Below, in pieces: positions 1-64,000 of a stretch of 64,000 bases of DNA. Numbering within the stretch: position 1 is the first letter of the stretch; each line of letters opens with the position of its first letter. A model generated the notes under the pieces. The model searched no databases. It was not told the DNA's origin and worked only from the letters and a program-made list of their open reading frames with translations. A program made the position numbers and the translations under genes. Origin of the DNA: Hyphomicrobiales bacterium (GTDB lineage Bacteria > Pseudomonadota > Alphaproteobacteria > Rhizobiales > Xanthobacteraceae); NCBI GenBank assembly GCA_017305665.1, contig JAFKKH010000012.1, positions 304,141 to 368,140 on the forward strand, given 5' to 3'.

Positions 1-1838
1 GCGAAAATGAACTCCTGCACGCCGGCGGAGCGGAGCACGGCTTCCTGCTCACCGGGACGGCCTGCCAGATAGATATGGTTTGCACCGGCGGCGTGAAGGG
101 CCTTCGCCGCGGCCGCAGCGTGCTCGCCATAGACCTTGTCCGATGAACACAGGCAGACGAGGGCGGCGTTGGAGGCTTTGAAGGCGGCGGCAAGGGCCGC
201 GGGATCGGCAAATCCTTCACTGTCGACAGCTTCGATGCCGCCGGTCTCGAAGAAGCTCTTGGCGAAGGTGGCGCGGGCGGTGAAGTCGGCGGGCGTCCCG
301 AGATTGGCAAGGAAGACCTTGGGTCGTTCGCCGTTCGTCTTGAACATCGCATCGGAGCGATCGCGCAGCTTTTCAAAAGGCGCCGCAAGTCGCATCGGTG
401 CGAGTGCGTCAAATTTGATTTTTGTCTCGCCATAGGGGGTGAGCGCCACCGGCCTGGCCTCGAGGACCTCCGCCGGCTTCTCGTGCAGGTTCGGAAATTC
501 GCTGGCGCCGGTGAGTACGTCGCGGCGTTTTGCGACGTTGGCTTCGCGTACGGCGCGTGTCGCGGCGACCTTGCTTTGAATCAGGTTATGCTCCAGCGCG
601 GCGAACACGCCGCCAGCCTTGTCGATGGTCTGGAATTGCGTCCACGTCGCTTCGCACAGTTCGCGTGTCAGCGCCTCGATGCCGCCGGAGCCGGCGGCGG
701 GGTCGGACACCTTCGCCAGGTTGGACTCTTCGAGCAGGATCAGTTGCGTGTTGCGCGCCGCGCGCCGCGCAAACGCATCCGGCAAGCCGAGTGCCAGCGT
801 ATGCGGCAGCACGGTGAGGCTATTGGCGCCGCCGAGTCCCGCCGAGAAGGTCGCGATGGTCGCGCGCAGCATGTTCACGTAGGGATCGCGTTGCGTCAGC
901 ATGCGCCACGCCGTTTCCGCCGCGATGAACAGCGGTTTGGGCGCAAGGCCGCAGGCCTGCTCGATCCGGGCCCACAGCAGCCGCAACGCGCGGAATTTTG
1001 CCAGCGTCAGGAATTGATCGGCGTCGGCACTGAGCCGCGCATAGATCATGCCGCGTGCGTCGTCGAGCGGAACGCCAGCGCTTTCCAGCGCACGGAGGTA
1101 ATCGGTCGCGCAGGCGAGCACGAACGCAATCTCCTGTGCCTCGGATCCACCGGCGTCGTGGATCACGCGGCCGTCGGCAACGATGAAGGGACCCTTGAAG
1201 CCGGCGCTCGCCAGTGTCTTCGCCGCACCCGTCACCGCCGGCGCGATGTCCTGCCATGCGTAGGGGCTCGATCCCCAGGCGGCGCAGGCGCCGAGTGGGT
1301 CGAGGCCGAAACGAATGTCGCACTTGGCGGGGGCGAGACCCCGACCCTTGATGTATTCGGCGACATGGGTCGCGGCCATTCGCGACTGCGGGCCGACCTG
1401 CAATTCGATGGAGATTCCGGCATCGATGAACACGCCGTCGAGAATCTTGGCGACGGCTTCGGCGGTCGGTGGAAGGCCAAAGCCGTGCGCGCCGTTGGCG
1501 CCGGCGAACACCAGCGTCAGGCCGATGGCGCCATTCTCCAGATCATGCAGCGCCTGCGCGTTGGCCAGCGCGGCGTCCGGATGATCGATCCGCTGCATGA
1601 TCTGCCAGGGCGCTGCGGCGGCGCGGCTGCCGATAGCACTCGTACCTTGCGCGCGAGGATAGATCGGTTCGATCTTGAGGCCGTCATAGGTCTTGCCGAC
1701 CAGTTTCTCGAATGGCGCGCCTTTCAGCATCCCGTCGACCAGCTTGCGCCAGTCGTCCCGGGTCGCGGCAGGGAAATCGGAAGCAAGCGTCAGGTCGGAA
1801 GCAGCATCGTTGGGGGCAGGGGACATTCGGGCGTTCAT
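1..1838 (-). CDS. mutA: methylmalonyl-CoA mutase small (beta) subunit, 3' end cut by window edge
   Basis: Reading the minus strand from the ATG at 1838 gives 612 codons with no stop before the window edge. Methylmalonyl-CoA mutase interconverts methylmalonyl-CoA and succinyl-CoA in propionate and branched-chain amino acid breakdown. The mutase barrel signature LPHTLALGLPDAFARR lies near residue 340, followed by LLEESNLAKVSDPAAGSGG. The last ~130 residues form the B12-binding-like fold (DSEGFADPAALAAAFK, SSDKVYGEHAAAAAKALHAAG), but I do not see the DxHxxG cobalamin motif, as expected for the non-catalytic MutA subunit. The family is about 620-640 residues, so only a short tail is missing. mutB, the B12-binding subunit, is expected just beyond position 1. 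Long open frames on the opposite strand (for example 483-1985) are shadows of this GC-rich gene. Confidence 0.93.
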   Translation of the reverse strand, partial: MNARMSPAPNDAASDLTLASDFPAATRDDWRKLVDGMLKGAPFEKLVGKTYDGLKIEPIYPRAQGTSAIGSRAAAAPWQIMQRIDHPDAALANAQALHDLENGAIGLTLVFAGANGAHGFGLPPTAEAVAKILDGVFIDAGISIELQVGPQSRMAATHVAEYIKGRGLAPAKCDIRFGLDPLGACAAWGSSPYAWQDIAPAVTGAAKTLASAGFKGPFIVADGRVIHDAGGSEAQEIAFVLACATDYLRALESAGVPLDDARGMIYARLSADADQFLTLAKFRALRLLWARIEQACGLAPKPLFIAAETAWRMLTQRDPYVNMLRATIATFSAGLGGANSLTVLPHTLALGLPDAFARRAARNTQLILLEESNLAKVSDPAAGSGGIEALTRELCEATWTQFQTIDKAGGVFAALEHNLIQSKVAATRAVREANVAKRRDVLTGASEFPNLHEKPAEVLEARPVALTPYGETKIKFDALAPMRLAAPFEKLRDRSDAMFKTNGERPKVFLANLGTPADFTARATFAKSFFETGGIEAVDSEGFADPAALAAAFKASNAALVCLCSSDKVYGEHAAAAAKALHAAGANHIYLAGRPGEQEAVLRSAGVQEFIF

Positions 1839-2005
1839 TTTTCCGGAGGCAATCAATGTTCGCCGCAAAATGCCATGGGGCGACGGCCATGCCAAACGGT
1901 TGTTTGGCGTCGGAATTCGCTAACCGATATGCAGAAAACCGGGCAGCGGGCTGCCTTGGGTTTGCCGCAAGGGTTTTGCGGGTGAAAATGGAGCGGGATT
2001 TGGCG

Positions 2006-2497
2006 TCAACCGACGTCGGGCAGGCGCTCGATCCCGGCGGTTGAGACGGCAGCAAGGGCGTCCGCAACCTTTCTTCCCCCGATGACGCGATAAGGTGCAA
2101 TTTCCGCGAGCGGAACCAGCACGAAAGCGCGCTCGAACAGACGCGGATGCGGCAGCGTCAACTCGGGCTTGTCGAGTTTAACGTCGTCATAAGCGATGAT
2201 GTCGAGGTCCAGCGTGCGTGGACCCCACCGCGTTTCCTTTGTCCGGTCGCGGCCGAATTTCTTCTCGATCTTGTGCAGTGTGAACAGGAGCGCATGCGGA
2301 TCGAGAGCGGTTTCAATCTCGATGCACGCGTTGATGAAGCGATCCTGCTTCTCCTCGCCCCAGGGCGGCGTGACGTGGTCGGACGAGCGGGCGATCAGCG
2401 CCGCCTGGGTCATGCCGCAAATGTTGGCGACGGCCTTGCGGAAGGTTTCCCGGACATCGCCGACATTGCCGCCGAGTGCGATCAGAACGCTGGCCAT
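2006..2497 (-). CDS. folK: 2-amino-4-hydroxy-6-hydroxymethyldihydropteridine pyrophosphokinase (HPPK)
   Basis: 163 residues, the normal HPPK length. The enzyme transfers pyrophosphate from ATP to 6-hydroxymethyl-7,8-dihydropterin, the step before dihydropteroate synthase in folate synthesis. The N-terminal ALGGNVGD matches the family's LGSNxGD start. The signature RWGPRTLDLDIIAYDD, with the Mg-binding DLD, lies near residues 90-105, followed by LPHPRLFERAFVLVPLAEIAP. It is the last gene of a folP-folB-folK block on the minus strand, 7 bp after folB, so it is very probably co-transcribed. Pathway order and gene order match. Confidence 0.97.
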   Translation of the reverse strand: MASVLIALGGNVGDVRETFRKAVANICGMTQAALIARSSDHVTPPWGEEKQDRFINACIEIETALDPHALLFTLHKIEKKFGRDRTKETRWGPRTLDLDIIAYDDVKLDKPELTLPHPRLFERAFVLVPLAEIAPYRVIGGRKVADALAAVSTAGIERLPDVG

Positions 2498-2504
2498 CGC
2501 CGAC

Positions 2505-2870
2505 CTATTTCCTGCTGCGAGTCAGGATGACGCCGACGTCGTCGAAGATCGCCGCGATCGGCGCATGCGGCTTGTGCACGGTCACCTTGACTGCGTCGAT
2601 ACGCGGAAAAGCGGCAAGTACCGCGTCGGCGACCGCGCCGGCTGCGCGTTCAAGCAGCTTGTAATTAGTATCCTTGAACGCGGCGGTGGCTGTCGCGACC
2701 ACGTTGGAATACGACACGGTGTCGGAGAGGCGGTCGGTCTGCGAGGATTCCGACAGATCGGCCGACAAGTCGAGATCGATCACGAAGCGCTGGCCGACTT
2801 CCGTCTCGTGCTCCATGACGCCATGGCGCGCATGGATGACAACGCCGCGGATAAAGATCGTATCGGTCAT
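2505..2870 (-). CDS. folB: dihydroneopterin aldolase
   Basis: 121 residues. It converts 7,8-dihydroneopterin to 6-hydroxymethyl-7,8-dihydropterin plus glycolaldehyde, supplying FolK. The start TDTIFIRGVVIHARHGVMEHE matches the family pattern, in which the residue after GxxxxxxHGxxxxE binds the pterin. The C-terminal part carries a DAVKVTVHKPHAPI segment with the catalytic-lysine context (VxxxKPxAPI). Active enzymes are octamers of this small tunnelling fold. It lies between folP and folK with short gaps on both sides (27 and 7 bp), which indicates one operon. Confidence 0.96.
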   Translation of the reverse strand: MTDTIFIRGVVIHARHGVMEHETEVGQRFVIDLDLSADLSESSQTDRLSDTVSYSNVVATATAAFKDTNYKLLERAAGAVADAVLAAFPRIDAVKVTVHKPHAPIAAIFDDVGVILTRSRK

Positions 2871-2897
2871 CGTCTATGATCCCCGCCTGTGCCCCGA

Positions 2898-3782
2898 CTA
2901 TCGTTTGGCCTCGATGGCTTGCGCGACGCGCAACGCCTGCATGGTCTCGGCAACGTCATGCGTGCGAATGATACTGGCGCCTGCACGCGCCGCAATCAGG
3001 TGTGCAGCGATCGAGCCGCCAAGCCGTTCCTCCGGCTCCGATGGGACCACCGTGCTGATGAAGCGCTTGCGTGACGCGCCGACCAGAATCGGCAAACCGA
3101 AGGTCCGCAACTCGTCGAGCCGGGCCAGCGCTGTCATGCTCTGCTCCTGTGTCTTGCCGAAGCCGATGCCGGGATCAAGCACGATGTGCCCTGCGGGAAT
3201 GCCGGCTTTCGCCGCGATCGCGAGCGACCTGTCGAAGAATGCGGCGATATCCTGCATGATGTCGATCCCGCCGTCGGCCTTGTCGCGATTATGCATGATG
3301 ATGACCGGCACGCCATGCTCGGCAACCACGCCCGCCATGTCCGGATCGCGCTGCAGGCCCCAGACATCGTTGGCGATGGCTGCGCCCGTTTCGAGCGCCC
3401 AACCAACGACGGATGATTTCATGCTGTCGATCGAGACGGGGATACCGAGCGCGATGGTGGGGGCGAGAACCGGCTTCAGTCGATCCAATTCCTCGTCGCG
3501 CGAGACCGGTAGCGAACCGTAGGGGCGGGTGGATTCCGCGCCGATGTCGATGATGTCGGCGCCTTCCGCGACCATACGGCTCGCTTGCGCCAGCGCACGA
3601 TCAGGAGTGATGAACTGTCCACCGTCCGAAAACGAGTCAGGGGTGATGTTCAGCACCCCCATGATCGCCGGAGAAGGCCTCGACAGCAGCGCCTGCAGCA
3701 CCGGATGACATGCATCGTTTGCCGGAGGCCTGGATGTGGAACTCGCCGCGGTCATGCGGTCGCTTTGCGCGGTCCCAGGCAT
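2898..3782 (-). CDS. folP: dihydropteroate synthase
   Basis: 294 residues. A TIM-barrel enzyme that condenses 6-hydroxymethyl-dihydropterin pyrophosphate with p-aminobenzoate; target of sulfonamides. Visible motifs are IMGVLNITPDSFSDGG (pyrophosphate-binding loop, near residue 40), GADIIDIGAESTRP, VSIDSMKSSVV, the conserved ANDVWG, VLDPGIGFGKT and VGASRKRFI. The first ~35 residues are not conserved in the family. An internal ATG at 3755 is an alternative start, and neither start has a strong ribosome site. First gene of the folP-folB-folK operon. Confidence 0.97.
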   Translation of the reverse strand: MPGTAQSDRMTAASSTSRPPANDACHPVLQALLSRPSPAIMGVLNITPDSFSDGGQFITPDRALAQASRMVAEGADIIDIGAESTRPYGSLPVSRDEELDRLKPVLAPTIALGIPVSIDSMKSSVVGWALETGAAIANDVWGLQRDPDMAGVVAEHGVPVIIMHNRDKADGGIDIMQDIAAFFDRSLAIAAKAGIPAGHIVLDPGIGFGKTQEQSMTALARLDELRTFGLPILVGASRKRFISTVVPSEPEERLGGSIAAHLIAARAGASIIRTHDVAETMQALRVAQAIEAKR

Positions 3783-3840
3783 GGAGTCAAGGCGCGAAAA
3801 ACGTCATGGAGAGGACGGCGGGCAGCCGCGTCGAACGGGT

Positions 3841-4248
3841 TCAGTAGGTGATCTTGAGCGGCAGCTTGCGCGCCTGCGCGATCAGTTCGCCGATCGACTT
3901 CTCGGAGGGCAGCGCGTTGACCAGCTTGCGCTTGGTATTCACGTCCTTCATCGCCTGGGCGAGGCGCGCCGGATTGCGGTGGGTCAGTTCGCGCACCGTG
4001 GTGACGCCGGCGGCACGGAGCAGCTTCGTCTTGCCATTCCCAAGGCCGGGAATGCGCATGTAGTCCGCGATGTTCGCCCACTCCAACAGTTGCTGTTCGC
4101 TGAAGCCGGTTTTGGCGGCGAGAGTTTTGCGGCCTTTCGAGGTATGAGCGGCTTCGAGGAAAGCCTCCGTGGTCCGAATGCCGACCGACCTCAACTTCTT
4201 GGCATCGACAGCGGTCAGACCTTCGAGCTTGGCGATTGGATATGTCAT
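3841..4248 (-). CDS. DUF4332-type helix-hairpin-helix protein
   Basis: 135 residues from the ATG at 4248 (a TTG three codons upstream is possible). The protein contains paired helix-hairpin-helix-like segments: LEGLTAVDAKKLRSVGIRTTEAFL and YMRIPGLGNGKTKLLRAAGVTTVREL, the layout of DUF4332 proteins. Such HhH repeats usually contact DNA or nucleotides, but no enzymatic function is known for the family and I see no catalytic motif. It sits 59 bp upstream of folP on the same strand, so it may be the first gene of that transcript. A link to folate synthesis is not implied. Confidence 0.85.
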   Translation of the reverse strand: MTYPIAKLEGLTAVDAKKLRSVGIRTTEAFLEAAHTSKGRKTLAAKTGFSEQQLLEWANIADYMRIPGLGNGKTKLLRAAGVTTVRELTHRNPARLAQAMKDVNTKRKLVNALPSEKSIGELIAQARKLPLKITY

Positions 4249-4272
4249 GCTACTCAAGGATGTGAAGGTGCT

Positions 4273-4638
4273 TTATGCGAACTGACGAAGGCCCGGTGTC
4301 CCGGCGATGATCTCGCCCATCCGATCCGCCCCAACTCTGTCGCGGCCGAGCTTGAAAAATTCACGGGCGACGTTCTGAATCTCGCCCATGCCCAGCCCAA
4401 GCGCCATCAATCGGCTTCCGAGTGCCATCAGACCGCTGCCCATCAGTCTGCTGAGGCCACCACCGCTGGCGGATGCCGCGATCGCGCTTTCCGCGCCGGG
4501 AATCGCATCGATCAGAGACTGAACCTTGTCGGAGGGACCTTCCTTACGCAGAAAATCCAGCATCATGCCGACGGTTTTCCCCGCGACAGCCGGATCAATG
4601 CCGGTCTTCGCGGCAAGCTGTTCGATCAATTCGTCCAT
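4273..4638 (-). CDS. small conserved protein, DUF2267-like
   Basis: 121 residues. I chose the ATG at 4638 because homologous proteins begin MDELIEQLAAK; the upstream extension of the frame looks non-coding. The N-terminal half (DPAVAGKTVGMMLDFLRKEGPSDKV) is helical and resembles the DUF2267 family found in this order. The second half is Gly/Met rich (GGGLSRLMGSGLMALG) and ends in a helical segment IQNVAREFFKLGRDR. No transmembrane helix or signal peptide is evident. It lies 24 bp before the DUF4332 gene on the same strand. Function unknown. Confidence 0.8.
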   Translation of the reverse strand: MDELIEQLAAKTGIDPAVAGKTVGMMLDFLRKEGPSDKVQSLIDAIPGAESAIAASASGGGLSRLMGSGLMALGSRLMALGLGMGEIQNVAREFFKLGRDRVGADRMGEIIAGTPGLRQFA

Positions 4639-4955
4639 GATGCCCCGCCTGTTCCGGTTGCTCGCCGGATCCTTGTTTATGATTTTATCTTGATGCCCCA
4701 TGACACGAAATACAAGCGGCGACTGCAAAACAGATCGCTTTGGACGGTCAATCGCGCCGCAAGTGTTGCCGCAATGCAAGACCGAACGCTTGATTCACTC
4801 TCGAAACGCCGCCGTTAGATTGGAATGCATCTATGAAGGCATCGACATCAGTTTCAGCGTGCCGATTTTCGATTGCTACACAATGGCACGTTGGGTTCAA
4901 TCGGTGCAGAACATGACGTATGATAATCACGGCGAGACCACCGAGAGGCGATGAA
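4639..4955. other. intergenic region between divergent genes (317 bp)
   Basis: Lies between the DUF2267-like gene (minus) and the HerA-like gene (plus), so it should hold both promoters. It is noticeably more AT-rich than its flanks around 4660-4700 and 4850-4930. I see no convincing small gene, hairpin terminator or known operator. Short open frames here lack ribosome sites and family resemblance. Confidence 0.5.
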
Positions 4956-6557
4956 ATGGCGACGACCGCGGCCCAAATTGGCGATACCGATCAAAGCATA
5001 TTCATCGGGAAAGGCGAACAACCTGCATGGCTGACATTAGGACTCGCCAATCGTCACGGTCTGGTGACCGGTGCCACGGGAACCGGAAAAACCGTGTCGC
5101 TGCAGGTGATGGCGGAAGGTTTCGCGCGCGCTGGCGTGCCTGTGTTCGCCGCAGATATCAAGGGCGACCTCTCGGGTATTTCGCAGGTTGGCGAGGCCAA
5201 GGACTTCATTCTGAAGCGGGCCAAGGACATCGGCCTGACATTCCAGCCGGATCAATTCTCGACGGTGTTCTGGGACGTTTTCGGCGAGCAGGGGCATCCC
5301 GTACGCGCGACGGTCACGGAAATGGGACCGCTGTTGTTGGCGCGCATGCTCGATCTGAATGACGTTCAGGAAGGCGTGCTCAATGTGGCGTTTCGTGTTG
5401 CGGACGAAAATGGGCTTGCGCTGCTCGATATGAAGGATTTGCGCGCCATTCTCGACGCTATCGCTCCGGCCGACAAGAAGGATGAGATTTCCGATGAACT
5501 GATGAAGGTGAAGCAGGCCGCGCAGAAATTCGGCAATGTCACCAAGGCGACAGTCGGGACCATCCAGCGTCAGCTTCTGGTGCTGGAAAACCAGGGTGGT
5601 GAGAAATTCTTCGGCGAACCGGCGCTCGACCTGAAGGATTTCATGCGTACCGATCGCGATGGTCGCGGCATGGTCAATATTCTCGTTGCCGACAAGCTGA
5701 TGCAGAGCCCGCGTCTCTATGCCACGTTCCTGCTCTGGATGCTGTCGGAATTGTTCGAGCAATTGCCTGAAGTGGGCGATCCGCCGAAGCCGAAGCTGGT
5801 GTTCTTTTTCGACGAGGCCCACCTCCTGTTCAACGATGCGCCCAAGGCGCTGATGGACAAGATCGAGCAGGTGGTGCGTCTGATCCGTTCCAAGGGCGTC
5901 GGCGTCTATTTCGTGACGCAGAATCCAATCGACGTTCCCGACAAGGTGCTGTCCCAACTCGGCAACCGGGTGCAGCACGCGTTGCGCGCGTTCACCCCGC
6001 GCGACCAGAAGGCCGTCGCGGCCGCTGCCCAGACTTTTCGACCGAACCCGAAGCTGAATACCGCGCAGGTCATCACCGAACTCGGCAAGGGCGAAGCGCT
6101 GGTGTCGTTTCTGGAGGGCAACGGCACACCGGCCATGGTCGAACGCGTTCTGATACGGCCGCCAGCGGCGCGGATCGGGCCGATCACGGCGGAAGAGCGC
6201 AAGGCGCTCATGGACGCCAGCCCCGTGAAAGGAAAGTATGACACCGCGATCGACGCCGAATCCGCGTACGAACTGCTTCAGAAGCGTGTCGCCGGAACGG
6301 CGTCCGCCGAAGGATCGGAAGGTGGCGGAATTCTTGGCCAGATCGGATCGATTGTTGGCACGGTTTTTGGAACCAATACATCGCGCGGCCGGATGTCGAC
6401 CGGGCAGGTCATTGCGCGCAGCGTGACGCGCTCGGTTACCAACAAGGTCGTCGGAGGCATCGTCGCTGATCTCGGCAAGTCGGTCGGCGGCTCGCTCGGC
6501 GGTTCGGTCGGTCGCGCGCTGGTGCGCGGTGCGCTGGGAGGGTTGTTGCGGCGATAG
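4956..6557 (+). CDS. HerA-like / DUF853 P-loop ATPase
   Basis: 533 residues from the ATG at 4956, which follows a GAGAGG ribosome site 7 bp upstream. Walker A GATGTGKT is at residues 39-46 and the Walker B-like [12 protein letters not shown] near residue 285, followed by the sensor segment [20 protein letters not shown]. This is the layout of the bacterial DUF853 (YjgR) branch of HerA/FtsK-type ATPases. The family is linked to DNA or protein translocation but has no firmly established role. The C-terminal ~70 residues are Gly/Ser rich ([19 protein letters not shown]). There is no nuclease (NurA) partner next to it. It appears to be a single-gene transcript. Confidence 0.9.
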
Positions 6558-6684
6558 TGCGTGGGGCGGCAATGCATGTCCTCCCAGTTGTTCTGCCGGA
6601 CGAGTGACGGTTTTCAGCCGCTGCCGTTTCTGATAACGCAGAGCGTGCAGGCGATGCTGCCGCGTCGACAACGGAAAAATCCTC

Positions 6685-7974
6685 GTGCTGAGATGGCCGT
6701 CTTTCCGGCGCCCGCTGGACGTTCTCTTTCTGGTGGCCTGTGTTCTGCTGAGTGCCGATGTTCTGGTTCCGGAAATCTGGGGGCACGGCAAGACCAAGGA
6801 TTATTCGTTGTGGTACTGGGCGGGGCAGCAAGTCCTGCACGGCGGACATTTGTACCCGAACGGGCCGAACGCCAATTTTGACTTCCTTTATCCGCCACTG
6901 TCCGCGATCCTGCTCGCCATACCCGGCTACTTCGGGAAAATTCCGCTGTATGTCGGCTTGTGTCTGCTCAATGCCTCTGCGTGGTGGATGACTGGACAAC
7001 TGTCTAACGCCATGACCGGATCGGGAAGGGAGCCCGGTCCCTGGCTCGCGGCGTTGCCGGGCATTGTGACGATTACCTTCGTCTTCGACATGTTCGACCT
7101 TGGGCAGCCGAACCTCGTTCTTCTCGCCATGATGTTACTCGGCTTTTGGTGGCTTTGGCAGGGGCGCGGCTGGATCGCGGGAAGCATGTTCGCGCTCGCC
7201 ACCGCCATCAAGGTGTTTCCGGTCGCCGTGCTGCCTTACTTGCTATGGCGCCGCCAATGGGCGAGCGCGGCGAGCATGGTCGCGTTTCTGGGCATCTTCC
7301 TGTTTCTGGTGCCGGCTCCGATCCGTGGCTTCGATCGCAATGTCGCCGAACTGACCACATGGTATCGCGGCATGGTGAGTTCGAACTCGGAGCAGGGGTT
7401 TGGGCAACGTGACGCGCAGAACTGGTCGTGGGTCAACCAGTCGATCATCGCCGTCACACATCGGCTAGTACGGCCGATCAACTACAACCAGATCGATCCT
7501 GCGAAGCCGCCGCAATACATGAATATCGCCGATCTCGACTACAGGACCGCAAACGGGATTGTGCTGGCCGTCTTTGCTGCGATCGGACTAGGCTTCATCG
7601 CGATCCTCCCGGCACGCGCGAAGATGACACCGCGATCGACCGCGGAGGAGGTCGGGATTCTCCTCTGCCTGATGACGATCGCGTCGCCGCTGGCGCGGCA
7701 GTATTATTTCATATGGCTGTTCTTTCCGATTACGGTGCTGTTCCATCGCGCTGCCTTCGATCTGCGACCACAGGCGCAAGCTGTCACACGGTGGGCGCTC
7801 GGCATATCCTTTGCGCTGATGATTTTCTCGTTGCCGGTGTTTCCAAAAATCCTTCAAGCCGCTGGTAACAATCTTGTGGCGACCTTTGTTTTGATTGCCG
7901 CGCTGGCGTGGCACATCCATCATCCGCCGTCGGCGAGCGATCCTGCTTCGGCTGCCTCGCCGGGAAAAGTCTGA
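6685..7974 (+). CDS. GT-C type membrane glycosyltransferase (GT87 / DUF2029 family)
   Basis: 429 residues from a GTG at 6685. It has roughly ten hydrophobic segments, beginning with LDVLFLVACVLLSADVLV. A periplasmic loop follows that contains DYSLWYWAGQQVLHGGHLYP and FDFLYPPLSAIL, matching the family's D-x-x-x-Y and YPP motifs. These enzymes use polyprenyl-phosphate mannose or arabinose donors at the outer face of the inner membrane. The acceptor cannot be inferred here. The gap to the next gene is only 34 bp, so it may be co-transcribed with the dipeptidase, although no functional link is obvious. Confidence 0.85.
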   Translation: MLRWPSFRRPLDVLFLVACVLLSADVLVPEIWGHGKTKDYSLWYWAGQQVLHGGHLYPNGPNANFDFLYPPLSAILLAIPGYFGKIPLYVGLCLLNASAWWMTGQLSNAMTGSGREPGPWLAALPGIVTITFVFDMFDLGQPNLVLLAMMLLGFWWLWQGRGWIAGSMFALATAIKVFPVAVLPYLLWRRQWASAASMVAFLGIFLFLVPAPIRGFDRNVAELTTWYRGMVSSNSEQGFGQRDAQNWSWVNQSIIAVTHRLVRPINYNQIDPAKPPQYMNIADLDYRTANGIVLAVFAAIGLGFIAILPARAKMTPRSTAEEVGILLCLMTIASPLARQYYFIWLFFPITVLFHRAAFDLRPQAQAVTRWALGISFALMIFSLPVFPKILQAAGNNLVATFVLIAALAWHIHHPPSASDPASAASPGKV

Positions 7975-8008
7975 AAACCGTTCGCGTCGCAAAATCGGGA
8001 AAAGCCAA

Positions 8009-9415
8009 ATGTCCAGCACATCGCAACTGCAGTCGGTTCTCGATCACATCGATGCGGATTTCGACAACAGCCTGGAGCGACTGTTCACGCTGTTGCGTAT
8101 CAAATCGATTTCAGCCGATCCTGCTTTTGCGGGCGATTGCAAGGCGGCGGCAGATCATCTGGCCGATGATATCGCGACACTGAAGTTCAAGACCGAGGTT
8201 CGTCCGACAGCCGGCCATCCCGCTGTGGTCGCGACAAGCAACGGCAACAGCGGATCGCGCCCGCATGTCCTGTTTTACGGCCACTACGACGTGCAGCCGG
8301 TCGATCCGCTCAACCTCTGGAATCGCCCGCCGTTCGAGCCGGTCGTGACGACCCATGCCGACGGACGCAAGATCATCGTTGCCCGTGGCGCCGAGGACGA
8401 CAAGGGCCAGTTGATGACGTTCGTCGAAGCCTGCCGTGCCTGGATGTCGGTCACCGGTTCGCTGCCGCTGGATGTGACGATCCTGATCGAAGGCGAGGAA
8501 GAAATCGGCTCGAAAAATTTCGTGCCGTTCCTCGAGAAGAACAAGAAGGACTTTGCCGCTGACTTTGCGCTGGTGTGCGATACCGGCATGTGGGACCCGG
8601 ACACGCCGGCCATCACCACCTCGCTGCGCGGACTGGTCTACGAGGAAGTCGTCATCAAGGCCGCGAATCGCGATCTGCACTCCGGCGTTTTCGGTGGTGG
8701 GGCGCGTAACCCGATCCGGGTGTTGACCCGAATTCTCGGCAGCCTTCAGGACGATGACGGCCACATCACGATTCCCGGATTCTATGATGGCGTAAAGGAT
8801 CTGCCGCCGGATATCCTGGCGCAATGGAAGAGCCTCAACCTGACGCCCGAGTCGTTTCTCAAGCCGATCGGATTGTCGATTCCGGCCGGTGAAAAGGATC
8901 GCCTGCTGATCGAGCAGGTGTCGTCGCGGCCGACCTGTGACATCAACGGTATCGTCGGCGGCTATACTGGCGAGGGCTCCAAGACGGTGATTCCAGCGCA
9001 GGCGTCGGCGAAGGTCTCGTTTCGTCTCGTCGAGGGGCAGAAGCCGGACAAAATCCGCGCGGCTTTCCGTGCCTTCGTCAAGGAGCGCGTGCCGAAAGAC
9101 TGCTCCGTCGAATTCCTCGATCACTCCGTCGCGCCTGCGATCGCGCTCGACTGGACCATGAAGCCATTGGCCGCCGCGAAGCAGGCCCTGACCGACGAGT
9201 GGAACAAGGAAGCGCTGCTGATCGGCTCCGGTGCATCGATTCCGATCGTCGCCGATTTCAAGAACACGCTGGGTCTGGACACCGTGCTGGTCGGCTTCGG
9301 CCTCGATGACGACAACATCCATTCGCCGAACGAGAAGTACGACCTGAAGAGCTTTCACAAAGGTATCCGGTCGTGGGCACGCATTCTCGCGGCGCTGGCC
9401 GCGATGCCGCGTTGA
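8009..9415 (+). CDS. M20 family metallo-dipeptidase
   Basis: 468 residues. Start placed at MSSTSQLQS (ATG 8009), where homology begins; the frame stays open upstream but reads basic low-complexity sequence. A cytosolic two-zinc peptidase of the carnosinase/DUG1-like M20 branch. Zinc and catalytic residues are visible in VLFYGHYDVQPVDP (H and the following D), RGAEDDKGQ (bridging D) and EGEEEIGS (general base E). A dimerisation/lid domain follows (RDLHSGVFGG), then FGLDDDNIHSPNE with the last zinc histidine. Substrate is likely a di- or tripeptide, though amidohydrolase activity cannot be excluded. Confidence 0.93.
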   Translation: MSSTSQLQSVLDHIDADFDNSLERLFTLLRIKSISADPAFAGDCKAAADHLADDIATLKFKTEVRPTAGHPAVVATSNGNSGSRPHVLFYGHYDVQPVDPLNLWNRPPFEPVVTTHADGRKIIVARGAEDDKGQLMTFVEACRAWMSVTGSLPLDVTILIEGEEEIGSKNFVPFLEKNKKDFAADFALVCDTGMWDPDTPAITTSLRGLVYEEVVIKAANRDLHSGVFGGGARNPIRVLTRILGSLQDDDGHITIPGFYDGVKDLPPDILAQWKSLNLTPESFLKPIGLSIPAGEKDRLLIEQVSSRPTCDINGIVGGYTGEGSKTVIPAQASAKVSFRLVEGQKPDKIRAAFRAFVKERVPKDCSVEFLDHSVAPAIALDWTMKPLAAAKQALTDEWNKEALLIGSGASIPIVADFKNTLGLDTVLVGFGLDDDNIHSPNEKYDLKSFHKGIRSWARILAALAAMPR

Positions 9416-9439
9416 AGCGGCCAACGTTCGTCGACGTAA

Positions 9440-9467
9440 AAACGCCGCCCGGAATTGGGCGGCGTTT
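9440..9467. terminator. bidirectional hairpin terminator
   Basis: A perfect 11-bp stem (AAACGCCGCCC / GGGCGGCGTTT) with a 6-nt loop lies between the convergent dipeptidase and aldolase genes. T-rich or A-rich ends on both sides suit termination from either direction. Confidence 0.85.
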
Positions 9468-9511
9468 GAATTCGACGTGTAGAGGGTGATGGCGCGAGTC
9501 TACACCAATTC

Positions 9512-10291
9512 TCAGGTCTTGTAACTGGCGTCGAGCCGGTCGAGCTTGCGCAGCAGCGGCGGCCAGACCAGCATGGTCGAACGCAGTTCGGCGCGATCCG
9601 GATTGCTCACCACAGCCGTGTTCTTGTCGATGACGGCCTGTTCCACTGGATAGGCCGTCGGTCCCAGCATACGCGTCCGCACCTGCATGGTGCAGGCACG
9701 CTCAAGATGGAACATGCGTTCAAAAGCGGATGCGACGGAACGGCCGACCGTCAGCGTGCCGTGATTGCGCAGCAGCATGAAATTCTTGTTGCCGAGGTCT
9801 TTCTGCAGGCGCGGCCGCTCGTCGTGATCGAGCGCAATGCCTTCATAGTCGTGATAGGCGAGGTCGTGCGTTACCAGCTGCGCGGTCTGGTTCAATGGCA
9901 ACAGGCCGTCCATGCAGCTCGCGACCGCCGTTCCGTCCGGCGTATGCAGATGAAGCACGCAGCCGGCGTCCTCACGTACCTCGTGGATGGCGGAATGAAT
10001 TGTGAAGCCGGCGGGGTTGATGCTGTATTCGCTTTTGGTCAACTGGTTGCCGTCGAGATCGACCTTCACGAGGCTGGATGCCGTGATCTCGTCGAACATC
10101 AGACCATAGGGATTGATCAGGAAGTGATGCTCGGGGCCTGGAACCCGCGCCGAGATGTGGGTATCGACCAGATCGTCCCAGCCGTAATGCGCGACCAGAC
10201 GATAAGCCGCGGCGAGATTGACACGCTGGGACCATTCGGCCTCGGTCATCTCCGACGGCACTTCCTTGAGGCGGGCTTCCGCTGGCGACAT
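9512..10291 (-). CDS. class II aldolase/adducin family protein
   Basis: 259 residues. Class II aldolase/adducin fold; family members include fuculose-1-phosphate aldolase and ribulose-5-phosphate epimerase. Zn-binding histidines are suggested by VLHLHTPDG (HxH) near residue 105 and the later MLLRNHGTLTVG. The N-terminal THISARVPGPEHHFLINPYG matches the substrate-phosphate loop region. The version with FLINPYGLMFDEITASSLVK is usually annotated only as class II aldolase/adducin. Substrate unknown. It stands alone, facing the dipeptidase across a shared terminator. Confidence 0.9.
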   Translation of the reverse strand: MSPAEARLKEVPSEMTEAEWSQRVNLAAAYRLVAHYGWDDLVDTHISARVPGPEHHFLINPYGLMFDEITASSLVKVDLDGNQLTKSEYSINPAGFTIHSAIHEVREDAGCVLHLHTPDGTAVASCMDGLLPLNQTAQLVTHDLAYHDYEGIALDHDERPRLQKDLGNKNFMLLRNHGTLTVGRSVASAFERMFHLERACTMQVRTRMLGPTAYPVEQAVIDKNTAVVSNPDRAELRSTMLVWPPLLRKLDRLDASYKT

Positions 10292-10563
10292 GCTGATATC
10301 TCCCGTGAGGTGTTGTTGATTGTCGAAGCGAATCTAACCCCGGCCTGATGCCCCAGCAAGTTATGGTCCCGGCTTGGCAGTTATGTCTTATCCTGGCGGC
10401 CAGCGGTCTGCAGGACCGAACCATTTCTTGCGTTTGTCGTTGATCCCATTGCCGTTCGGCCGGTAACCACGACCCAAATGCCGACTGGCGAGGCCGGGAT
10501 TATGACGCTATCGTGGCGTCGGGGTCATAACGCGTTGCACGGTACGGGGGGTGGAGTTTACGA

Positions 10564-11451
10564 ATGAGTGCGCTTTTGGTGACCGGGATCGGTGTGTTCG
10601 TGGCCGGTCTGGTGGCAGCCGCCTTCGGAATCCCCGTCAAGGAATTCAGCTTCGGCAATACCCTGATTATGTCAGGCGCAGTCATCTCCTGCACGGGTCT
10701 GATCATGATCAGCCTGTCACTGGTGATTCGCGAATTGCGAGTGATCGCGCGGAGGCTTCGTTCCGAGGCGGCGGCCGACGATTACAATCATGACCAGTTG
10801 TCGCCGATAGCGCCGGTCCCGGAATCCACCAGCGATATTGCCGCGAGCCGTCCCGGTCTGCCGAGCGTGGATCAAACGGCGTCGAGTGCGGTCGCCAATC
10901 CGCCAGTCGGATCGTCCATCCCGTCACCACCGCCCTGGCAATCGGAAATGACCAGCCGCGATCGAGGCGCTTCCCGGGCTGACCTCGGCCGGGACGCCGC
11001 CGCGCCAGAGCCTCCGCCGACTTCGGTCGCGCCGCCGCCGAAGCAACGCCGCAATCTGCTGTTCTCGTCCTCCTTGCGAAAGGATCGCGAGCGCGCGGCA
11101 GCACGACTGTCCGATCCGGCGGCGGACAGCCCGTCGTCGACGTCTCCACCGGCAGGCCCTGATCCGGACATGTCACCGCCGCCGTCATTTGATGATGCCT
11201 GGCCGCGACCCGAGCGATCGCGCACGGAGCAGGGTCGCGCGGTTTCGTCGCCGGCAATGTCCAGATTTGATCGAGCCTCCGAGGCCCGTGGTCAGACTGC
11301 TCCCGCGGTCACCGTGCTGAAGTCCGGCGTTGTCGACGGGATGGCTTACTCGCTTTATTCCGACGGCTCGATCGAAGCGCAAATGCCCGAGGGCATGATG
11401 CGCTTTGCCTCGATCGACGAATTGCGCACGCACCTCGATCAGCGGCATTGA
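10564..11451 (+). CDS. membrane-anchored hypothetical protein with conserved C-terminal tail
   Basis: 295 residues. Two hydrophobic helices at about residues 4-24 and 33-57 are followed by a long Pro/Ser/Arg-rich, probably disordered stretch (residues 75-235). A compact end follows: SGVVDGMAYSLYSDGSIEA and RFASIDELRTHLDQ. The tail looks like a small folded domain and is the only part likely to be conserved. The layout (membrane anchor, disordered linker, small domain) suggests an envelope-associated adaptor, but I do not recognise a named family. Ribosome site GGGGGGTGGAG lies before the ATG. Confidence 0.75.
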   Translation: MSALLVTGIGVFVAGLVAAAFGIPVKEFSFGNTLIMSGAVISCTGLIMISLSLVIRELRVIARRLRSEAAADDYNHDQLSPIAPVPESTSDIAASRPGLPSVDQTASSAVANPPVGSSIPSPPPWQSEMTSRDRGASRADLGRDAAAPEPPPTSVAPPPKQRRNLLFSSSLRKDRERAAARLSDPAADSPSSTSPPAGPDPDMSPPPSFDDAWPRPERSRTEQGRAVSSPAMSRFDRASEARGQTAPAVTVLKSGVVDGMAYSLYSDGSIEAQMPEGMMRFASIDELRTHLDQRH

Positions 11452-11610
11452 CTACCTATCGTCAAAGCAAATCTTCGAAATAAATCCCGGATGGCGGCGT
11501 GCCGTTCTTGTCACGCCGCCGGCAATCCGCCCATACTTGCGAGGTAAAGTCAGATTCTGATCTGTGCTTGAGCGTCTCGGCGCATTCTGACGATCCGGAA
11601 GTTTGAGATC

Positions 11611-12024
11611 ATGAGCGATTCAGCAGGCAAGAGTTTTATCGATCTCACGGCGGAGATCGTGTCGGCGTATGTCAGCAACAACACGACGCCGGCATCGGAA
11701 ATCCCGGCGCTCATCGCTCAGGTTCATGCCGCCCTGACACGCGTGTCCTCCGGCCGCGCGGACATACCGGCTGAACCGGCCAAGCCGGCGGTGTCCGTCA
11801 AGAAGTCGATGACAGCCGACTATCTGGTCTGCCTGGAGGACGGGAAGCGCTTCAAATCGCTCAAGCGCCATCTGCGGACGCAATACAACATGACCCCCGA
11901 GCAGTATCGGGACAAATGGCAGCTTCCTGCGGACTATCCGATGGTGGCCCCAAACTATGCCGTGGCGCGCTCCCAACTGGCCAAAAACATGGGTCTTGGA
12001 CAACAGCGCCGACGGCGAAAATAA
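11611..12024 (+). CDS. mucR: MucR/Ros family transcriptional regulator
   Basis: 137 residues. MucR/Ros proteins are small alphaproteobacterial regulators that bind AT-rich DNA and control exopolysaccharide, motility and cell-cycle genes. The N-terminal helical part (residues 8-50) is the oligomerisation region. The zinc-finger-like segment CLEDGKRFKSLKRHLRTQYN is followed by the hallmark MTPEQYRDKWQLP and DYPMVAPNYAVARSQLAKNM. Ros ligands sit at C, C, H, H. Here the second is Asp (common in MucR and Ml proteins) and the position usually occupied by the last His is Gln, so the metal site may be absent. It probably represses itself and neighbouring genes through AT-rich sites. Confidence 0.92.
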   Translation: MSDSAGKSFIDLTAEIVSAYVSNNTTPASEIPALIAQVHAALTRVSSGRADIPAEPAKPAVSVKKSMTADYLVCLEDGKRFKSLKRHLRTQYNMTPEQYRDKWQLPADYPMVAPNYAVARSQLAKNMGLGQQRRRRK

Positions 12025-12144
12025 CGGCAGACGAGGCTTTCGGACGGTCGTTTTTAGGAATAATATCCACTCTGTCGCCGCTGTAGCTTCTTTCTGATCC
12101 TTCTAAATATTTTTTGAATCGCTATCCCCGGGGGTGAAAGGGCG

Positions 12145-12171
12145 TCTAGGATATGAGAATATATTCCTAGA
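12145..12171. promoter_or_regulatory. AT-rich imperfect palindrome before the DnaA-domain gene
   Basis: A 27-bp dyad with arms TCTAGGATAT and ATATTCCTAGA directly abuts the first possible ATG (12172) of the next gene. A weaker GGA-N6-TCC site lies at 12057-12068. AT-rich dyads of this sort are candidate MucR or other repressor sites. The identity of the binder is a guess. Confidence 0.5.
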
Positions 12172-12183
12172 ATGGGGCGCCCC

Positions 12184-12567
12184 ATGCTTTTATCTCACCC
12201 TCCGACCCTCATCACCCGCCGCGAGCCATCGACGGCAGCCCGGTTGGTTTGTCACAGGATCGCAGGTGTTGTGGCAGGCCAGTTCCAGCTCGACCCCGCG
12301 GAGGTCAGATCGGCGACACGCGGTGCTCCCCGCGCGGCCTATGCGAGACAGGTCGCGATGTATCTGGCGCATGTCAGTTTCGCCCTGAGCTTCGAAACCA
12401 TCGGCCGTGTTTTCAATCGCGACCGTACGACAGTCGCCCATGCCTGCCGCGTGGTTGAGGACAGTCGCGATGACGCGAGACTGGACCGCCGGCTTGCTGC
12501 GCTGGAACAAATCTGCGGCGCGGCTTCGGGGCAGCGCCTTGATGGAGCGTCCGATGGCAGCATCTGA
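12184..12567 (+). CDS. DnaA domain IV-like DNA-binding protein
   Basis: About 127 residues. It resembles only the C-terminal DNA-binding domain of DnaA. The segment YARQVAMYLAHVSFALSF corresponds to the DnaA helix that recognises the box, and FNRDRTTVAHACRVVED matches the signature (GxRDHTTVxHAxxxx). There is no ATPase domain, so it cannot be an initiator by itself. It could compete for DnaA boxes or act as a transcription factor. Two ATGs are possible, 12172 (inside the dyad's edge) and 12184 (preceded by GGGGCG); I prefer the second. Its last codons overlap the next gene, so the two are translationally coupled. Confidence 0.8.
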   Translation: MLLSHPPTLITRREPSTAARLVCHRIAGVVAGQFQLDPAEVRSATRGAPRAAYARQVAMYLAHVSFALSFETIGRVFNRDRTTVAHACRVVEDSRDDARLDRRLAALEQICGAASGQRLDGASDGSI

Positions 12568-13177
12568 TCGAAGCGGTAAATCGGCACGTCCGAAAAGTCA
12601 GCAGACCGAAGCCATCGATGCGTTTCGCGCGCAGCATCTCGCGCTCTCGGCGCGGGAAATCATGACCGATGCGGGTCGCGCGACCGTGATGGTCAACGAT
12701 AGCGAAAGTCCTCTCGCCTGGCTTGCGCGCCGCAAAGGTCGCGATGGGCGTGCCATGATCTCGCCAGACCAGTTCGTTGCGGGCGAGAGGCTGCGCGCCG
12801 ATTTTACGCGTGGGCATCTCACGCCGCGGCTGACATCGAACTGGTCGTCGCCGACAGGAGGTCGACCGGGCGGGTCTGGCGGCACTCCCGGCGAAATGAC
12901 CGATCTGATCGTTGCCTCGCGCCAACGCGTGCGGCTCGCGCTGCAGGCTTGTGGCCCGGAGTTTTCCGGTCTGCTGATGGATGTCTGCTGCTTTCTGCGC
13001 GGGCTCGAGGATGTCGAACGCGAGCGACGATGGCCCTCGCGATCGGCGAAGATCGTGTTGCAACTGGCGTTGGATCGGTTGGCGCGGCACTACGGCCTCA
13101 CGAGCGAGACGCGAGCCGAAGCGAGCGCGCATGTGCGGACGTGGCTTGCGAGCGATGCTGCTTTTACGAGCGAGTAA
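12554..13177 (+). CDS. DUF6456 family protein
   Basis: 207 residues from the ATG at 12554, which has a GGAG ribosome site 6 bp upstream inside the preceding gene; the ATG at 12542 is less well placed. The conserved body reads SPLAWLARRKGRDGRAMIS, ERLRADFTRGHLTPRLTSNW and GLLMDVCCFLRGLEDVERER, with SAKIVLQLALDRLARHYG at the end, the pattern of rhizobial DUF6456 proteins. The C-terminal half looks like a helical DNA-binding or replication-related domain. The pairing with a DnaA-IV protein in overlapping frames is seen in related genomes, from memory. Function unknown. Confidence 0.85.
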   Translation: MAASDRSGKSARPKSQQTEAIDAFRAQHLALSAREIMTDAGRATVMVNDSESPLAWLARRKGRDGRAMISPDQFVAGERLRADFTRGHLTPRLTSNWSSPTGGRPGGSGGTPGEMTDLIVASRQRVRLALQACGPEFSGLLMDVCCFLRGLEDVERERRWPSRSAKIVLQLALDRLARHYGLTSETRAEASAHVRTWLASDAAFTSE

Positions 13178-13183
13178 GGATCG

Positions 13184-13612
13184 TCAGGCTGCGTCGGCCA
13201 GCGCGGCGCGCGCATCATTGCGGATGCGCTCGACCATGGCGCGCAGCCCGTTGGAACGTTGCGGTGTCAGATGCTCGCGAAACCCGAGTTCGTCGAAGAT
13301 GGCGATTGCGTCGGTATCAAGAATGGTTTGTGGCTTCTTCCCGGAGTAGAGCGTCAGCAGGATCGCGATCAGGCCGCGCACGATGTGCGCGTCACTGTCG
13401 CCGATATAGGTCAGCACCGGTTCGTTGTTGCCATCCCGGCCGGTCGTGCGGGATAGCCAGACCTGACTGGTGCAACCCTGCACCTTGTTGGCAGCGGAGT
13501 GCTCGGCATCGCTCATTGGCTCGAGGGTGCGGCCGAGTTCGATGACGTACCGATAGCGGTCGTCCCACTCGTCCAGCAGTGCAAAATTGTCCCTGATTTC
13601 ATCGATCGTCAT
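13184..13612 (-). CDS. sufE: SufE sulfur-acceptor protein
   Basis: 142 residues. SufE accepts persulfide sulfur from the cysteine desulfurase SufS and passes it to the SufBCD scaffold for Fe-S cluster assembly. The catalytic cysteine is in NKVQGCTSQVWLS (about residue 47). The later DSDAHIVRGLIAILLTLYSGK and FDELGFREHLTPQRSNGL are family-typical. No suf operon genes are adjacent, so here sufE is an isolated copy, as is common in this order. It ends 7 bp from the convergent DUF6456 gene. Confidence 0.95.
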   Translation of the reverse strand: MTIDEIRDNFALLDEWDDRYRYVIELGRTLEPMSDAEHSAANKVQGCTSQVWLSRTTGRDGNNEPVLTYIGDSDAHIVRGLIAILLTLYSGKKPQTILDTDAIAIFDELGFREHLTPQRSNGLRAMVERIRNDARAALADAA

Positions 13613-13691
13613 TGCGGCCCGCGTTGCTTTCTTCTGGTTCTATATAGGGCCCGGAACGCATGAAATCGAGACGGACTCGGCCGGAACTTGC

Positions 13692-14111
13692 TTACCTGAC
13701 CTCGTTGGCCGGGACGGTCTCCGGCGCCGTCAGATGCCAATCCGCCTGCAAATCCTCGGGTGTCAGCGTGTCATGCTGCTGCGCGTCCGCAGGCGGGGCT
13801 TCCTCGCCCGACGTCATGCAGTCGATCGATCCGGTGTGATCCGGGGCGCGCTTGTCCGTGATGATCCGGTACAGCTTCTTTGCGCCGTCCTGGGCACGCT
13901 GTCCGATGGCCACGGCGGCCTGACCGCCGACCTCGCAAGCCGCCGGCTGGCGCGTGCAGAATTGGCTCATGTCCGATACGGCCGCCGTCGCAGCCGATAC
14001 GGCCTCCGATGCACCGATCTGCGGGCCCTTGTCACTGTCCGGCGTTTTGTCCCTCGGCAGCAGCACGAGCACGAGCCCGAGCCAGAATGCCATGCGAAGC
14101 AGGAAAAACAT
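13692..14111 (-). CDS. DUF5330-type small exported/membrane protein
   Basis: 139 residues. A single N-terminal hydrophobic segment (MFFLLRMAFWLGLVLVLLP) is followed by a soluble region. Two cysteines are close together in DMSQFCTRQPAACEVG (probable disulfide), and a third is in SIDCMTSG. This order is typical of DUF5330 proteins of Rhizobiales, whose function is unknown. The C-terminus is acidic and Pro/Gln rich. The protein is probably anchored in the inner membrane facing the periplasm. Monocistronic by position. Confidence 0.8.
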   Translation of the reverse strand: MFFLLRMAFWLGLVLVLLPRDKTPDSDKGPQIGASEAVSAATAAVSDMSQFCTRQPAACEVGGQAAVAIGQRAQDGAKKLYRIITDKRAPDHTGSIDCMTSGEEAPPADAQQHDTLTPEDLQADWHLTAPETVPANEVR

Positions 14112-14506
14112 GTCGCGTCCCTATACGTCGTTCACCCCGTTGCGTTGCAACCCCGCAATCTGGCTTTGTCCGTATCAGGCGGGTTCTAAACCTTGGGTAT
14201 GTTCGCGGCATCCAAAGCGGAGAAAACCCCGTCAATTCGATTCGGTGTAAATTTTCGATTGATATGCGGTTCAGACCGGCAGTTCGTCCACGTTTTCGAA
14301 ACCATATGCGCGGCGATGGAAACCTTACATTCACCATCCTCGCCGAATGAGGCATGCATCCGGCTCCAAAAGCGGCTCCCGCACGGGCTGTTTTTGGATT
14401 GACCGCTGCGCCTTAGCGTTCGCTTAAGTTGGCTCTGACACGGTGGGTCAACGACAATGGAGGCGTTCCGGCGCGTCTGACAGACGTAAGCTGAAGCGCA
14501 AGCGAA
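14112..14506. other. intergenic region between DUF5330 and histidine kinase genes (395 bp)
   Basis: Divergent promoter region. It is AT-richer around 14230-14350 and contains TTAGCGTTCGCTTAAG near 14413. I find no complete TTAA-N7-TTAA CtrA box, no small gene with a ribosome site and no terminator. Confidence 0.4.
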
Positions 14507-16342
14507 GTGATCGCATTGAACCTTATCCGGGATTGCCTCGACGCTCTGCTGCATCCGTCGGCGCGCTATGATGCGCTGACGCGCGCGCGGCATCGGGCAT
14601 TCATCGGACCGCGGCTGCTCGGAAGCCTGGTCGCGCTTGCGGCGTTTCCGGTTTATCTCGCAATTCGCGGCGCGCCGACAGCGCTCGAAGTGGCGGCTTT
14701 CGCGTGGCTTATCGCACCGATCCTGCTGTCCTATTTTCTGTCCCGCACCGGCCGCTATGAGAGCGCACACGTCCTGTCGTCGATCGCGCTTGCCGGCCTC
14801 GTCATGATGATCGCGATTCTCACCGGCGGGATCGAATCATTCGCGGCAGTCTGGCTTATCGTGATTCCGCTTGAAGCTGCACTGTCTGCGTCCCGCCGCG
14901 TGGTTGGATTTGCGTCGGGACTTGCGATTGTGTGCGTGTTCGCACTGATCGCGATGAGCGGACTGGACGTGCTGCCGACACCCGACACTGCCGTAGCCGC
15001 GCGAAGTACTTTCATGGCCTTCGGCATTGCATCCGCGACGCTCTATGCGGCGGGGCTGGCTTTCGGTGCCGAATCGCTGGCGCGTACCGGCGTCTCGCTA
15101 TTGAGCGTCGAGGAAGACCGCTATCGCCTGCTGGCGCGTAACATGAGCGACGTGATCTCGCGTCACCGGCGCAACGGCGCCGTTCAGTTCATTTCGCCGG
15201 CCGCGGAGGCCTTACTTGGTGTGTCCGCGTCGGAATTGAACGGCCATGGCCTGTTCGATCGTGTACATGTGGCGGATCGCCCGGCCTACCTGACCGCTCT
15301 CGCGGCTGCGGCGCTCGGTGGAGATCCGCAGAGCGTCGAGTTCAGGCTGAAGCGTGATGCGTATGTGCCGGGTGACGCGCGCCATTCTACCGATTTCATC
15401 TGGGTCGAAATGCGATGCCGTCCGCTCGAACAGGAGGCCGCCGCCAAAATGGCCGCCGAGCCGGAGGTCGTCGCGGTGCTGCGCGAGATCACCGACAGAA
15501 AGCACCAGGAGCAAGCGCTTGATCTGGCGCGCACCACCGCCGAGCGTGCGGATGCGGCCAAGACCCGCTTCCTCGCGACCATGAGTCATGAACTGCGCAC
15601 GCCGCTCAACGCAATCATCGGCTTCTCGGAAATGATCGTGCAGGAGGATGTCCTGCTGCTCGATGCGACGCGCCGCAAGGAATACGCCCAGCTCATCAAC
15701 GATTCCGGCCAGCATCTGTTGTCGGTGGTCAACAGCATCCTCGACATGTCGAAAATGCAGTCTGGAAACTTCGAGATCGTGCCGGAGCCGTTCGCACCGC
15801 GTGACGTGCTGGTCAACAGTTGCAACCTGCTTGCGCTCAAGGCGCGCGACAGTGGCATTGAACTTGTCACGCGTGCTCCGGAAGACTTGCCGCAGATCAC
15901 GGGCGATCCGCGCGCGTTCAAGCAGGTCGTCCTGAACCTGGTGTCAAACGCCATCAAGTTCACCGAGCGCGGCGGCAGTGTCACAATCTCCGCGCATGTC
16001 GAGGGTGCGCGTATGGCACTGCGCGTGAAGGACAACGGCGTCGGTATTGCGCCGGACGATCTCAAGCGGATCGGCGATCCGTTCTTTCAGGCCGGCACGA
16101 CCTATCAGCGGCGCCACGAGGGAACCGGGCTAGGGCTGTCGATCGTCAAAAGCCTCGTCGCCTTGCATGGCGGCGAGATGCAGGTACAGAGTAAGGTGGA
16201 CGAAGGAACCACCGTGACTGTCATGTTGCCGTTGACCGCCGTCGCAGCGGTTGAACCAGCATCGGACAATATCGCAACGCTGACACCGGCGGCGCGATCG
16301 GGAAAGCAAGACGAAATCTATCAGGTGAAGAGAAGTGCCTAG
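14507..16342 (+). CDS. PleC/DivJ-like PAS sensor histidine kinase
   Basis: 611 residues from a GTG at 14507. N-terminal membrane region of about six helices (residues 40-190), then a PAS domain (near 205-330; DRYRLLARNMSDVISRH, with GVSASELNGHGLFDRVH). The HisKA H-box FLATMSHELRTPLNAIIGFSE near residue 360 is followed by the ATPase motifs QVVLNLVSNAIKFTERGG (N), KDNGVGIAPDD (G1) and GTGLGLSIVKSL (G2). No receiver domain. The arrangement resembles the cell-cycle kinase DivJ of Caulobacter and relatives, which phosphorylates DivK/PleD, but I cannot separate DivJ from PleC-type paralogues by eye. The next gene overlaps its end by 8 bp. Confidence 0.92.
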   Translation: MIALNLIRDCLDALLHPSARYDALTRARHRAFIGPRLLGSLVALAAFPVYLAIRGAPTALEVAAFAWLIAPILLSYFLSRTGRYESAHVLSSIALAGLVMMIAILTGGIESFAAVWLIVIPLEAALSASRRVVGFASGLAIVCVFALIAMSGLDVLPTPDTAVAARSTFMAFGIASATLYAAGLAFGAESLARTGVSLLSVEEDRYRLLARNMSDVISRHRRNGAVQFISPAAEALLGVSASELNGHGLFDRVHVADRPAYLTALAAAALGGDPQSVEFRLKRDAYVPGDARHSTDFIWVEMRCRPLEQEAAAKMAAEPEVVAVLREITDRKHQEQALDLARTTAERADAAKTRFLATMSHELRTPLNAIIGFSEMIVQEDVLLLDATRRKEYAQLINDSGQHLLSVVNSILDMSKMQSGNFEIVPEPFAPRDVLVNSCNLLALKARDSGIELVTRAPEDLPQITGDPRAFKQVVLNLVSNAIKFTERGGSVTISAHVEGARMALRVKDNGVGIAPDDLKRIGDPFFQAGTTYQRRHEGTGLGLSIVKSLVALHGGEMQVQSKVDEGTTVTVMLPLTAVAAVEPASDNIATLTPAARSGKQDEIYQVKRSA

Positions 16343-16940
16343 AAAAGCCGCTGCAGACGATGTGAGGCCATCCCGCCGCCGCAAAGCCGCGGCCGCAAGG
16401 ATCGATGTCGACGAGGAACGCAATCTCGCCATGCGCATCCTGCTGCACAGCCCGAAGGATTTGTTCGCGGGCTCGCTGGCGTTCGCAGCGGTCGGCGCGA
16501 TCGTCGCCAATGCTATGTTTATGCAGGTCGGCCATCATCCGTCGCCGATGTTCGGCTCAAGCACCGCGATGCCCCTGGCGTCGCCGCAAGCCAATCCATT
16601 GCCGAAGCCGCGTCCAGTCGAGGCCGACACCGCTGAGGTCAAGCCGGTTGCATCGCCACACCCGGCCGCCACCCATGGCGCGCGTCCGACCGCACCAAAC
16701 CCATCCGTTGCCAAGGACCCCGTCGCGGATCTGATCAACTCGACACGCCGCATCGCCGCGGTTCAGCGGTTGCTGACCGACTACGGCTACGGTCAGTTGA
16801 AGCCGACAGGGACAGTCGGCACAGACACCCAGGCCGCGATCAGAAAGTTCGAGCAGGCCCGCAAGATGCCGGTGACCGGACAGATGTCGGATCACCTGGT
16901 GCGCGAGCTTACGGCTGTGACCGGACAGCCAATCAACTAG
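16335..16940 (+). CDS. peptidoglycan-binding domain protein, single-pass membrane
   Basis: 201 residues from a GTG at 16335, which overlaps the end of the histidine kinase by 8 bp and is preceded by AAGAGAAG. A basic N-terminus (PSRRRKAAAAR) is followed by one transmembrane helix (FAGSLAFAAVGAIVANAMF, near residues 45-62), a Pro-rich linker and a C-terminal PG_binding_1 domain. That domain reads AVQRLLTDYGYGQLKPTGTV followed by TQAAIRKFEQARKMPVTGQ. It is probably anchored in the inner membrane and reaches the cell wall. Translational coupling suggests its expression is tied to the kinase, possibly linking a cell-cycle signal with the envelope; that link is inference. Confidence 0.87.
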   Translation: MPRKAAADDVRPSRRRKAAAARIDVDEERNLAMRILLHSPKDLFAGSLAFAAVGAIVANAMFMQVGHHPSPMFGSSTAMPLASPQANPLPKPRPVEADTAEVKPVASPHPAATHGARPTAPNPSVAKDPVADLINSTRRIAAVQRLLTDYGYGQLKPTGTVGTDTQAAIRKFEQARKMPVTGQMSDHLVRELTAVTGQPIN

Positions 16941-16946
16941 TGCCCC

Positions 16947-17103
16947 GATTCCGAAATTCGCATGTCTTTGCCGCGACCTTATGATGCGAACTTCGGAATC
17001 AAAGGGACGCCAGCAACTCTACGATTCTAGTGTGCTTAGGTTCAGAAGTTCGCTTGACGGACTCGCTGAGGCAATGAAGCGAACTTCTGAACCACCACAC
17101 TAG
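16947..17103. repeat. two adjacent palindromic repeat elements
   Basis: Element 1 (16947-17000) has 17-bp arms, GATTCCGAAATTCGCAT and its complement with one mismatch. Element 2 (17027-17103) has perfect 17-bp arms, GGTTCAGAAGTTCGCTT and its complement, flanked by CTAGTGTG and CACACTAG. Both share a GAA-TTCGC core, so they are related intergenic palindromes, MITE- or REP-like. They may also terminate the kinase operon. Confidence 0.8.
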
Positions 17104-17136
17104 CGCTGCTTTCACGAACAGCCTATCGTCATCCTC

Positions 17137-17481
17137 ATGCGTTTGAAATCGAGCATATGGGTCGCTGCGTATCTGCGCCGCTGCCAGACCGAAGGCATTT
17201 TTGGCGCGGTCCGCCGCCGCGGTGCGGAGGAGGCGGGCGCCGTGTTCGTGAAGCTGGCGCTGCTGGACGGCAACGCCATGCTTTATACTCCGGCGCCGCA
17301 GACGGTGTACGATGATAGCCGCCCCGTCGAACGCATCTTCGCACCTGTCTCGCGCGAACCCGTGGCGGAACTGGCGGTGGAGGAGCGTCTCGCCAAGGAA
17401 ATCCGTTTCGACCCGGATGCGTGGATCGTGGAAATCGAGGATCGGGCGGGGCGGCACTTTCTCGATCTGGCGCGCACCTGA
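17137..17481 (+). CDS. DUF1491 family protein
   Basis: 114 residues, the usual length. It starts MRLKSSIWVAAYLRRCQTEG and contains the typical RRRGAEEAGAVFVKLALLDG (a conserved 'GAVFVK' strand), with DPDAWIVEIEDRAGR at the end. DUF1491 is a small alphaproteobacterial family with no known activity. No signal peptide or membrane helix. It follows the palindromic repeats and appears to be transcribed alone. Confidence 0.9.
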   Translation: MRLKSSIWVAAYLRRCQTEGIFGAVRRRGAEEAGAVFVKLALLDGNAMLYTPAPQTVYDDSRPVERIFAPVSREPVAELAVEERLAKEIRFDPDAWIVEIEDRAGRHFLDLART

Positions 17482-17630
17482 TGGGTCGGATTCGGCATTC
17501 GCCACCAGCGATTTGACGCATCCCCGCGACCGAGGGCCGCAGCGTGATGGCGCGGCGGGGCTTCCCTTTTTAACGGTGATGCCCATTTTAGGGACGTTTC
17601 CCCCTGACGGGGAAAATGAGGGAACAACCG

Positions 17631-18572
17631 ATGAGATTCACTCGATCCGCGCTCGGCTTGATCAAGACTTTTGCAATCGTCCTGTCACTGGCATTGCCAG
17701 TCATGATGGTCGTATCAGCTGCCGATGCCCGCATTGGTGGCGGCAGGAGTTACGGGTCGCGCGGCTCGCACACCTACTCGGCGCCGCCGGTGACCAGGAC
17801 GGCGCCTAACGCTGCGCGTCCGTTCGACCGCACCATGACCCAGCCCAGCCGTCCGAACGTCGGCGCGCCGGCCGGCGGCGGCTTCTTCAACCGTCCCGGC
17901 ATGGGTATGCTCGGCGGCCTTGCCGCCGGCTTCCTCGGCGCCGGTCTGTTCGGCATGCTGTTCGGCCATGGCTTGTTCGGCGGCCTCGGCGGTCTGTCAT
18001 CGCTTTTCGGGCTGTTGCTGCAGATCGGCCTGATCGTCCTCGTTGTCCGCTTCGCGATGTCGTGGTGGCAGCGGCGTAATGCGCCGGCCTATGCCGGACC
18101 GACGCCTGGTCCCGGCGCACAGGTCAATCCGCGCAGTGGCTTCGGCTTCGGCCCTGGGTCGAACGAGGCGCCGCTGGAAATCACCCCGCCCGACTATGAA
18201 AGCTTCGAGCGTCTGCTCGGCGAGATCCAGGCTGCGTGGTCGAATGAGGACGTCAACACGCTGCATACGCTGGCGACGCCGGAAATGGTCTCGTACTTCA
18301 CCGAGGATCTTCGCGAGAACGATGCACGCGGCGTGGTCAATAAGGTGTCCGACGTCAAGCTTCTGCAGGGCGACCTCGCGGAAGCCTGGCGCGAAGGCGA
18401 TACGGACTATGCCACGGTGGCGATGCGCTATTCGCTGGTCGACAAGACCATCGAGCGCACCAGCGGCCGCATCGTCGAAGGCAGCGAACAGCCGCAGGAG
18501 GTCACGGACGTCTGGACGTTCGTGCGGCCGCGCGGCGGAAAATGGGAACTGTCGGCGATCCAGCAGACTTAA
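17631..18572 (+). CDS. Tim44-like domain membrane protein
   Basis: 313 residues; the ATG at 17631 sits 7 bp after GAGGGA, better than the ATG at 17616. A signal peptide (FAIVLSLALPVMMVVSAADA) is followed by a Gly/Ser-rich segment. A Gly-rich hydrophobic part comes next (GGLAAGFLGAGLFGMLFGHG) with LLLQIGLIVLVVRFAMSWW. The C-terminal Tim44/TimA-like domain covers residues 180-313 (FERLLGEIQAAWSNEDVN, EMVSYFTEDL, DVWTFVRPRGGKWELSAIQQ). The fold is shared with the mitochondrial import motor subunit, but bacterial versions have no proven partner. A strong terminator follows directly. Confidence 0.9.
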   Translation: MRFTRSALGLIKTFAIVLSLALPVMMVVSAADARIGGGRSYGSRGSHTYSAPPVTRTAPNAARPFDRTMTQPSRPNVGAPAGGGFFNRPGMGMLGGLAAGFLGAGLFGMLFGHGLFGGLGGLSSLFGLLLQIGLIVLVVRFAMSWWQRRNAPAYAGPTPGPGAQVNPRSGFGFGPGSNEAPLEITPPDYESFERLLGEIQAAWSNEDVNTLHTLATPEMVSYFTEDLRENDARGVVNKVSDVKLLQGDLAEAWREGDTDYATVAMRYSLVDKTIERTSGRIVEGSEQPQEVTDVWTFVRPRGGKWELSAIQQT

Positions 18573-18594
18573 CCCGCAGGAACGATGATGGAGG

Positions 18595-18628
18595 AAAGGC
18601 GCCACGATACGTTCGTGGCGCCTTTTTT
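18595..18628 (+). terminator. rho-independent terminator after the Tim44-like gene
   Basis: A perfect 13-bp stem (AAAGGCGCCACGA / TCGTGGCGCCTTT) with a 5-nt loop and a run of six T. Confidence 0.93.
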
Positions 18629-18730
18629 GTTCGCGAAGGGGTCGGGGCGCGAGTTCGGGAATAAATCCGGCCCGCGCGGGTTGTGAGCGTTGGGCTAAGC
18701 ATCGGCGTCAAAAAGGATCGGGAGGAAACG

Positions 18731-19414
18731 ATGATTGCAGCAAACAAGAACTTTCCGCGAATTTGCCTTGGACTCGTCGCCGGACTGCTGATGACTATGA
18801 GTGGTCAATCCGCCCGCGCGGATGGCGATATGAGCTTCTTCGTGACAGGCGTTGGAATCGGAAACGGCGGCAACCTCGGTGGTTTGGCGGGCGCCGACAA
18901 CTACTGTCAGACGCTCGCGCAAGCCTCGGGCGTGGGTGCCAAAACCTGGCACGCTTATCTGTCGACGCAGGCTGCCGACGGCAAGCCGGCCGTCAATGCT
19001 CGCGATCGCATCGGCAAGGGACCGTGGCAGAATGCCAAGGGCGTCGTGATCGCCAAGGATGTTGCTGAGCTGCACGGCACCAACAACCTCACCAAGCAGA
19101 CCGCGCTGAGCGAGAAGGGTGAAGTGATCAATGGCCGCGGCGACACACCGAACCGCCACGATATCCTGACCGGATCGCAACCTGACGGTACGGCGTTTGC
19201 CGGTACTGATGATCGGACCTGCAAGAACTGGACGAGCAGCACGCAGGGTTCGGCAATGCTCGGCCATGCCGATCGCATGGGTTTGCGCGACGATGATGCG
19301 TCGAAGTCGTGGAACTCGTCGCATCCCTCGCGCGGGCCGGACGGCGGCTGCAGCCAGAACGATCTCCGCAGCACCGGCGGCGACGCACTGTTCTATTGTT
19401 TCGCGACAAACTGA
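18731..19414 (+). CDS. secreted lectin-like / endostatin-like fold protein
   Basis: 227 residues; GGAGGAAACG ribosome site immediately before the ATG at 18731. Cleavable signal peptide (LGLVAGLLMTMSGQSARA), then one domain. It opens with FFVTGVGIGNGGNLGGLAGAD and has cysteines at NYCQTL, RTCKNW, GGCSQND and FYCFATN. The cysteine spacing and the repeated Gly/Asp/Trp features (WHAYLST, GPWQNAKG, TCKNWTSS) fit the C-type-lectin-like fold seen in endostatin and in many rhizobial proteins annotated as lectin. Extracellular or periplasmic. Ligand unknown; no partner gene nearby. Confidence 0.8.
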   Translation: MIAANKNFPRICLGLVAGLLMTMSGQSARADGDMSFFVTGVGIGNGGNLGGLAGADNYCQTLAQASGVGAKTWHAYLSTQAADGKPAVNARDRIGKGPWQNAKGVVIAKDVAELHGTNNLTKQTALSEKGEVINGRGDTPNRHDILTGSQPDGTAFAGTDDRTCKNWTSSTQGSAMLGHADRMGLRDDDASKSWNSSHPSRGPDGGCSQNDLRSTGGDALFYCFATN

Positions 19415-19550
19415 GACGCGCCCGAGCAGATGATCGTTCCGGCCGCATTGGCGACCGGAACTTCGCGTTTGTGGACTGGTTCTCCGGCCGAACTTGCGGT
19501 TTGATGCCGCGACGCGCGTCAGGCGCAAGTTCGTTCGTGCCGAGGATCCC

Positions 19551-20255
19551 ATGACTTACGAACTCTACTACTGGCCGAGCATCCAGGGCCGCGGCGAGTA
19601 TGTTCGCCTTGCGCTCGAGGAGGCCGGAGCCGATTACGACGACGTGGCGCGGAGCGGTCGCGGCATGTCGGAGATGACGCGGATGATGGAGGACAGCGAA
19701 ACGCCGCCTTTCGCACCGCCTTTCCTGAAGTCCGGTAAGCTGGTGATCGGTCAGACCGCCAATATCTTGCTCTATCTCGGTTCGCGTCATGGACTCGCGC
19801 CGAAAGCGGACGCCGGCCGGCTGTGGGTGCATCAACTGCAGCTTACGATCACCGATCTCGTGCTGGAGATCCACGATACCCACCATCCGCTCGGACCGTC
19901 GTTGTACTACGAGGATCAGCGCGCGCCCGCCAAACGCCGGACCGATGAATTCTGGAGCGAGCGGGTGCCAAAATATTTGGGCTATTTCGAGCGGCTGCTC
20001 GTGGATCGCGACGGCAACTTCGTCACCGGCCGCAGGCTGACGTATGTGGACCTGTCGCTGTTCCAGATCGTTGCCGGTTTGCGCTACGCTTTCCCGAAGC
20101 GGATGGACAGGTTCGAGCGCGATATTCCCGGATTGATCGGCCTGCACGACCGGATCGCGCAACGGCCCCGCATCGAGGCCTATCTCGCCAGCGACCGCCG
20201 GATCGCCTTCAACGAGGACGGCATCTTCCGGCACTACAAGGCGCTTGATATTTAA
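19551..20255 (+). CDS. glutathione S-transferase family protein
   Basis: 234 residues from the ATG at 19551 (GAGGATCCC upstream). N-terminal thioredoxin-like domain with the Tyr/Arg start YELYYWPSIQGRGEYVRLAL (GSH-activating residue in this region) and PPFLKSGKLVIGQTANILLYL, which carries the cis-Pro and the QTxxI glutathione site. The helical C-terminal domain contains RLTYVDLSLFQIVAGLRYAFP, the N-cap motif of GSTs. It probably conjugates or reduces electrophiles in the cytosol; substrate unknown. Its stop overlaps the stop of the convergent GFA gene by 4 bp. Confidence 0.92.
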   Translation: MTYELYYWPSIQGRGEYVRLALEEAGADYDDVARSGRGMSEMTRMMEDSETPPFAPPFLKSGKLVIGQTANILLYLGSRHGLAPKADAGRLWVHQLQLTITDLVLEIHDTHHPLGPSLYYEDQRAPAKRRTDEFWSERVPKYLGYFERLLVDRDGNFVTGRRLTYVDLSLFQIVAGLRYAFPKRMDRFERDIPGLIGLHDRIAQRPRIEAYLASDRRIAFNEDGIFRHYKALDI

Positions 20256-20611
20256 AGGCTTCGCCCGTCAAACGGCGTCAGGGTAAGCTTTGACAGCTCG
20301 ATGCCGTCGATGCAGTTCACGTTGAGCGCCACGACCTGGGTGCCATCGGGCTTTTGGCCGCGCGCGAATACGTCGACGCCGCAGTCGATGCAGATCTGAT
20401 GCCGGATCGTATGCTTGTTGAACAGATATTCCCTGAGGTTGTCGTCGCCGGCGCGAAGCTGAAAGCTTTGCGGGGACAGGAACGTGAAGTGCAGGCCCTT
20501 CTTGGTGCAGATCGAGCAGTTGCATGCCGTCACCATGGCGAGGTCGCTGGTGCACTCGAAGCGGACCTGACCGCAATGACAGCCGCCGGTATAGGTCTTC
20601 ATGTTGGACAT
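20252..20611 (-). CDS. GFA family (glutathione-dependent formaldehyde-activating enzyme-like) protein
   Basis: 119 residues, ATG at 20611 with AGGAGA 5 bp upstream. Small zinc protein. The cysteines GGCHCGQVRFEC, ACNCSICTKKG and QICIDCGV form the two zinc sites of the GFA/CENP-V fold. Most members have no proven formaldehyde activity, so the general family name is safer than an enzyme name. Together with GST and the methyltransferase it forms a neighbourhood of small modifying enzymes, but strand orientation argues against one operon with GST. Confidence 0.92.
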   Translation of the reverse strand: MSNMKTYTGGCHCGQVRFECTSDLAMVTACNCSICTKKGLHFTFLSPQSFQLRAGDDNLREYLFNKHTIRHQICIDCGVDVFARGQKPDGTQVVALNVNCIDGIELSKLTLTPFDGRSL

Positions 20612-20642
20612 CAAGCTCTCCTGCGCGGAATGTGCGGTCAGG

Positions 20643-21335
20643 TTACCAGATTCCCGGCACCAGCCGGTAGCGAACCTGTTCAGTGTAGTCCCGATAACCC
20701 TGCAGGCCGGCGATCAGGGTCTTTTCCTCGATCACCGCGCGGATCGCGAACAGCCCGATGAAGATCGGCGTGATCGCAGCACCCCACCAGGAGCCCAGAA
20801 GCAACGCGACTCCAAGAAAGAAGAAGATCACGCCGCTGTACATCGGATGCCTGACGAAGGCGTAGGGACCCGTGCTGATCACCTGATGTCCGCGCTCCGC
20901 CTGGATCTTGACCACGGGCGCCGCGAACGTGTTCTCCTGCATCACCCAGAACGAAATCGCGAGCGACAGCACGAACAGCGCCAGGCCGAGGATCTGGACG
21001 CCGAGGCTCATGCCTGACCACTGATAGCGTTGATCGAGCCCCATGACGACTAGCCAGATCATGGCGACTGGCCCGAGGACCATCATGAAGATCTTGTCCG
21101 CCTTCGGCTGATCCTTCTGCATCATCGGCTGCATGCGTTCGGCGAGCAGCCCGGGATTGGCTTTCGCAAACCACAGGCCGCCGACAAGACCGAGGCCGCC
21201 GAGCAGCACGAGAAACAGCCATGCGGCCGGCCAGCGCAGGGTGCCTGCGGGGACAAACAGCAGAACGCCGAGCGTGGCGATCCAGATCGCATTCTGGGTA
21301 AGGAGGCGGGGGATCAGATTTGGATTGCCGTCCAT
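20643..21335 (-). CDS. isoprenylcysteine carboxyl methyltransferase (ICMT/PEMT-like) membrane protein
   Basis: 230 residues with about five membrane helices. The conserved C-terminal signature is VISTGPYAFVRHPMYSGVI (SAM-binding RHPxY) followed by EEKTLIAGLQGYRDYTEQVRYRLVPG (E and the YxxYxxxVRYRLxPG motif). Family members methylate lipids, prenylcysteine or small molecules at the membrane. No bacterial substrate is assignable here. It lies 31 bp upstream of the GFA gene on the same strand and is probably co-transcribed with it. Confidence 0.92.
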   Translation of the reverse strand: MDGNPNLIPRLLTQNAIWIATLGVLLFVPAGTLRWPAAWLFLVLLGGLGLVGGLWFAKANPGLLAERMQPMMQKDQPKADKIFMMVLGPVAMIWLVVMGLDQRYQWSGMSLGVQILGLALFVLSLAISFWVMQENTFAAPVVKIQAERGHQVISTGPYAFVRHPMYSGVIFFFLGVALLLGSWWGAAITPIFIGLFAIRAVIEEKTLIAGLQGYRDYTEQVRYRLVPGIW

Positions 21336-21471
21336 GCGGTTCCGAGTATCGCACCTTCACGGCGAACTTGCGACAGCAGCGCGCACGTTCGCCGACGACA
21401 CGATCGGACCGTCGGCGAGTTGTTCAGATCACGCGGCCGTTTGCGATTTGGCCGCGAAGGCGTGGGTTGCC

Positions 21472-21642
21472 TCAGACGAGCTGATCGACCCGCGTGCCCT
21501 GTCCGGGCGGCAGCGGCGATTTGGCTGGTGGCTGCCACGTCGGCTTGTCGGTGTCGCCGGTGGTCGGGGCTGCGGGCGGCCTCGTCTCCGTCGTAAGCGA
21601 AGGAGGCGTCAGCGAGGTCGGGCTGGTGCTGGAAATCGTCAT
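21472..21642 (-). CDS. possible 56-residue Pro/Thr-rich peptide
   Basis: The frame reads MTISSTSPTSLTPPSLTTE, then a Pro-rich stretch ending SPLPPGQGTRVDQLV. The low-complexity start and the orderly end (PPxxPPGQGTRxDxLV) look like a small disordered rhizobial protein rather than random sequence, but the ribosome site is weak (CACGGGACC) and the region is a 500-bp gap between minus-strand genes. The remaining parts of the gap (21336-21471, 21643-21838) show nothing I can name. Confidence 0.4.
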   Translation of the reverse strand: MTISSTSPTSLTPPSLTTETRPPAAPTTGDTDKPTWQPPAKSPLPPGQGTRVDQLV

Positions 21643-21838
21643 CAAAAATGGTCCCGTGCGTAATCTGCACGGACTGTGGCGGCAACAGCGCCAACGACTC
21701 GTGAATCGCGTCACGAAAATCCGGGCCGACCCGACGTTCCGCGCGGCATGGTGAGCGCACCATAAGCAACTTCGCTAAAATGCGGTGTTTCACGCTGACA
21801 GCCCGCAGGGTTATCGCTCTCACCGGAGGCAGGTTGTG

Positions 21839-22306
21839 TCACTCGTCGATGCCGCGCGACACCGAAATCGCGGCCGACGTCTTGGTGCGCGTGCAGTGCA
21901 TGTTCAGCCGCCGGTAGCGTGTGTGGACGTCATTGCCGTGCAGCAAGCCCATGCGCTTGAGACAGCGATTGACGCCCTTCATCGTATCGCCCTTCGGGAT
22001 GGTGAAGATGATGGCGGACGCCTGCGCCACCAGCTCGACGAATTCGGGCTTCGGCTTGCGGCTGTCCGAACCTGCGATCAGCTCAAAGCTGTATTTGCGG
22101 TTGCGGCAGCCGAGCATCAGTTGCCTGGCCGCAGGATGCGACAGGTAGATCGCATTGGCCGCAGTCCTGCCGACGTGCAGTCCGCCGATCTGGCTTCTGA
22201 GCTGACGGGCGAGATCGTCGCAGTGGTCGGCGCGGGCCGGCGCTGCGGCCATTGAAAAGGCGGCGATGAGGAAAAGGCCCGCAACAAGCGAGGGACGAAA
22301 ATTCAT
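21839..22306 (-). CDS. secreted hypothetical protein
   Basis: 155 residues from the ATG at 22306 (GGAGACACGACATC upstream). Signal peptide LVAGLFLIAAFSMAAAPARA, mature protein beginning DHCDDLARQL. Three or four cysteines (DHCDD, LGCRNRK, NRCLKRM, MHCTRTK) suggest two disulfides in the periplasm. Conserved-looking segments are AANAIYLSHPAARQLMLGC and AIIFTIPKGDTMKGVNRCLKR. I do not recognise the family. Monocistronic. Confidence 0.78.
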   Translation of the reverse strand: MNFRPSLVAGLFLIAAFSMAAAPARADHCDDLARQLRSQIGGLHVGRTAANAIYLSHPAARQLMLGCRNRKYSFELIAGSDSRKPKPEFVELVAQASAIIFTIPKGDTMKGVNRCLKRMGLLHGNDVHTRYRRLNMHCTRTKTSAAISVSRGIDE

Positions 22307-22399
22307 GATGTCGTGTCTCCAATGCGTGTCATTCAAGCGTGCGCTCGTGAAATGTCAAACAGCCGGCCGGGATGGACATGCGGCGTCCTCCGTATTGTT

Positions 22400-22920
22400 T
22401 GAGGCGCCGGCTACGCCTTGAGCTCTGGGAAAACCTCGCGGGCAAGGCGAGGGGCGGGAGCGCCGCACGGCGCAACCGGTGTTGAGTGTCGCCGCCCGAA
22501 AACGGATGCGAACCCGCCTTCGCGCAGCGCAACGCCTTGCGGCGCTCCACGCGCGGCGATTTTCGGTTTCAGGACCGCGCTTCCGGGTACAGGCGCGAGC
22601 GGACTTCAGCTCGCCATCCCGCGGGATTTCCCCGCGTTCGCCTGCACCGCGTCCAGCCAACCCGTGGCAGACCCCCGTAGTGGGGCCGGGCGGTGACCCA
22701 AAACCTCCCGGACGCGTGCTTGCGAGGCACAGCGCGCGGGACGCCGCATCGAACCGCTTAGGCTTTCGCCGTTGCGGCCAGCGAAGCCAGCGTCGGGTTT
22801 CCCCGAGTCCGGCTTTTGAGATTTGCCCGAAGGCAAACCTCCCGCTCTGTCCCGCTGTCACAACGCCTCATGAAGCGCCCTCGGCGGACAGGACGATATG
22901 AATATAATCCTATATCCGGG
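22400..22920. repeat. GC-rich structured non-coding block (repeat-like, possible RNA)
   Basis: About 500 bp without a credible gene, dense with short hairpins: GCGGG-attt-CCCGC near 22621, CCCC-GTAGT-GGGG at 22673-22685, and several GC stems between 22440 and 22560. It ends in an abrupt AT-rich dyad at 22895-22916. The translated frame on the minus strand (22355-22861) has a composition unlike real proteins (Arg/Ala/Gly rich, many Cys and Trp). From memory, near-identical blocks recur in Bradyrhizobium-type genomes, where they are sometimes over-annotated as small proteins. I treat it as a dispersed non-coding element, possibly a structured RNA. Confidence 0.6.
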
Positions 22921-22989
22921 AAGTGTCAAGTGGATGGAAGGTTCGGATCGCACCGCGAGCGGGAGGGAACACAATCGCAAACCTCTCTT

Positions 22990-23226
22990 TCGTCATGGCC
23001 GGGCTAAAGCGCGAAGCGCGTCTTCGCCAGATGACCCGGCCATCCACGTTTTTCTCGAACAGGCGAAGTCAAGACGTGGATGCCCGCGACAAGCGCGGGC
23101 ATGACGTAGCATTGAGATAGAGCTCTGCGTCATCCTGAGGTGCGAGACGCGAAGCGGCGAGCGGGTATAACCGCTGCGCTGCGGTCTATCGGACGCCATG
23201 TGGGCCCTGCAAGGACGCTAGCACCT
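22990..23226. repeat. REP-like palindromic repeats before fumarase
   Basis: Two repeat families are joined. At 22994-23106, GTCATGGCCGGG ... CCCGGCC and a CCACGT/ACGTGG pair are followed by GCCCGC-gacaa-GCGGGC. At 23129-23226 there is a CGTCATCCTGAGGTGCGAG unit with its partner TAGCACCTCACG. Shorter or related copies occur at 30474-30504 and 49021-49141. Confidence 0.75.
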
Positions 23227-23319
23227 CACGCACCACAGCCCTCGCATTTTGAACCCTTCAAATGTGCGCCGAAAGCGCCTAAACAGGCGGCAAATTCGTT
23301 TTCTTGCGAGGCTCTTCTC

Positions 23320-24975
23320 ATGAACGCACCGACCGCCTTTCCCGATTCCTCAAAACCCGTTCCGCCCTACAAGCACACGCCGCTGTTTCCGCTCGGCAAG
23401 GACGAGACGCCCTACAAGAAGATCACCAGCGAAGGCGTGCGGGTCGAGAAGGTGCTCGGCAAGGACATGGTGGTGGTGTCGCGCGAGGCGCTGCGCGCGC
23501 TTTCGGAAGCCGCATTCGGCGAGATCAATCATTACCTGCGCCCCGGTCACCTGAAGCAGCTCCGCAATATCCTTGACGACAAGGACGCGAGCCCGAACGA
23601 CAAGTTCGTTGCGCTGGATTTTCTGAAGAACGCCAACATCGCCGCCGGCGGCGTGCTGCCGATGTGCCAGGACACCGGCACCGCCATCATCATGGGCAAG
23701 AAGGGCTGCAACATCATCACCGACGGCACGGACGAGGGCGCGCTGTCGGAAGGCGCGCGCGATGCATACCTGCGCCGCAACCTGCGCTATTCGCAGGTCG
23801 CGCCGCTTTCGATGTACGAGGAAAAGAACACCGCCAACAACATGCCGGCGCAGTGCGAGATCTATGCCGAGGGCGACGACGCCTACAAGTTCATGTTCAT
23901 GGCGAAGGGTGGCGGTTCCGCCAACAAGAGTTTTTTGTTCCAGGCGACGCCCTCGGTGCTGACCAAGGATCGTCTGCTGGCGTTCCTGAAAGAGAAGATC
24001 ATGACGCTCGGCACCGCTGCGTGCCCACCTTATCACCTCGCTATCGTCATCGGCGGCACCTCGGCCGAACTCTGCATGAAGACGGTGAAGCTGGCGTCGG
24101 CGCGTTATCTCGATGCGCTGCCGACCCACGGCTCGGCCGACGGCAACGCGTTCCGCGACCTCGAGATGGAGCAGGAAATCCTGAAGATGACGCAGTCGAC
24201 CGGCGTCGGCGCGCAGTTCGGTGGCAAGTATTTCTGCCACGACGTGCGCGTGATCCGGATGCCGCGCCACGGTGCGTCACTGCCGATCGGGCTCGGTGTG
24301 TCCTGCTCGGCGGACCGCCAGGTGCTCGGCAAGATCACCAAGGACGGCGTCTATCTCGAGGAGCTCGAGCATAATCCTGCGCAATACCTGCCGGCGGTGG
24401 AAGAGGCGCTCGGCGGTGAGGTGGTCAAGATCGACCTCAACAAGCCGATGAAGGACATCCTGGCCACGTTGTCGAAATATCCGACCAAGACGCGCGTCTC
24501 GATGACCGGCACCATGATCGTGGCGCGCGATTCCGCGCACGCCAAGCTGCGCGAGCGGTTGGAGAAGGGTGAGCCGCTGCCGGATTATTTCAAGAACCAT
24601 CCGGTGTATTACGCCGGGCCTGCCAAGACGCCGGACGGGTACGCATCCGGCGCGTTCGGCCCGACCACGGCGGGGCGCATGGATTCCTTCGTCGACCAGT
24701 TCCAGGCTGCCGGCGGATCGATGGTGATGGTTGCCAAGGGCAACCGCTCGGCCGCGGTGCGTGACGCCTGCAAGAAGTATGGCGGCTTCTATCTCGGCTC
24801 GATCGGCGGCGCGGCAGCGAACCTTGCCGAGCACTGCATCAAGAAAGTGGAAGTGGTCGAGTATCCCGAACTCGGCATGGAAGCGATCTGGCGCATCGAG
24901 GTGGTCGATTTTCCGGCCTTCATCATCATGGACGATAAGGGCAACGACTTCTTCAAGGAGTTGAATCTGGGTTAG
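23320..24975 (+). CDS. fumA: fumarate hydratase, class I (4Fe-4S)
   Basis: 551 residues from ATG 23320, the standard length for single-chain class I fumarase. It catalyses fumarate to malate in the TCA cycle using an oxygen-sensitive 4Fe-4S cluster. The N-terminal fumarase domain contains [19 protein letters not shown] (first cluster cysteine). The central part has [18 protein letters not shown], and [13 protein letters not shown] supplies further cysteine(s). The C-terminal beta domain has [27 protein letters not shown]. It is preceded by repeats and followed by a strong terminator, so it is a single-gene unit. Confidence 0.96.
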
Positions 24976-25000
24976 GCATTCGAACGGCGGGTTTTATTCA

Positions 25001-25030
25001 AATGGCGCGGTCTCAGGCCGCGCCATTTTT
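25001..25030 (+). terminator. rho-independent terminator after fumarase
   Basis: A perfect 10-bp stem AATGGCGCGG / CCGCGCCATT with a 7-nt loop, followed by T5. Confidence 0.92.
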
Positions 25031-25193
25031 ATGGCGCCGACGCGTCGTTCGTTGAACCTTTTTCCGACTGTGACGTCCGACAATCGAGGGCGATGCTCTG
25101 GTCCGGCCGCGATACCGGCAGATGCCGGTGGCATTGCAATCGCTGACCGGCCATCATGGCGCGTTCGCCATTGCAGGATGGAGCCAACCATCG

Positions 25194-25943
25194 ATGTCCG
25201 TGAACCGAGGCTTGCAGATCGGCGCGGCGGCCGTTGTCCTTGTGGCGACGGTGGCTGCAGGTATCGCGGGAAACCAGGCGGAGGCGGGAGCGGACGTCAC
25301 GGTCGCGCCGACCATCGTCAAGCTGGCCGCAACGCAGATCGGTTCTGATCGACGCGTCAAGCTCACGGCCCATGTGTCTTTTGCCGGCGGCGGCGAGGTT
25401 CCCGACGGCACCGTCGAATTCGTCGATGAAACGGATCATCGGACGCTGGGCGTCACCGATGTGTCGATGCCCTGGATCGTGATCGATCGTCTGTCCAGCG
25501 GGCCGCATGTGTTCAGCGCGCACTATAGCGGCGCCATGCGCTATTTCCCGTTTGTGGTCGATCCATCGACGTCCAGGTCGCTGGCCTATGCCGATCCGGT
25601 GACGCCCGCCGTGGAACTGTCGTCGACGCAAAATCCAAGTCGGCCGGGCGAGGCGGTGACGCTGACCGCGGTGGTTCACGGCTCTGCCGGAATTCCGAGC
25701 GGCACCGTGCGGTTTCAGGACCTCGACGTCGTGCTCGCCGACCATGTCCGGCTGGATTCGAACGGCATCGCATCCTTCACGACGTCCGCCTTGCACGAAG
25801 GCGCGCGCCGGATCGTCGCCGTTTACGGGGGCGATATGAACAACACCACGGCGCGCTCACGGCGGCTGGCGCAGAACGTCGGCGAAGACCTGGCCAGGCC
25901 GCACGGCCTTCGCTCGCATTTTCGGACAGCAGCCCCGCGTTAG
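25194..25943 (+). CDS. secreted protein with two Ig-like (Big_3-type) repeats
   Basis: 249 residues from ATG 25194. Signal peptide/anchor GLQIGAAAVVLVATVAAGIAG, then two tandem Ig-like repeats. Repeat 1 has VKLTAHVSFAGGGEVPDGTVEF and SSGPHVFSAHYSGAMRY. Repeat 2 has VTLTAVVHGSAGIPSGTVRFQ and LHEGARRIVAVYGGDMNN. Each carries the xxGxVxF ... G.H.(I/F).A.Y.GD pattern of bacterial Ig domains. Such modules usually mediate adhesion or spacing outside the cell. Here there are only two and no cell-wall anchor, so it is probably periplasmic or secreted. Confidence 0.83.
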   Translation: MSVNRGLQIGAAAVVLVATVAAGIAGNQAEAGADVTVAPTIVKLAATQIGSDRRVKLTAHVSFAGGGEVPDGTVEFVDETDHRTLGVTDVSMPWIVIDRLSSGPHVFSAHYSGAMRYFPFVVDPSTSRSLAYADPVTPAVELSSTQNPSRPGEAVTLTAVVHGSAGIPSGTVRFQDLDVVLADHVRLDSNGIASFTTSALHEGARRIVAVYGGDMNNTTARSRRLAQNVGEDLARPHGLRSHFRTAAPR

Positions 25944-25954
25944 GTGGGGAATGC

Positions 25955-26251
25955 CTATGCCCGCGTCGCGGTGAACGGGAACGATCCCATCGGGCCGATG
26001 CCCATCTCGCCGGACATGCTGTCGCCGGTTACCTTGCCGGTGAAGTTCAAGGTCAGTGGCATCGGGTTGGTGATGGAAATCTTCCAGGCGACGTCGTCGC
26101 CGTTGACGGTGCCGTCAAAAATCTCGCCGGAGTTGCCGTCGGCCGCCTGTGTGCCCGTCAGCGTTCCGCCCGCGCTCGTCAGGGACAAGGTCGCGTTGCG
26201 CTCGCCCATCGGGGTGGACATGGTGATATTCCAGTTGCCATCGACAGCCAT
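25955..26251 (-). CDS. small beta-rich hypothetical protein
   Basis: 98 residues, no signal peptide. The sequence alternates short strands with Gly/Thr turns: GNWNITMSTPMGERNATLSL, GGTLTGTQAADG, AWKISITNPMPLTLNFTGKV, GEMGIGPMGSFPFTATRA. This is the pattern of a small beta-barrel or beta-clip domain that is conserved in Bradyrhizobium relatives (from memory) without a known role. The ribosome site AGGGAG precedes the ATG. It is convergent with the Ig-like gene (11 bp between stops). Confidence 0.78.
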   Translation of the reverse strand: MAVDGNWNITMSTPMGERNATLSLTSAGGTLTGTQAADGNSGEIFDGTVNGDDVAWKISITNPMPLTLNFTGKVTGDSMSGEMGIGPMGSFPFTATRA

Positions 26252-26369
26252 CGGTCACTCCCTGGCGGATCTGCACCGGCCGGAATCGGCCTGATCACTT
26301 ACTACCGCTTTCGCCGACAGGAGTATCAGCGGAGCGGAGACTTCTCAACGGGTGCGCGCAGGCGGAGCG

Positions 26370-26942
26370 TCACGTGGCCGCACTCCGCGCCGCAGCGGCT
26401 TCGCCCCGCAGCTTCCGCGTGACGATGAGGCGGAAGGTCACATACTGGATCGCGAATGCGGCGATCTTGGCGCCAAGGGCGATCACCGATACGTACAGCG
26501 CCCACAGCTTGACGTCGCCGGTCATGGCGATGGCGATGTTGCCGAGGCCGAGCGCGAACATCAATGCGGCCCACGCGTACCCCGCGGCGGTGATCAGGCG
26601 GGGAATATTCTCCACCACGATCGGCGGCATGTAGCGCAGCATCCAGCCGCGCTTCAGCATCACCACGCCGATCGCGAAATGGGCGATGCTCGGCTTGAAC
26701 ATCACGAAGCGCGGGTCTTTCGTCAGCAGCGTGGCGCTGCCGAGCACGATGACGAGCGCGAGACTCGCATAGGTCATGAAGCCGAGGGGCTTGCCGCGGA
26801 CGTGGGCGTAGATCACCTGCGCGATCGCAGCCACGATGCCGACCGCCGTTGCAATCACGACGTTGTCGGTGGCGGCATAGATGATCAGAAACACGATGCT
26901 CGAGAGGAAGTCGCTGCCGAGCCTGGCGAATACGCTTGTCAT
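26370..26942 (-). CDS. yciB: YciB/IspZ (septation protein A) family membrane protein
   Basis: 190 residues from ATG 26942, which has AGGGAG 7 bp upstream; an in-frame GTG lies 13 codons earlier. Five to six transmembrane helices. The IspZ signature region reads VLGSATLLTKDPRFVMFKPSIAH, comparable to the family's LTLLLHDPRFIMWKP. IspZ/YciB proteins affect cell-envelope synthesis and elongation, and no enzymatic activity is established. It is the second gene of a two-gene operon (57 bp from the upstream stop) preceded by a TetR-type operator at 27596. Confidence 0.85.
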   Translation of the reverse strand: MTSVFARLGSDFLSSIVFLIIYAATDNVVIATAVGIVAAIAQVIYAHVRGKPLGFMTYASLALVIVLGSATLLTKDPRFVMFKPSIAHFAIGVVMLKRGWMLRYMPPIVVENIPRLITAAGYAWAALMFALGLGNIAIAMTGDVKLWALYVSVIALGAKIAAFAIQYVTFRLIVTRKLRGEAAAARSAAT

Positions 26943-26999
26943 CGTCGAACTCCCTGCGGCGTCGCCGCTGCGTGTGACCATTTGAACGGACGCATTGTG

Positions 27000-27569
27000 T
27001 CAGGACGTTGCCTGTGTGGCGGCCGGCGCGACGCGCGCACGGAGATGCTGCGGATACCATTTGGTGAAGTAGACCGCCGCGTTGCGAGCGGCGAGACCGA
27101 TGCCGATCCCGATCCACAGCGGCAGGCTCGGCAGGTAGATCACGGCAAGGTTCGCGACGGCCATCAGCACCATGGAGCCGGCCCAGGCCGCGGTGATGAT
27201 GTAGTTCGCGGTCAGGAAGCCGGGCAGCTTCGCGGTCTCGGCATCCACTTGTTCGCGCGCGTACTGCAGTGTGAAGGGCATTCCGATGGCGAGCGAGACC
27301 AAGACGATCGCCAGCGTGCCGGCATCGACGGCGAGGCGAATGGCGGTCGAACTCCACGCCGTGTCGGCGAGGATGAAATAGCCGGCGAGCGCCGCGAACA
27401 GGAAAAGCGATCCTGCCGCCAGCAGCTTGATCGAGCGGCCTGCGGCGAGATCGTAAACGATGGTCGCTGCGGCAACCACCGCGCCGGCGATCAGGCTTGG
27501 GACGACCGGGGCCATCAGAAGCAGCAGCGAGAAGGTGCCGAACGGGGCGAGGATCAGGAGGAAGACCAT
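27000..27569 (-). CDS. integral membrane protein, partner of YciB-like gene
   Basis: 189 residues with five or six hydrophobic helices (LLILAPFGTFSLLLLMAPVV, ASLFLF-type segments) and a C-terminal amphipathic end WYPQHLRARV. The size, topology and the internal sequence FLTANYIITAAWAGSMVLMA resemble YciB-like membrane proteins only loosely; I do not recognise the family. It lies directly upstream of the yciB-like gene. The 27596-27614 operator, identical in pattern to the two sites at the TetR gene, precedes it, so TetR control is likely. Confidence 0.78.
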   Translation of the reverse strand: MVFLLILAPFGTFSLLLLMAPVVPSLIAGAVVAAATIVYDLAAGRSIKLLAAGSLFLFAALAGYFILADTAWSSTAIRLAVDAGTLAIVLVSLAIGMPFTLQYAREQVDAETAKLPGFLTANYIITAAWAGSMVLMAVANLAVIYLPSLPLWIGIGIGLAARNAAVYFTKWYPQHLRARVAPAATQATS

Positions 27570-27595
27570 GGCGGCCTCACGAGGTTGATCTCGAA

Positions 27596-27614
27596 ATCTT
27601 TACAGTGTCAAAAT
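27596..27614. promoter_or_regulatory. TetR-type operator copy 1
   Basis: ATCTTTACAGTGTCAAAAT, a TTTACA-N-TGT(C)AA palindrome with one mismatch, sits 27 bp upstream of the membrane operon. It matches the two operators flanking the TetR gene at 29.6 kb. Confidence 0.7.
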
Positions 27615-27708
27615 CGTGACGTCGGCACGGTGCCCGACGGGCAGGTGGGGCGATCGATATCCGCCGGGCGTTCCCGGGTTCATGCGGCCGGTGAGGGGGC
27701 GGTGGCGA

Positions 27709-27726
27709 ATGTGATGTACATCACAT
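27709..27726. promoter_or_regulatory. CRP/FNR-type perfect palindrome
   Basis: ATGTGATGTACATCACAT is a perfect 18-bp palindrome of the TGTGA-N6-TCACA form. It lies 53 bp upstream of the ATG at 27779, a good position for a CRP- or FixK-family activator or repressor. Confidence 0.7.
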
Positions 27727-27778
27727 AGCGTGGCGGACGCTGGCGTTACGGTGGCTCCCATCACAAAGGGAGACCGTC

Positions 27779-28111
27779 ATGCGCACAATCATCCTCATGG
27801 TTTCGTTGCTTCTGTTCTCGGGCGCCGCCGAGGCCGGACAAATGCGCGGGCTGACGCTGGCCTCGAATGCGCCGGCGGTCGAGCAGACCGAGCAGTCCCA
27901 GCCCTCCACGCTAGTGCACCAAGCGCAGCCGCCGGCCCGGACGGAAAATCACACCGCGACCAAGACCGATACGAAAGCGGAGCAGACGTGCGGCACGCGC
28001 GAGCAACCGCGCGATGACGATGACAGGCGCAATCGCAGGCCGGTGCGGCATCACGAGAGCGACGAGCACAAGGCGCGCCGCATCGCCGCGCACTACGGGA
28101 TTTATTGGTGA
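27779..28111 (+). CDS. small secreted hydrophilic protein
   Basis: 110 residues. Ribosome site AAAGGGAGACCGTC before the ATG. Signal peptide IILMVSLLLFSGAAEA, cleavage probably before GQMRG. The mature part is Gln/Pro/Arg rich, with a single cysteine (EQTCGTREQ) and a terminal segment HKARRIAAHYGIYW. No known domain. It has its own CRP/FNR-like palindrome and is divergent from the membrane operon. Probably periplasmic, possibly stress-induced. Confidence 0.75.
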   Translation: MRTIILMVSLLLFSGAAEAGQMRGLTLASNAPAVEQTEQSQPSTLVHQAQPPARTENHTATKTDTKAEQTCGTREQPRDDDDRRNRRPVRHHESDEHKARRIAAHYGIYW

Positions 28112-28128
28112 GACGTTGCTGCGTTCGA

Positions 28129-28195
28129 CAGATTCCGGACAACCGCTTACGCGGTTTCCTCAGATGCGCAATTGCGCATCGAGAATGACGCAGTA
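28129..28195. repeat. palindromic intergenic repeat
   Basis: A hairpin AACCGC-ttac-GCGGTT is followed by the perfect 18-bp palindrome GATGCGCAATTGCGCATC (28164-28181) and a GACGCAGTAAAGC tail with AGTAAAGC doubled. This is a dispersed repeat type of this bacterial group and may also end the two convergent transcripts. Confidence 0.7.
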
Positions 28196-28208
28196 AAGCA
28201 GTAAAGCG

Positions 28209-29612
28209 CTACGCAGCCCCAACCCAGTTGCCGTGAAAGCCGTCGGGCACCCGGTGGCCGAGATGGACCAGCGCCACCGGTCCGGCTTTCACATCCGTCG
28301 CGTTGAACACCGCAAGGTCGCTGCGGTTGTCGCGGGCACGCCAGACCACGGCGAGCAGCCAGCCGTCGCCTTCGGCGGCGTCCGCACCACGCTCAACGAA
28401 CACCGGCTCGGAGATGGTGTCGCCGGCGGGCAGCAGATACTGCGCGAGCCGCGTGCCCTTGCCGTCGACATGCACGATCCCCGATAGCGCGCCGAACATC
28501 GGCAGGTTCGGGTTGGCGCAGGCGTACCAGCCATGATGGCTGGGGAGTCCCGCGCGGCGCTCATCGATGCGCGGGAATTCGCCGGTGAGGTCATCGAGAT
28601 AGGTTTGCGAAAACCGGTCGGTATTCCCTGAGAGATCGAAGGTCCAGCGGCACAGCCGCGCCCGCGACTTCTTCGGATCGGTGGGCGAACCGTCAGGATG
28701 GGTGAACAGCGGCGCTTCCTCGAACTGCATGACGTCGGCGATGATGCGATCACCGTCCTCCCACGCATTCATCACGTGAAAGACGTAGCAGCTCTCGGCG
28801 CGGAACCAGACGACGTCGCGGCTTGTGCCGGTGCGCTTCATCACGCCGACATAGGCGCCTTTCTCCGGCTCCCAGGCGTAGGGCGGGCGGCCTTGCATGG
28901 CGCGATCCATGCTGCCGGTGATCGGCAGGATCGGAAACAGCACGTGGTTGGCGGTGACGATGAAATCGTGGACCATGCTGGCGTAGGGCGCCTCGAACCG
29001 CTCGAAGCGCGTGACGACGCCGGAGGCATCGACCGATCCGAACGAGATATCCGGCGTGAACGGCCCACGCGCGTTGTAGCCGAAGAACATCATCTCGCCG
29101 GTCAAAGGATCGACCTTCGGATGGGCGGTGAAGGGGCCAGCGATCCTCTTGCCGTAATCGTAGTAGCCGCGCGTCTTCAGCGTGCCCGGCTCGATCTCGG
29201 TCGGCAGATGACCTTCCTCGAGCGCGAGCAGACGGCCGCCATGGAAGACGATGTTGGTATTGGCGACGCCGCCGTCGGCGCCGGCAGAGGCAGGTGCGTC
29301 GGGCAGCTTGCGGCCGAAGCCGCCGAACAGGGCGCGCCCCGCATCATGCTCGGCGAGCCACTTCGGGGTGCGGACCCAGCGGTTGCGATAGCTGGCGCGG
29401 CCGTTCTCGAGATGAAACGCGTGCAGCATGCCGTCGCCGACAAACCAGTGCGCGCCGGGGGCGTCGAACTGCGGATTGGGGCCGTTGCGATAAAGTGTGC
29501 CGTTCAATTCGCGCGGCAGTTCGCCAGTGATTTTCAGGAACGGCGCATCGCATTCCATCGGTATCGGCGCGAGGTTGTTGCGCTCGCGCCGGATCGCTTG
29601 CAGGTCCATCAT
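28209..29612 (-). CDS. carotenoid oxygenase (RPE65 / lignostilbene dioxygenase family)
   Basis: 467 residues. A seven-bladed propeller enzyme with a four-histidine Fe(II) centre that cleaves carotenoid or stilbene double bonds with O2. The four histidine contexts are visible: IAGPFTAHPKVDP, YASMVHDFIVTANHV, CYVFHVMNAWEDGD and the C-terminal VPDGFHGNW. The start region (LNGTLYRNGPNPQFD, HWFVGDGMLHAF) is family-standard. ATG codons at 29612 and 29609 follow GGGAG; the second has better spacing. The TetR-type operator 29624-29642 lies just upstream, so it is probably repressed by the divergent TetR. Substrate may be a carotenoid, apocarotenal or lignin-derived stilbene. Confidence 0.93.
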   Translation of the reverse strand: MMDLQAIRRERNNLAPIPMECDAPFLKITGELPRELNGTLYRNGPNPQFDAPGAHWFVGDGMLHAFHLENGRASYRNRWVRTPKWLAEHDAGRALFGGFGRKLPDAPASAGADGGVANTNIVFHGGRLLALEEGHLPTEIEPGTLKTRGYYDYGKRIAGPFTAHPKVDPLTGEMMFFGYNARGPFTPDISFGSVDASGVVTRFERFEAPYASMVHDFIVTANHVLFPILPITGSMDRAMQGRPPYAWEPEKGAYVGVMKRTGTSRDVVWFRAESCYVFHVMNAWEDGDRIIADVMQFEEAPLFTHPDGSPTDPKKSRARLCRWTFDLSGNTDRFSQTYLDDLTGEFPRIDERRAGLPSHHGWYACANPNLPMFGALSGIVHVDGKGTRLAQYLLPAGDTISEPVFVERGADAAEGDGWLLAVVWRARDNRSDLAVFNATDVKAGPVALVHLGHRVPDGFHGNWVGAA

Positions 29613-29623
29613 TCGCTCCCTTT

Positions 29624-29642
29624 ATCTTTACATCGTCAAGAT
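29624..29642. promoter_or_regulatory. TetR-type operator copy 2
   Basis: ATCTTTACATCGTCAAGAT, an inverted repeat ATCTT-k-AC ... GT-m-AAGAT, lies 12 bp before the carotenoid oxygenase start. Confidence 0.7.
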
Positions 29643-29677
29643 TGCACTAGCCGTGAGCACGGTTTTCGTCAAGCGAA

Positions 29678-29696
29678 ATCTTTACAGTGTAAAAAT
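29678..29696. promoter_or_regulatory. TetR-type operator copy 3
   Basis: ATCTTTACAGTGTAAAAAT contains the perfect TTTACA-G-TGTAAA palindrome and overlaps the first ATG of the TetR gene, fitting autorepression. Confidence 0.75.
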
Positions 29697-30438
29697 GACG
29701 GCCTATACCAAACCCATGACACGCAAGACCGATTCCCGGCAGGCAGCGAAGACCGGCGCGCGCAAGGTGGCCAAAGCCAGAGCAGCGCCACGGGTCGCCG
29801 CCAAACAAGCGAAGGCGGCAACGTCGTCCTATCATCACGGCGATCTGCATGACGCGCTGCTGAAGGCGGCGGAGCGGATTCTGGAGCGCGAGGGATTGCC
29901 GGGGCTGACGCTGCGCGCGGTGGCGCGCGAGGCCGGTGTCTCGCATGCCGCGCCCGCGCATCATTTCAGCGATCTCAGTGGACTCGTCAGCGAACTCGCG
30001 GCGATCGGATACGGCCGCTTCGGGGCAGCGCTGAATACTGCCGCGGCGACAGGGCGGTCGCCGGCCGAAGCGGGGCTTGCGCGGGGGCGCGCTTACATCG
30101 ATTTCGCGCGGACGCATCCGGCCATGTATCAGTTGATGTTCAGCGCCGAGCGCCTCGACATGAACAATCCTGTGCTACGGCAGGCGGCGGACGCCTCTTT
30201 CAGCGGCCTTGTCGCGGCGATCAATGAAAACCGGAGCGAGGCGATCGCGGAGACGAGGCTGACGCTCGACCAGGCCGCCGACATCGTGCGGGTGTGGTCG
30301 CTCGTCCATGGCTTTGCCATGCTGCTGATCGACGGCCGGCTGCAGGGTATTCTGAAGTATTTACCCGCCGGCACCGACGCCACCATGTTGCTGGACGCGA
30401 TGCTGAGGTCGATGCCGATGCGACCGGGATCGCGGTGA
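29695..30438 (+). CDS. TetR/AcrR family regulator with WHG-type ligand domain
   Basis: About 247 residues from ATG 29695; the ATG at 29716 is an alternative because the first overlaps an operator. Neither start has a ribosome site, so the transcript may be leaderless. A Lys/Arg/Ala-rich tail is followed by the HTH (YHHGDLHDALLKAAERIL, TLRAVAREAGVSHAAPAHHF) and a WHG-type C-terminal domain (AYIDFARTHPAMYQLMFSAE, VWSLVHGFAMLLIDGRL). It is divergent from the carotenoid oxygenase, with matching operators on both sides, and most likely represses both and the membrane operon at 27 kb. Ligand unknown, perhaps a hydrophobic cleavage product. Confidence 0.9.
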   Translation: MTAYTKPMTRKTDSRQAAKTGARKVAKARAAPRVAAKQAKAATSSYHHGDLHDALLKAAERILEREGLPGLTLRAVAREAGVSHAAPAHHFSDLSGLVSELAAIGYGRFGAALNTAAATGRSPAEAGLARGRAYIDFARTHPAMYQLMFSAERLDMNNPVLRQAADASFSGLVAAINENRSEAIAETRLTLDQAADIVRVWSLVHGFAMLLIDGRLQGILKYLPAGTDATMLLDAMLRSMPMRPGSR

Positions 30439-30473
30439 GGTGTTGGTCAGGCGACGTGGTTTGAAGCACATGT

Positions 30474-30504
30474 TCGTCATGGCCGGGCTTGTCCCGGCCA
30501 CGAC
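30474..30504. repeat. REP-like hairpin
   Basis: CGTCATGGCCGGG-cttgt-CCCGGCCACGAC; a 7-bp perfect stem within the same repeat family as 22994-23106. It lies after the TetR stop and before the convergent gene, so it may terminate both. Confidence 0.7.
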
Positions 30505-30524
30505 AGTCTAGCTAAAATGTCTTC

Positions 30525-31166
30525 TTATCGCTTTTCGGGCAGCGCCAGATCGACGGCGCGTCCACGCTGACCGCCGACATGGATCGTGTCTTTCTTGCAG
30601 TCGAAACTGCGTGCCCAGTCGTCGGCGGCGTGCTGCGCCAGCGCGTTGGCGTTGGTGTTGGCCGCAACGTCGACATAGGCGACGTGACAGACTGGCCCGG
30701 GCGCAAGTCGCGTCACCACCAGCATTGCGACGCTGCGCGGGCGATCGTTCGCTCCGAGATCTTCATAATCCGTGATGTGCCAGCGCTGGATGATGGCGAA
30801 CGGTTTGTCGTCGGCGCCACTCCGCCACTCCACGGTATTGTCGGTCGAATTGAATTGCACGAATCCTTGCGCGGCGGCCGGCTCAGCGGCCGCGGCCTTG
30901 GCGGAGTTGCCCACCGAAATGGTTTCTCGGTCGTCGTCAATCTGGCGCAGCACGATGAGATCGCCCAAACCCTTGCAGGCTTCATCGGATGAGATTTGGT
31001 CGTTTCTGATCTCGCGGCAATTCTTCGCCCGCGTGGCGGTGTAGACGCTGTGGCCGGGTTCGGCCGCGACCGCGCGCCCAATATGGCTGCAAATGACGAT
31101 GAAAGCGGCTGCGCCGAGGCAGTGCGCTGCGCGGCCGATGACATTGAATTGGCAAGAGGCGGTCAC
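30525..31166 (-). CDS. secreted hypothetical protein
   Basis: 213 residues. I chose the GTG at 31166 (GGAGAC ribosome site 6 bp upstream), which puts the hydrophobic segment CLGAAAFIVICSHIGRAVA at the right distance for a signal peptide cut before AEPGHS. Cysteines occur at KNCREI, EACKGLG, PVCHVAY and SFDCKKD, probably two disulfides. Conserved-looking strands are NSTDNTVEWRSG and FAIIQRWHITDYED. Similar in style to invasion-associated or DUF-type periplasmic proteins but no family recognised. Confidence 0.7.
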   Translation of the reverse strand: MTASCQFNVIGRAAHCLGAAAFIVICSHIGRAVAAEPGHSVYTATRAKNCREIRNDQISSDEACKGLGDLIVLRQIDDDRETISVGNSAKAAAAEPAAAQGFVQFNSTDNTVEWRSGADDKPFAIIQRWHITDYEDLGANDRPRSVAMLVVTRLAPGPVCHVAYVDVAANTNANALAQHAADDWARSFDCKKDTIHVGGQRGRAVDLALPEKR

Positions 31167-31338
31167 TGACGGGTCTCCATGGGGCAAGCCTGGCGGGTCA
31201 TGGGACCGTCGCAAGCTGGGGAAGGTTCAATGCACCTGTGCGAAACACCTGACATCGGCGCGGAATCGTGTCAAACAGCGCTCCGCGATCCTTTGCTAGC
31301 CCTTGTCACTCATCGAGCGTTCAAAGTTCCAGCCGATC

Positions 31339-31923
31339 ATGCCTGCCATTTCACCGAACAAGCCGTACCGTGTCGGCCGTTCCCGCACCGGGCTCGGTCT
31401 CTTCGCCACCAAGCCTATCAGGAAGGGTACGAAGATCATCCGCTATTTCGGGCCGATGCTCGATTGCAAAAAGGAAAAAGACGACGCGATCGAGAACAAG
31501 TACCTGTTCCAGATCACCAATCGCTGGACCATCGATGGCTCGGTGCGCGAGAACATTGCACGCTACATCAACCACGCTTGCCGACCGAATGCGGAATCCG
31601 ACGTCAAGAAGAAGAAGCGCCGCGTCTACATCCGCGCCATCAAGGACATCGCGCCCGGCGACGAGATCAACTACGATTACGGCACCGATTACTTCAAGGA
31701 ATACCTGAAGCCGATCGGGTGCAAATGCGACTCCTGTGAAAAGAAGCGCAAAAAGCTGCGTGCCGAGGCCCGCGAAGAGAAGAAGCGCGCGAAGGCGCGG
31801 GCTGAAAAGCGCGCCGTGAAGGCCGCCAGCGGCAAGAAGCTGAATGGCCACAAGGCGCTCGGCGTTTCCAGGAAATCCAAGACCATCGCGAAGGGCCGCA
31901 AGGTCGCGAAGCGGTCGCGATAA
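31339..31923 (+). CDS. SET-domain protein lysine methyltransferase with basic tail
   Basis: 194 residues from ATG 31339; the frame also starts 12 codons earlier. The SET core is complete: RVGRSRTGLGLFATKPIRKG (SAM-binding GxG), ARYINHACRPNAES (RxxNHxCxPN), GDEINYDYG (catalytic Tyr). A post-SET-like zinc motif CKCDSCEKKRK follows, then a ~55-residue Lys/Arg/Ala tail (KKRAKARAEKRAVKAAS ... KGRKVAKRSR) like H1/HU tails. SET methyltransferases modify lysine side chains; in bacteria the target could be a nucleoid or ribosomal protein. The tail may bind DNA or be an automethylation site (inference). Single gene. Confidence 0.9.
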   Translation: MPAISPNKPYRVGRSRTGLGLFATKPIRKGTKIIRYFGPMLDCKKEKDDAIENKYLFQITNRWTIDGSVRENIARYINHACRPNAESDVKKKKRRVYIRAIKDIAPGDEINYDYGTDYFKEYLKPIGCKCDSCEKKRKKLRAEAREEKKRAKARAEKRAVKAASGKKLNGHKALGVSRKSKTIAKGRKVAKRSR

Positions 31924-31932
31924 CGGGCATTT

Positions 31933-31974
31933 GTCATTCCGGATGGCTTGCAGCGCAAGCCGATCCGAAATGAC
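31933..31974. repeat. palindromic intergenic repeat
   Basis: GTCATT-CCGGAT-GGCTTGC ... GCAAGCC-GATCCG-AAATGAC, nested stems 12 bp after the SET gene stop. It may double as a terminator. Confidence 0.7.
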
Positions 31975-31980
31975 CCGCCA

Positions 31981-32214
31981 TCAGTCACGCCGCCGCATCT
32001 CCCGCCACAACCGCAGCGGGCACACGAGCGTTGCGCGCTGTTCCACCGCCTCGACATAGGCGATCGCGAACGCGCACGTATTCACCAGCACGGCTTCGGG
32101 CATGTTGAGCGATCCTGCGAGCGCGCGGACGATCAGGCCGGATACCCAGGAGGCGGCCGCGATGACGGCCGGTTGGGTGGCGGCGCGGTAGAGGGCGATT
32201 GCGAGCATCGTCAT
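31981..32214 (-). CDS. small membrane-associated hypothetical protein
   Basis: 77 residues, ATG 32214 with AGGAGAC 4 bp upstream. It begins MTMLAIALYRAATQPAVIAA and continues with a hydrophobic stretch SWVSGLIVRALAG and AVLVNTCAFAIAYVEAVEQR. Probably one or two short membrane helices, with a basic C-terminus (LRLWREMRRRD). I do not recognise the family. Divergent from the XRE regulator. Confidence 0.65.
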   Translation of the reverse strand: MTMLAIALYRAATQPAVIAAASWVSGLIVRALAGSLNMPEAVLVNTCAFAIAYVEAVEQRATLVCPLRLWREMRRRD

Positions 32215-32314
32215 GGCTGTCTCCTGTCGCCATGAAGATGATCGCGCCGTGCGCCGGGATCGATTACCTCGGGGGTAATGGAACGCGTGATGCCTGCATG
32301 ATAGGTTTTGCTTC

Positions 32315-33130
32315 ATGAACAGACATGTCGCAGCCTCCACGGCCCGCTCGCAGCCGATCCATATCGGCGATCACCTGCGCGAATGGCGTCAGCGCCGCCA
32401 CCTCAGCCAGCTCGATCTCGCCACCGACGCGGAGATTTCCGCGCGTCATCTGAGCTTTGTCGAAACCGGCCGCGCCACGCCGTCGCGCGACATGGTGTTG
32501 CGGCTGGCCGAGCGGCTCGATGTGCCCTTGCGCGAGCGCAACGTGCTGCTGGTCGCGGCCGGCTTCGCGCCGGCGTTTTCGCAAAGGACGCTCGACGATC
32601 CCGCGCTGACCGCAGCGCGGCAGGCGATCGATCTCGTGCTCAAGGCGCATGAGCCGAACCCGGCGCTGGCCGTGGACCGGCACTGGAATCTCGTCACCGC
32701 CAACCGCATGGTGGCGCCGCTGCTGGACGGCGTGCCGCAACGGCTATTGGGGCAGCCCTTCAATGTGCTGCGGCTGAGCTTTCATCCGGAGGGGCTGGCG
32801 GCGCGCACGGTCAATCTCGCCGAATGGTGCGCGCATCTGCTGGAGCGGCTGCACCGGCAATGCGAGACCACGGCCGATCCCGAACTGATCAAGCTCTACA
32901 ACGACTTGAAGCAGTATCCGATCCCGGCGCGGAAGGGACCGATCGCGGCCGACAGCGTCGCGGTGCCGTTCCGGATGCGGCTCGGCGACGACGTGCTGAG
33001 TTTCATCTCCACCACCATGGTGTTCGGCACGCCGGTGGATGTCACGCTGTCCGAACTCGCGCTCGAAACCTTCTTCCCGGCAGACGACCTGACCGCCGAG
33101 CGCATGCGGGCCATCGCAGCGGGTCTTTGA
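32315..33130 (+). CDS. XRE-family regulator with MmyB-like ligand domain
   Basis: 271 residues. N-terminal HTH (IGDHLREWRQRRHLSQLDLA, AEISARHLSFVETGRATPSR, residues 16-65), then an MmyB-like PAS-related domain with the family's LAVDRHWNLVTANRMVAPLL and FNVLRLSFHPEGLAARTVNL. Its tail reads LSFISTTMVFGTPVDVTLSE followed by ALETFFPADDLT. Proteins of this kind bind small hydrophobic ligands and regulate nearby dehydrogenases or fatty-acid enzymes. Here the only divergent neighbour is the 77-residue protein, 100 bp away, so the target is not obvious. Confidence 0.88.
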   Translation: MNRHVAASTARSQPIHIGDHLREWRQRRHLSQLDLATDAEISARHLSFVETGRATPSRDMVLRLAERLDVPLRERNVLLVAAGFAPAFSQRTLDDPALTAARQAIDLVLKAHEPNPALAVDRHWNLVTANRMVAPLLDGVPQRLLGQPFNVLRLSFHPEGLAARTVNLAEWCAHLLERLHRQCETTADPELIKLYNDLKQYPIPARKGPIAADSVAVPFRMRLGDDVLSFISTTMVFGTPVDVTLSELALETFFPADDLTAERMRAIAAGL

Positions 33131-33349
33131 TCCAGGGTGCGTACCCACAACTCTTCAATCTTCGCCGATGTCTCCTTGCTCCGACACCGGCCGCCTTTGT
33201 GCAACCGCGGCAATACCGCGATAGGCCAGATATTTTTTGACGCTCGATGGCTCAATACGGAACTTGTGGTACCGTGCACTTAATCGGAACGACATTTCCG
33301 TTTCGATTTGGGGAGAGGGGCGTGTCATGAGATTGTCATAAGTTTTATC

Positions 33350-33886
33350 GTGCCGTCAGCCGTCGCCATTTTATCAACTGCACTGCTGTGCGGCCCGAGC
33401 GGCACGGCAATGTCGCAGACCGCAGCAGGCTCCGCCGGCACGCTTCCTCGCATCACGGTCGAAGCGCCGAAGCAGGTGGCAAGGCCACATCGGCCGCGAC
33501 ACGCGGCGAACACCGTTGCATCTCGCCGAACATCGTCAGCCGCTCGAACGCCGTCGGCTGCGCCGGATTCAGTATTGGGGAAGATTGCCAGGCTTGAGAG
33601 AGCCAGCAGCAGTTGCAACGGCGGTTGCGAAACCAGTTTTAAACGTGGCGATGCCCCCTGGGTCGGATGTAGTGCCTCGGAGGGCGAAGATTCAGTCTCA
33701 AGTTTCTCGCCAACGTGCACGGACACGCTCACCTACAAAACTTACCTGGACTGCACCAACACCAAAATCTTTTTGGGCTGGTTGCACAGAGAAGCCCGGT
33801 GGCATTGCAGCAGCCTGCTTGCCGGCGGGAAGTTTGTCGGAGAGAGGCATCGGGTCGCCCAACTCAAGCGATCACGCCACCGCTAG
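33350..33886 (+). CDS. secreted Cys-rich hypothetical protein, probable 5' frameshift
   Basis: The frame from GTG 33350 gives 178 residues: signal-peptide-like AVAILSTALLCGPSGTAMSQ, a Pro/Arg-rich linker, then a Cys domain with SSSCNGGCETSFKRGD, WVGCSASE, SPTCTDTL, KTYLDCTNTK and ARWHCSSLLAGGKF. The best ribosome site (GGGGAGAGG) points at an ATG at 33327 that runs out after four codons. Adding one base near 33338 would join it to this frame and complete a normal signal peptide, so the gene is probably frameshifted or the sequence has an error. Function unknown. Confidence 0.6.
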   Translation: MPSAVAILSTALLCGPSGTAMSQTAAGSAGTLPRITVEAPKQVARPHRPRHAANTVASRRTSSAARTPSAAPDSVLGKIARLERASSSCNGGCETSFKRGDAPWVGCSASEGEDSVSSFSPTCTDTLTYKTYLDCTNTKIFLGWLHREARWHCSSLLAGGKFVGERHRVAQLKRSRHR

Positions 33887-34004
33887 CCCATACCGCCCGT
33901 TGGCTGCGCTTTAATGAGTCCGTGGCCGGGTCCGGCAAGGCTTGCCGGGCTGTGCCGCGAGGCCTATCTCTGGGGCTACCGGAGGAACAGCCAAAGGATC
34001 AGCC

Positions 34005-34679
34005 ATGAGCGCACTCAAGCCGCTTCAGATCGATATCGTCTCCGACGTCGTCTGCCCGTGGTGCTACATCGGCAAGCGCCGTATCGAGAACGCGCTGGCG
34101 CTGGTGCCGGATGTTCCGGTTGAGGTGCACTGGCGGCCGTTCTTTCTCAATCCGTGGGTGCCGCGCGAAGGCATCGGCCGCGACGAGTATCTCACGGCCA
34201 AGTTCGGTTCGGTCGATGCCTACAAGGGCATCGCGCAGCGCGTGGTGGCGGCCGCCGGCGAGGAGGGGCTGACCTATCATCCCGAGCTGGTGAAGCGCCA
34301 GCCCAACACTATCGACTGCCATCGTCTGATCCATTGGGCCGAGCAAAGCCCCGCGGGCGACAAATCGGCGGCGATGAAGCAGCGACTGATGGAGTTGTAT
34401 TTCCGCGACGGTGGCGATCTCACCGACCGCGACGTGCTGGTGCAGGCCGCGGCCGATGTCGGCCTTGATGCGGATGACGTGCGCAGACGCCTCGCCACCG
34501 ACGAGGACGTTGAACGGATTTCGGCGCAGGCGCAGGAAGCCGCCGACAAGGGCATCTCCGGCGTGCCGACCTATGTGTTCGCGCAGAAATACGCGGTGTC
34601 CGGCGCGCAGCCGCCCGAACAGCTCGCGCGCGCGATCCGCCAGGTGTCGGCGGAGGTCAACGCGCAGGCGGCGGAGTAG
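34005..34679 (+). CDS. DsbA-family FrnE-like oxidoreductase
   Basis: 224 residues from ATG 34005 (AAAGGATCAGCC upstream). Thioredoxin fold with an insertion. The active site is VCPWCYIGKRR (CPWC) near residue 17, and the cis-Pro loop is KGISGVPTYVFAQKYAVSGA near residue 185. No signal peptide, so it is a cytosolic 2-hydroxychromene-2-carboxylate isomerase / FrnE-like protein rather than periplasmic DsbA. Likely roles are disulfide exchange or aromatic ring isomerisation. Single gene, convergent with the next. Confidence 0.93.
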   Translation: MSALKPLQIDIVSDVVCPWCYIGKRRIENALALVPDVPVEVHWRPFFLNPWVPREGIGRDEYLTAKFGSVDAYKGIAQRVVAAAGEEGLTYHPELVKRQPNTIDCHRLIHWAEQSPAGDKSAAMKQRLMELYFRDGGDLTDRDVLVQAAADVGLDADDVRRRLATDEDVERISAQAQEAADKGISGVPTYVFAQKYAVSGAQPPEQLARAIRQVSAEVNAQAAE

Positions 34680-34684
34680 GGCGC

Positions 34685-35629
34685 TCAGGCCTTCTTCAGA
34701 TAATAATTCGCCCGCTTGCCGAGGGCGATCCGGCGCAGCACGCGCCGCATCGCCATCGATGAGCGCAGCGGTTTGATGGCCGCGATCGCCGTGCGATAGA
34801 ACGCAAGCTTCGCCGTATCGAGCGCAGCGTTGGTGCCCGGCGGTTTTTGCGGGAAGCCGACGCCGCGTAGCATCGAATTGAAGAAGTGCAGGTCGTTGAC
34901 GCGGCGCACGTCGCGGGTCTTCCAGGTGATCGCCATCGAGATCGAATGCGAGCCCGCGGTGCGCACCCAGTGCGGCCACTGATACGGCACGAAGCAGCCG
35001 TCGCCGTCGAACATGTGGAATTCGATACCGCGCGGCGCCAGACTCTCGTCGTACTTCAGGTTGCGGTGCTTGGTCATCGAATGCTCGATGTCGGCATCGG
35101 AGGCGATGCTGCGATCGGCATTGTCGAAGATCGTGAAAAATTTCTCGCCATGGATCTGGACGAAGAAGTTGTCCTCGCTGTCGAGATGGAACGGCGTCGT
35201 CGAGTTGGGCGACGAGACGAACAGGAACCCCTCGATTTGCTCGAACCCGGCATCGGGCAGACTGTTGAAGCCGCGAGCACGCGCCACCGACAGCAGCGTG
35301 TCTTCGATCAATCGGCGATACTCCGGGGAGTTCTCGATCCGCTTCAGCACCATCCAGGCGCCCGCAGTTTCGATCCGCCTCACCACCTCGACCGGGTCGA
35401 GATCGACCGATGGAATGGCGTCGGGATCCTGGCTGATGGCGACCTTGCCGGAGTTGTATTCGATCAGGTCGCGCGGCAGTTCGGCGGCGAGCTGGGCGAT
35501 GCGCGGCAGCGTCAGCAACGGATGGCCTGCCAGCTTGTGACGGATCGCAAACGGCCGCATCGGAAAATCGCGCCGCAGGGCATGGTTGGCCGCAGTGATC
35601 ACCGGCGCCGGTTCAGAGACGGCGTTCAT
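34685..35629 (-). CDS. JmjC/cupin-fold protein
   Basis: 314 residues. The metal-binding triad of a JmjC-like 2-oxoglutarate oxygenase is suggested by TTPFHLDSEDNFFVQIHGEK (HxD) and by VPYQWPHWVRTAG (distal His). The protein was once grouped with 'transcription factor jumonji' proteins. Bacterial members hydroxylate proteins or small molecules; here no substrate is indicated. The C-terminal 60 residues are helical and basic. Its start overlaps the stop of the upstream GNAT gene by 4 bp (ATGA), so the two are translationally coupled. Confidence 0.85.
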   Translation of the reverse strand: MNAVSEPAPVITAANHALRRDFPMRPFAIRHKLAGHPLLTLPRIAQLAAELPRDLIEYNSGKVAISQDPDAIPSVDLDPVEVVRRIETAGAWMVLKRIENSPEYRRLIEDTLLSVARARGFNSLPDAGFEQIEGFLFVSSPNSTTPFHLDSEDNFFVQIHGEKFFTIFDNADRSIASDADIEHSMTKHRNLKYDESLAPRGIEFHMFDGDGCFVPYQWPHWVRTAGSHSISMAITWKTRDVRRVNDLHFFNSMLRGVGFPQKPPGTNAALDTAKLAFYRTAIAAIKPLRSSMAMRRVLRRIALGKRANYYLKKA

Positions 35630-36849
35630 GCGTGGTTCTCCTGACGTTTACGGATGAAATGAACGGCCCGGCGTGCGGGTGCCCGCATTGCCTGGCGCAT
35701 CGTCAATGCGGCCCGCATCAGCGGGATCACCGGATCGCGGCGATAGAGCGGGATCAAGACATCGCCGATCGTGAGCCGTCCGCGCCAGATCGGGTCGATC
35801 ATCGGATGGCCCGGGGCCGCGGTGGAGTCGACCAGTGCGATCGCCGGATCGGCGCAAAGATGCCGCGTGAGGTCGAGGGTCAACTGCACGCCGGGCGAGA
35901 ATTTTGCAAAATTCTCGTCGACGCCGAGCTTGAAATAGAAGGCGCGATCCTGATGCCGCAGCACGATTGCCGCGGCCACCGGCGTCTCGCCAGCCTGCAA
36001 GGTGGCGATCTCGCACTGGCCGCGCTCGGCCAGCGCAGTCGTTGCACGGCGGATGAATGCGGCATCACCATCGTGCTGGACCAGCGCCGTGCCGCGCCGG
36101 GCCTTCCAGCCGCTGGCCTCCAGCACGAGGAAGATTTCCAGCGCTGCGGCGACATCGTTCGGCGTCCGTGCTATCCGGAACGAAACCTCGCCATGGTCCG
36201 CAAGACGATTGCGCTGGCGGCGCAGCTCCTTGAGTTTTTTGGCGCCGAGCGCATCGCGGAGCAGTTCATCCGCATCACGGGTGGCATCGAGGCTGGCGCG
36301 CGCGTGGGCTTGCAGCGTCTGCGGCTCGAGGCAATCGCGTTCGAGCGCCACGGTGAAAGCCTTCATCGCTGCGCCATCGAGCGCGACGTTGCGCAGGATC
36401 AGTGCGTGCTGGCCGATCGCACGGGCTTCGCCCAGCAGTGCGGCCGCGGCTGCCTCTGCTCCGTCGCGGTCGAGCAGTGGCGTGCACAACGTTCCGTAAG
36501 GGTCAGCGCTCACCAGCGCGGGAAGCGGAATCCGGAAAGCCCGCCACGCCGTGATGACGGGCATCAGCCCGATCAGCGCGCCGGCTTTGGGTCTGCCGGA
36601 CGAATTTTCATAGACCGTCAGCGCCGCGGCGTCGGTGCGCGCACGCGCGGTGGCGTTCACCGCAAGTCCCCAGTCGGGGAGATAGTAGCCGTTCGGCTCG
36701 ACGACCCGCTCGGCGAGCGCTCGCCATCGATCGATGCCAACCGATCCGAGGGCCATGACCTCATCGTCTTGCAACTGTTGGGAGGAACGTGCCGCGGGCC
36801 CGCTCATCGATGAGCGGTGAACCGGAGCCCAATTGACAGTCTCGACCAC
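35626..36849 (-). CDS. GNAT-fold (BioF2/FemAB-like) acyltransferase
   Basis: 407 residues from a GTG at 36849 (an internal ATG at 36807 is possible). The BioF2-like acetyltransferase domain occupies the C-terminal half: KKLKELRRQRNRLADHGEVSF, AAALEIFLVLEASGWKARRG, AVAAAIVLRHQDRAFYFKLGVDE-type acyl-CoA region and FSPGVQLTLDLTRHL. Members act in exopolysaccharide decoration, peptide or cell-wall modification. It forms a two-gene operon with the JmjC-like protein. This could be a modifying pair working on one polymer or peptide (inference). Confidence 0.85.
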   Translation of the reverse strand: MVETVNWAPVHRSSMSGPAARSSQQLQDDEVMALGSVGIDRWRALAERVVEPNGYYLPDWGLAVNATARARTDAAALTVYENSSGRPKAGALIGLMPVITAWRAFRIPLPALVSADPYGTLCTPLLDRDGAEAAAAALLGEARAIGQHALILRNVALDGAAMKAFTVALERDCLEPQTLQAHARASLDATRDADELLRDALGAKKLKELRRQRNRLADHGEVSFRIARTPNDVAAALEIFLVLEASGWKARRGTALVQHDGDAAFIRRATTALAERGQCEIATLQAGETPVAAAIVLRHQDRAFYFKLGVDENFAKFSPGVQLTLDLTRHLCADPAIALVDSTAAPGHPMIDPIWRGRLTIGDVLIPLYRRDPVIPLMRAALTMRQAMRAPARRAVHFIRKRQENHA

Positions 36850-37145
36850 GTCCCAATCCCCATTTGCGATGGATTGTGAAGGTGCTGGATGCGCAGCGCC
36901 GCTTTCTCCACCCTGTTGGGTCGGACACTATTTGAAACGTTCGAAGATAACGTTGGTCTGATCGCTCAATTTGCGGGTCAACGTTAACCACGCATTCATC
37001 CTGATCGGGGCGAGACCTTGCGAAATCAGCGCCGACGATCCGCGCTAAACCTTTCGCTGAGTGCTTTTCGGCAATTTCACCCACGCAAGTACCGCCGAAA
37101 CCGCTTTGGTCCAAAATCCCGCAGTTCGGGTTGGGGAACGCCACG

Positions 37146-37613
37146 ATGAATGCTCGTGAACGCCTGCAGATGACCGACGACGACATAACGTCGCACTTCG
37201 TTCGATTTGGCTATCGTGTCTCGATCGATCAGATCGCCTTTGTCGGTGAGACCGTCGACGATTTTCGCGGCGCGCGCAACAGGAGGTGGTTCAGGGCCGG
37301 TTTGCTGCGCAAGAGCGAACCCGGTCTGCTGGTGGTCGAGAATGCGCAGTCGCGGCAGGGACAGCGCACGCGCGACATCATCGTCATCAGTCTGGGGCCG
37401 ACCCGGGTCGTCATGGGTGTCGAGATAAAGCCGGGTGCGCCGCCGCTCGCGCAGGGTGATGCGACATGTCGTTACGCGGCCACGATGGAGTGGCCGGTCC
37501 CCAAGCCTCCGAAGGTTGCTTCCGTTGCGGAGAAGGCCGTCAGCCGCGCATGGACCGAACCGCGTTCGGTCCCAAATAATTTTGAAATCTGCAGCCGCGC
37601 GGTAGGTATGTAA
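37146..37613 (+). CDS. hypothetical protein
   Basis: 155 residues from ATG 37146 (GGGGAACGCC upstream). No signal peptide or membrane helix. The middle reads FRAGLLRKSEPGLLVVENAQ, RTRDIIVISLGPTRVVMGVE and IKPGAPPLAQGD, suggesting alternating strands and one small beta-rich domain of unknown family. The C-terminus is Pro/Ser rich. Located 88 bp upstream of the pilin gene on the same strand but with no evident functional relation. Confidence 0.6.
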   Translation: MNARERLQMTDDDITSHFVRFGYRVSIDQIAFVGETVDDFRGARNRRWFRAGLLRKSEPGLLVVENAQSRQGQRTRDIIVISLGPTRVVMGVEIKPGAPPLAQGDATCRYAATMEWPVPKPPKVASVAEKAVSRAWTEPRSVPNNFEICSRAVGM

Positions 37614-37701
37614 TCCGCCGTTAGATGGTCACTCATCTTTTTCACCCAGCCTCATGCCGTCGCGGTAGCACGTGCGCGCTGCCGATTGTCGGGAGAGAGG
37701 C

Positions 37702-37878
37702 ATGCTGCAATTTTTTCAGAGATCGACGAGGCGCCTTCCAGTTGAAATCTCCGGCGCCACGGCCATTGAGTATGCGCTGATCGCGGCCGGTATCGCGCTG
37801 ATGATCATCACGGCGGTCAACGGTCTCGGCACCCGCGTCAGCGGCCTGTTCGCGTCGGTGTCATCGTCGCTGAAATAG
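37702..37878 (+). CDS. Flp/Fap-type pilin subunit
   Basis: 58 residues; ATG 37702 after GGGAGAGAGGC. It has the Flp signature: a short basic leader, then GATAIEYALIAAGIALMIITA with the conserved Glu and Tyr five to six residues after the Gly processing site. These are the subunits of the tight-adherence (Tad) pilus. No cpa/tad assembly genes lie in the window, so it is an orphan copy, common in Rhizobiales. Processing would be by CpaA-type prepilin peptidase elsewhere. Confidence 0.93.
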   Translation: MLQFFQRSTRRLPVEISGATAIEYALIAAGIALMIITAVNGLGTRVSGLFASVSSSLK

Positions 37879-37921
37879 TCGCTGCTGATTTCGTACCGGC
37901 TTGCGAAGCGGCAATTGAAAT

Positions 37922-38329
37922 CTACAGCGGCGTGTAGGTCTCCGTATCGCAGTTGTCGTTCTCGTCGCTGCGGTGCCGGTCGGCGACGACACTGTTTTCG
38001 ATCGTGGCGAGGTAGGTTTGCGTCCCGATCGGCCGGCCTATCACCGACGTCAGATCGGCCCTGACGCAGACGGTCCATCCCGGACCATTCGGCATGCGCC
38101 GAGGTGTCGAGATCCGGATATTGGTCGCGTGCGATTCCGGTGTGAACACGCTGTTCGAAGTGTCGTTCAGGAGTTTGCGAATATCGGGTTGCGGATCCAG
38201 CGCATGTATGTCGTTCGATCTGGTGCGCATGAACGCGGGCAGACTGGCGTGACTGTCAGCCACACCACATCCTGCAAGACCGAGCGCCATCCCCATGGCG
38301 CACATGTCACGAACGATCCCCCGCCGCAT
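37922..38329 (-). CDS. lipoprotein, hypothetical
   Basis: 135 residues. Lipobox AMGMALGLAGCGVADS near residue 21 gives a lipidated N-terminus. The mature protein has a cysteine pair (WTVCVRADLTSVIG and NDNCDTETYTPL). The core, ATNIRISTPRRMPNGPGWTV with RPIGTQTYLATIENSVVADR, looks like a periplasmic beta-rich domain seen in many rhizobial lipoproteins without assigned function. Convergent with the pilin gene. Confidence 0.78.
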   Translation of the reverse strand: MRRGIVRDMCAMGMALGLAGCGVADSHASLPAFMRTRSNDIHALDPQPDIRKLLNDTSNSVFTPESHATNIRISTPRRMPNGPGWTVCVRADLTSVIGRPIGTQTYLATIENSVVADRHRSDENDNCDTETYTPL

Positions 38330-38505
38330 CTGGACAATCTATGTCGTTGGCCGGCAAAAGACACGCGGCCCGTCATCACATAATTTTGGTTTGGCTGATG
38401 CCGCGATCCGGAGTTGTCGTAGGCTCGTCCTGTCTACCGGCGCCGTGTTTCAAAATGTGTCTGGATACAAAGCATCCATCATCGCGGTGAGAGAAGGAAG
38501 GACCG

Positions 38506-38757
38506 ATGAAGCTCGCTGCATCCGTCGTCATGCTTGGCCTTGCGATAGTGGTTTTGTCGGCGCCAGCCGCCGAGGCCCAGATGGGCGGCGGACATCATCG
38601 TCGCGGCAGCGGCGATCAGAAGGCCGCACCGAAGACACCCAAGGTGGACCAGAAAGCGTATGACGCGGCGCTCAAGACGATTCCCGATTCCAAGGAAAAG
38701 TTCGATCCGTGGGGGAGCCTCGGCGTGTCGTCGCAAGCCAAGACGCAAAAAAAATGA
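38506..38757 (+). CDS. small secreted protein with IPD...DPWG motif (paralogue A)
   Basis: 83 residues; ribosome site GAAGGAAGGACC. Signal peptide KLAASVVMLGLAIVVLSAPAAEA. The mature part has a His/Gly-rich start (MGGGHHRRGSGDQK), then AYDAALKTIPDSKEKFDPWGS and a short end. The AY-x4-L-x-IPD-x5-DPWG segment recurs in the protein at 42177-42497, so the two are paralogues. Function unknown; the repeated motif suggests a periplasmic binding or structural role. It lies 44 bp ahead of the PQQ dehydrogenase, possibly co-transcribed. Confidence 0.78.
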   Translation: MKLAASVVMLGLAIVVLSAPAAEAQMGGGHHRRGSGDQKAAPKTPKVDQKAYDAALKTIPDSKEKFDPWGSLGVSSQAKTQKK

Positions 38758-38801
38758 TAATGAGTCGTATGCATTCATGATCTCATTCATTCCGGGTCAA
38801 C

Positions 38802-40844
38802 ATGAAGCGGATCTTTGCCCTTCTGACACTCGCATTGTGTGCGGGAGCGCCGGCCCGCGCGTGGGATCACTGGGGCGGTGACAGCGGCGGCACGCGCTAC
38901 TCGCCGCTGAACAAGATCACGCCTGGCAACGTCGACAGTCTGGTGCCGGCGTGGACCTTTCACACCGGGGACCTGATTGCGCGGCCGGCGCGGGTGATGG
39001 CACGCACCAAACTCGAGGTGACGCCGCTGTTCGTCGAGAACAGCGTCATCATGTGCACGCCGTTCAACGAGGTGATCGCGCTCGATCCGGGCACCGGTCG
39101 CCAGAAGTGGCGCTTCGATCCGAAGATCAGTCTCAGCCAGAATCCGGCCAATCGTTACAACTGCCGCGGCGTGGCTTACTGGCGCGACGAGCAGGCGGCC
39201 GACGGTACGGTGTGCCGGTCGCGCATCTTCACGGGGACCAACGACGCGCGCGTCATTGCGCTCGATGCGAAGACTGGTCGGCCTTGTGCCGATTTCGGCG
39301 AAGGCGGCGAGGTGAAGGTTGATCCGGGCAAGTCGCTGCGATGGCCGGGGGAATACCAGATCACGTCGGCGCCGGTCGTGGGCCGTGGCGTCGTAGTGGT
39401 GGGTTCATCGATCAGCGACAATGGCAGGATCGATGCGCCGAGCGGCACCGTGCACGGCTTCGACGCGCGCACCGGTCGCGCGCGCTGGAACTGGGATCCG
39501 CTCGTTCGCGAGGGAATCGAAGCGGGTGCCGCGAACGTGTGGGCGCCGATGTCGGTCGATGACAGGCTCGGCCTGGTGTTCCTTCCGACCTCCTCGCCAA
39601 GTCCGGATTTCTGGGGCGGCAAGCGGCCGGGTAACAACGAGTACGCCGACTCGGTTGTCGCGCTGAATGTCGAGACCGGCGAACGGGTGTGGGCGTTCCA
39701 GACCGTGCATCATGATGTCTGGGATTACGACCTGCCGGCGCAGCCGACGCTCGCCCGCATCGATACCGGCAATGGTCTCCGCGACGCCGTCATCCAGCCG
39801 ACCAAGCAGGGCTTTCTGTTCGTGCTCGACGAACATACCGGGCAACCGGTCTGGCCCATCGAGGAGCGTCCGGTGCCGCAGGGCGGCGCTGATGGTGAGA
39901 AGCTCTCGCCGACCCAGCCATTTCCAACGCACGTACCGGTGCTGATGGGGCAGCGATTTTCGCCTGACAATGTGTTCGGCCTTATTCCGTTCATCGATCG
40001 CAAGGTGTGCCGCGAGACGCTCGCGCCGTTGCGGAACGACGGCCTCTACACGCCACCTTCGCTTCAGGGCACGATCGCCTATCCGATGACGGGCGGCGGC
40101 GTGAACTGGGGCGGTGCCGCGTTCGATCCAACTCATCAGATCGTCTACACGAATGTCACGCACGCCGCGCACATCATCAAGCTGATCCCCACTGCGGACG
40201 CTGCCAACCTCAAGCGGCCGAAAGGCGGCGATCTCGGCATGCAGCGCGGCGCGCCGTTCGCCATGACGCGGACCGTCGCGTCCGGATTGTCGGGCGCACT
40301 GTGCAATCCGCCGCCTTGGGGCGAACTCGTGGCAGTCGATCTGAAGGCCGGCCGGATTCTCTGGCATGCTTCGGTCGGAACGTCGGAGGACCGCGCGCCG
40401 CTCGGCATCGCCTTCAGGACCGGAACGCCGCTGTTCAGCGGCGTGCTGGTCACGGCGGGCGGCCTCGTTTTCACCGGTGCGCTCGATGCCTACCTGCGCG
40501 CCTTCGACGCGAAGTCCGGTGCAGAACTCTGGCAGGGGCGGTTGCCGGTGCCGGGCGCCGCCAATCCGATGACCTACGAGTGGAAGGGCGAGCAATATGT
40601 GCTTATTGCCGCCGGCGGCCATTCGGAAGCCGGATCGACCATCGGCGATAGCCTTGTTGCGTTCCGTCTCGCGCGTCAGGGCGAGGCGCCATCGCTGTGG
40701 TCGCGCACCGTCGACCGGCCCGGCGGGCGTTTCAAGGCCAAGCTTTGCAGCGCGCTCGCCGTTGCCGTTCTGCTGAGTGCGGCAGGATGGTCGTGGCGGC
40801 GCCGATCACGCCGCGCCGCTGCCGGGCGCAACGCAGCCGGTTAG
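38802..40844 (+). CDS. PQQ-dependent dehydrogenase (glucose dehydrogenase-like)
   Basis: 680 residues. Signal peptide (RIFALLTLALCAGAPARA), then an eight-bladed quinoprotein propeller with tryptophan-docking motifs such as VIALDPGTGRQKWRF, VIALDAKTGRPCADFG, VHGFDARTGRARWNW, VALNVETGERVWAFQ and LRAFDAKSGAELWQG. The metal/PQQ neighbourhood includes HHDVWDYDLPAQPTL and GALNWGG-like GGGVNWGG. No five-helix N-terminal anchor like membrane glucose dehydrogenase. Instead a C-terminal hydrophobic segment (LCSALAVAVLLSAAGWSW) with a basic tail suggests C-terminal anchoring to the inner membrane. Substrate a sugar or alcohol. PQQ synthesis genes are not in the window. Confidence 0.93.
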   Translation: MKRIFALLTLALCAGAPARAWDHWGGDSGGTRYSPLNKITPGNVDSLVPAWTFHTGDLIARPARVMARTKLEVTPLFVENSVIMCTPFNEVIALDPGTGRQKWRFDPKISLSQNPANRYNCRGVAYWRDEQAADGTVCRSRIFTGTNDARVIALDAKTGRPCADFGEGGEVKVDPGKSLRWPGEYQITSAPVVGRGVVVVGSSISDNGRIDAPSGTVHGFDARTGRARWNWDPLVREGIEAGAANVWAPMSVDDRLGLVFLPTSSPSPDFWGGKRPGNNEYADSVVALNVETGERVWAFQTVHHDVWDYDLPAQPTLARIDTGNGLRDAVIQPTKQGFLFVLDEHTGQPVWPIEERPVPQGGADGEKLSPTQPFPTHVPVLMGQRFSPDNVFGLIPFIDRKVCRETLAPLRNDGLYTPPSLQGTIAYPMTGGGVNWGGAAFDPTHQIVYTNVTHAAHIIKLIPTADAANLKRPKGGDLGMQRGAPFAMTRTVASGLSGALCNPPPWGELVAVDLKAGRILWHASVGTSEDRAPLGIAFRTGTPLFSGVLVTAGGLVFTGALDAYLRAFDAKSGAELWQGRLPVPGAANPMTYEWKGEQYVLIAAGGHSEAGSTIGDSLVAFRLARQGEAPSLWSRTVDRPGGRFKAKLCSALAVAVLLSAAGWSWRRRSRRAAAGRNAAG

Positions 40845-41104
40845 CCAGCCTGCCTGTCTGCAGCTTCGTCGAACGCGACGCCGATCCGCTTGTCGGACCG
40901 CCACACTGGATGGCAGCGCCGGGCGAACCGCTCTGTCGCGATCATGAGAGTGAACGATGACGGCACGCCGATTGGACTTTCGATATCCAGACCCGCGCCG
41001 CTCGATGACAAGTTTCGCACGATGCAATCGATGCCGCCGCCGCTGAAGGCGATCGCACCGCTTTTGAAGACCCTGCGTCGGGGGGCCATCCGTTTTTCAA
41101 TCAT
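40841..41104 (-). CDS. PilZ-domain protein
   Basis: 87 residues from ATG 41104. PilZ domains bind cyclic di-GMP. The RxxxR is within EKRMAPRRRVFKSGAIAF and the D/NxSxxG is NLSSSGAGLDIESP. Single-domain PilZ proteins act as c-di-GMP effectors for motility or polysaccharide secretion. It is convergent with and overlaps the PQQ dehydrogenase stop by 4 bp. The GGDEF protein at 54 kb is a possible source of c-di-GMP (inference). Confidence 0.9.
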   Translation of the reverse strand: MIEKRMAPRRRVFKSGAIAFSGGGIDCIVRNLSSSGAGLDIESPIGVPSSFTLMIATERFARRCHPVWRSDKRIGVAFDEAADRQAG

Positions 41105-41250
41105 GGCACGCGACCCGTTTCGGTTGATGAATACCGAAACTAGCGGAGCGGAGTTGCGGATCGATAAACCTGTTCGCGCGTTCGCGGGGGTAAGCATTCA
41201 GGTTTGATTTACGAAATGGGCGGCGCCCATGCCAGCCAGCGTGCGAAGGC

Positions 41251-41715
41251 TCACAGCATCGCGAAAGCGCTGGATACCATCGCCACAGGCTTGTAGTCAG
41301 CCGCGCTCAGCAAGGTCACGCGCCCAAAGCTCATGGTGCGCCCGAGCCTGACCACGCGCGCATCAGCCAGGACGTCGGAGGATTTCACGGCTTTCAGAAA
41401 ATGCGTGGTCTGATCGACGGTGGTCATCGGACGATAGCCGCGGTTGGCCGCGAGGATCGCGATCACCATCGAGGTATCGGCCAGCGCCATCAGTGCCTGT
41501 CCGCAGACGATGCCGCCGTCCCGGCACAGCCGGTTCGAAAACGCCATGCGCAGCACGGCGCGCGGCTGCCAGTCGGCGGATGCGCTGGCGGGCGGCGAAG
41601 TTTCGATGCTGTCGACGGTGAGGCCGAGGTCCTGCACCCACGGCGCGAACACATCGCCCAGCACGCGTCGGGCTTCCGCAATATCGAACTCCGCCACGGT
41701 CTGGTCTGACGTCAT
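41251..41715 (-). CDS. PaaI-type hotdog thioesterase
   Basis: 154 residues, ATG 41715 with GGGGGAACAC upstream. Hotdog fold: CGQALMALADTSMVIAIL (catalytic helix with Asp), TTVDQTTHFLKAVKSSDVLA, and ARVVRLGRTMSFGRVTLLS. Related to PaaI/YdiI thioesterases that hydrolyse acyl-CoA esters. Substrate unknown. Convergent with nothing close; 146 bp from the PilZ gene. Confidence 0.88.
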   Translation of the reverse strand: MTSDQTVAEFDIAEARRVLGDVFAPWVQDLGLTVDSIETSPPASASADWQPRAVLRMAFSNRLCRDGGIVCGQALMALADTSMVIAILAANRGYRPMTTVDQTTHFLKAVKSSDVLADARVVRLGRTMSFGRVTLLSAADYKPVAMVSSAFAML

Positions 41716-41874
41716 GCGCTGTGTTCCCCCTGCGAGATGCTCGACTGTTGTTACATTCCGCAGCGAACTGCAATCCCCGAGAATTTTGTGATCGGGCGGC
41801 GAGGGCGGCATGCCTTGAAACCCCAAGGGGGGACCGTCTATGTTGTCGGCTTGTTGAGTTTTGTGAGGCGGGCC

Positions 41875-42006
41875 ATGGCGCGGCGTACATCCATCATCTT
41901 GAGTATTCTCGCCCTTGGCCTTGTGCTCAGTGGTTGCACCAAATGCGGACCGATCTGGGATGACTGGATGCACTCGCCCAAATCCTGCAAGTCGGATCAC
42001 CTGTAA
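41875..42006 (+). CDS. 43-residue lipoprotein
   Basis: Begins MARRTSIILSILALGLVLSG followed by the lipobox Cys (LSGC), then TKCGPIWDDWMHSPKSCKSD. Ribosome site GAGGCGGGCC. Two further cysteines could pair. Small lipoproteins of this type (C-T-K-C-G-P-I-W-D-D-W) are conserved in Bradyrhizobium relatives from memory, of unknown role, perhaps envelope stress. It belongs to the run of tiny genes that begins here. Confidence 0.75.
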   Translation: MARRTSIILSILALGLVLSGCTKCGPIWDDWMHSPKSCKSDHL

Positions 42007-42176
42007 GCGCCCGGAATTGTCCGGATCCGGCTGTGGGCATCGTGACGATGGCGACGGCCGGCAAAATGGGGTGCTTGGCCGCAGCGCATCATGCTTGGCC
42101 CCAGGTTTCTGCAGATGATAAAAGATCCGTCGTTCAGCCGATCGAGTGCGCCGATCGCCGGCAGGGAGGAGTTCCG

Positions 42177-42497
42177 ATGAAAGTTCTACACGCGTCCATG
42201 CTGTTGGCGGCCTTGTTGGCGGGGCCCGCCTTGTCGTCAGGGGCGGCCATCGCCCAGGACGACTCGCCGCATATCAACCTGCTTGCCGACGGACCGGGCA
42301 AGACGGAGGAGGAGATCGAGAAGGCGAAGGCGGTCGAGAGGGCCTACAAGGACACGCTGCGCAAGATTCCCGATGCCGCGGCGTCCAACGATCCCTGGGG
42401 TAACGTGCGAAATGACGGCCAGCCCAAGAAGGCTGCCGGCCACGCTAAACCCGCGAAGCCGAAAGCCCACACTGCCACCCGTGGCTCGGCAAACTAG
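42177..42497 (+). CDS. small secreted protein with IPD...DPWG motif (paralogue B)
   Basis: 106 residues; AGGGAGGAGTTCC before the ATG. Signal peptide LHASMLLAALLAGPALSSG. The mature protein has EEIEKAKAVERAYKDTLRKI, then PDAAASNDPWGNVRNDG, the same AY-x4-L-x-IPD-x5-DPWG segment as the protein at 38506-38757. The rest is Lys/Ala/Pro rich. Probably periplasmic. Role unknown. Confidence 0.78.
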   Translation: MKVLHASMLLAALLAGPALSSGAAIAQDDSPHINLLADGPGKTEEEIEKAKAVERAYKDTLRKIPDAAASNDPWGNVRNDGQPKKAAGHAKPAKPKAHTATRGSAN

Positions 42498-42656
42498 CGT
42501 CACTTCGCGTCGGATCTCCAAAAAACAACAACGCCACCGATGCGGAATATGATCGCCCGGTGACGTTGTGCCTAAACTGGGTAGTGCAATCCCCCAGTGT
42601 ATTTGGGTCGTTCGCACCTGCCGGAAGGTTCAATCCCCGACAGGGCCGGGTGGCGA

Positions 42657-42839
42657 TTATTGCGCGGCCGCGGTCCAGACCGCGTAAGGCACTTCCTGGC
42701 CGGTCGCCTTGTCGAGCCGCAGGCCGACATCCAGCACGCCGTCCGCTGAGCGGATTTCATAAGCCCATGTCTGCCCGCCGCTGACGAGATGGATTTCGTC
42801 GGTGGTCAGGTCGCGGATACCGCTGATCGGTCCGGTCAT
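42657..42839 (-). CDS. double-glycine leader peptide 1
   Basis: 60 residues, ATG 42839 with AGGAGACCGGC upstream. Leader GIRDLTTDEIHLVSGG (residues 7-22), then QTWAYEIRSADGVLDVGL and a short C-terminal part. The Gly-Gly with preceding E-I-x-x-V-S is the double-glycine secretion motif processed by C39 peptidase ABC exporters. No exporter gene is in the window. Divergent from peptide 2, sharing the palindrome at 42906-42919. Confidence 0.8.
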   Translation of the reverse strand: MTGPISGIRDLTTDEIHLVSGGQTWAYEIRSADGVLDVGLRLDKATGQEVPYAVWTAAAQ

Positions 42840-42905
42840 GCCGGTCTCCTGTCTGGTGGTTCGCTTTGTCCCGGACAGGTGTAGCCGGCCGCGCCGCGTG
42901 GCGAC

Positions 42906-42919
42906 GTGATCCAGATCAC
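42906..42919. promoter_or_regulatory. CRP/FNR/FixK-like palindrome between two GG peptides
   Basis: GTGATCCAGATCAC; GTGA-N6-TCAC, with the TGATC-N2-GATCA core of FNR/FixK sites. It lies 67 bp before peptide 1 and 77 bp before peptide 2. Confidence 0.65.
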
Positions 42920-42996
42920 AGCCGCCGCTTCGTTCGCCGGGCAGGGTGCGTTCACGGTCGACAACGCCGCCGCAACCCTCACCACGGAGAACGATC

Positions 42997-43188
42997 ATGC
43001 CCACGATTCAGGACGATACCGCCGCGATCCGCCAACTGACGGGCGCCGAGCTCGACGCTGTCAGCGGCGGCGAGATTCCGCTGCGCGGATACGGTCCGCC
43101 GCGCCTCAACATCTCGCCCTTCTCGGTGAATGCGCCGCTCGATCCCGCCTGGGAATTGCGCGGCTTGCCGCCGCAGCCTCCCGGCTGA
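42997..43188 (+). CDS. double-glycine leader peptide 2
   Basis: 63 residues, ATG 42997 with ACGGAGAACGATC upstream. Leader AIRQLTGAELDAVSGG, then a mature part EIPLRGYGPPRLNISPFSVN, rich in Pro and aromatic/Leu residues. The core (VSGG) matches peptide 1 and the peptides at 45 kb. A hairpin terminator follows (43208-43244). Confidence 0.82.
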   Translation: MPTIQDDTAAIRQLTGAELDAVSGGEIPLRGYGPPRLNISPFSVNAPLDPAWELRGLPPQPPG

Positions 43189-43207
43189 CCCGTCCTGTGC
43201 GGTTCCA

Positions 43208-43244
43208 GGGCCGGCGGCCATGCCGGCTCCGGCCCGAAAGTTTT
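43208..43244 (+). terminator. terminator after GG peptide 2
   Basis: Stem GGGCCGG / CCGGCCC with an inner GCCGGC-like hairpin, then GAAAGTTTT. Confidence 0.7.
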
Positions 43245-43301
43245 GATTAAGATTCACCGCTCATTCTACGCAAACTTTGTATGCGTACCGGGAGAATGCC
43301 C

Positions 43302-43403
43302 ATGCTGACCACCGAACCTGGTTTGGCCCGGAATTTTCTGAACATCGCGTTCGCCGGCTTCGGCGTGCTGGTCGCAGTGCTGATAGCGGTAGCGCTGGCC
43401 TGA
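43302..43403 (+). CDS. 33-residue single-span membrane peptide
   Basis: Reads MLTTEPGLARNFLNIAFAGF and ends with GVLVAVLIAVALA. GGGAG ribosome site 7 bp upstream; the ATG at 43296 is too close to it. One transmembrane helix with a short N-terminus. Small membrane peptides of this kind often modulate larger membrane complexes; no partner is suggested here. It sits within the small-gene island. Confidence 0.65.
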   Translation: MLTTEPGLARNFLNIAFAGFGVLVAVLIAVALA

Positions 43404-43485
43404 TATCCCGCGCGATACTCGGCCCAGACGAGGGCCGGGACACCCCGGTCAGGGATGCCGCGGCTCAACCGACTGGAACGACGAC

Positions 43486-43938
43486 GTGAGTGACAATAGC
43501 GGCGCGGACAAAGGGTTGCTGGCGCTGATCCAGGGCGTTCTGGGCACGCGCCATAGCACGCCATCGCCAGAACCCGAACTGCCCCGCGACGAGCCGCAGC
43601 AGGAACAGGCTCCGGCCGAAGCCGCCGAGCCGCCTCAGGAGGCCGAGAGCCCGGCGGCGGAGACCGTCGCCGTGACTGAGCCGGATCGTCCGGCCGAAAC
43701 CTACGACCGCCGCAAAACCGCGGACGAACTGGCTGGCATCATCCTGAAAGCCCTGCAGACGCTCGACGGGGCACCGGCGAGCGGGTTTGTCGTCACGGTT
43801 TACGGTGGCAATCCCTGGAATGCGATGCTGACGATCAAGCCGGACGCCGGCCCGATCGCCGACCCAGGCCTATGGCGGGCACGCGTCCGCGAAATGGCAG
43901 TGCGGCTGCGACAGGATTTCGACCTGTCAGACGGCTAG
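43486..43938 (+). CDS. conserved hypothetical protein
   Basis: 150 residues from GTG 43486. The N-terminal half is acidic and Pro/Glu/Ala rich (disordered), the C-terminal half compact: RKTADELAGIILKALQTLDG, SGFVVTVYGGNPWNAMLTIK and LWRARVREMAVRLRQDFDL. The globular part may be an alpha/beta domain of unknown family. No strong ribosome site for the GTG. Cytosolic. Confidence 0.65.
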   Translation: MSDNSGADKGLLALIQGVLGTRHSTPSPEPELPRDEPQQEQAPAEAAEPPQEAESPAAETVAVTEPDRPAETYDRRKTADELAGIILKALQTLDGAPASGFVVTVYGGNPWNAMLTIKPDAGPIADPGLWRARVREMAVRLRQDFDLSDG

Positions 43939-44011
43939 GGCCTGCTTTCGATTTGAAATTCCCGAAGGGCGCGAAAGCGGCCCGAGGGCCGCGAAGGCGG
44001 GGCCGTCCGTG

Positions 44012-44101
44012 TTACGGACGCGACCAGTAACCATCCAGCGCGTGAGCCAGGAAAATGCCGGCGCTCATGACTCCGAAGACAGCGGTAATGGTATCCAACA
44101 T
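44012..44101 (-). CDS. 29-residue membrane peptide
   Basis: Reads MLDTITAVFGVMSAGIFLAH and ALDGYWSRP. AGGACG 9 bp upstream of the ATG at 44101. One hydrophobic span plus a short aromatic tail. Likely a genuine small membrane protein of the family seen in related genomes (AGIFLAHALD-type, from memory); no function known. Confidence 0.55.
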   Translation of the reverse strand: MLDTITAVFGVMSAGIFLAHALDGYWSRP

Positions 44102-44226
44102 TGCGGTTCGTCCTGTACCCAGCGCGTTCAGCAAACGGCAAACCGGACTGCACAGTCAAAATGAATCTCGCGAGCTGGCCGACTCCATTCCGTGTTGATG
44201 ATTCCGCGCAACACATCGGCCAGAGG

Positions 44227-44499
44227 TTAATGGCCGAGTGCCTGGGATGAACGGCGATCAATCGGGCGGGTGCGTGGGCTCGCAGGCTGCGGCCCGGCCT
44301 GCTTCGGCTTGATCGGCGATTCCACGTGGCTTGGCGTGACCTCGGCACCGGCGTCCCGAACCTTGTGGACGGTCGTACCGGTCGGCGCGGTGGGCCGCTG
44401 GCTGGGAAACAGGCTGGTGTGGTCGGTCACGAACAGCGTCCCTGCGGAAACGATGGCGATGATCGCCACAATCGTGGCGGGCTTGCGCAGAAGATTCAC
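44227..44499 (-). CDS. hypothetical exported protein
   Basis: 90 residues from a GTG at 44499. N-terminal signal/anchor RKPATIVAIIAIVSAGTLFV, then a Pro/Thr/Gln-rich tail (SLFPSQRPTAPTGTTVHKVR, SPIKPKQAGPQPASPRTRP). No ribosome site is obvious for the GTG, which lowers confidence. A single-pass periplasm-facing protein if real. Confidence 0.5.
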   Translation of the reverse strand: MNLLRKPATIVAIIAIVSAGTLFVTDHTSLFPSQRPTAPTGTTVHKVRDAGAEVTPSHVESPIKPKQAGPQPASPRTRPIDRRSSQALGH

Positions 44500-44570
44500 C
44501 TGCGAGCAACGTCTGCGGCTATCGTGGCGTTCCGGTATGGCCTCGCCCGAAAAAGAGAGGTTCGCGCCTG

Positions 44571-44747
44571 TCAGGCGGCGCGCGCGGCCTGGAGCTGACG
44601 GCGCAACTTCGCGGCCTGTATGCGCAGTTTCTTCGCCAGGCTGGTGTTGTAGAGCCGCGCCTCGGGATCGGTAGCGAGGTCGGCAATCAACTGGCTTTCG
44701 AGGCTGCGGGCTTCGAGCTGTTCGATGCGGTTCTGTAAATCGGTCAT
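44571..44747 (-). CDS. 58-residue coiled-coil protein
   Basis: ATG 44747 with AAGGAGCC upstream. MTDLQNRIEQLEARSLESQL is followed by IADLATDPEARLYNTSLAKK and LRIQAAKLRRQLQAARAA, helical throughout with heptad-like hydrophobic spacing. The 5' leader contains TTGCGCTCCCGCC, whose GCUCC can pair with the SD (see the leader feature). Probably a cytosolic stress or chaperone-like small protein. Family not recognised. Confidence 0.7.
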   Translation of the reverse strand: MTDLQNRIEQLEARSLESQLIADLATDPEARLYNTSLAKKLRIQAAKLRRQLQAARAA

Positions 44748-44750
44748 GGC

Positions 44751-44786
44751 CGGCTCCTTCCTTACCTGAATGGGCGGGAGCGCAAA
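44751..44786 (-). promoter_or_regulatory. SD-sequestering leader of the 58-residue gene
   Basis: On the minus strand UUUGCGCUCCCGCC is followed, after 13 nt, by AAGGAGCC. GCUCC (plus 44777-44781) can pair with GGAGC (plus 44753-44757). Weaker than the two leaders at 45.8 and 46.8 kb but with the same sequence start. Confidence 0.5.
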
Positions 44787-44840
44787 CGGTCCCTCTGTAG
44801 AGAACGGCGATGATTGAACTATGCGCCGGACGGCCGGAAA

Positions 44841-44864
44841 GTTCTGTCCACTAGTGGACAGAAC
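44841..44864. promoter_or_regulatory. 24-bp perfect palindrome
   Basis: GTTCTGTCCACT followed directly by its exact complement. It lies 94 bp upstream of the 58-residue gene, between that gene and a terminator. The CTGTCC/GGACAG arms recall lux-box-type sites of LuxR regulators in this family, but LuxR binding is a guess. The perfect length makes chance unlikely. Confidence 0.65.
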
Positions 44865-44929
44865 GGCTGCGGCTTTTGGTCGGCGCCAACATGCGGAAAC
44901 CGGGAACGGCAGAGGCAGGAACGGCAGAG

Positions 44930-44956
44930 AAAAGGCCGCCACACGGCGGCCTTTTT
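44930..44956. terminator. hairpin terminator for the GG peptide operon
   Basis: Perfect 10-bp stem AAAGGCCGCC / GGCGGCCTTT with a 4-nt loop and T5; oriented to end the minus-strand peptide genes and also usable from the other side. Confidence 0.85.
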
Positions 44957-44979
44957 GTGGTTCTCCGCCCGCCGCGGGA

Positions 44980-45159
44980 TCAGACGTAAACGATCACCGG
45001 TGTGGGATCGACCGGGATGGTCGGACCGGTCGAGGGCGGGAAGGGAAACAGCGGACCCTTGCCCACATGCAGCGACAGGCCGCCTGCGACGGCATCGATC
45101 TCGCCATCGTCGAGAATGCGGATCCGGTCGGCAAAATCGCGGGTGTTGAATTCGGTCAT
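44980..45159 (-). CDS. double-glycine leader peptide 3
   Basis: 59 residues, ATG 45159 with AGGAGACGACA upstream. The leader includes RIRILDDGEIDAVAGG, then LSLHVGKGPLFPFPPS and a Pro/Thr/Ile-rich C-terminus (PTIPVDPTPVIVYV). The E-I-D-A-V-[S/A]-G-G site matches peptide 4 and peptides 1-2. Just 65 bp downstream of peptide 4 and probably in one operon. Confidence 0.82.
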   Translation of the reverse strand: MTEFNTRDFADRIRILDDGEIDAVAGGLSLHVGKGPLFPFPPSTGPTIPVDPTPVIVYV

Positions 45160-45224
45160 TGTCGTCTCCTGTACAAGGCGGGGCGGGGACTGTTCCCGCC
45201 ACCTCTGGTTACTTGTCGCTGGGA

Positions 45225-45392
45225 TTACTTGCCGCCGGCCCTGGCCGCCTTGGTCGCTGCGATCGCGTTGTCGACAGCGGTATCGATCAGCATCAGGCCG
45301 CCGATGATGATGGCTGCGTCCGACAGGGACACCGCGCCGCCGCTGACGGCGTCGATCTCGTTGACGTCAAGTTCGCGCACTTCGTTGGTCAT
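45225..45392 (-). CDS. double-glycine leader peptide 4
   Basis: 55 residues, ATG 45392 with AGGAGCGAGAC upstream. Leader EVRELDVNEIDAVSGG, then a hydrophobic AVSLSDAAIIIGGLMLIDTA and NAIAATKAARAGGK. The mature part looks like a class II bacteriocin-style membrane-active peptide, or a hydrophobic substrate for a dedicated exporter. The GTGA-N6-TCAC palindrome lies 83 bp upstream. Confidence 0.85.
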   Translation of the reverse strand: MTNEVRELDVNEIDAVSGGAVSLSDAAIIIGGLMLIDTAVDNAIAATKAARAGGK

Positions 45393-45474
45393 GTCTCGCT
45401 CCTGCTGTGCTTGCGGGGGACCATTCCCTTCATCCGCTGGTCGCAGGAGTAGGCGGTGGCGTTCGCCGCCGCCG

Positions 45475-45488
45475 TGATGGAAGTCACA
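45475..45488. promoter_or_regulatory. CRP/FNR-like palindrome before GG peptide operon
   Basis: GTGATGGAAGTCAC; GTGA-N6-TCAC (inner bases not symmetric) 83 bp upstream of peptide 4. Confidence 0.55.
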
Positions 45489-45586
45489 CCGCAAGAAGAG
45501 ACCGGCCGCAAGGACGGCGTTCCGATGTGAGCGTCCTCACACGTCGCGAGCCGAGAGCTTTGACCAAATCGCCGCCTGGGCGGCCG

Positions 45587-45787
45587 TCACACTGGCGTTT
45601 GCAATCCGGACGAATTCACCCAGCCGTCGAGATGCGCTGCCGTGTCGGCTTGACGGGCCTTCCTGAGCAGCTCGTCGCGCGCCGCGCTATCCGGCATTTC
45701 GTCGGCCTTCTGGCGCGCCTCAGCCGCAAACTCGGAAAGACGATCCTGAAATGATTTTGTCTGTTTGAAACGATGCCGATGCTGCAT
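45587..45787 (-). CDS. small protein with FKQTKS motif (paralogue 1)
   Basis: 66 residues, ATG 45787 with AAAGGAGCAGCGCC upstream. Sequence starts MQHRHRFKQTKSFQDRLSEF and continues with AAEARQKADEMPDSAARDEL, then RKARQADTAAHLDGWVNSS. It is helical and charged. The protein at 46564-46764 is clearly a paralogue. Probably cytosolic. The leader holds an SD-sequestering hairpin and a CATCACCG hairpin. Confidence 0.78.
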   Translation of the reverse strand: MQHRHRFKQTKSFQDRLSEFAAEARQKADEMPDSAARDELLRKARQADTAAHLDGWVNSSGLQTPV

Positions 45788-45873
45788 GGCGCTGCTCCTT
45801 TCGCTTCGAAGAAGGCGGGAGCGCAATTGGCGTTCTCATCACCGATGGATACCCTTTGGGACGCGCGGTGATG
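45788..45873 (-). promoter_or_regulatory. structured leader A: CATCACCG hairpin plus SD-pairing stem
   Basis: On the minus strand, CATCACCG ... CGGTGATG forms an 8-bp stem (plus 45866-45873 with 45837-45844). Then GAGAACGCCAATTGCGCTCC ... GGAGC pairs over the SD (plus 45818-45822 with 45794-45798), with an inner CUUC/GAAG. Compatible with an RNA thermometer or other translation switch. Confidence 0.6.
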
Positions 45874-45998
45874 GGAGAAGTGTGGACCCTTCGTCGTCGG
45901 TGCGCCAGTCACTTATTGACGATTGCGAAGGGACCGACTGCGGAGGTCGGCTTTTGGAATTTAGACGCCGGGGGAGCGCCTCACTGAGGCCAGCGGCC

Positions 45999-46106
45999 TT
46001 ATAGCCTGGATACCAAAAGACCCACAAACGCGATCAGCGAAGCGGTGCCTAAGGTCATAACAACCAGGGCCCGCTCGCTGCGGGCTTGCAGATCATTGTC
46101 ATCCAT
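45999..46106 (-). CDS. 35-residue membrane peptide
   Basis: Reads MDDNDLQARSERALVVMTLG, then TASLIAFVGLLVSRL. GAGACGG just before the ATG. Charged N-terminus and one hydrophobic C-terminal span, a plausible tail-anchored peptide. No homologue recognised. Confidence 0.5.
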   Translation of the reverse strand: MDDNDLQARSERALVVMTLGTASLIAFVGLLVSRL

Positions 46107-46215
46107 CCGTCTCTAACGCGAGTGTCCTCATTTTGTTTCAGATGAGGAGCAAGTTGAGATGTTTGTTTCGGCGCGTCGATGTTCCATACAGGTGCTTGGC
46201 GTTGGGGATCCTGGA

Positions 46216-46536
46216 ATGAAAACGACGTTCGCGTTTTTTGGTGCCGCTCTCGCCGAGATCGCAGGCTGCTTCGCGTTTTGGGCATGGCTGCGGTTGGGCA
46301 AGCCGGCCTGGCTGATCGCCCCGGGGATCGCATCGCTGATCCTGTTCGCCTACCTGCTGACGCTTGTGGACAGCGCGGCTGCCGGCCGGGCCTATGCGAC
46401 CTACGGCGGAATCTACATCCTGTCGTCGATCGCATGGCTTTGGCTGGTGGAAGGGGTGAGGCCGGACCGCTGGGACATCACTGGCGCAGCGCTCTGTCTG
46501 ATCGGCGCGGCCGTGATCATTGCCGGCCCGCGCTGA
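46216..46536 (+). CDS. YnfA/UPF0060 family membrane protein
   Basis: 106 residues, ATG 46216. Four transmembrane helices. Family signature [17 protein letters not shown] (usually 'AEIxGCYxxxxWLR'), [20 protein letters not shown] and [21 protein letters not shown]0060/YnfA belongs to the SMR-like small membrane proteins; proposed roles are efflux or stress-linked. The only conserved large-family gene in the small-gene island. Confidence 0.92.
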
Positions 46537-46563
46537 AAGCAACGAAGACGAAGGCACGCTTGC

Positions 46564-46764
46564 TTATTTTGGCGGCTGCAATTCGCGGGAGTTTGCCCAT
46601 CCGTCGATCGCGGCGGCGGTCTCGGCCCGCCGCATTTTTCTTTCCAATTCATCGCGCTCAAGGCCGGGGGCCATATTCTCCGTTTTCTGTCGCAGGGCCG
46701 CAGTGAAAGCGGCAAGCCGCTCCCTGAGCGATTTTGTCTGTTTGAAACGACGCCGTTCTGACAT
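46564..46764 (-). CDS. small protein with FKQTKS motif (paralogue 2)
   Basis: 66 residues, ATG 46764 with AAGGAGCGCGCC upstream. MSERRRFKQTKSLRERLAAF, then TAALRQKTENMAPGLERDEL and ERKMRRAETAAAIDGWANSR. Aligns end to end with the protein at 45587-45787 (R-x-FKQTKS-x2-[D/E]RL-x2-F ... RDEL-x-[R/K]K-x-R-x-A-[D/E]-TAA-x2-DGW-x-NS). Preceded by the strongest of the structured leaders and an EcfG-like promoter. Confidence 0.8.
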   Translation of the reverse strand: MSERRRFKQTKSLRERLAAFTAALRQKTENMAPGLERDELERKMRRAETAAAIDGWANSRELQPPK

Positions 46765-46847
46765 GGCGCGCTCCTTCCACTGGAGGAAGGCGGGAGCGCA
46801 ATCGGGCGTTCTCATCACCGATGAGTACCTGGAGCCGTGCGGTGATG
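46765..46847 (-). promoter_or_regulatory. structured leader B: CATCACCG hairpin plus SD-pairing stem
   Basis: GCGCTCC (plus 46793-46799) pairs perfectly with GGAGCGC (plus 46768-46774), a 7-bp stem that includes the SD, with an inner 5-bp CTTCC/GGAAG stem. Upstream, an 8-bp CATCACCG/CGGTGATG stem (plus 46840-46847 with 46813-46820) starts about where transcription should begin. Confidence 0.7.
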
Positions 46848-46853
46848 CGGATT

Positions 46854-46877
46854 AACGTATCGCGGCCTGGATAGTTC
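46854..46877 (-). promoter_or_regulatory. EcfG-like promoter B
   Basis: On the minus strand TGAAC-N16-CGTT (GAAC at plus 46874-46877, CGTT at 46854-46857). The general-stress EcfG consensus is GGAAC-N16-17-CGTT; only the first G differs. Confidence 0.5.
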
Positions 46878-46934
46878 AGAGAACAATCAGGCCGCTGTTT
46901 GGCACCGGAATGGATTTGTAACGAAGAGGCGGCC

Positions 46935-47120
46935 TTACGGGCGAGGCGGGAGCGGCTGCCGTGATGGCTCAACATTCCGACTGGGATCTGTCTCCCGCGT
47001 AGGAGATAAAGGTCGTGCTGTGTCAGGAACCCTGTTGCCGCGCGTCATCCAGGCAGCGAGGCGTTGAAGGCTTCTTTGCCACGCGCTTACCGAGGGCTCT
47101 GCTGGCAGCTCGTCATCCAT
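46935..47120 (-). CDS. 61-residue basic/Pro-rich hypothetical protein
   Basis: ATG 47120 with AGGA 7 bp upstream. MDDELPAEPSVSAWQRSLQR, then LAAWMTRGNRVPDTARPLSP and a Pro/Arg/Glu-rich tail. Disordered apart from the N-terminal helix. A full copy of the CATCACCG hairpin and EcfG-like promoter lies upstream, which is the main reason to believe it. Confidence 0.5.
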   Translation of the reverse strand: MDDELPAEPSVSAWQRSLQRLAAWMTRGNRVPDTARPLSPTRETDPSRNVEPSRQPLPPRP

Positions 47121-47203
47121 CGTGCGATCCTAGGGAGGTAACGATTTAGGATTGGTTGCGGCCTTCTGCTGCGGGCTGGAGTTGGCCCATGCGCCTGCGT
47201 TCT

Positions 47204-47239
47204 CATCACCGATGAACGACCTGGAATCGGGCGGTGATG
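47204..47239 (-). promoter_or_regulatory. structured leader C: CATCACCG hairpin
   Basis: 8-bp stem CATCACCG/CGGTGATG (plus 47232-47239 with 47204-47211), followed on the minus strand by GAGAACGC as in leaders A and B. It lacks the SD-pairing stem. Confidence 0.6.
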
Positions 47240-47246
47240 CCGGACT

Positions 47247-47270
47247 AACGTATCGCGGCCTAGATGGTTC
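47247..47270 (-). promoter_or_regulatory. EcfG-like promoter C
   Basis: TGAAC-N16-CGTT on the minus strand (GAAC at plus 47267-47270, CGTT at 47247-47250), spacer almost identical to promoter B (AGGCCGCGATA shared). Confidence 0.5.
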
Positions 47271-47328
47271 AGAGAACAAATCGGGCCAACTGCCGGGATT
47301 GATTATTGAGGCGGCCGGAGAACTGGAC

Positions 47329-47478
47329 ATGCCAAACTGGATTCTAGCGCCGATCTGCCTTGCCGCCCTTGTCGGTTTTATCTGGTTTGCATTCAGACAA
47401 GGCTTGAGTGTGAAGCCGGACCGACACAACCGCGATCATTGGGATCGTTTTGGCGGGCCTCCACATAATCAAAACTGA
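47329..47478 (+). CDS. 49-residue membrane protein
   Basis: ATG 47329 with GGAGAA 8 bp upstream. MPNWILAPICLAALVGFIWF is one transmembrane helix, then AFRQGLSVKPDRHNRDHWDR as a charged cytosolic or periplasmic tail. No family recognised. Confidence 0.6.
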   Translation: MPNWILAPICLAALVGFIWFAFRQGLSVKPDRHNRDHWDRFGGPPHNQN

Positions 47479-47548
47479 AATTAGGACACTCCCAAATTTA
47501 AACTAGGACACTTGGGGTCAAATACGGATAGTACCCCGTCTTTTAAAA

Positions 47549-47563
47549 GAACATATTGCGAAC
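47549..47563. promoter_or_regulatory. LexA SOS box of recA
   Basis: GAAC-ATATTGC-GAAC, the exact alphaproteobacterial LexA box, followed 5 nt later by another GAAC. Located 92 bp before the recA start. Confidence 0.9.
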
Positions 47564-47654
47564 TTAGAACAAATAGGGTACATTGGTTCCATTAGGCGAT
47601 TCCGAGCCGTTCGTTGTCCGCCCGGCGAATCCCGTTCATAAGGAGCCCGACCCA

Positions 47655-48740
<1,086 letters not shown>

Positions 48741-48746
48741 GGTTTG

Positions 48747-48818
48747 GAGCATGATCCCGACCCGAAGGGCCGCGTCCACGCAAAGTGGAAACCGGTTTTC
48801 GGATAGGATCATGCGCTC
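48747..48818. repeat. palindromic repeat after recA
   Basis: GAGCATGATCC ... GGATCATGCGCTC, with an inner GGAAACCGGTTTTC hairpin; a well-known rhizobial intergenic repeat type. It may form the recA terminator. Confidence 0.75.
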
Positions 48819-49020
48819 TCAAAATTAAGTTTCGAAGCCCGGCCGCGTTCATTGGCCGGGTCGGTGCGATCCGGAAAAGACGGGAATCCTTTTCGGGAAG
48901 CGTACGTCGCACCTTTCGGAAGCGAAGCGGGCGTTGTGGATGTTGAGTTGCCGACATCCCCAGCGCCCGATTTGTTTTTGATGTGCTAACTCGATGAGAC
49001 CCGTCATCCTTCCACAACAG

Positions 49021-49141
49021 CCGTCATCCTGAGGTGCGAGCCGCGCTTGCGGCGAGCCTCGAAGGATGAGGCTAAGTGCACTTCATTCCACATCCTTCGA
49101 GGCGCAATGGCTTCGCCGTCGCGCACCTCAGGATGACGGCA
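49021..49141. repeat. palindromic repeat before gcvP stop
   Basis: GTCATCCTGAGGTGCGAG ... CGCACCTCAGGATGAC, a 120-bp inverted pair including GCCTCGAAGGATG units; same family as 23129-23226. The rest of the 410-bp gap (48741-49151) shows no gene. Confidence 0.75.
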
Positions 49142-49151
49142 ATCCTTGCCC

Positions 49152-52016
49152 TTACTCCGCCGCCTGCGCGTAGTCCTCGATCGGCGGACAGGAGCAGACG
49201 AGATTGCGGTCGCCGTAGACGTTGTCGACACGTCCCACCGGGCACCAGTACTTGTCGGATCGCGAGGTGCCGTCCGGGAAACATCCTTCCGCACGGCTGT
49301 AGGGTCGTGACCAGGTGTCGTCGGCGATGTCGTGCACGGTGTGCGGCGCGTGGCGCAGCGGCGAGGCCTCGACCTTCCAGCGGCCGCCCTCGATCTCCGC
49401 GATTTCCTTCCGGATCGCGATCATGGCGTCGCAGAAGCGGTCGATCTCGGCTTTCGATTCGGATTCGGTCGGCTCGATCATCAGCGTGCCCGCCACCGGG
49501 AAGCTCATGGTCGGCGCATGGAAGCCGTAATCGATCAGCCGCTTGGCGATGTCGTCCACGGTGACGCCGGCGCTGGTCTTCAAGGCGCGGGGATCGACGA
49601 TGCACTCGTGCGCGACGCGGCCCTTCTCGTTGCGGTAGAGCACCGGGAAGTGCGGGTCGAGCCGTTGCGCGATGTAGTTGGCGTTGAGGATCGCGACTTC
49701 GGTCGCGCGCGTCAGGCCTTCGCCACCCATCATCAGGATGTAGATGTAGGAGATGGTCAGGATCGAGGCCGAGCCGTAGGGCGCAGCCGACACCGGGCCG
49801 ACCGCCGCGGTCGTCGTACCGTCGGTTGCGGGATGACCGGGCAGGAACGGGGCGAGATGCGCCTTGACGCCGATCGGGCCCATGCCCGGTCCGCCGCCGC
49901 CGTGCGGAATGCAGAACGTCTTGTGCAGGTTGAGATGGCTGACGTCGGCGCCGTAGTCGCCAGGCCGTGACAGCCCGACCTGCGCGTTCAAGTTGGCGCC
50001 GTCGAGATAGACCTGTCCGCCATGACCGTGGACGATGTCGCAGATCTCGCGGATGTGCTCCTCGAATACGCCGTGGGTGGACGGATAGGTGATCATGATC
50101 GCCGCGAGACGGTCGGCGTGCTGTGCCGCCTTGGTCTTGAGATCGTTGACGTCGACGTCGCCGCGCTTGTCGCAGGCGACCACCACCACCTCCATGCCGA
50201 CCATGCTGGCGGAGGCCGGATTGGTGCCGTGCGCCGAGGAGGGGATCAGGCAGACGGTGCGGTGCGCATCGCCGCGCGCATGATGATAGCCGCGGATCGC
50301 CAGCAGCCCGGCATATTCGCCCTGCGCGCCGGAATTCGGTTGCAGCGAGATCGCGTCATAGCCGGTGATGTCGATCAGCCACTGCTCGAGCTGTTTGAAC
50401 AGCGCGTGATAGCCCGCCGCCTGCTCGCGCGGTGCGAACGGATGCAGGCTGCCGAACGCCGGCCATGTCAGCGGGATCATCTCCGTGGTGGCGTTGAGCT
50501 TCATGGTGCAGGAGCCGAGCGGGATCATGGCGCGGTCGAGCGCGAGATCGCGATCGCTCAGCTTGCGCATGTAGCGCAACAGCTCGGTCTCGGAGCGGTG
50601 CGCATGAAACACCGGATGGGTGAGGTACTTGCCCTTGCGCTTCAGTCCGCCGGGCGGCGTATCGCGGATGCCGGCTTCCACATCTGCGTAGGATAGCGTG
50701 CCGCCGAACGCGCGCCACACCGCTTCCACCGTCTCGGGCGTGGTGGTCTCGTCGAGCGCGATGCCGAGGGTGCCGCCGCTGTTGCCCCGCAGGTTGATCT
50801 TCTCGTCTCGCGCGCGGGCGACGATCGCGCCCTGCTTGTCGCCGGCCTTCACTGTCAGCGTATCGAAGAACGATTCATGCAGCGGCGCGAAGCCGAGCTT
50901 TGCGAGGCCCGCAGCCAGCACCGCCGTGCGGCGATGCACGGTGCGTGCGATCTCAGCCAGCCCTTCCGGACCATGATAGACCGCGTACATCGAGGCGATC
51001 ACCGCCAGCAGCACCTGCGCGGTGCAGATATTGGAGGTCGCCTTCTCGCGGCGGATGTGCTGTTCGCGGGTCTGCAGCGCGAGCCGATAGGCCGGTGCCC
51101 CGCGCGAATCCACGGACAGACCGACGATGCGGCCGGGCAACGAGCGCTTCAGCGCATCGCGCACCGCCATGTAGGCGGCGTGCGGCCCGCCATACCCCAT
51201 GGGCACGCCGAAACGCTGAGCGGATCCAACAGCGATGTCGGCGCCGAGCTCGCCGGGCGAGGCGAGTAGCGTCAGCGCCAACAGGTCGGCGGCGATAATC
51301 GCAAGGCCGCCCTTGGCTTTCAGCGCCGTGATGGCGGGGCGCAGGTCGCGCACCACGCCCGACGTGCCCGGATACTGCAGTACCGCGCCAAACACGTCGG
51401 CCTTGTCGAGATCGCGCAGGGGATCGCCGACGACGAGCGACCAGCCCAGCGGCTCGGCGCGGGTGCGCAGCACCGCGAGCGTCTGCGGATGTACCTCATG
51501 ATCGACGAAGAACGCCTTCGTCTTCACGGTCGACACGCGCTCGGCCAGTGCCATCGCTTCCGCTACTGCTGTGCCCTCGTCGAGCAGCGAGGCGTTGGCG
51601 ACATCGAGGCCGGTCAAATCGCAGATCATGGTCTGGAAGTTGAACAGCGCTTCCAGCCGTCCCTGGCTGATCTCCGGCTGATAAGGCGTGTAGGCGGTGT
51701 ACCATGCCGGATTTTCCAGGATGTTGCGCTGGATCACCGCCGGCAGGATGGTGCCGGAATAGCCGGTGCCGATCAGCGAGGTGAATACCTGGTTCTGGGC
51801 GGCGAGCGCATGCATGTGCGCCAGCGCCTCGGTCTCGCTGAGCGCACGCCCGAGATTGAGCGGCTTGATCTGCCGGATCGAGGAGGGCAGGGTTTCGCTC
51901 ATCAGCGCGGTCAGGCTCTTGGCGCCGACGGTCTCCAGCATCGCACTGATGTCGCGCGGCGATGGGCCGATATGGCGGCCTGTAAAATCCGTTATTGCCA
52001 CGTCACGTCCGGTCAT
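49152..52016 (-). CDS. gcvP: glycine dehydrogenase (decarboxylating), single-chain P protein
   Basis: 954 residues from ATG 52016 (AGGAGC upstream). The PLP enzyme of the glycine cleavage system; decarboxylates glycine and passes the aminomethyl to GcvH. It is the fused type, with an N-half ([33 protein letters not shown]) and a C-half bearing the PLP lysine in [20 protein letters not shown], plus [18 protein letters not shown]. Last gene of gcvT-gcvH-gcvP, 32 bp after gcvH. Controlled by the glycine riboswitch upstream of gcvT. Confidence 0.98.
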
Positions 52017-52048
52017 CGCATCGCTCCTGCGAAGCATGGTTGAATTGT

Positions 52049-52414
52049 TTAAGCCGTGTGCGCCTTGTAGGCGGCCTCATCCATCAGGCCGCCGAGTTCG
52101 TTCTTGTCCGATATCTTCAGCTTGAAGAACCAGGCCTTGTCGTTGGCGTCGGAGTTGACCAGCGCCGGCTCGGCGGCCAGTGCGTCGTTCACCGCGAGCA
52201 CTTCGCCCGTGATCGGCGCGTAGACGTCGGACGCCGCCTTGACGGATTCGACGACCGCTGCGGCTTCCGCCTTTTTCAACTGACGGCCGATCTTCGGCAG
52301 TTCCACGAACACGACGTCGCCGAGCTGCGACTGCGCATAGTCGGTGATGCCGATGGTGGCGGTGTCGCCTTCGATACGAAGCCATTCGTGGTCGGAGGTG
52401 TAGAGAACGGTCAT
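52049..52414 (-). CDS. gcvH: glycine cleavage system H protein
   Basis: 121 residues. Lipoyl carrier that shuttles the aminomethyl between GcvP, GcvT and the L protein. The lipoylation site is the Lys in [20 protein letters not shown] (family E-S-V-K-A-A). [20 protein letters not shown] is the typical start. It lies 10 bp after gcvT. Confidence 0.98.
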
Positions 52415-52424
52415 GCGAGAATCC

Positions 52425-53573
52425 TCAACGCTTGTAGCTGTGGGGAACGAAAGGCATGGGCGAGACGCGCAGCGGCAGCCGTTGACCGCGGACTTCGGCG
52501 AACACCGTGGCGCCGTCTGCGGCCTGCGCGGTGGGCAGATAGCCCATAGCGATAGGTGCGTTCAGGCTCGGGCCGAAGCCGCCGGATGTGACGGTGCCGA
52601 TTTGTTTTGTGGAAGTCGCGTCGGCAAACAAGGCTGCGCCTTCGCGCACCGGTGCGCGGCCTTCGGGCCGCAACCCGACACGGCGGCGCGCGGCGCCTTT
52701 TTCAAACTGGGAAAGAATGACATCCGCACCGGGGAAACCGCCGGCGCGCGCGCCGCCGGTGCGGCGGCTCTTCTGCACCGACCATTCCAGCGCGGCTTCG
52801 ACCGGGCTCGTCGATGTATCGATGTCATGACCGTAGAGGCACAGCCCGGCCTCTAACCGCAGGCTGTCGCGGGCGCCGAGTCCGATCGGCATCACGTCGG
52901 CATCGTCGAGCAGCTTCGTGACCAGCGCTTCGGCCTGCGCGGCCGGAATCGAAATCTCGAAGCCGTCCTCGCCGGTATAGCCCGAGCGCGAGACGAAGCA
53001 GGCGATGCCGTCCACCTGATGCGGACCGGCATCCATGAATTTCATTGTCGGTGCTTCGGCACACAACTTCGCGAACACCGTCGCCGCCTTCGGACCCTGC
53101 AGCGCGATCAGCGCGCGATCGGCCAGCACGTCGATGGTACAGACATCCGAGAGGTGCTTGCGGAGATGCGCCTCATCCTCGGTCTTGCAGGCGGCGTTGA
53201 CGACGAGGAACAGGTGGTCGCCGAAGTTCGCCACCATGAGGTCGTCGAGCAGGCCGCCGGCCGCGTTGGTGAACTGGGCGTAGCGCTGGCGGCCCGGTGC
53301 AACCGCCAGGATGTCCTGCGGCACCAGTTTTTCCAGTGCCAGCGCGGCGTCCTCGATCTTGCCGGATTTTGGCGTGAGCGCGATCTGGCCCATGTGGGAG
53401 ACATCGAACAGGCCGGCGTTCGCACGGGTGTGCAGATGCTCCTTCAGGACGCCGGCGGCATACTGCACCGGCATGTCGTAGCCCGCGAAGGGCACCATTT
53501 TGCCACCACGTGCCAGATGCAGCGCGTGGAGGGGCGTTTTCGAAAGAGATGTTTCGGCGTCGCGCGCAAGCAT
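52425..53573 (-). CDS. gcvT: glycine cleavage system T protein (aminomethyltransferase)
   Basis: 382 residues. Transfers the aminomethyl carbon to tetrahydrofolate, releasing ammonia, so it ties to the folate genes at the start of the window. Motifs: [86 protein letters not shown]. The tandem glycine riboswitch ends about 50 nt upstream of the ATG. Confidence 0.98.
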
Positions 53574-53623
53574 CGGGGGCCCTCGTGGTCCGCAGGGACG
53601 ATTCCCTGAAAACCGGTCGAAGC

Positions 53624-53810
53624 CCCATCTGTCGCTGTGCCTGAGAGTATTATCCCGTCGGCGGACCTATCCGGACCAGCGGTCCTTCGGGCCTCTTTCC
53701 AGATGCTAACGAGTCGCGCGGTCCTTTTGCCTGAGAGTTTCCGGGGCGGTTGCTCCTTCGGCGTCGGCCAGCTTTTCTTCAAAAGCGACCGATCTCTCCC
53801 GACGCGACTT
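53624..53810 (-). promoter_or_regulatory. tandem glycine riboswitch
   Basis: Read on the minus strand, aptamer 1 (plus 53810 to 53711) begins GUCGCGUCGGGAGAG and contains CUCUCAGGCAAAAGGACC. Aptamer 2 (plus 53706 to 53624) contains GGAUAAUACUCUCAGGCAC. The CUCUCAGGC and GGGAGAG/GAAAGAG cores are diagnostic for the Rfam gcvT element. Glycine binding turns on the glycine cleavage operon. Confidence 0.96.
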
Positions 53811-54019
53811 ACCAACGGGCGGAGAGAACCACGGCTTCAAGAGGGCTGTCAACGCGACCGGATCGCCTATCAACGGCTCCGGTGGCCGTTCCGGACGCTT
53901 CTTTGGGGCGGGCCTTACAGCCGGAACGGCCTGTCGCGGGGGCCGAGTATAATTCGTTAACACGGCGGCTTTAGTCCTTGATAAACAGGTCGTGTTCCTG
54001 AGGGCTGCCGGATTCGCTG

Positions 54020-54985
54020 ATGGGAGATGAAGCAGACCATTCCGCCGCGTTTCTGCCGGCCGAGGTTCGCGCGCGTCTCTACGATCAGGCATTTGGTCAT
54101 ACGCGCATCGGCGCGTGGGAATGTGAAGTCGAGACGGAACGGCTCACCTGGACGTCCGGCGTCTACGACATCTTCGGCTTTCCGATGGGTAACCCGTTGC
54201 GGCGCGCCAGCATCGTCGATCTCTATATCGACGAATCCCGCCGCAACATGGAACTGGCGCGCGCCGAAGTCATCCGGAGCGGCTCCGCGGTTTCGCTCGA
54301 CACCGAAATCAGGACTTGGCGCGGCGAAAAGCGCTGGATGCGGCTCTCGATCAACGCGATCGAAGAGGCCGGCCGGACGATACGTATTTTCGGCGCCAAA
54401 CAGGACGTCACGTCCGAGCAGGAAGCTCTGGAAGCGCTGCGGCGGCAAGCCGAGACCGATTCGCTCACCGGATTGGCGAATCGCCACGTATTTCAGGCGC
54501 GCTACACCGACGTCGTTCGCGACACCCTGAACTACGGTTTCGCCTCGGCGCTCGCCCTGGTCGATCTCGACCGCTTCAAGGAGCTCAACGACAAGTTCGG
54601 TCATGAGGCCGGAGACGCATGCTTACGCGAAATCGCGATGCGTTTGCGGCGCGCTTTCCGCGACGCTGGGCTGGTTGCGAGGCTGGGCGGCGACGAGTTC
54701 GCGCTCATCCTGCACGCTCCCACCACGCCGGCGCGGATCGCGCAGGTGCTGCAGAAGACCATCGCCATGCTGTGCCGGCCGTTCTTCTGGAACGGCCTTC
54801 GCCTGGAGGTCGGCGCCTCGATCGGAGTTGCCCTGATCTCCCGCCCGCATCGCCGGCGGATCGCCGAGTTGTTCGCCGAAGCCGACATGGCGCTGTATGC
54901 GGCAAAGACCGCTGGCCGAAACAAGGTCCATTTGTTCAGCGACGCCGACGGCAACTATTCGGTCAAGCCAGGCGCTGCGGCCTGA
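54020..54985 (+). CDS. PAS-GGDEF diguanylate cyclase
   Basis: 321 residues. PAS domain (residues 18-135; GAWECEVETERLTWTSGVYD, MRLSINAIEEAGRTIRIFGA) followed by a GGDEF domain with the intact active site LGGDEFALILHAP near residue 220. TDSLTGLANRHVFQARY and DLDRFKELNDKFGHEAGD complete it. It synthesises c-di-GMP from GTP. No EAL domain and no RxxD inhibitory site before the GGDEF motif as far as I can see. No membrane helix. Divergent from the gcv operon. Confidence 0.94.
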   Translation: MGDEADHSAAFLPAEVRARLYDQAFGHTRIGAWECEVETERLTWTSGVYDIFGFPMGNPLRRASIVDLYIDESRRNMELARAEVIRSGSAVSLDTEIRTWRGEKRWMRLSINAIEEAGRTIRIFGAKQDVTSEQEALEALRRQAETDSLTGLANRHVFQARYTDVVRDTLNYGFASALALVDLDRFKELNDKFGHEAGDACLREIAMRLRRAFRDAGLVARLGGDEFALILHAPTTPARIAQVLQKTIAMLCRPFFWNGLRLEVGASIGVALISRPHRRRIAELFAEADMALYAAKTAGRNKVHLFSDADGNYSVKPGAAA

Positions 54986-55168
54986 CCCCGGCCGGCCAAG
55001 TTCAGGTGGAGGTCGGTACCCGTAACCCTCCATCGCAACCCATCCTGCCAAGCCCCTGATCCCCCTGCGCACTTTCTGGACAGGGCGGCCACCCCCGTCT
55101 AAAAGCGGTCGCTGGGAAAAATGGGCCCATTTCAGGGCCGCAGCCCGTTTTGGCGCAATGGAACAACA

Positions 55169-57847
55169 ATGAGCGGCGTTAACGAAATCAGGTCGGCGTT
55201 TCTGAACTACTTCGCGGCCAACGGCCACGCGATCGTGCCCTCGTCGCCGCTGGTTCCGCGCAACGATCCGACGCTGATGTTCACCAACGCCGGCATGGTG
55301 CAGTTCAAGAACGTCTTCACCGGCCTCGAGAAGCGGCCCTACCAGCGCGCGACGACCTCGCAGAAATGCGTGCGCGCGGGCGGCAAGCACAACGACCTCG
55401 ACAACGTCGGCTACACCGCGCGCCACCACACCTTCTTCGAGATGCTCGGCAACTTCTCGTTCGGCGACTACTTCAAGGATCGCGCCATCGAGCTCGCCTG
55501 GAATCTGGTGACGAAGGAATTCGGCCTGCCCAAGGACAAGCTCATCGCCACCGTCTACATCGACGATGACGAGGCGTTCGGGCTCTGGAAGAAGATCGCA
55601 GGTCTGCCGGACTCGCGGATCATCCGCATCGCCGGCGCCGACAACTTCTGGCAGATGGGTGATACCGGTCCCTGCGGGCCGTGCTCGGAAATCTTCTACG
55701 ATCACGGCGACAAGATTCCCGGCGGACCTCCCGGTTCGGCTGATGAGGACGGCGACCGCTTCATCGAGATCTGGAATCTCGTGTTCATGCAGTACGAGCA
55801 GTTGCCGGACGGCAGCCGCCTCAGCTTGCCGAAACCCTCGATCGATACCGGCGCCGGGCTCGAGCGTGTCGCGGCCGTGCTGCAGGGCAAGCACGACAAC
55901 TACGACATCGATCTGTTCGTCGCGCTGATCCGTGCCGCGGCCGAACTGACGGGTGCGAACCCGAACGGTCCGATGAAGGCATCGCTGCGCGTGATCGCCG
56001 ATCACCTGCGCGCATCCTCGTTCCTGATCGCCGACGGCGTGCTGCCCTCGAACGAGGGCCGCGGCTACGTGCTGCGCCGTATCATGCGGCGCGCGATGCG
56101 TCACGCGCAGTTGCTCGGCGCCAAGGAGCCGCTGATGTGGCGGCCCGTTGGAGCGCTGGTTCGCGAGATGGGCGAGGCCTATCCCGAACTGCAGCGCGCG
56201 CGGCCGCTGATCGAGGAAACGCTGCGGCTCGAGGAAACGCGCTTCCGCAAGACGCTGGAGCGCGGTCTTTCTATTCTGGATGAAAAGAGTGCGTCCCTGA
56301 AGAAGGGCGACATGTTCGACGGCGAGACTGCGTTCACGCTGTACGACACTTACGGTTTCCCGCTCGATCTGACCCAGGACGCGCTGAAGTCGCGCGGCAT
56401 CGGCGTCGACATCGCATCCTTCACCGACTCGATGGAGAGGCAGAAGGCCAAGGCGCGCGCGTCGTGGTCGGGGTCGGGTGAGGCCGCGACCGAAGCAGTC
56501 TGGTTTCCGCTGCGCGAAAAACTCGGCGCCACGGAATTCCTCGGCTACGAAACAGAGACCGCCGAAGGTGCGGTCACCGCGCTGGTCAAGGACGGCAAGG
56601 AGGCCGACAGCCTCAAGGCCGGCGAGACCGGCGCCGTCGTTCTGAATCAGACGCCGTTCTATGGCGAGTCCGGCGGACAGGTCGGCGACACAGGCGTGCT
56701 TCTCGCGGATGGCGTGCGCTTCCGCGTCACCGACACCCAGAAGAAGGGCGGCGACCTGTTCGTCCATCTCGGCACGGTCGAACAGGGCACGCTCAAGGTC
56801 GGCATGGCGCTGGCGCTCGAAGTCGATCACGGCCGCCGCGGTGCGATCCGCGCCAACCATTCCGCGACGCATCTGTTGCACGAGGCGTTGCGGCAGGTGC
56901 TCGGCGATCACATCGCGCAGCGCGGCTCGCTGGTCGCACCGGAGCGGCTGCGCTTCGACTTCGCGCACAACAAGCCGATCAGCGCCGACGAACTGCGCCG
57001 CATTGAGGACATTGCCAACGACGTCGTGCTCGAAAACGGCGAGGTGATGACACGGCTGATGGCCGTGGACGATGCGCGCGAAGCCGGCGCGCGAGCGCTG
57101 TTCGGCGAGAAATACGGCGACGAGGTGCGCGTGGTCTCCATGGGTCATGCGGGGCGGCAGGGTGCTGCGAGCAATGCGCTTGGCTGGTCGGTCGAGCTCT
57201 GCGGCGGCACGCATGTGAAGCGCACCGGGGATATCGGTTTGATTTCCGTGTTGGGCGACAGCGCGGTGTCATCGGGCGTTCGCCGCATCGAGGCGCTGAC
57301 CGGGCATCATGCCCGCCGTCACGCCAACGACACGATCCAGCTTGCGAAGACCGCGGCCGGCGAGTTGCGCACCACGCTGGACGATATGCCGGCGCGGATC
57401 GCCTCACTGATGGACGAGCGCAAGAAGCTCGAGCGTGAACTGTCCGAGGCGCGCAAGAAACTCGCCATGGGCGGCGGCGCGGGCGGATCGGCGTCTGCGA
57501 GCAGTGCCGGGGTGCGCGACGTTGGCGGCATCAAGCTGATGGCGCGTTCGGTCGAGGGTATCGAGATCAAGGATCTCAAGAACCTCGCCGATCAGGGCAA
57601 GAAGCAACTCGGCTCCGGCGTGGTCGCGCTGGTTGCGACCAGCGACGACGGCAAGGCGAGCGTCGTGGTCGGCGTGACGCCGGATCTAGTTACGCGCTTC
57701 TCGGCGGTCGATCTGGTGCGCAAGGCGTCCGAAGTGCTCGGCGGCAAGGGCGGCGGCGGCAAGCCCGATATGGCGCAGGCCGGCGGTCCCGATGGCGCCA
57801 AGGCGGGCGCGGCGCTCGACGCCATCGCCGCGGCGATGGGCGCATAG
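55169..57847 (+). CDS. alaS: alanyl-tRNA synthetase
   Basis: 892 residues from ATG 55169. Class II synthetase. N-terminal catalytic core with [19 protein letters not shown] and [19 protein letters not shown], tRNA-binding region, then editing domain with zinc ligands [19 protein letters not shown] (HxxxH) and [14 protein letters not shown] (CxxxH). The C-Ala domain ends with [20 protein letters not shown] and [19 protein letters not shown] (DHHA1 type). Large antisense open frames here are shadows. Confidence 0.99.
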
Positions 57848-57939
57848 TTCCCACTCGGAATCACATTGCCTTGATCGGTGCGGCGATGGGTAGCCGCTTG
57901 CGGTCTGGCGTCCTGTACGCGCATGCAACATGATGCCCC

Positions 57940-59646
57940 ATGCATCATAATACCCCCTTGATTTCTACCATCGTGGTCGGCCTCGTGCTGGCATTTGCTT
58001 TCGGCGCGCTGGCGCAGCGCCTGCGCGTCTCGCCGCTGGTCGGCTACCTGCTCGCCGGCGTGGTGATGGGCCCGTTCACGCCGGGTTTCGTTGCCGACCA
58101 GAACATCGCCCACGAACTCGCCGAGATCGGCATCATCCTCCTGATGTTCGGCGTCGGCCTGCATTTCTCGCTGAAGGATCTGCTGTCGGTCCGCGCGATC
58201 GCAGTGCCCGGCGCCGTGGTGCAGATATCGGCGGCGACGTTGATGGGCGTCGCGATGGGCTGGGTAATGGGCTGGAGCGTCGGCAAGGGGATCATGTTCG
58301 GTCTCGCGTTGTCTACCGCATCGACGGTGGTGCTGCTGCGCGCCATGCAGGAACGGCGGCTGATCGAGACCGAGCGGGGCCGCATCGCGGTCGGCTGGCT
58401 GATTGTCGAGGACATCGCCATGGTGCTGACGCTGGTACTGCTGCCGGCGACCGCGGGGCTGTTGAATGGCGAGGCAAGCGCCAGCACTGACCTGACGGCG
58501 CTGGCGTGGCCGCTCGCCATGACGCTCGGCAAGGTCGCGGCGTTTGTTGTGTTCATGCTGGTGGTCGGCCGCCGCGTCATCCCGTGGATCCTGCATTACG
58601 TCGCCCACACCGGATCGCGTGAACTGTTTCGGCTTGCGGTGTTCGCCATCTCGCTCGGCGTGGCGTTCGGCGCCGCGATCCTGTTCGACGTGTCGTTCGC
58701 GCTGGGTGCATTCTTCGCCGGCATGATCCTGAGCGAGTCCGAGCTCAGCCAGCGCGCCGCCAACGAAACCTTGCCGCTGCGCGACGCGTTCGCCGTGCTG
58801 TTCTTCGTCTCGGTCGGCATGCTGGTCGACCCCGCGATCATCGTGAACGAGCCGCTGCCGCTGCTGGCCACGCTGTTCATCATTCTGTTCGGCAAGTCGC
58901 TCGCCGCATTCGTTATCGTGCGGCTGTTCGGGCATCCGACCTCGACGGCGCTGACGATTTCGGCGAGCCTTGCGCAGATCGGCGAATTCTCCTTTATCCT
59001 CGTCAGTCTCGGCGTCAGCCTGTCGTTGATGACCGAGCGCGGCCGCGATCTGGTGCTGGCCGGCGCCATCATCTCGATCATGCTGAACCCGCTGTTCTTC
59101 GCGGTGCTCGACCGCATCCTTGCCAAGCGGAAGGAGGAGGCCGCGCCGTCAAGCAAGGCCAACGCGCCGCCGCGCGAGCCGTTGCGGACTTCGGTTCAGC
59201 GCGATCATGTGGTGCTGGTCGGCCATGGGCGGGTCGGGCGCGTGGTGGCGCATGCGCTGCGGGTAACCAACACGCCGCTGTTGGTGATCGAGGACAATCC
59301 GGGAGCGATCGAACGCCTCGTTCAGGAGGGCGTCGAGGTCATCAGGGGCAACGCCGCGGCGCCCGATATGCTGCAAGCCGCGAATGTTGGCGCGGCGAGG
59401 GGATTGTTGGTCGCCATCCCCGATGCCTTCGAGGGTGGTCAGATCGTCGCCAAGGCGCGCGTCATCAGCGCGAGCTTGCCGATCATCGCACGTGCGCATT
59501 CCGAGGAGGAGATCGCGCACCTGAAATTTCACGGCGCCACGTCGGTCATCATGGGTGAAATGGAAATCGCCCGCGCCATGCTGGCGCTGCTCGACGTGGA
59601 CCGGGCGGTGGCCACGACGGAGGCCGGCGCGCCGTCAGCGGCGTGA
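57940..59646 (+). CDS. YbaL/KefB-type CPA2 cation:proton antiporter
   Basis: 568 residues. Twelve to thirteen hydrophobic helices of the Na+/H+ exchanger fold (SPLVGYLLAGVVMGPFTPGF, HELAEIGIILLMFGVGLHFS, STVVLLRAMQERRLIETERG, DVSFALGAFFAGMILSESEL), then a C-terminal RCK/TrkA_N domain with DHVVLVGHGRVGRVVAHALR and ARGLLVAIPDAFEGGQIV. Exports K+ under redox or osmotic stress by analogy with KefB/YbaL; the exact ion is not assured. Single gene after alaS. Confidence 0.95.
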   Translation: MHHNTPLISTIVVGLVLAFAFGALAQRLRVSPLVGYLLAGVVMGPFTPGFVADQNIAHELAEIGIILLMFGVGLHFSLKDLLSVRAIAVPGAVVQISAATLMGVAMGWVMGWSVGKGIMFGLALSTASTVVLLRAMQERRLIETERGRIAVGWLIVEDIAMVLTLVLLPATAGLLNGEASASTDLTALAWPLAMTLGKVAAFVVFMLVVGRRVIPWILHYVAHTGSRELFRLAVFAISLGVAFGAAILFDVSFALGAFFAGMILSESELSQRAANETLPLRDAFAVLFFVSVGMLVDPAIIVNEPLPLLATLFIILFGKSLAAFVIVRLFGHPTSTALTISASLAQIGEFSFILVSLGVSLSLMTERGRDLVLAGAIISIMLNPLFFAVLDRILAKRKEEAAPSSKANAPPREPLRTSVQRDHVVLVGHGRVGRVVAHALRVTNTPLLVIEDNPGAIERLVQEGVEVIRGNAAAPDMLQAANVGAARGLLVAIPDAFEGGQIVAKARVISASLPIIARAHSEEEIAHLKFHGATSVIMGEMEIARAMLALLDVDRAVATTEAGAPSAA

Positions 59647-60081
59647 TCAGGCGAGGTGGGTTTCGCGTGAGGCGATCAGGCGGCGGGTCGCATCGGGAAT
59701 CGGCGCGGGCCGATGTGTGGTCTGATCGGTGTTGACCCAGACGATCTCGCCGGTGGCGAGCAGATCGTTCTGCTCCTTCTGAAAAATGGCGAGCTGGAAC
59801 ACCAGACTCGAGTTGCCGAGCCGCGCGACGCGCAAGCCGACGTCGAGCTCCCAGTCGAAGCGGATCGGCGCCTTGTACTCGACCACGGCTTTGACGACGT
59901 GAAAATCCATGCCGGTCTTCTGAGCATCGGCAAACTGGTCGTAGCCGAGTGCGCGGAAGAACTCCGTGATGGCGGTGTCGTAGTAGGTCAGGTAGTGCGC
60001 GTTGAACAACACGCCCTGGCCGTCGATCTCCGAATAGCGCACCCGGAACGGATGGAAGAACCAGAACTGATCGCGGGTCAC
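59647..60081 (-). CDS. hotdog acyl-CoA thioesterase (YbgC/FadM-like)
   Basis: 144 residues from GTG 60081. Thioesterase motif RVRYSEIDGQGVLFNAHYLTYYD (D and Y-x-x-Y catalytic region), GMDFHVVKAVVEYKAPIRFD. The start overlaps the upstream regulator's stop (GTGA). Candidate substrate is a long-chain or aromatic acyl-CoA. The much longer frame on this strand upstream is the regulator's out-of-frame shadow. Confidence 0.9.
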   Translation of the reverse strand: MTRDQFWFFHPFRVRYSEIDGQGVLFNAHYLTYYDTAITEFFRALGYDQFADAQKTGMDFHVVKAVVEYKAPIRFDWELDVGLRVARLGNSSLVFQLAIFQKEQNDLLATGEIVWVNTDQTTHRPAPIPDATRRLIASRETHLA

Positions 60082-61013
60082 GGCGTTGGCGTCTCCAAAT
60101 GCGCTCGGTGCAGGTTCAATGAAGGGCGATCCGGCGCCGGCGTCATGTGCCGTGCATAGAATGCCAGTTCGATGGAAACAAAGCGTGCGTAGCTGTCGCG
60201 CAGATGAGAGGTTGCCGCCAGAATACCAGCCGCGTCGGTTGTGAAGAAACCGATTTGTGTTCCTTCGGCGATGATACTGGACACCTGGCTCTTCGACAGC
60301 CCGAAACGCTTGGCGATGTGCGCCCGGCTGGGCAACGGCGTGCCAGTGATATCGGACAGCATGACCGCCAATACGACAGGGATGGCACCCTCGCGCTTTC
60401 CGAAGAAGCATGTGAATTCAGGCATGCGATCAATCAGCGGGATGCCCGCTGCATGCTCGCGTCCGGCGGCGGCGGCGAAACGCCGGATGAAATCCGGATC
60501 TTGCGCAAACATCCGGGCGCGCTGCATGTCCGGTTGCAGAACGTCGAGCGCGTTTACCGCATGAGGGATCCATTTCTTGACGAAATCCGTCATGCGCGCG
60601 GTCGGATGGTAATATTTCGAGCGGCGGTCGGATGCGTTCCGCGATGTTTTGACGAAGCCGGCCAATTTCAACAAGGCCAGCGTTGTCTTGAGAACGCGCG
60701 GGCTGAGTTCCTCCCGCTGCGCGCAAAGTTCAAACAGCCGGGTATAGGTGGCGCCGCCAAGCGGACCGTAGTTTTCGGTATCGGCAGCAAGGCAAAACAC
60801 ATAAGAGGTCAGACGAAAGCGTGTTTCTGAAGCCATCAGCTTGTTGATCAGCCGCGGCGCCTCACGAAAACGCGCAATGGCGTCGGTATATTCGCGAATC
60901 GCCGCCGCGAATGCGGGCGAGGCGCGCAATTGCGCGGCCTCTGCGGGCAATCGATCTTCCTCGCGGGTCTCGGCGTCCGAGCCGGACCTGCTTTCTCTGC
61001 TGATGGCGTCCAT
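60078..61013 (-). CDS. two-winged-helix regulator (MarR/ArsR-like), unnamed
   Basis: 311 residues from ATG 61013. Two HTH-like units are seen: LSPRVLKTTLALLKLAGFVK with TSRNASDRRSKYYHPTARM (winged helix with a beta wing), and LPSRAHIAKRFGLSKSQVSS with IIAEGTQIGFFTTDA. No known named family, but probably a DNA-binding regulator for the translationally coupled thioesterase. The end overlaps that gene by 4 bp. Confidence 0.75.
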   Translation of the reverse strand: MDAISRESRSGSDAETREEDRLPAEAAQLRASPAFAAAIREYTDAIARFREAPRLINKLMASETRFRLTSYVFCLAADTENYGPLGGATYTRLFELCAQREELSPRVLKTTLALLKLAGFVKTSRNASDRRSKYYHPTARMTDFVKKWIPHAVNALDVLQPDMQRARMFAQDPDFIRRFAAAAGREHAAGIPLIDRMPEFTCFFGKREGAIPVVLAVMLSDITGTPLPSRAHIAKRFGLSKSQVSSIIAEGTQIGFFTTDAAGILAATSHLRDSYARFVSIELAFYARHMTPAPDRPSLNLHRAHLETPTP

Positions 61014-61107
61014 TGATCTAAAGTCTGGATAGGGTGCGATTGTGACCGCGCACGCTAGCACAGGACGATTTATTTCTGTCCAGCGATTCCTGAGGCGGAG
61101 GCTATTC

Positions 61108-61299
61108 GTGACGTTCGCGACCAGCATCAAGTCGATCGACGAAAATCCGCCGCCGGTCACGTGCGACACGTGCGGGCGGACGATGCGGCCGTCGTATTGC
61201 GAGGCGCTGGAGTCGAACCAGCAATTGAACGTCTACGAATGCCCCGATTGCCGGGTAACGACAACGGTCGTGATGTCTCCACCCGGCGGACGTGGTTAG
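61108..61299 (+). CDS. small zinc-ribbon protein
   Basis: 63 residues from a GTG at 61108 (GGAGGC ribosome site upstream). Two CxxC pairs, VTCDTCGRTMRPSYC and YECPDCRVTTTVV, form a zinc ribbon. Cytosolic. Could bind RNA, DNA or a partner protein. Convergent with icd. Confidence 0.78.
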   Translation: MTFATSIKSIDENPPPVTCDTCGRTMRPSYCEALESNQQLNVYECPDCRVTTTVVMSPPGGRG

Positions 61300-61368
61300 C
61301 CGCTCCCGCCGCACTATTCCATGGTGTCCTGACGCCGGGGGTCCCGCTACGAAAGGGGGACCCACAAC

Positions 61369-61398
61369 GAAAAAGGGCGCAGCCTTGCTGCGCCCCTT
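61369..61398 (-). terminator. terminator of icd
   Basis: A 9-bp GC stem GGGCGCAGC/GCTGCGCCC with a 3-nt loop and T5 on the minus strand. Confidence 0.88.
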
Positions 61399-61421
61399 GA
61401 TGGCTTCGATGGTGGCGCCGG

Positions 61422-62636
61422 TTACTTCGTGAGCGCCTTGGTCAGGTTTTCCGCCACCTTGTCGAGGAACCCGGTGGTGGAAAGCCAGCGCTGGTCGGCA
61501 CCGACGAGCAGCGCGAGATCCTTGGTCATGTAGCCGGCCTCCACGGTGTCGACGCAGACCTTCTCCAGCGTGGCCGCGAACTTCGCCAGCGCGTCGTTGT
61601 TGTCGAGCTTGGCGCGATGCGACAGGCCGCGGGTCCAGGCGAAGATCGACGCGATCGAGTTGGTCGAGGTCTCCTTGCCCTTCTGATGCTCGCGGAAGTG
61701 CCGGGTCACGGTGCCGTGGGCGGCTTCCGCTTCCATGGTCTTGCCGTCCGGGGTCAGCAACACCGAGGTCATCAGGCCGAGCGAGCCGTAGCCCTGCGCC
61801 ACCGTATCCGACTGCACGTCGCCATCGTAGTTCTTGCAGGCCCAGACGTAGCCGCCGGACCACTTCAGCGCCGCCGCCACCATGTCGTCGATCAGGCGGT
61901 GCTCGTAGGTCAGGCCCTTGGCGTCGAAATCCTTCTTGAACTCGGTGTCGAACACCTCCTGGAAGATGTCCTTGAAGCGGCCGTCATAAACCTTGAGGAT
62001 GGTGTTCTTGGTCGACAGGTAAACCGGGTAGTTGCGGGACAGGCCCATATTCAACGACGCGCGGGCGAAGTCGCGGATGGACTCGTCGAGATTGTACATC
62101 TCCATGGCCACGCCGGGGCCGGGGGCCTTGAAGACTTCCTTCTCGATGACGGTGCCGTCCTCGCCGACGAACTTCATGGTCAGCGTGCCCTTGCCGGGGA
62201 ACTTGAAATCCGTGGCGCGGTACTGGTCACCGAAGGCGTGGCGGCCGATGATGATCGGCTTGGTCCAGCCGGGCACGAGACGTGGCACGTTCTTGCAGAT
62301 GATCGGCTCGCGGAACACGACGCCGCCGAGGATGTTGCGGATGGTGCCGTTCGGCGACTTCCACATCTGCTTGAGGCCGAACTCCTTCACGCGGGCTTCG
62401 TCCGGCGTGATGGTGGCGCACTTGACGCCGACGCCGACCTTCTTGATGGCGTTGGCCGCATCGATCGTGACCTGATCGTCGGTCTTGTCGCGATATTCCA
62501 TCCCGAGGTCGAAATACATCAGGTCGATATCGAGGAACGGATGAATCAACTTGTCTTTGATGTATTGCCAGATGATCCGGGTCATCTCGTCGCCGTCGAG
62601 TTCGACGACGGGGTTGGTCACCTTGATTTTTGCCAT
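61422..62636 (-). CDS. icd: NADP-dependent isocitrate dehydrogenase
   Basis: 404 residues, the size of the homodimeric 'eukaryotic-like' bacterial IDH. Converts isocitrate to 2-oxoglutarate in the TCA cycle. [70 protein letters not shown]-like [18 protein letters not shown], and [20 protein letters not shown] are all standard. Single gene. Confidence 0.98.
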
Positions 62637-62978
62637 GGGATGTAAGGCCTTTGGAGCAGGGCGTTGCAGGGAGGGATGGATGGCCCGGCCTATAGCATCG
62701 TGACGGCGCAGGCGAAAGCCGAATGGACCGCATTACTGCGCTGATTTTTCAGATGTTCTGACGCTCACGCGCGGGCCGGTCCGGTCGCCCGACGGACCGC
62801 GCCCGATCGCGGCCTTGGGCCGGTGGATTCATGTTCTGCCGGAGATTCAACGGGATTCCATAAGCTCATTATTTTGCTTGAGAAAATGTCGCAGAGGCGC
62901 GATCCAGAGCGCGGCGCCCGCGCCGTTGAATCAAAATCTCAAGACCCAGCGAACTCTCAAGCCCCAGAAAGTATCGAG
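62637..62978. other. intergenic region between icd and trmJ (342 bp)
   Basis: Divergent promoter region. AT-rich stretch around 62840-62960 before trmJ. I see no small gene with a ribosome site, no known operator and no repeat. Confidence 0.4.
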
Positions 62979-64000
62979 ATGTCCGGCACCGACAAAACCA
63001 AAACCGGCATCGCGCACGTCGGCCCGACCGTCATCCTGGTCGAGCCGCAGCTCGGCGAGAACATCGGCATGGCCGCGCGCGCCATGGGCAATTTCGGGCT
63101 GACCCGGCTGCGGATCGTCAATCCGCGCGACGGCTGGCCCAATGTTGCGGCGCAGCGCGCGGCCGCCGGCGCCGACCATATCCTGAACCATGTCGAGCTG
63201 TTCGACACGGTGGCCGAGGCGGTCGCCGACTGCACGCTGCTGTTCGCGACCACCGCGCGCGCCCACGATCAGGCCAAGCCCGTGGTGGCGCCGGAGGCCG
63301 CGGCGGTCGAGGCCACCGCGCAGATCGCGGCCGGCGGCCATGCCGGCATCCTGTTCGGGCGCGAGCGCGCCGGGCTGCTGAACGAGGAGGTGGCGATGGC
63401 CGACCGCATCATCACCTATCCCGTCAATCCCGGCTTCGCCTCGCTCAACCTCGCGCAGGCTGTGCTGCTGATGGGCTACGAGTGGTTCAAACTGGTGACG
63501 CGCGGCGAACTGCCGTTCGCGATGCCGGAGCGCTCGGAGCGCGCCTCGCAGCACCAGATGGAGGCGTTTTTCGAGAACCTCGTCGCCGAGCTCGACAAGG
63601 TGGAATTCCTGCGCCCGCCGGAAAAGCGCGACACCATGCTGGTGAACCTGCGCAACATCTTTACTCGCATGGAGCCGACCAAACAGGACATGCACACGCT
63701 CCATGGTGTGGTGATGGCGATCGCGGAGGGGCGCAAGGGGCCGGCCAAAGGCGGCGTGCTCGACGGCGCGCAGGCGACGCGGCTGCGGGCGCTGCTCGCC
63801 GAGCAGGGGCAGGGCGGCGCGTCCGCGGACAGCAGCAGCACGGTGCGCGGGCTGGCGCGGCTGCTCCGCCGCAATCCGACCGACGCCGAGCGCATCCTGT
63901 GGCAGGCGCTGACCCGCGACCGCCGCTTCGCCGGCCTGTTCAAGCGGCAGACGCCGGTGGGGCGGCACATTCCGGATTTCGTGTCGTTCACCCGGCGCGT
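62979..64000 (+). CDS. trmJ: TrmJ-type RNA methyltransferase fused to DUF559 (runs off window)
   Basis: 340 residues visible from ATG 62979. SPOUT methyltransferase (residues 12-255): VILVEPQLGENIGMAARAMG, MGNFGLTRLRIVNPRDGWPN, GHAGILFGRERAGLLNEEVA, YPVNPGFASLNLAQAVLLMG (knot). TrmJ 2'-O-methylates position 32 of tRNAs. After a Gly/Ser/Gln linker (GEQGQGGAS-like), a second region starts: RGLARLLRRNPTDAERILWQ and HIPDFVSFTRR, the DUF559 (Vsr-like endonuclease fold) signature. The fusion is in frame. The last ~60 residues lie outside. Confidence 0.92.
   Translation, partial: MSGTDKTKTGIAHVGPTVILVEPQLGENIGMAARAMGNFGLTRLRIVNPRDGWPNVAAQRAAAGADHILNHVELFDTVAEAVADCTLLFATTARAHDQAKPVVAPEAAAVEATAQIAAGGHAGILFGRERAGLLNEEVAMADRIITYPVNPGFASLNLAQAVLLMGYEWFKLVTRGELPFAMPERSERASQHQMEAFFENLVAELDKVEFLRPPEKRDTMLVNLRNIFTRMEPTKQDMHTLHGVVMAIAEGRKGPAKGGVLDGAQATRLRALLAEQGQGGASADSSSTVRGLARLLRRNPTDAERILWQALTRDRRFAGLFKRQTPVGRHIPDFVSFTRR

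Follow-up and report, generated by a model that had tools for sequence, protein, structure and literature searches.

The small double-glycine (GG) genes of the window, by which we mean the whole stretch of 64,000 nucleotides analysed here, are very probably members of a scattered regulon encoding some 13 small precursors, which would form a co-regulated multi-peptide system exported by a C39 peptidase-containing ABC transporter. The original prediction of a secreted-peptide family is thereby supported, as the genome holds a complete C39 exporter and nine further genes of this kind, and as the double glycine, whose conservation across homologues had been proposed as a check, is kept in the orthologues compared. 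The four ORFs described in the window are present, encode 60, 63, 59 and 55 aa and each have an ATG and a GGAG-type ribosome site. Their motif had been placed at residues 15-27, which is correct for P1 to P3 and incorrect for P4, where it occupies residues 12-19. Nor are the genes as unlinked as they had seemed, because P1 and P2 are divergent around one common palindrome, while P4 and P3 resemble a tandem unit and probably form a single one with P4 as its first gene. The features of the region are as follows.

42657..42839, minus strand: P1 precursor, 60 aa, comprising a 22-aa leader and a 38-aa core (ATG, ribosome site, leader)
42878..42883, minus strand: putative -10 of P1 (TACACC), 22-27 nt past the palindrome common to P1 and P2
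42905..42920, no strand: CRP-type palindrome common to divergent P1 and P2, 9/10 consensus bases
42942..42947, plus strand: putative -10 of P2 (CAGGGT), 22-27 nt past the palindrome common to P1 and P2
42997..43188, plus strand: P2 precursor, 63 aa, comprising a 25-aa leader and a 38-aa Pro-rich core (ATG, ribosome site, leader, promoter site)
44980..45159, minus strand: P3 precursor, 59 aa, comprising a 27-aa leader and a 32-aa Pro-rich core
45225..45392, minus strand: P4 precursor, 55 aa, comprising a 19-aa leader and a 36-aa hydrophobic core
45446..45451, minus strand: putative -10 of P4 (TACTCC), 22-27 nt past the P4 CRP-type site
45473..45488, minus strand: CRP-type site of P4, 9/10 consensus bases
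45526..45541, no strand: second CRP-type palindrome upstream of P4, perfect (motif match)

A slightly loosened form of the leader motif occurs four times in the window, in all four cases preceded by an ATG and a ribosome site, while 300 dinucleotide-preserving shuffles yielded a mean of 0.013 occurrences (maximum 1) and none with ATG and ribosome site. Exact DNA patterns searched in the whole genome gave seven matches, namely the four of the window, two further peptide genes and one out-of-frame match (C22:8213), which lies within a larger gene and was rejected as a chance hit; reversed control patterns gave none. This single chance match among the seven is the one point in favour of chance ORFs carrying a chance motif, an explanation with next to no probability in view of the shuffle control, the dN/dS values, the promoter sites and the co-occurrence with the exporter. 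Pooled dN/dS was 0.21 for cores and 0.30 for leaders over 10 pairs, chosen from 13 computed so that each gene was used once, and the pairs outside the pool were all above the pooled 0.21 (P10-b5, core 0.65; a9-b5, 0.34; P7-b8, 0.39). Judged from these ratios, the peptide cores are under purifying selection, suggesting that the precursors are translated. In the window, P1 has an orthologue in Nitrobacter sp. 62-23 (75% identity, core dN/dS 0.30) and the P3 core gave 0.22 against its orthologue; compared with Nitrobacter sp. 62-23, P3 has the appearance of a chimera in which leader and core meet at the GG box. P2 and P4 had no core orthologue among the relatives fetched and are hence absent from the selection test. 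An Rfam scan of the region between 40 and 50 kb in the window returned no match.

The genome, which belongs to the genus Nitrobacter, carries its 13 GG-leader peptide genes on seven contigs. Leaders of C39 substrates are short, have conserved hydrophobic and Glu positions and end in GG or GA. The leaders found here agree with this description, having the consensus RxLxxxE[IL]DxVSGG with L, G and G invariant and R, E and S at 90% or more in 11 leaders of this genome, and the predicted mature products have 32-58 residues. Like the Nif11/NHLP, CCRG-2 and CTB peptide families, the Nitrobacter peptides have a double-glycine leader and in principle C39 export, but their leaders measure 19-27 aa and every match lies under the curated cut-offs, those of TIGR03949, TIGR01847, NF038167, NF033456 and PF10439 being exceeded by none of the 13. 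A structure model of an FeB_22 peptide, a weak beta-hairpin with pLDDT 62.6, was too poor for use.

One C39 exporter with its Cys, His and Asp intact was found on an eighth contig, away from the peptides as had been expected, and with an HlyD adaptor; the operon order is membrane 2Fe-2S protein, HlyD adaptor, C39 ABC transporter, and a TolC-type protein is encoded elsewhere in the genome. A second C39 match, without the catalytic Cys and His, with its own HlyD-type gene and near an RTX-repeat gene, was rejected. The first ~340 residues of the membrane protein are 35-42% identical to 2Fe-2S-domain membrane adenylate cyclases (L105-L110), although, unlike them, it has no cyclase domain. Its last ~150 residues match no Pfam model, and its structure model (mean pLDDT 60.9) is usable only at about residues 8-345 and falls below 50 at the C-terminus, leaving the C-terminal domain unassigned; it may resemble an anti-sigma periplasmic domain.

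Among 198 sampled genomes of the family the system is rare and not general, as any leader match occurs in only 7 of them. Exporter orthologues (69-100% identity) and at least 7 leader matches occur in the same four genomes, and it is from this co-occurrence that the pairing of peptides with exporter in Nitrobacter is deduced; G083, G081 and G131 have a single leader match each and no close exporter, and two non-carriers keep degraded copies. Exporter and peptide genes are unlinked in the genome studied here, and in FeB_22, one of the four carriers, seven peptide genes lie directly upstream of the exporter operon. Maturation enzymes had likewise been expected elsewhere, and none was seen by eye beside the exporter or the seven-peptide array of FeB_22. 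Modified RiPP precursors with their enzymes encoded elsewhere would agree with the paired Cys in the cores of P10, P12, P13 and FeB_22, and with weak, sub-threshold matches to RiPP models, but this explanation is improbable given that P1 to P4 contain no Cys and that neither the exporter operon nor the stretch separating it from the FeB_22 array shows an enzyme gene.

Co-regulation is suggested by a CRP-type site, TGTGA-N6-TCACA, which precedes 33 of the 47 peptide genes; these mostly open their unit, while 12 of the 14 genes without the site are second genes in tandem. At 23 nt past the site an A is fixed in 30 of 35 rows (11/11 in this genome), with pyrimidines at 22 and 27; P5 stands outside these 35 rows owing to a tie between two sites, the second of which fits, with the -10 A present. 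As this -10-like A lies at a fixed distance, the site is placed at -41.5. In class II CRP/FNR-dependent promoters the activator site is centred at -41.5. The peptide promoters would thus be of class II, with the site at the predicted -41.5 and the -10 at a fixed spacing. The exporter operon has a CRP-type site at -95, -92 and -92 in the three Nitrobacter carriers, without the -10 A in G135 and G164, and that of G054 has no such site of its own. The motif was first noticed in the same sequences in which it was counted, and in the window as a whole sites with up to two mismatches are at chance level (15 found, 16.1 expected), so that the signal is carried only by position and by association with peptide genes.

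On this basis, a CRP/FNR-family activator bound at -41.5 would activate the exporter operon along with the peptide units. From what is known of the family, the precursors would be recognised through their leaders by the single C39 exporter, cut after GG and exported via the HlyD adaptor and a TolC-type channel, and the products, probably without modification, would act extracellularly.

As to function, cognate immunity genes adjoin the microcin genes in class II microcins. At the P1/P2 and P7/P8 loci the peptide genes lie in inserts with space for them alone, and there is therefore no immunity gene there; for P5/P6 no empty site is readable because most non-carriers lack a counterpart locus. 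A substantial minority possibility is an antibacterial role, the peptides being bacteriocins similar to class II microcins and self-protection being unlinked or of an unusual kind: the leader, the C39 exporter and its HlyD adaptor all follow the microcin type, P4 and P11 are hydrophobic and there are weak, sub-threshold matches to bacteriocin models, but the two resolved loci lack an immunity gene, 12 of the 13 cores are neutral to acidic and cores are conserved between species. CvaA/CvaB-type class II microcins likewise combine a GG-leader precursor, C39 catalytic triad, adaptor and TolC-type channel (PMC9746304), and the Nitrobacter system differs from them in its many unlike peptides per exporter and in its two immunity-free inserts.

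A further parallel is the EbfG1-4/PteB system of Synechococcus elongatus, in which the genes form one polycistronic cluster upstream of a transporter gene region and a role in biofilms has been demonstrated (PMC4997328). Common to the two systems are multiple small proteins that carry the GG motif but no known domain, one C39 peptidase transporter for them, and both Pro-rich and hydrophobic mature parts (PMC4997328), whereas the Nitrobacter genes are scattered, have a CRP-type promoter and belong to an alphaproteobacterium. Signals (pheromones) for neighbours of the same lineage would agree with conserved cores under a common regulated promoter, yet this is unlikely, given that the dozen or so cores differ from one another and that the peptide loci inspected showed no receptor or response-regulator gene. 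A surface or community role, as EbfG/PteB-like biofilm factors or as signals, appears somewhat likelier than classical immunity-paired bacteriocins.

A bolder picture, tentative when all its parts are taken jointly, is that of a nitrite oxidiser that sends out a dozen peptides, none of them modified, through a single CRP-type class II switch. A heme/2Fe-2S membrane sensor, encoded with the exporter and descended from an adenylate cyclase of the redox type, would link their release to the state of respiration, and tandem-leader recombination at the GG box would generate new peptides. No report of such a secreted-peptide system in Nitrobacter was found in the open-access literature at overview level; what appears new here is the CRP-type site common to peptide genes and, in the three Nitrobacter carriers, the exporter operon. 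GG peptides are usually sought beside their exporter, and those of Nitrobacter lie elsewhere in the genome and outside curated families; a leader profile combined with a common promoter offers a means of listing such dispersed peptides. If true, this would be an unreported secreted-peptide system for nitrite-oxidising bacteria, in which the purpose of GG peptides that have no immunity gene beside them becomes testable through a single exporter knockout.

The window holds four peptide genes, each with an ATG start, a GGAG-type ribosome site and a double-glycine (GG) leader:

42657-42839, minus strand: peptide gene P1
42997-43188, plus strand: peptide gene P2
44980-45159, minus strand: peptide gene P3
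45225-45392, minus strand: peptide gene P4

All four matches to a loosened leader motif in the window are preceded by an ATG and SD, against a mean of 0.013 motifs, and none with ATG and SD, in 300 dinucleotide shuffles, and thus the small ORFs named in the original prediction are present beyond shuffle expectation. Exact DNA leader patterns matched seven times in the 5.03 Mb genome, four of them in the window and one a rejected chance, out-of-frame match, with none in a reversed control. A genome search for further GG-leader ORFs had been suggested, and a leader profile together with a position matrix (built from 11 genes of this genome) revealed nine, spread over six further contigs: C11 carries two, C15 three (one pair and one single), and C8, C36, C43 and C47 carry one each. 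ATG and SD are present in all 13 genes; leader scores are lowest for those on C43 and C47 (25 and 22 bits versus 35-42 for the 11 matrix genes). None of the 13 peptides exceeds any curated Pfam or NCBIfam cut-off, and several match bacteriocin leader models weakly.

An exporter encoded away from the window had also been proposed, and a complete C39 ABC gene was found on contig C3 (L003:9473-11638), in which the catalytic C39 residues Cys, His and Asp are all present and which comes after an HlyD adaptor gene; among solved structures, its closest chain including the peptidase region is 4ry2, an 'ABC-type bacteriocin transporter'. The other of the two PF03412 matches in the genome was rejected as exporter: it comes without the Cys and the His, is accompanied by a separate HlyD-type gene and sits close to an RTX-repeat gene. 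A TolC-family protein above its cut-off is encoded on contig C8. The exporter operon begins with a gene (L003:6694-8235) for a 513-residue membrane protein with a 2Fe-2S domain, whose first ~340 residues are 35-42% identical to six proteins of other Alphaproteobacteria; a cyclase domain follows the 2Fe-2S domain in all four of these that were scanned. Comparison of its model places the ferredoxin part with ferredoxins (E 7.6e-5) and gives, for the membrane part, a weak match to the cytochrome b subunit of quinol:fumarate reductase (E 0.02, probability 1.00). The C-terminal 150 residues of the protein have no Pfam match. Because the cyclase domain is missing, though the protein is related to adenylate cyclases, we only infer that it acts as a sensor.

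The peptide genes also have a promoter layout in common. A CRP-type site, counted when it agrees with the consensus TGTGA-N6-TCACA in at least 8 of 10 bases, precedes 33 of the 47 peptide genes: 11/13 in this genome, 6/9 in Nitrobacter sp. 62-23 (G135), 6/8 in the relative G164, 8/13 in FeB_22 (G054) and 2/4 among singles. When 130-bp segments are drawn at random from this genome, 2.0% contain such a site, and it lies upstream of 4/72 control ORFs, one of these being the HlyD gene of the exporter operon itself; the enrichment in this genome (Fisher's p 4.5e-9) is to be read with the caveat that a single palindrome serves both P1 and P2, one in each direction, and that the motif was first spotted in the tested sequences. 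Twelve of the 14 site-less genes follow a same-strand peptide gene, the remaining two being the singles of G147 and G131. At the exporter operon an 8/10 site lies at -95 in this genome and at -92 in both G135 and G164; none was found at that of FeB_22. The base 23 nt past the site is A in 30/35 units, including 11/11 of this genome (an all-A column at any position has a probability of about 2.5e-7), and pyrimidines are found at positions 22 (31/35) and 27 (29/35). In class II activator promoters the site is centred at -41.5, with a -10 element at matching spacing; judged by sequence, the A-at-23 spacing is that of such a -10 element. The A is present at the exporter operon of this genome and absent at those of G135 and G164.

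Other elements were observed in the window. A perfect TGTGA-N6-TCACA at 27710-27725 precedes by ~55 bp an ORF of 110 codons (27779-28111) whose start resembles a signal peptide; this ORF is perhaps a further target of the peptide genes' regulator. On the minus strand, three small genes are preceded by a conserved stretch (44720-44815, 45770-45865 and 46760-46860) in which an invariant TTGCGCTCCCGCC is followed by AAGGAGC and the start, possibly a common 5' regulatory element; Rfam gave no match at 40-50 kb of the window. An element of ~70-85 bp at ~48743-48830 recurs at ~85-95% identity in many places in other Nitrobacter among the matches listed and is a dispersed repeat.

Leaders and exporter occur together. 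Leader matches (E <= 0.001) were obtained in 7 of 198 sampled family genomes, this one included: 11 here, eight each in G135 and G164, seven in FeB_22, and a single match in G083, in G081 and in G131. G135 and G164 belong to the genus of this genome, whose host is accordingly taken to be a Nitrobacter. Exporter matches at 69-100% identity are confined to the same four leader-rich genomes (chance 1.6e-8; next best 46% and 45%), that of FeB_22 being two contig-end pieces, and with this genome excluded the agreement is three of three among 197. In a class-level sample of 385 genomes the leader was found here (13 matches) and in one other genome (one match); divergent leaders would escape this search, since its profiles were built on sequences of the window's genome and of relatives. 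Seven peptide genes of FeB_22, six in operon direction, lie immediately upstream of the 2Fe-2S protein, HlyD and C39 genes, a physical linkage that the window's genome does not have. Five of these peptides (L104 285-2117) have a common core with two conserved Cys, which fall in a hairpin predicted at low confidence. The loci of the two exporter relatives at 45-46% identity (L078:10756-11019 and L079:5936-6301), neither with a CRP-type site, differ in their peptide genes: at one, a GG peptide gene rich in glycine precedes the HlyD gene, and the other has a peptide-like ORF in which a GD motif occurs. Orphan GG peptides in G081 (L099:5189-5386) and G131 (L093:4563-4700), genomes in which the exporter search found no close exporter, have a CRP-type site in G081 and none in G131.

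Among six non-carrier Nitrobacter searched, the exporter operon is missing in five, with ~80-240 bp between the flanking genes, and in the sixth the locus ends at a contig edge. The P1/P2 interval measures 150-196 bp in 5/6 non-carrier records (~330 bp in the sixth, G019) versus ~600-640 bp here, and the P7/P8 interval 50-190 bp in five non-carriers with both flanks versus ~475-550 bp, leaving space in either insert for two peptide genes and a promoter, and nothing else. The non-carrier G083 retains a degraded P10, 27 residues shorter and with its promoter site kept, and G019 a broken P3-like stretch (71% over 126 bp), which fits decay following exporter loss, two cases being few.

Over ten orthologue pairs, pooled dN/dS was 0.21 in the cores and 0.30 in the leaders. 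Core values for the six pairs with genes of this genome were 0.30, 0.22, 0.50, 0.18, 0.06 and 0.21, and three of four G135-G164 pairs have cores without amino-acid change, with synonymous sites differing; P2 and P4, for which no core orthologue was found among the fetched relatives, lie outside this test. That the peptides are classical bacteriocins is possible but the less likely reading: no immunity gene is present in the two resolved inserts (P1/P2 and P7/P8), 12/13 cores are neutral to acidic, and cores are conserved. The 5' part and leader of P3 resemble G135 gene a3 through the last base of GG (58/81 leader bases, versus 42/81 to a2) and its core resembles a2 (86/99 bases, versus 38/96 to a3), the two stretches overlapping solely in the conserved leader end; P3 therefore looks like a product of recombination between neighbouring leaders at the GG box, with either genome's version possibly the derived one.

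By design, the nearest experimentally tested system is EbfG/PteB, in which biofilm formation depends on four GG proteins together with a C39 transporter (PMC4997328). For the present system, sequence shows the genes with their leaders, the exporter, a promoter layout in common and selection. Of the five components that PMC9746304 gives for class II microcin systems, four are matched here, the immunity gene being absent at loci where absence could be read; the same paper refers to a 2003 survey in which 79 Gram-negative genomes were screened for peptides of this kind in the neighbourhood of C39 transporters. Among the papers listed that combine Nitrobacter with bacteriocins, double-glycine, C39/RiPP/microcin or cAMP/CRP, no account of this system was found; where double-glycine and Nitrobacter occur in one paper, the Nitrobacter passage deals with a different class of toxin. 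In the mechanism proposed here, a CRP/FNR-family protein would activate the peptide genes, the precursors would be cleaved after GG, and the peptides would be exported via HlyD and TolC and act outside the cell.
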